In this document: positions 1 through 5,815 of the stretch, piece after piece | How the letters are laid out: each line of letters starts with the position of its first letter | Position numbering within the stretch: position 1 is the stretch's first letter | Assembly (NCBI GenBank): GCA_018667995.1 | Contig: JABIQT010000200.1 | Span: 1-5,815, forward strand | Direction: 5' to 3' | Source of the DNA: Candidatus Latescibacterota bacterium | GTDB lineage: Bacteria; JAAXHH01; JABIQT01 | DNA length: 5,815 nt | Position numbers and translations under genes: made by a program | Notes under the pieces: generated by a model | The model's database searches: none | The model's input: only the letters and a program-made list of their open reading frames with translations | What the model was told of the DNA's origin: nothing

Positions 1-666
1 CCGGCCAACTCCTATTTCAAGGTAGGCCAGATGTACATGCCCTATGGCCTTCGCGTATGGGACCGTGAATCCTTCCTTCTGACGAAGACTGGTGTGCTCG
101 AGCCCGATTTTGGATTTGAGCTGGGGTTGCAGAAGGGACCGTTCGCCCTGTCGGCAGCAGCGATGAACGCCGAGCCATTTGTGGCAAAGGACACCAACAC
201 CGCGAAGCAGTTCGTGGCGCGTCTGACCTTTGCCTCTAAGTATTTCTGGGGAGGGGGGTCGTTCAACTACAACGGCAAGGCACAGCTGATGGGCGGCGGC
301 TTCGTGGGATTATCCTACGGACCGTTCACCGTGTTGCATGAGACAGACGTGCTCAAGCTTGATCGGGATTTCTTGACCAAGAACGCCACACAGATCGTAA
401 GCTACAGCGAACTGAACCTGCTACTCCATAAGGGATTCAATGTCAAGGCCGCATTCGATTACTACGATCCGGACGGTGCGCCAGACCCAGGCTTGCTGGT
501 CGCCCACAAAGAGAGACGGTACCGGTTCGGCATCGAACCGGTCATTACGCCATTTTTTCAAACCCGGATCTTCTATTCAATACATCGCCCGAAGGTACTG
601 CAGGGCGGTACGGCCATTATTGGAAACAACGACCAGCTATTACTCGAAGTGCACGTATTTCTTTAG
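1..666 (+). CDS. Outer-membrane beta-barrel (porin-like) protein, 3' part
   Basis: The frame is open from the first base, so this is the C-terminal 221 residues of a longer protein whose start lies outside the window. An internal ATG at 31 is not a convincing start because the coding pattern continues upstream of it (NSYFKVGQMYMPYGLR). The translation alternates short amphipathic strands rich in aromatic and glycine residues with polar turns, for example FELGLQKGPFALSAAAMN, YFWGGGSFNYNG and GGGFVGLSYGPFTVLHE. It ends in LLLEVHVFL, an alternating hydrophobic last strand with a penultimate Phe, much like a barrel-insertion signal. The segment VGQMYMPYGLRVWDRESF resembles the conserved G-x-x-x-x-PFG-x-R barrel segment of many Gram-negative porin-like proteins. 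Inference: it sits in the outer membrane as a pore or structural barrel, substrate unknown. No family name is assigned. It converges with the SGNH hydrolase gene, 96 bases away. Confidence 0.75.
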   Translation, partial: PANSYFKVGQMYMPYGLRVWDRESFLLTKTGVLEPDFGFELGLQKGPFALSAAAMNAEPFVAKDTNTAKQFVARLTFASKYFWGGGSFNYNGKAQLMGGGFVGLSYGPFTVLHETDVLKLDRDFLTKNATQIVSYSELNLLLHKGFNVKAAFDYYDPDGAPDPGLLVAHKERRYRFGIEPVITPFFQTRIFYSIHRPKVLQGGTAIIGNNDQLLLEVHVFL

Positions 667-708
667 GCATAGTACCGCTTTCAGGTAGCAATCCACAACG
701 GACAAGTT

Positions 709-782
709 GTTCAGGACTGCACAGGTCGGTCGGGCCAACGCAATCATGCCCGTCATATTTCCCTATTCCAGCAGTCCTGAAC
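709..782. repeat. 12-bp perfect inverted repeat enclosing a smaller hairpin, at a convergent gene junction
   Basis: GTTCAGGACTGC (709-720) is the exact reverse complement of GCAGTCCTGAAC (771-782), with 50 bases between the arms. The right arm lies within the last codons of the leftward SGNH hydrolase gene. Inside the loop is a second stem, CGGGC (731-735) with GCCCG (748-752), around a 12-base loop. The position between two convergent genes suggests a bidirectional terminator or a 3'-end stabilising structure. No long U-tract follows either arm, so a classical intrinsic terminator is not shown. Confidence 0.5.
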
Positions 783-1926
783 GCCACAAACGCTCTGCGA
801 TAGCCCGGGCGGCTAGTTCGTGCCCGGGCGCCTTCCAGTGTCGGTTCTCCGAAAACCACAGACTTCCCGTCAACTTTCTCGCGCCTGCCTCCCCGAACGC
901 CTGAGCCAGATCGATCACCGCCACCTGATGCTCATCGGCATGGGCCTTCAACGAGTCTGTCGTCACCGTCCAGGCTTCCGTAGGCGTGCCCAGCATATTC
1001 ATTCCCGGGATCAAGACCAGCACAGCCCTGGCTTCGTGAGATTCTGCAGCCCTGTAAATATCCCCAAGATACCCGGTGGTGGCTCCGAGCATTGCTTGAC
1101 TGACCAACGGAAAATCAATCCGCCGTGTCTGTGAATCGGCATCAGGCGATGGCAGAGCCAGTGTGCCTTGGTCAGAATCGTCCCGGAAGACGAACAGTCG
1201 GCGGTAACGATCCGCCGTAAAGCGATAGGCGTGGGAACGCGCCCAGAGCCATGCTTTGATCGCGGGCAACCACCGGCTACGATCCTCAATTTTCTCTGGA
1301 TCCACGCTCCGTCTGTCATAGAGAAACCCCTCAATCAGGGCAAACCGATCCGGTTCCAGCAGATTATCGGCGAAGTCGTTGATGCCAAAGAATCCGACAA
1401 GCACTATATCAGGCGATAGTTTTAAGCCATCCTCCTCCAGATACCGCAATTCCTGTAGGGTACTATATCCGGGAAATCCAGCGTTGATCACCTCATACCG
1501 CTCCCCTTCTGTGACCTCGTTTAGTTTGCGCTCCAGCTGTTTGGGATAGGATTCAGACGCTTCCACTCCGAAACCAAAAGTGAATGAATCGCCCAGCGTC
1601 ATGATGCGCACCTTGTCCGCGCCTTTGGGGCCATAGGCGCGATCACGCAGCCCCTGAGCACTGATCTTAACATCAATCTCAAATTCCGGATACCAGTGCC
1701 TTCCGCTGTACGAGGGTGTCAAGCGGACGCCACGAACGGGATCGAGCTGCCACATTCCGTTTGGATGAACCATGGCGATTTGAGGATCGAAGAGGCGTAA
1801 GACCACTTCCAGAACCAATAGGAAAGCGAGACCGGATCCGACAAGAAGGCCCAACACCCCCGCGACTGAACGCAGCCGATGGCGTGGCGCATTGTCATTG
1901 ATCGTAGCGCCCTGCGGATTATTCAT
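763..1926 (-). CDS. Membrane-anchored SGNH/GDSL-family hydrolase
   Basis: 387 residues from the chosen ATG. Residues about 18-46 form one N-terminal membrane segment (rich in L, V and G), followed by a domain probably on the periplasmic side. SGNH blocks are visible: GDSF with nucleophile Ser114, NAGFPGYS with Gly150, and GIND with Asn183. Near the C-terminus is ENRHWKAPGHELAA with His363. The Asp usually three residues before the catalytic His is Glu360 here, and Asn361 sits at the -2 position. Family knowledge: SGNH enzymes are esterases, lipases or carbohydrate O-acyl transferases/esterases. Next to a GT39-like gene, a role in trimming or acylating a surface glycan is an inference. The start at 1926 overlaps the upstream stop (ATGAATAA) and has a GGG eight bases before it. 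An ATG at 1941 would add five residues (MRACP) and is the alternative. Confidence 0.85.
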   Translation of the reverse strand: MNNPQGATINDNAPRHRLRSVAGVLGLLVGSGLAFLLVLEVVLRLFDPQIAMVHPNGMWQLDPVRGVRLTPSYSGRHWYPEFEIDVKISAQGLRDRAYGPKGADKVRIMTLGDSFTFGFGVEASESYPKQLERKLNEVTEGERYEVINAGFPGYSTLQELRYLEEDGLKLSPDIVLVGFFGINDFADNLLEPDRFALIEGFLYDRRSVDPEKIEDRSRWLPAIKAWLWARSHAYRFTADRYRRLFVFRDDSDQGTLALPSPDADSQTRRIDFPLVSQAMLGATTGYLGDIYRAAESHEARAVLVLIPGMNMLGTPTEAWTVTTDSLKAHADEHQVAVIDLAQAFGEAGARKLTGSLWFSENRHWKAPGHELAARAIAERLWRSGLLE

Positions 1927-3460
1927 TGGGCACGCCCGCATTGACCTGTCTATGGTCTGTATAGAAGTTGTATATCACTTCGGAAATGGGGTCATCGGAG
2001 AACAGTCGATACGTCCAATGCGGCAGTTTCCAGTCCAGGTAGGGGTAGTGCCCGCTACTGAAGGGAACTACGCTGAGCAGATTGGTACCGATCAATAGCA
2101 CGATCAAGGCGTATCCGACCAGCTTCTGCCGGACAAGTATATGCTCAAGCATATAGGCTCCAGGTATAAACGCAAGGACCACCAGACAGGCGACATAGCG
2201 CGTCCATATACTCGGATAGAGCAGAGAGTAGCCCGCGATTGCCCCCATAACCATGATAACCGGTATGGCCAGCAATTTCGCGTCGCTTGATGTTGTTTTC
2301 CTGAGGCCTTGCACGACCATAAAGGCGCCGGAACACAGGCATATCACGCTCCAGGATCTCGGATCTACGAGCCGATTCTGGAGCCAGCCGCCCCTGTATG
2401 GCCATACAGGGTTCAGGACGCCACTAGCATACCCGCAAAGAACTGCACCGAATGAGCTCTGCATAATCATGAACACCGCCCACAGTCCAATAGCGGTAAA
2501 GAATTGCGGATCCCTTCGCCCACCGGGGCCCAGGCATCCAAGGTAGATAACAGCAAGGACGAATGGTATACCGAGCAGGTTCATTTCAAAGGCCGCCAGA
2601 TGAAGGTTGTTTAAAACCATGATAGGCGCTCGCCTTGACAGAATGTAGCCAATTGTATCGAGAAACCAAATGGGGCCCAGCTGGAGAACGGCGCCCGCAA
2701 GAGTGATACACAGCAAAAGCAGGCAGAACAGAACAGCGACCCTTTTTCGTACAGATGCGGATGTGAATGCCAAAGCGTGGCAGACCAACCCCAGGGCCAC
2801 AGGACAGAAGACGTAGTAGGCCGTGTAGAAAAATAGTAGCGATACTATCGACAGATAGATCAGCGCGAATCGCTTTCGCTCAAGGACCGCCAAATAAGCG
2901 AGTACGAGCAGGAGCGTCATCAGCACAGTAGTGGAGGTGTATCGTGCCTGCCGCATTAGAAAAAGTAGAGGCGCAGAGGTCGCGAATAGCAGAAGGCCTA
3001 TTTGTGGACTCATCCCCGTCGGGAGAAGGCGCCTGGCGCTCGCGTAGAAAACCGGGACCGTAAAGAGACCGATAACGGCAGATGGTAAACGGGCAGCCCA
3101 GATACTGACCCCAAACACGTGAAACGAGAGTGCAGTCAGGTAGATATTGATCCCGGGATAGAGTTGTCTGTAATCGACGATCTCACCGAGAGGAACAAGC
3201 CCGCCGTTTTTCACGAATGATACGAAAAGGCCTAATATGGTAGGATTTTCGGCCAGCAGAATATTGGTCCACTCAATGATTCGTCCTTCATCGGGATCGA
3301 GGGATAGGTCGCCCAGACGATAGAAAAGCAGAAGGCCGACGGCCGCGGTGCACATAAGTGGCAGCAAATGCGCACGCGCTTGCCTTACACACTGCCTATC
3401 AATTCCATCGATGAATCCCATGGCGGGTCTCTTGAGGTATGCGTTTAGAAACTGTTTCAT
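1919..3460 (-). CDS. GT39/ArnT-like integral-membrane glycosyltransferase
   Basis: 513 residues from the ATG at 3460. After a first membrane segment (about residues 31-50) comes LSLDPDEGRIIEW, with Asp57-Glu58 matching the acidic DE motif in the first outer loop of protein mannosyltransferase/ArnT-type GT-C enzymes. It is followed by YPGINIYLTALSFHVFGVS and WAARLPSAVIGLFTVPVFY, a layout typical of this family. About 10-12 hydrophobic helices follow. Such enzymes move a sugar from a polyprenyl-phosphate donor onto lipid, glycan or protein outside the inner membrane; the acceptor here is unknown. The reading frame extends upstream to a TTG at 3670, but those extra residues look non-coding (Arg/Ser rich, several Cys, no membrane segment). 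ATG 3421, preceded by a weak AAGAGA, is the other possible start. The SGNH hydrolase gene overlaps its stop by 8 bases, implying one transcript. Confidence 0.85.
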   Translation of the reverse strand: MKQFLNAYLKRPAMGFIDGIDRQCVRQARAHLLPLMCTAAVGLLLFYRLGDLSLDPDEGRIIEWTNILLAENPTILGLFVSFVKNGGLVPLGEIVDYRQLYPGINIYLTALSFHVFGVSIWAARLPSAVIGLFTVPVFYASARRLLPTGMSPQIGLLLFATSAPLLFLMRQARYTSTTVLMTLLLVLAYLAVLERKRFALIYLSIVSLLFFYTAYYVFCPVALGLVCHALAFTSASVRKRVAVLFCLLLLCITLAGAVLQLGPIWFLDTIGYILSRRAPIMVLNNLHLAAFEMNLLGIPFVLAVIYLGCLGPGGRRDPQFFTAIGLWAVFMIMQSSFGAVLCGYASGVLNPVWPYRGGWLQNRLVDPRSWSVICLCSGAFMVVQGLRKTTSSDAKLLAIPVIMVMGAIAGYSLLYPSIWTRYVACLVVLAFIPGAYMLEHILVRQKLVGYALIVLLIGTNLLSVVPFSSGHYPYLDWKLPHWTYRLFSDDPISEVIYNFYTDHRQVNAGVPNE

Positions 3461-3897
3461 CTGCGGCCGCAGAATAGAAGCACAGGCGTGGTCAAAGATA
3501 GTCCTACAGCAAGCCCCACGCAAGACGGGACCAAGACGTGACGACTCAGGCATGCAGCCGTGAAGTAATCGTCCCCAAGAGCCTCTAAATGAAAACGACT
3601 CGGGGTCACTTCTGGACCTGAGCTTCGAAAATAGCTTTAATTCTCCTGATCTATAGGTGATATTCTGCAAGCATGACCTTTGCCATTTATGCCCAACAGG
3701 ATGAGGCCTTCGCCACGCGTTACCAAACCGGAGTGAGCCCGACCGACCAAACTGTGGCCTGTCCTGACGGGGCGCACCGCATGAGGATCATCGACACCGT
3801 AAGAAACGTGAATTATCGAAGCAGCAGGTAATAGCAACCGTCCAGATCGAGATTTTTCGAATAGATTCTGGCGTAGTGGTAAATAAGGTAATCACAG

Positions 3898-3910
3898 GGG
3901 ATCCTATCCC
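3898..3910 (+). other. Short GC-rich hairpin upstream of the selenoprotein gene
   Basis: GGGAT (3898-3902) pairs perfectly with ATCCC (3906-3910) across the three-base loop CCT. It lies about 130 bases before the start of the selenoprotein gene. There is no T-run after it, so it is not a standard terminator. It could be an operator-like palindrome or chance. Confidence 0.3.
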
Positions 3911-3933
3911 AGATGACAACCAGCGGTACGGTA

Positions 3934-3972
3934 TGGTGCCTCTCTGGCTCCACCAGATTTCCTTCGGCACCA
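3934..3972 (+). other. Nested stem-loop in the leader of the selenoprotein gene
   Basis: The outer stem TGGTGCC (3934-3940) pairs with GGCACCA (3966-3972), 7 bp without mismatch. Inside it, TCTGG (3943-3947) pairs with CCAGA (3953-3957) around the loop CTCCA. The whole element ends 69 bases before the ATG at 4042. If the leader is transcribed this would fold into a two-part hairpin. No T-tract follows, and it does not match a riboswitch class I can name. A regulatory role is inference only. Confidence 0.35.
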
Positions 3973-4041
3973 ATTCAGGGATAGTAGCTTGCCCCTGTGA
4001 CCGTAATGGAAGTCATTTCACCAAGAAACGAACGGACATCT

Positions 4042-5022
4042 ATGAGCCAGGAATTAGTTAACTCGGGTGATCCTGTTGACGAGGTATTCCCGCAAGGACC
4101 TGAGGTCGGAGACATCATACCGGAATTCGGTCTGCTTGACCAGAATGGGACGTTGTTCAACTATCGGCACAACGGACGGAAACGAGCGCTGATTCTCTTT
4201 CACCGAAGCGCATCGTGGTGAGGATTCTGCAAATCGCAGCTGGTTGAGCTGCAAGAGAGCCTTGAAGCATCCCGAAGCAATGGCATACAGATATGTGCGG
4301 TGAGCTACGACACCGTGGAGACTCTGGGAAAGTTCGCTCGCAAATATAACATCACATATCCGCTTCTCTCCGACCCAGACAGCAGGGTCATTGGCGCGTT
4401 CGGAATCATGAACACGAACGTCCCGACCGGCCATGCCTGGTACGGAGTGCCGTTCCCAGGCACCTTCATGGTCGACGAATCAGGCGTGGTCATCGAGAAG
4501 TCGTTCTACGCGGATCATGCCGTAAGGGACTCCGTGGGTAGTATGTTGCGGGAGGGAATGCAGGTAGGTTCCCCTGGAAGCGGAAACACAATCCGAGTCG
4601 AGACTGACCCAGTGACGGTTGTAGCCTCATTCCCGTCTAAGACAATACGCCCCGAACAGGTCCAGATCCTTTCGGTTGAGATCAATATCAGCGAGGGATA
4701 TCATATTAACGGCACACCATTGCCGGATGGATACATACCCACCGCTCTGTCCTTCGAGCCCATAGATGGCCTGGTGTATGGTGACACCGAATACCCGGCA
4801 CCCCTCCGACATTACCTGAAAGTCCTCGACGAGACGCTGCACGTATACGAGGGAACCATCACCCTCAAAACACCGGTCAAGGCTATTGCTGTCAGCACAT
4901 ACGACATAAGGGCGAAGTTGACCTATCAGGCCTGTGACGCCACAGGTTGCCTCCTGCCTCAGGAGATCCCCATCCATCTGCAACTTGAGGGACGCGACAA
5001 TGTTTGGGGCGATCTGGAATAG
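4042..5022 (+). CDS. Redoxin (AhpC/TSA-type) fused to DsbD-N-like domain; probable selenoprotein with in-frame TGA
   Basis: 326 residues if TGA 4219-4221 is read as selenocysteine. Residues about 17-165 are a thioredoxin-fold redoxin: VGDIIPEFGLLDQNG, then the active-site stretch LFHRSASW-U60-GFCKSQLVELQ (UxxC, with Cys63), then SYDTVETLGKFA, YPLLSDPDSRVIGAFGI and PGTFMVDESGVV with a probable cis-Pro139. Residues about 187-318 resemble the DsbD N-terminal domain and end in YQACDATGCLLPQEIPI with Cys298 and Cys303. The same frame continues on both sides of the TGA with no other stop. Family knowledge: close relatives carry Cys at this position, and Sec forms of Prx-like redoxins are known. Expected role: peroxide or thiol-disulfide redox chemistry, with the C-terminal cysteines possibly reducing the selenol site. 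The start at 4042 has a weak GGA five bases upstream; ATG 4006 and GTG 3997 are alternatives. No signal peptide is seen from any of them. The alternative reading is a nonsense-mutated gene. Confidence 0.85.
4219..4221 (+). other. In-frame TGA, predicted selenocysteine codon (Sec60)
   Basis: The codons before and after read S-W-TGA-G-F-C-K. In redoxin relatives this slot is the first, catalytic cysteine of a W-C-x-x-C motif, so TGA replaces precisely the residue that selenocysteine replaces in known selenoproteins. A random nonsense mutation would have no reason to hit that codon, although a single TGC or TGT to TGA change cannot be excluded from sequence alone. Confidence 0.82.
4222..4261 (+). 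promoter_or_regulatory. Putative bacterial SECIS element
   Basis: Immediately 3' of the TGA, GCAGCT (4236-4241) pairs perfectly with AGCTGC (4247-4252) around the five-base loop GGTTG (4242-4246). Twenty bases lie between the TGA and the first loop base. Known bacterial SECIS elements have a small apical loop with G in its first two positions, about 16-37 bases after the UGA; this fits, and the GGU loop start resembles that of E. coli fdhF. A weaker lower stem can form between TTCT (4225-4228) and AGAG (4256-4259). Caution: the stem overlaps codons for the conserved QLVELQ, so it is partly dictated by protein sequence. Confidence 0.72.
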
Positions 5023-5066
5023 CCGCCGGCACCAGCGTTAACCGAACTAGGTATCGGCACACTAAC

Positions 5067-5420
5067 TCACGAGCCGCGTAACGCCTGCGCTATATCATCC
5101 GCAGCTTCCGACACTACACTCATGTCTACCTGATTCGCCACTGCCTCGTATCCTGCCGTCCTGATCATTTTATCCACGCTGGTGCGAACCTGATCCACGG
5201 TCCAGGCTACCGAATCTAGACCGTTCTCCATTTGATGCACTTCGTTCTTCCCCGTGGGATCGTAATGATAATGGGGCGAATCGCGGAAGCAATCGAATCT
5301 CAGAATCTGAATGCGATCGCCATCTACCTCGCCAAATACCAGCAGAGCAGGTCCTCCGTCTGCGCCCAATGTCCTGCTCTCCGCTTCAAACACCAGTCCA
5401 CCTGCCTCGATCGTCTGCAT
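5067..5420 (-). CDS. Small uncharacterised protein with FDCF-PHYHYDP motif
   Basis: 117 residues, acidic, with no signal peptide and no membrane segment, so probably cytoplasmic. I do not recognise a named family. The middle has the striking segment RFDCFRDSPHYHYDPTGKNE, clustering one Cys, two His, aromatic residues and acids. This looks like a conserved core and could hold a metal or ligand, but no function is assigned. Before it are short beta-like stretches (GGLVFEA, ALLVFGEV, RIQILRFD). The C-terminal half (VDQVRTSVDKMIRTAGYEAV onward) looks helical. The ATG at 5420 is well supported: AGGAGG lies eight bases upstream and a near-consensus promoter just beyond. The gene converges with the selenoprotein gene, 44 bases apart, with no clear terminator between them. 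It lies 141 bases downstream of the dioxygenase gene on the same strand. Confidence 0.82.
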   Translation of the reverse strand: MQTIEAGGLVFEAESRTLGADGGPALLVFGEVDGDRIQILRFDCFRDSPHYHYDPTGKNEVHQMENGLDSVAWTVDQVRTSVDKMIRTAGYEAVANQVDMSVVSEAADDIAQALRGS

Positions 5421-5428
5421 GTGTCGTG

Positions 5429-5434
5429 CCTCCT
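5429..5434 (-). promoter_or_regulatory. Strong ribosome binding site
   Basis: On the minus strand, AACAGGAGG precedes the ATG at 5420, with AGGAGG separated from it by eight bases. This fixes the start of the small uncharacterised gene. It is much closer to the Shine-Dalgarno consensus than the sites before the other starts in the window. Confidence 0.85.
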
Positions 5435-5441
5435 GTTATTC

Positions 5442-5510
5442 TCCGATGATGAGTTTCCTTATTGTAGGCGTCTGTCTCGTACCTGTCAAACAAGCTTTGG
5501 AATCATCGGA
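5442..5510. repeat. 9-bp inverted repeat flanking the sigma-70 promoter
   Basis: TCCGATGAT (5442-5450) and ATCATCGGA (5502-5510) are exact reverse complements, 51 bases apart. The -35 and -10 boxes lie between them; one arm is just downstream of the likely transcription start and the other just upstream of the -35 box. The centres are 60 bp apart. Two opposed operator half-sites are possible; chance is the alternative for a 9-bp match. Confidence 0.4.
5461..5489 (-). promoter_or_regulatory. Near-consensus sigma-70 promoter for the small uncharacterised gene
   Basis: Reading the minus strand, TTGACA (5489-5484) is a perfect -35 box. It is followed after exactly 17 bases by TACAAT (5466-5461), a 5/6 match to the -10 box. 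Transcription would start near 5454, giving a leader of roughly 34 bases that carries the strong AGGAGG site. The gene therefore probably has its own strong promoter and does not depend on the dioxygenase gene upstream. Confidence 0.75.
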
Positions 5511-5561
5511 ATTGCGGCCGGTCCTGGGACTCACCCGAAGTAATCGAAACCGGAACATGAT

Positions 5562-5815
5562 TTATTGCGGCCACCCGTCCGGTAGACAGAGCGGCGCCGA
5601 ATTGGAACCGTCATCCGGTCCATCTGTGGACAGAAATAGTGCCCGAACCTGCTCATTCATGTCACGACACAGGTCCCGGCCAGCGATCTGCCAGTGGTTG
5701 CGCTGAGCGGGCTTGTCTATGCCGCAGAACCCGGCAAACAGGATCCAGCGGGGTGTCTCCGTATAATCATGCCCCATCTCATGCCACATAGTCGGATCGA
5801 TGACTACCACGTCCC
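5562..5815 (-). CDS. Phytanoyl-CoA dioxygenase (PhyH)-like Fe(II)/2-oxoglutarate oxygenase, C-terminal part
   Basis: The frame is open to the window edge, so only about the last 83 residues are visible and the start is not here; the GTG at 5810 is internal. The visible beginning, DVVVIDPTMWHEMGHDYTE then TPRW, is the late core strand pair of the double-stranded beta-helix fold. In this family the His after the W of the D-x-x-x-W-H stretch is the distal iron ligand, and an Arg eleven residues later binds the 2-oxoglutarate carboxylate. Here the His (5781-5783) and Arg (5748-5750) are spaced by exactly 11, as in human PhyH (His264, Arg275). The first iron ligands (HxD) would lie beyond the window. 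The substrate is unknown; bacterial members hydroxylate diverse small molecules. The tail after about 40 residues (QRNHWQIAGRDLCRDMNEQ) is polar and unassigned. Confidence 0.7.
   Translation of the reverse strand, partial: DVVVIDPTMWHEMGHDYTETPRWILFAGFCGIDKPAQRNHWQIAGRDLCRDMNEQVRALFLSTDGPDDGSNSAPLCLPDGWPQ

Follow-up and report, generated by a model that had tools for sequence, protein, structure and literature searches.

The gene at positions 4042-5022 of the window (the whole 5,815-nucleotide stretch analysed here) is, judging from its sequence and those of its relatives, almost certainly a selenoprotein gene in which the UGA at 4219-4221 is read as selenocysteine (Sec) to give one protein of 326 residues. 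The product very probably joins a Sec redoxin to a DsbD-alpha domain within one chain, and an intrachain hand-over of electrons between the two is proposed. The Prx-like UxxC selenoproteins to which the redoxin belongs are a known class, and what appears to be new is its fusion to DsbD-alpha, which is not covered by any named model of the searched libraries.

The interrupted frame and its SECIS hairpin

Translation of the forward strand gave a frame of 326 residues in which the only stop is a TGA within the peptide FHRSASW-U-GFCKSQLVELQ (Table 1). This bears out the original prediction of a frame of over 320 codons broken only once, at the position where the redoxin CxxC motif has its first Cys. 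Both flanks of the TGA align end to end with intact relatives. The start codon is ambiguous, as GTG 3997 and ATG 4003 are in frame and are alternatives to ATG 4042. The list of open reading frames made with table 11 splits the frame into an N-terminal fragment of 74 aa (3997-4221) and a second ORF of 240 aa that starts with GTG (4300-5022), so standard annotation would cut this gene, and others like it, in two and lose the active site, as had been foreseen.

Table 1. Features of the selenoprotein gene in the window.
Feature	Position	Strand	Remarks
Complete gene, Sec redoxin and DsbD-alpha fusion (very probable)	4042..5022	+	326 aa plus stop; start codon uncertain
AhpC/TSA redoxin domain, residues 22-151	4105..4494	+	PF00578 91 bits, cut-off 26; predicted fold against M. 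tuberculosis AhpE Z 22
UGA almost certainly read as selenocysteine, residue 60, UxxC position 1; resolving Cys63 at 4228-4230	4219..4221	+	TGA in 27/30, TGY in 3/30 full-length relatives
Bacterial SECIS hairpin, 6-bp stem, GGUUG apical loop, UGA-to-loop 20 nt	4236..4252	+	Covariation; constraints in PMC13188914
DsbD_N (DsbD-alpha) domain, residues 197-308	4630..4965	+	PF11412 36 bits, cut-off 25; fold against ScsB N-terminal domain / E. coli nDsbD Z 11.3-12.6
YQACDATGC, residues 295-303, invariant redox pair Cys298/Cys303	4924..4950	+	Aligned to the YQGCADAGFC pair of E. coli DsbD

The window spans the entire contig G000:C600 in the draft genome of the host, which is 6.06 Mb in 1165 contigs and 85% complete. 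Misassignment of this contig was rejected, as its tetranucleotide profile is closest to the host bin (pooled r 0.875, against 0.745 for the sister genomes and 0.664 for Acidobacteriota). The gene is adjoined at its 3' end by a convergent gene for a DUF7700 protein (5067-5420 on the reverse strand, 116 bits), and upstream of it lie divergent genes, at 763-1941 for a GDSL-like hydrolase and at 1919-3670 for a membrane protein of the PMT_2 type.

A hairpin with a GGTTG loop had been predicted at the spacing of a bacterial SECIS, and this was confirmed. It reads GCAGCU-GGUUG-AGCUGC, begins 14 nt past the UGA, and fits all of the constraints published for bSECIS elements; a loop of 3-9 nt, a stem of 4-16 bp, a G in the first two loop positions, a distance of 16-37 nt from the UGA and an MFE <= -7.5 (PMC13188914). 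The folding energy is -8.9 kcal/mol for the hairpin and -10.9 kcal/mol for the segment. By itself this energy is unremarkable (z about -0.4) and the hairpin score was reached by 101 of 2000 random codon draws; energy was therefore dropped as evidence and covariation was used in its place, so that the SECIS claim is carried by the comparative evidence. All six pairs of the stem form in each of 21 distinct Sec sequences, and three of the six pairs have changes on both sides, as in GCAACU...AGUUGC, GCAGUU...AACUGC and CCAACU...AGUUGG. Neither 500 shuffles nor sliding of the register gave a covariation score as high, and the stem is broken in all three Cys homologues (61% of cells paired). A scan of the window at the Rfam gathering thresholds gave no match.

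Relatives and the Sec machinery

Relatives matching at 1e-20 or better were found in 51 of 396 Acidobacteriota genomes, most with one TGA inside, and the UGA form is present in 43 of these 51. The full-length relatives share about 31-36% identity with the window protein across residues ~11-315. Column 60, which had been predicted to hold either Cys or Sec in homologues, does so in all 30 full-length Acidobacteriota relatives read. The motif at this column is UPYC in 26 of the 27 TGA relatives and UHHC in the other, and Sec and Cys have been interchanged three times on the tree of the relatives. Together, the Sec and Cys relatives form a clean set for asking why Sec is kept.

In a sister genome belonging to the window's own order (G001), a redoxin without a DsbD domain has the TGA at the same column (RSASWUPFC). 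This stand-alone Sec redoxin (L025, from 1489 on the forward strand) also has no leader, and may be a cytoplasmic relative of the window gene. A second group of Acidobacteriota sequences (for example G156:C6:1109020, G098:C49:13128 and G235:C1:1724980) matches residues ~10-126 only, at 45-51% identity, which is above that of the full-length family. Their frames are mostly about 390-420 aa, mostly with one TGA, and they would be this redoxin followed by a C-terminal domain that is different or has diverged. No relative of the window protein was detected in the scan of viral contigs. The scan of genome contigs with the single sequence returned DsbD proteins and one distant peroxiredoxin only, and the scan of plasmids only PrxQ/Prx-like relatives of <40% identity.

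The presence of selA, selB, selC and selD in the host was only partly borne out. The draft genome encodes SelA homologues, and a SelD that itself contains Sec (GMAKTCGUAAK, with the TGA followed by a strong hairpin; L021:1393-2442 on the reverse strand, G000:C1058). Neither SelB nor tRNA-Sec turned up in this 85% complete draft, an absence that the original prediction, taken literally, had counted against itself. The weak SelB matches that were opened are CysN/CysC-like and LepA-like GTPases, and the weak tRNA-Sec matches are tRNA-Ser/Leu. Of 15 further genomes from the phylum, 14 have SelB above the cut-off and 13 have a tRNA-Sec scoring >68 bits (anticodon TCA). The two genes adjoin in several of these sister genomes, about 80-170 bp apart (for example G009:C31, 6360-8288 and 8451-8544), and since they are neighbours one missing locus would remove both. 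Their absence from the host is best explained by such a gap in the assembly. A second redoxin with a TGA is a candidate for another selenoprotein of the host; it bears a leader, reads GYW-UPHC and has a SECIS-like hairpin, GCAACU-GGGGC-AGUUGC (L003:1408-1989 on the forward strand, G000:C226). Among those Acidobacteriota genomes that have a relative, 41 of the 43 with the TGA type encode SelB, versus three of the eight with Cys only (Fisher p = 4.5e-4, phylogeny not corrected).

The interrupted frame could also be a pseudogene or a sequencing error, in which a Cys codon was mutated or misread to TGA and the gene is either broken or ordinary. TGA is one base away from TGC and TGT, Cys homologues exist, and the missing selB and tRNA-Sec would fit such a gene. 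This explanation is nevertheless very improbable, as G001 and 27 relatives in other genomes have TGA at this very column, the hairpin has been kept through compensatory changes and is lost in the Cys homologues, the 326 codons have no other disruption, and the same genome encodes both Sec-SelD and the second TGA redoxin. Whether UGA is instead a fixed sense codon of this organism, such as Trp, was also considered, and the chance of this is negligible. The position aligns with a catalytic Cys and not with Trp, a SECIS comes after the UGA, and relatives with the same TGA carry SelB. Only redox cases at Cys columns need UGA as sense among the genes read, and no in-frame TGA at a Trp column was seen among them. 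Decoding as Sec, the reading originally put forward, is thus supported by the identity of the column, the covariation of the SECIS, the Sec machinery in part and the co-occurrence with SelB.

Domain architecture and proposed electron transfer

The N-terminal AhpC/TSA domain with its UGFC motif places the protein in the class of Prx-like UxxC thiol:disulfide oxidoreductases. The best structural match of the predicted redoxin domain is AhpE of M. tuberculosis (1.7-2.0 A over about 150 residues). The C-terminal domain was predicted alone with a pLDDT of 89.9, and matched the N-terminal domain of ScsB (Z 12.6, 123 residues) and those of E. coli and Neisseria DsbD (Z 10.3-11.9), with unrelated immunoglobulin-like folds ranking below the nDsbD matches (Z <10). 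The YQxC...C pair of the fusion family aligns to the redox pair of DsbD, a match that is weak by itself. The domain therefore has both marks of the DsbD-alpha family, an immunoglobulin-like fold and a YQxC...C pair of Cys. PF11412 is the only part of a full DsbD (alpha, transmembrane beta and gamma) that is present. PF00578 and PF11412 were matched by all 17 family members scanned, and all 17 aligned members keep W59, U/C60, C63, Q66 and L67, as well as H221, Q296, C298 and C303 in the second domain.

No NCBIfam model reaches its cut-off with the window protein; the SelL-related redox protein NF040769 scores 42 bits (curated cut-off 120) and the ResA-like WAxxUGC selenoprotein NF041054 scores 30.5 bits (curated cut-off 300). 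There is no fusion-specific model among the families matched by the relatives in the libraries searched. Prx-like selenoproteins of the UxxC type have appeared in catalogues since 2006 (PMC1794560; PMC2398784, as 'Prx-like 1'; PMC13188914, Table 1), and in the portions of these sources available to us they share with the window protein the AhpC/TSA domain, a Sec that opens the UxxC motif, a bSECIS just downstream and the existence of Cys homologues. Compared by description, the entries in those portions are defined by the redoxin domain alone and do not mention a C-terminal DsbD-alpha domain. No paper describing an AhpC/DsbD selenoprotein fusion was found in the open-access literature, where the search led only to a review of 2026, although the 'Redoxin family protein' and 'Prx-like' entries of the review, as far as its available text goes, may have the same architecture (PMC13188914).

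AhpE and PrxQ (BCP) are the best fold and sequence matches of the N-terminal domain, but AhpE, which the title of 1XVW calls a 1-Cys peroxiredoxin, has no U/CxxC pair and no DsbD domain. DsbD and ScsB share the PF11412 domain (above cut-off), its fold and the YQxC...C pair, whereas the window protein has neither the transmembrane DsbD-beta nor the C-terminal gamma domain and its alpha domain sits behind the redoxin. The rhodanese/DsbD fusion-like selenoprotein TsoB (NF045694, PMC13188914) likewise joins a DsbD-related module to a selenoprotein domain, but TsoB is a rhodanese with a UxxxxU motif, and no member of the redoxin fusion family matched NF045694. Novelty had been ascribed to the UGFC variant and to its fusion. 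The former is only a local variant of the UPYC that predominates in the relatives read, and a small variation on a known class; the fusion, whose partner was not identified at the time as DsbD-alpha, is the more interesting part.

From these features the following route may be proposed. SelB acting on the hairpin would deliver Sec-tRNA(Sec) to the UGA, giving a chain in which a redoxin domain of the peroxiredoxin/TlpA-like kind, its active site being U-x-x-C, precedes DsbD-alpha with Cys298 and Cys303. The selenolate of U60 would attack an oxidised substrate, either a disulfide or a peroxide, and C63 would resolve U60 as a Se-S bond. The DsbD-alpha domain would then reduce this selenosulfide within the same chain through C298/C303, and could itself be recharged by a separate transmembrane donor of the DsbD/ScsB type. 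As to the substrate, the clues conflict, as the domain is closest to AhpE/PrxQ yet the UxxC motif is TlpA/ResA-like. Most relatives have a hydrophobic N-terminal leader and look periplasmic. No leader was found for the window protein in any frame upstream, which leaves its compartment in doubt, and with it a periplasmic donor of the DsbD type.

In E. coli, the alpha domain of DsbD hands electrons on to clients with a Trx fold, for example DsbC and CcmG. Fold matches of the C-terminal domain include the complexes 1VRS, 1JZD and 1Z5Y. The two halves of the selenoprotein could nevertheless be independent, with DsbD-alpha serving for docking or for a different client and no electrons passing between U60/C63 and C298/C303. 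In keeping with this, the arrangement of the domains in the predicted full-length model is poorly determined (pTM 0.58), the window protein lacks a leader, and no donor gene for the DsbD-alpha domain is present in the window. Independence is still unlikely, if worth keeping in mind, as both redox pairs are invariant in 17/17 members and reduction of Trx-fold partners is what nDsbD naturally does.

If the intrachain hand-over is correct, a transfer from nDsbD to client that is normally intermolecular would occur in one chain and would reduce a selenosulfide. The fusion offers a concrete hypothesis for the recycling of a Sec redoxin, by a DsbD-type donor in cis; the recycling route is unknown for most Prx-like selenoproteins. 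Tentatively, and with a little less than even confidence, the fusion proteins may be viewed as a family of self-recharging selenoenzymes, each a Sec redoxin joined to its own DsbD-alpha donor, which would occur widely among Acidobacteriota and also in the lineage of the host.

Paralogues of SelA

Two SelA-like proteins are encoded by the host (G000). In the main one (L016:1492-2685 on the forward strand) the catalytic core is present and its PLP-lysine motif reads SGDKLMGGPQAG, but the tRNA-binding N-terminal domain PF12390 is lacking, a point that counts against decoding of the UGA as Sec. The second (L017:1170-2540 on the reverse strand) has PF12390 but a degenerate motif, RSE-FTGGPPCG, with no PLP lysine. 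From their sequences, SelA of the host thus appears to be split across two complementary paralogues, and a heteromeric, two-subunit Sec synthase is our guess. Such a split may matter more than the selenoprotein finding itself. The absence of PF12390 has been described as a mark of SelA that is not used for Sec (PMC4607533); in contrast, the short SelA seen here sits in genomes that for the most part encode tRNA-Sec and SelB. The tRNA-binding paralogue was not found in about 2.36 Mb read of the 3.8 Mb of G006. The short catalytic form without PF12390 is present in 13 sister genomes, and another genome (G015, L124) encodes a SelA of the N-domain-bearing type, like L017, with the motif GGDGLVGGPECG.
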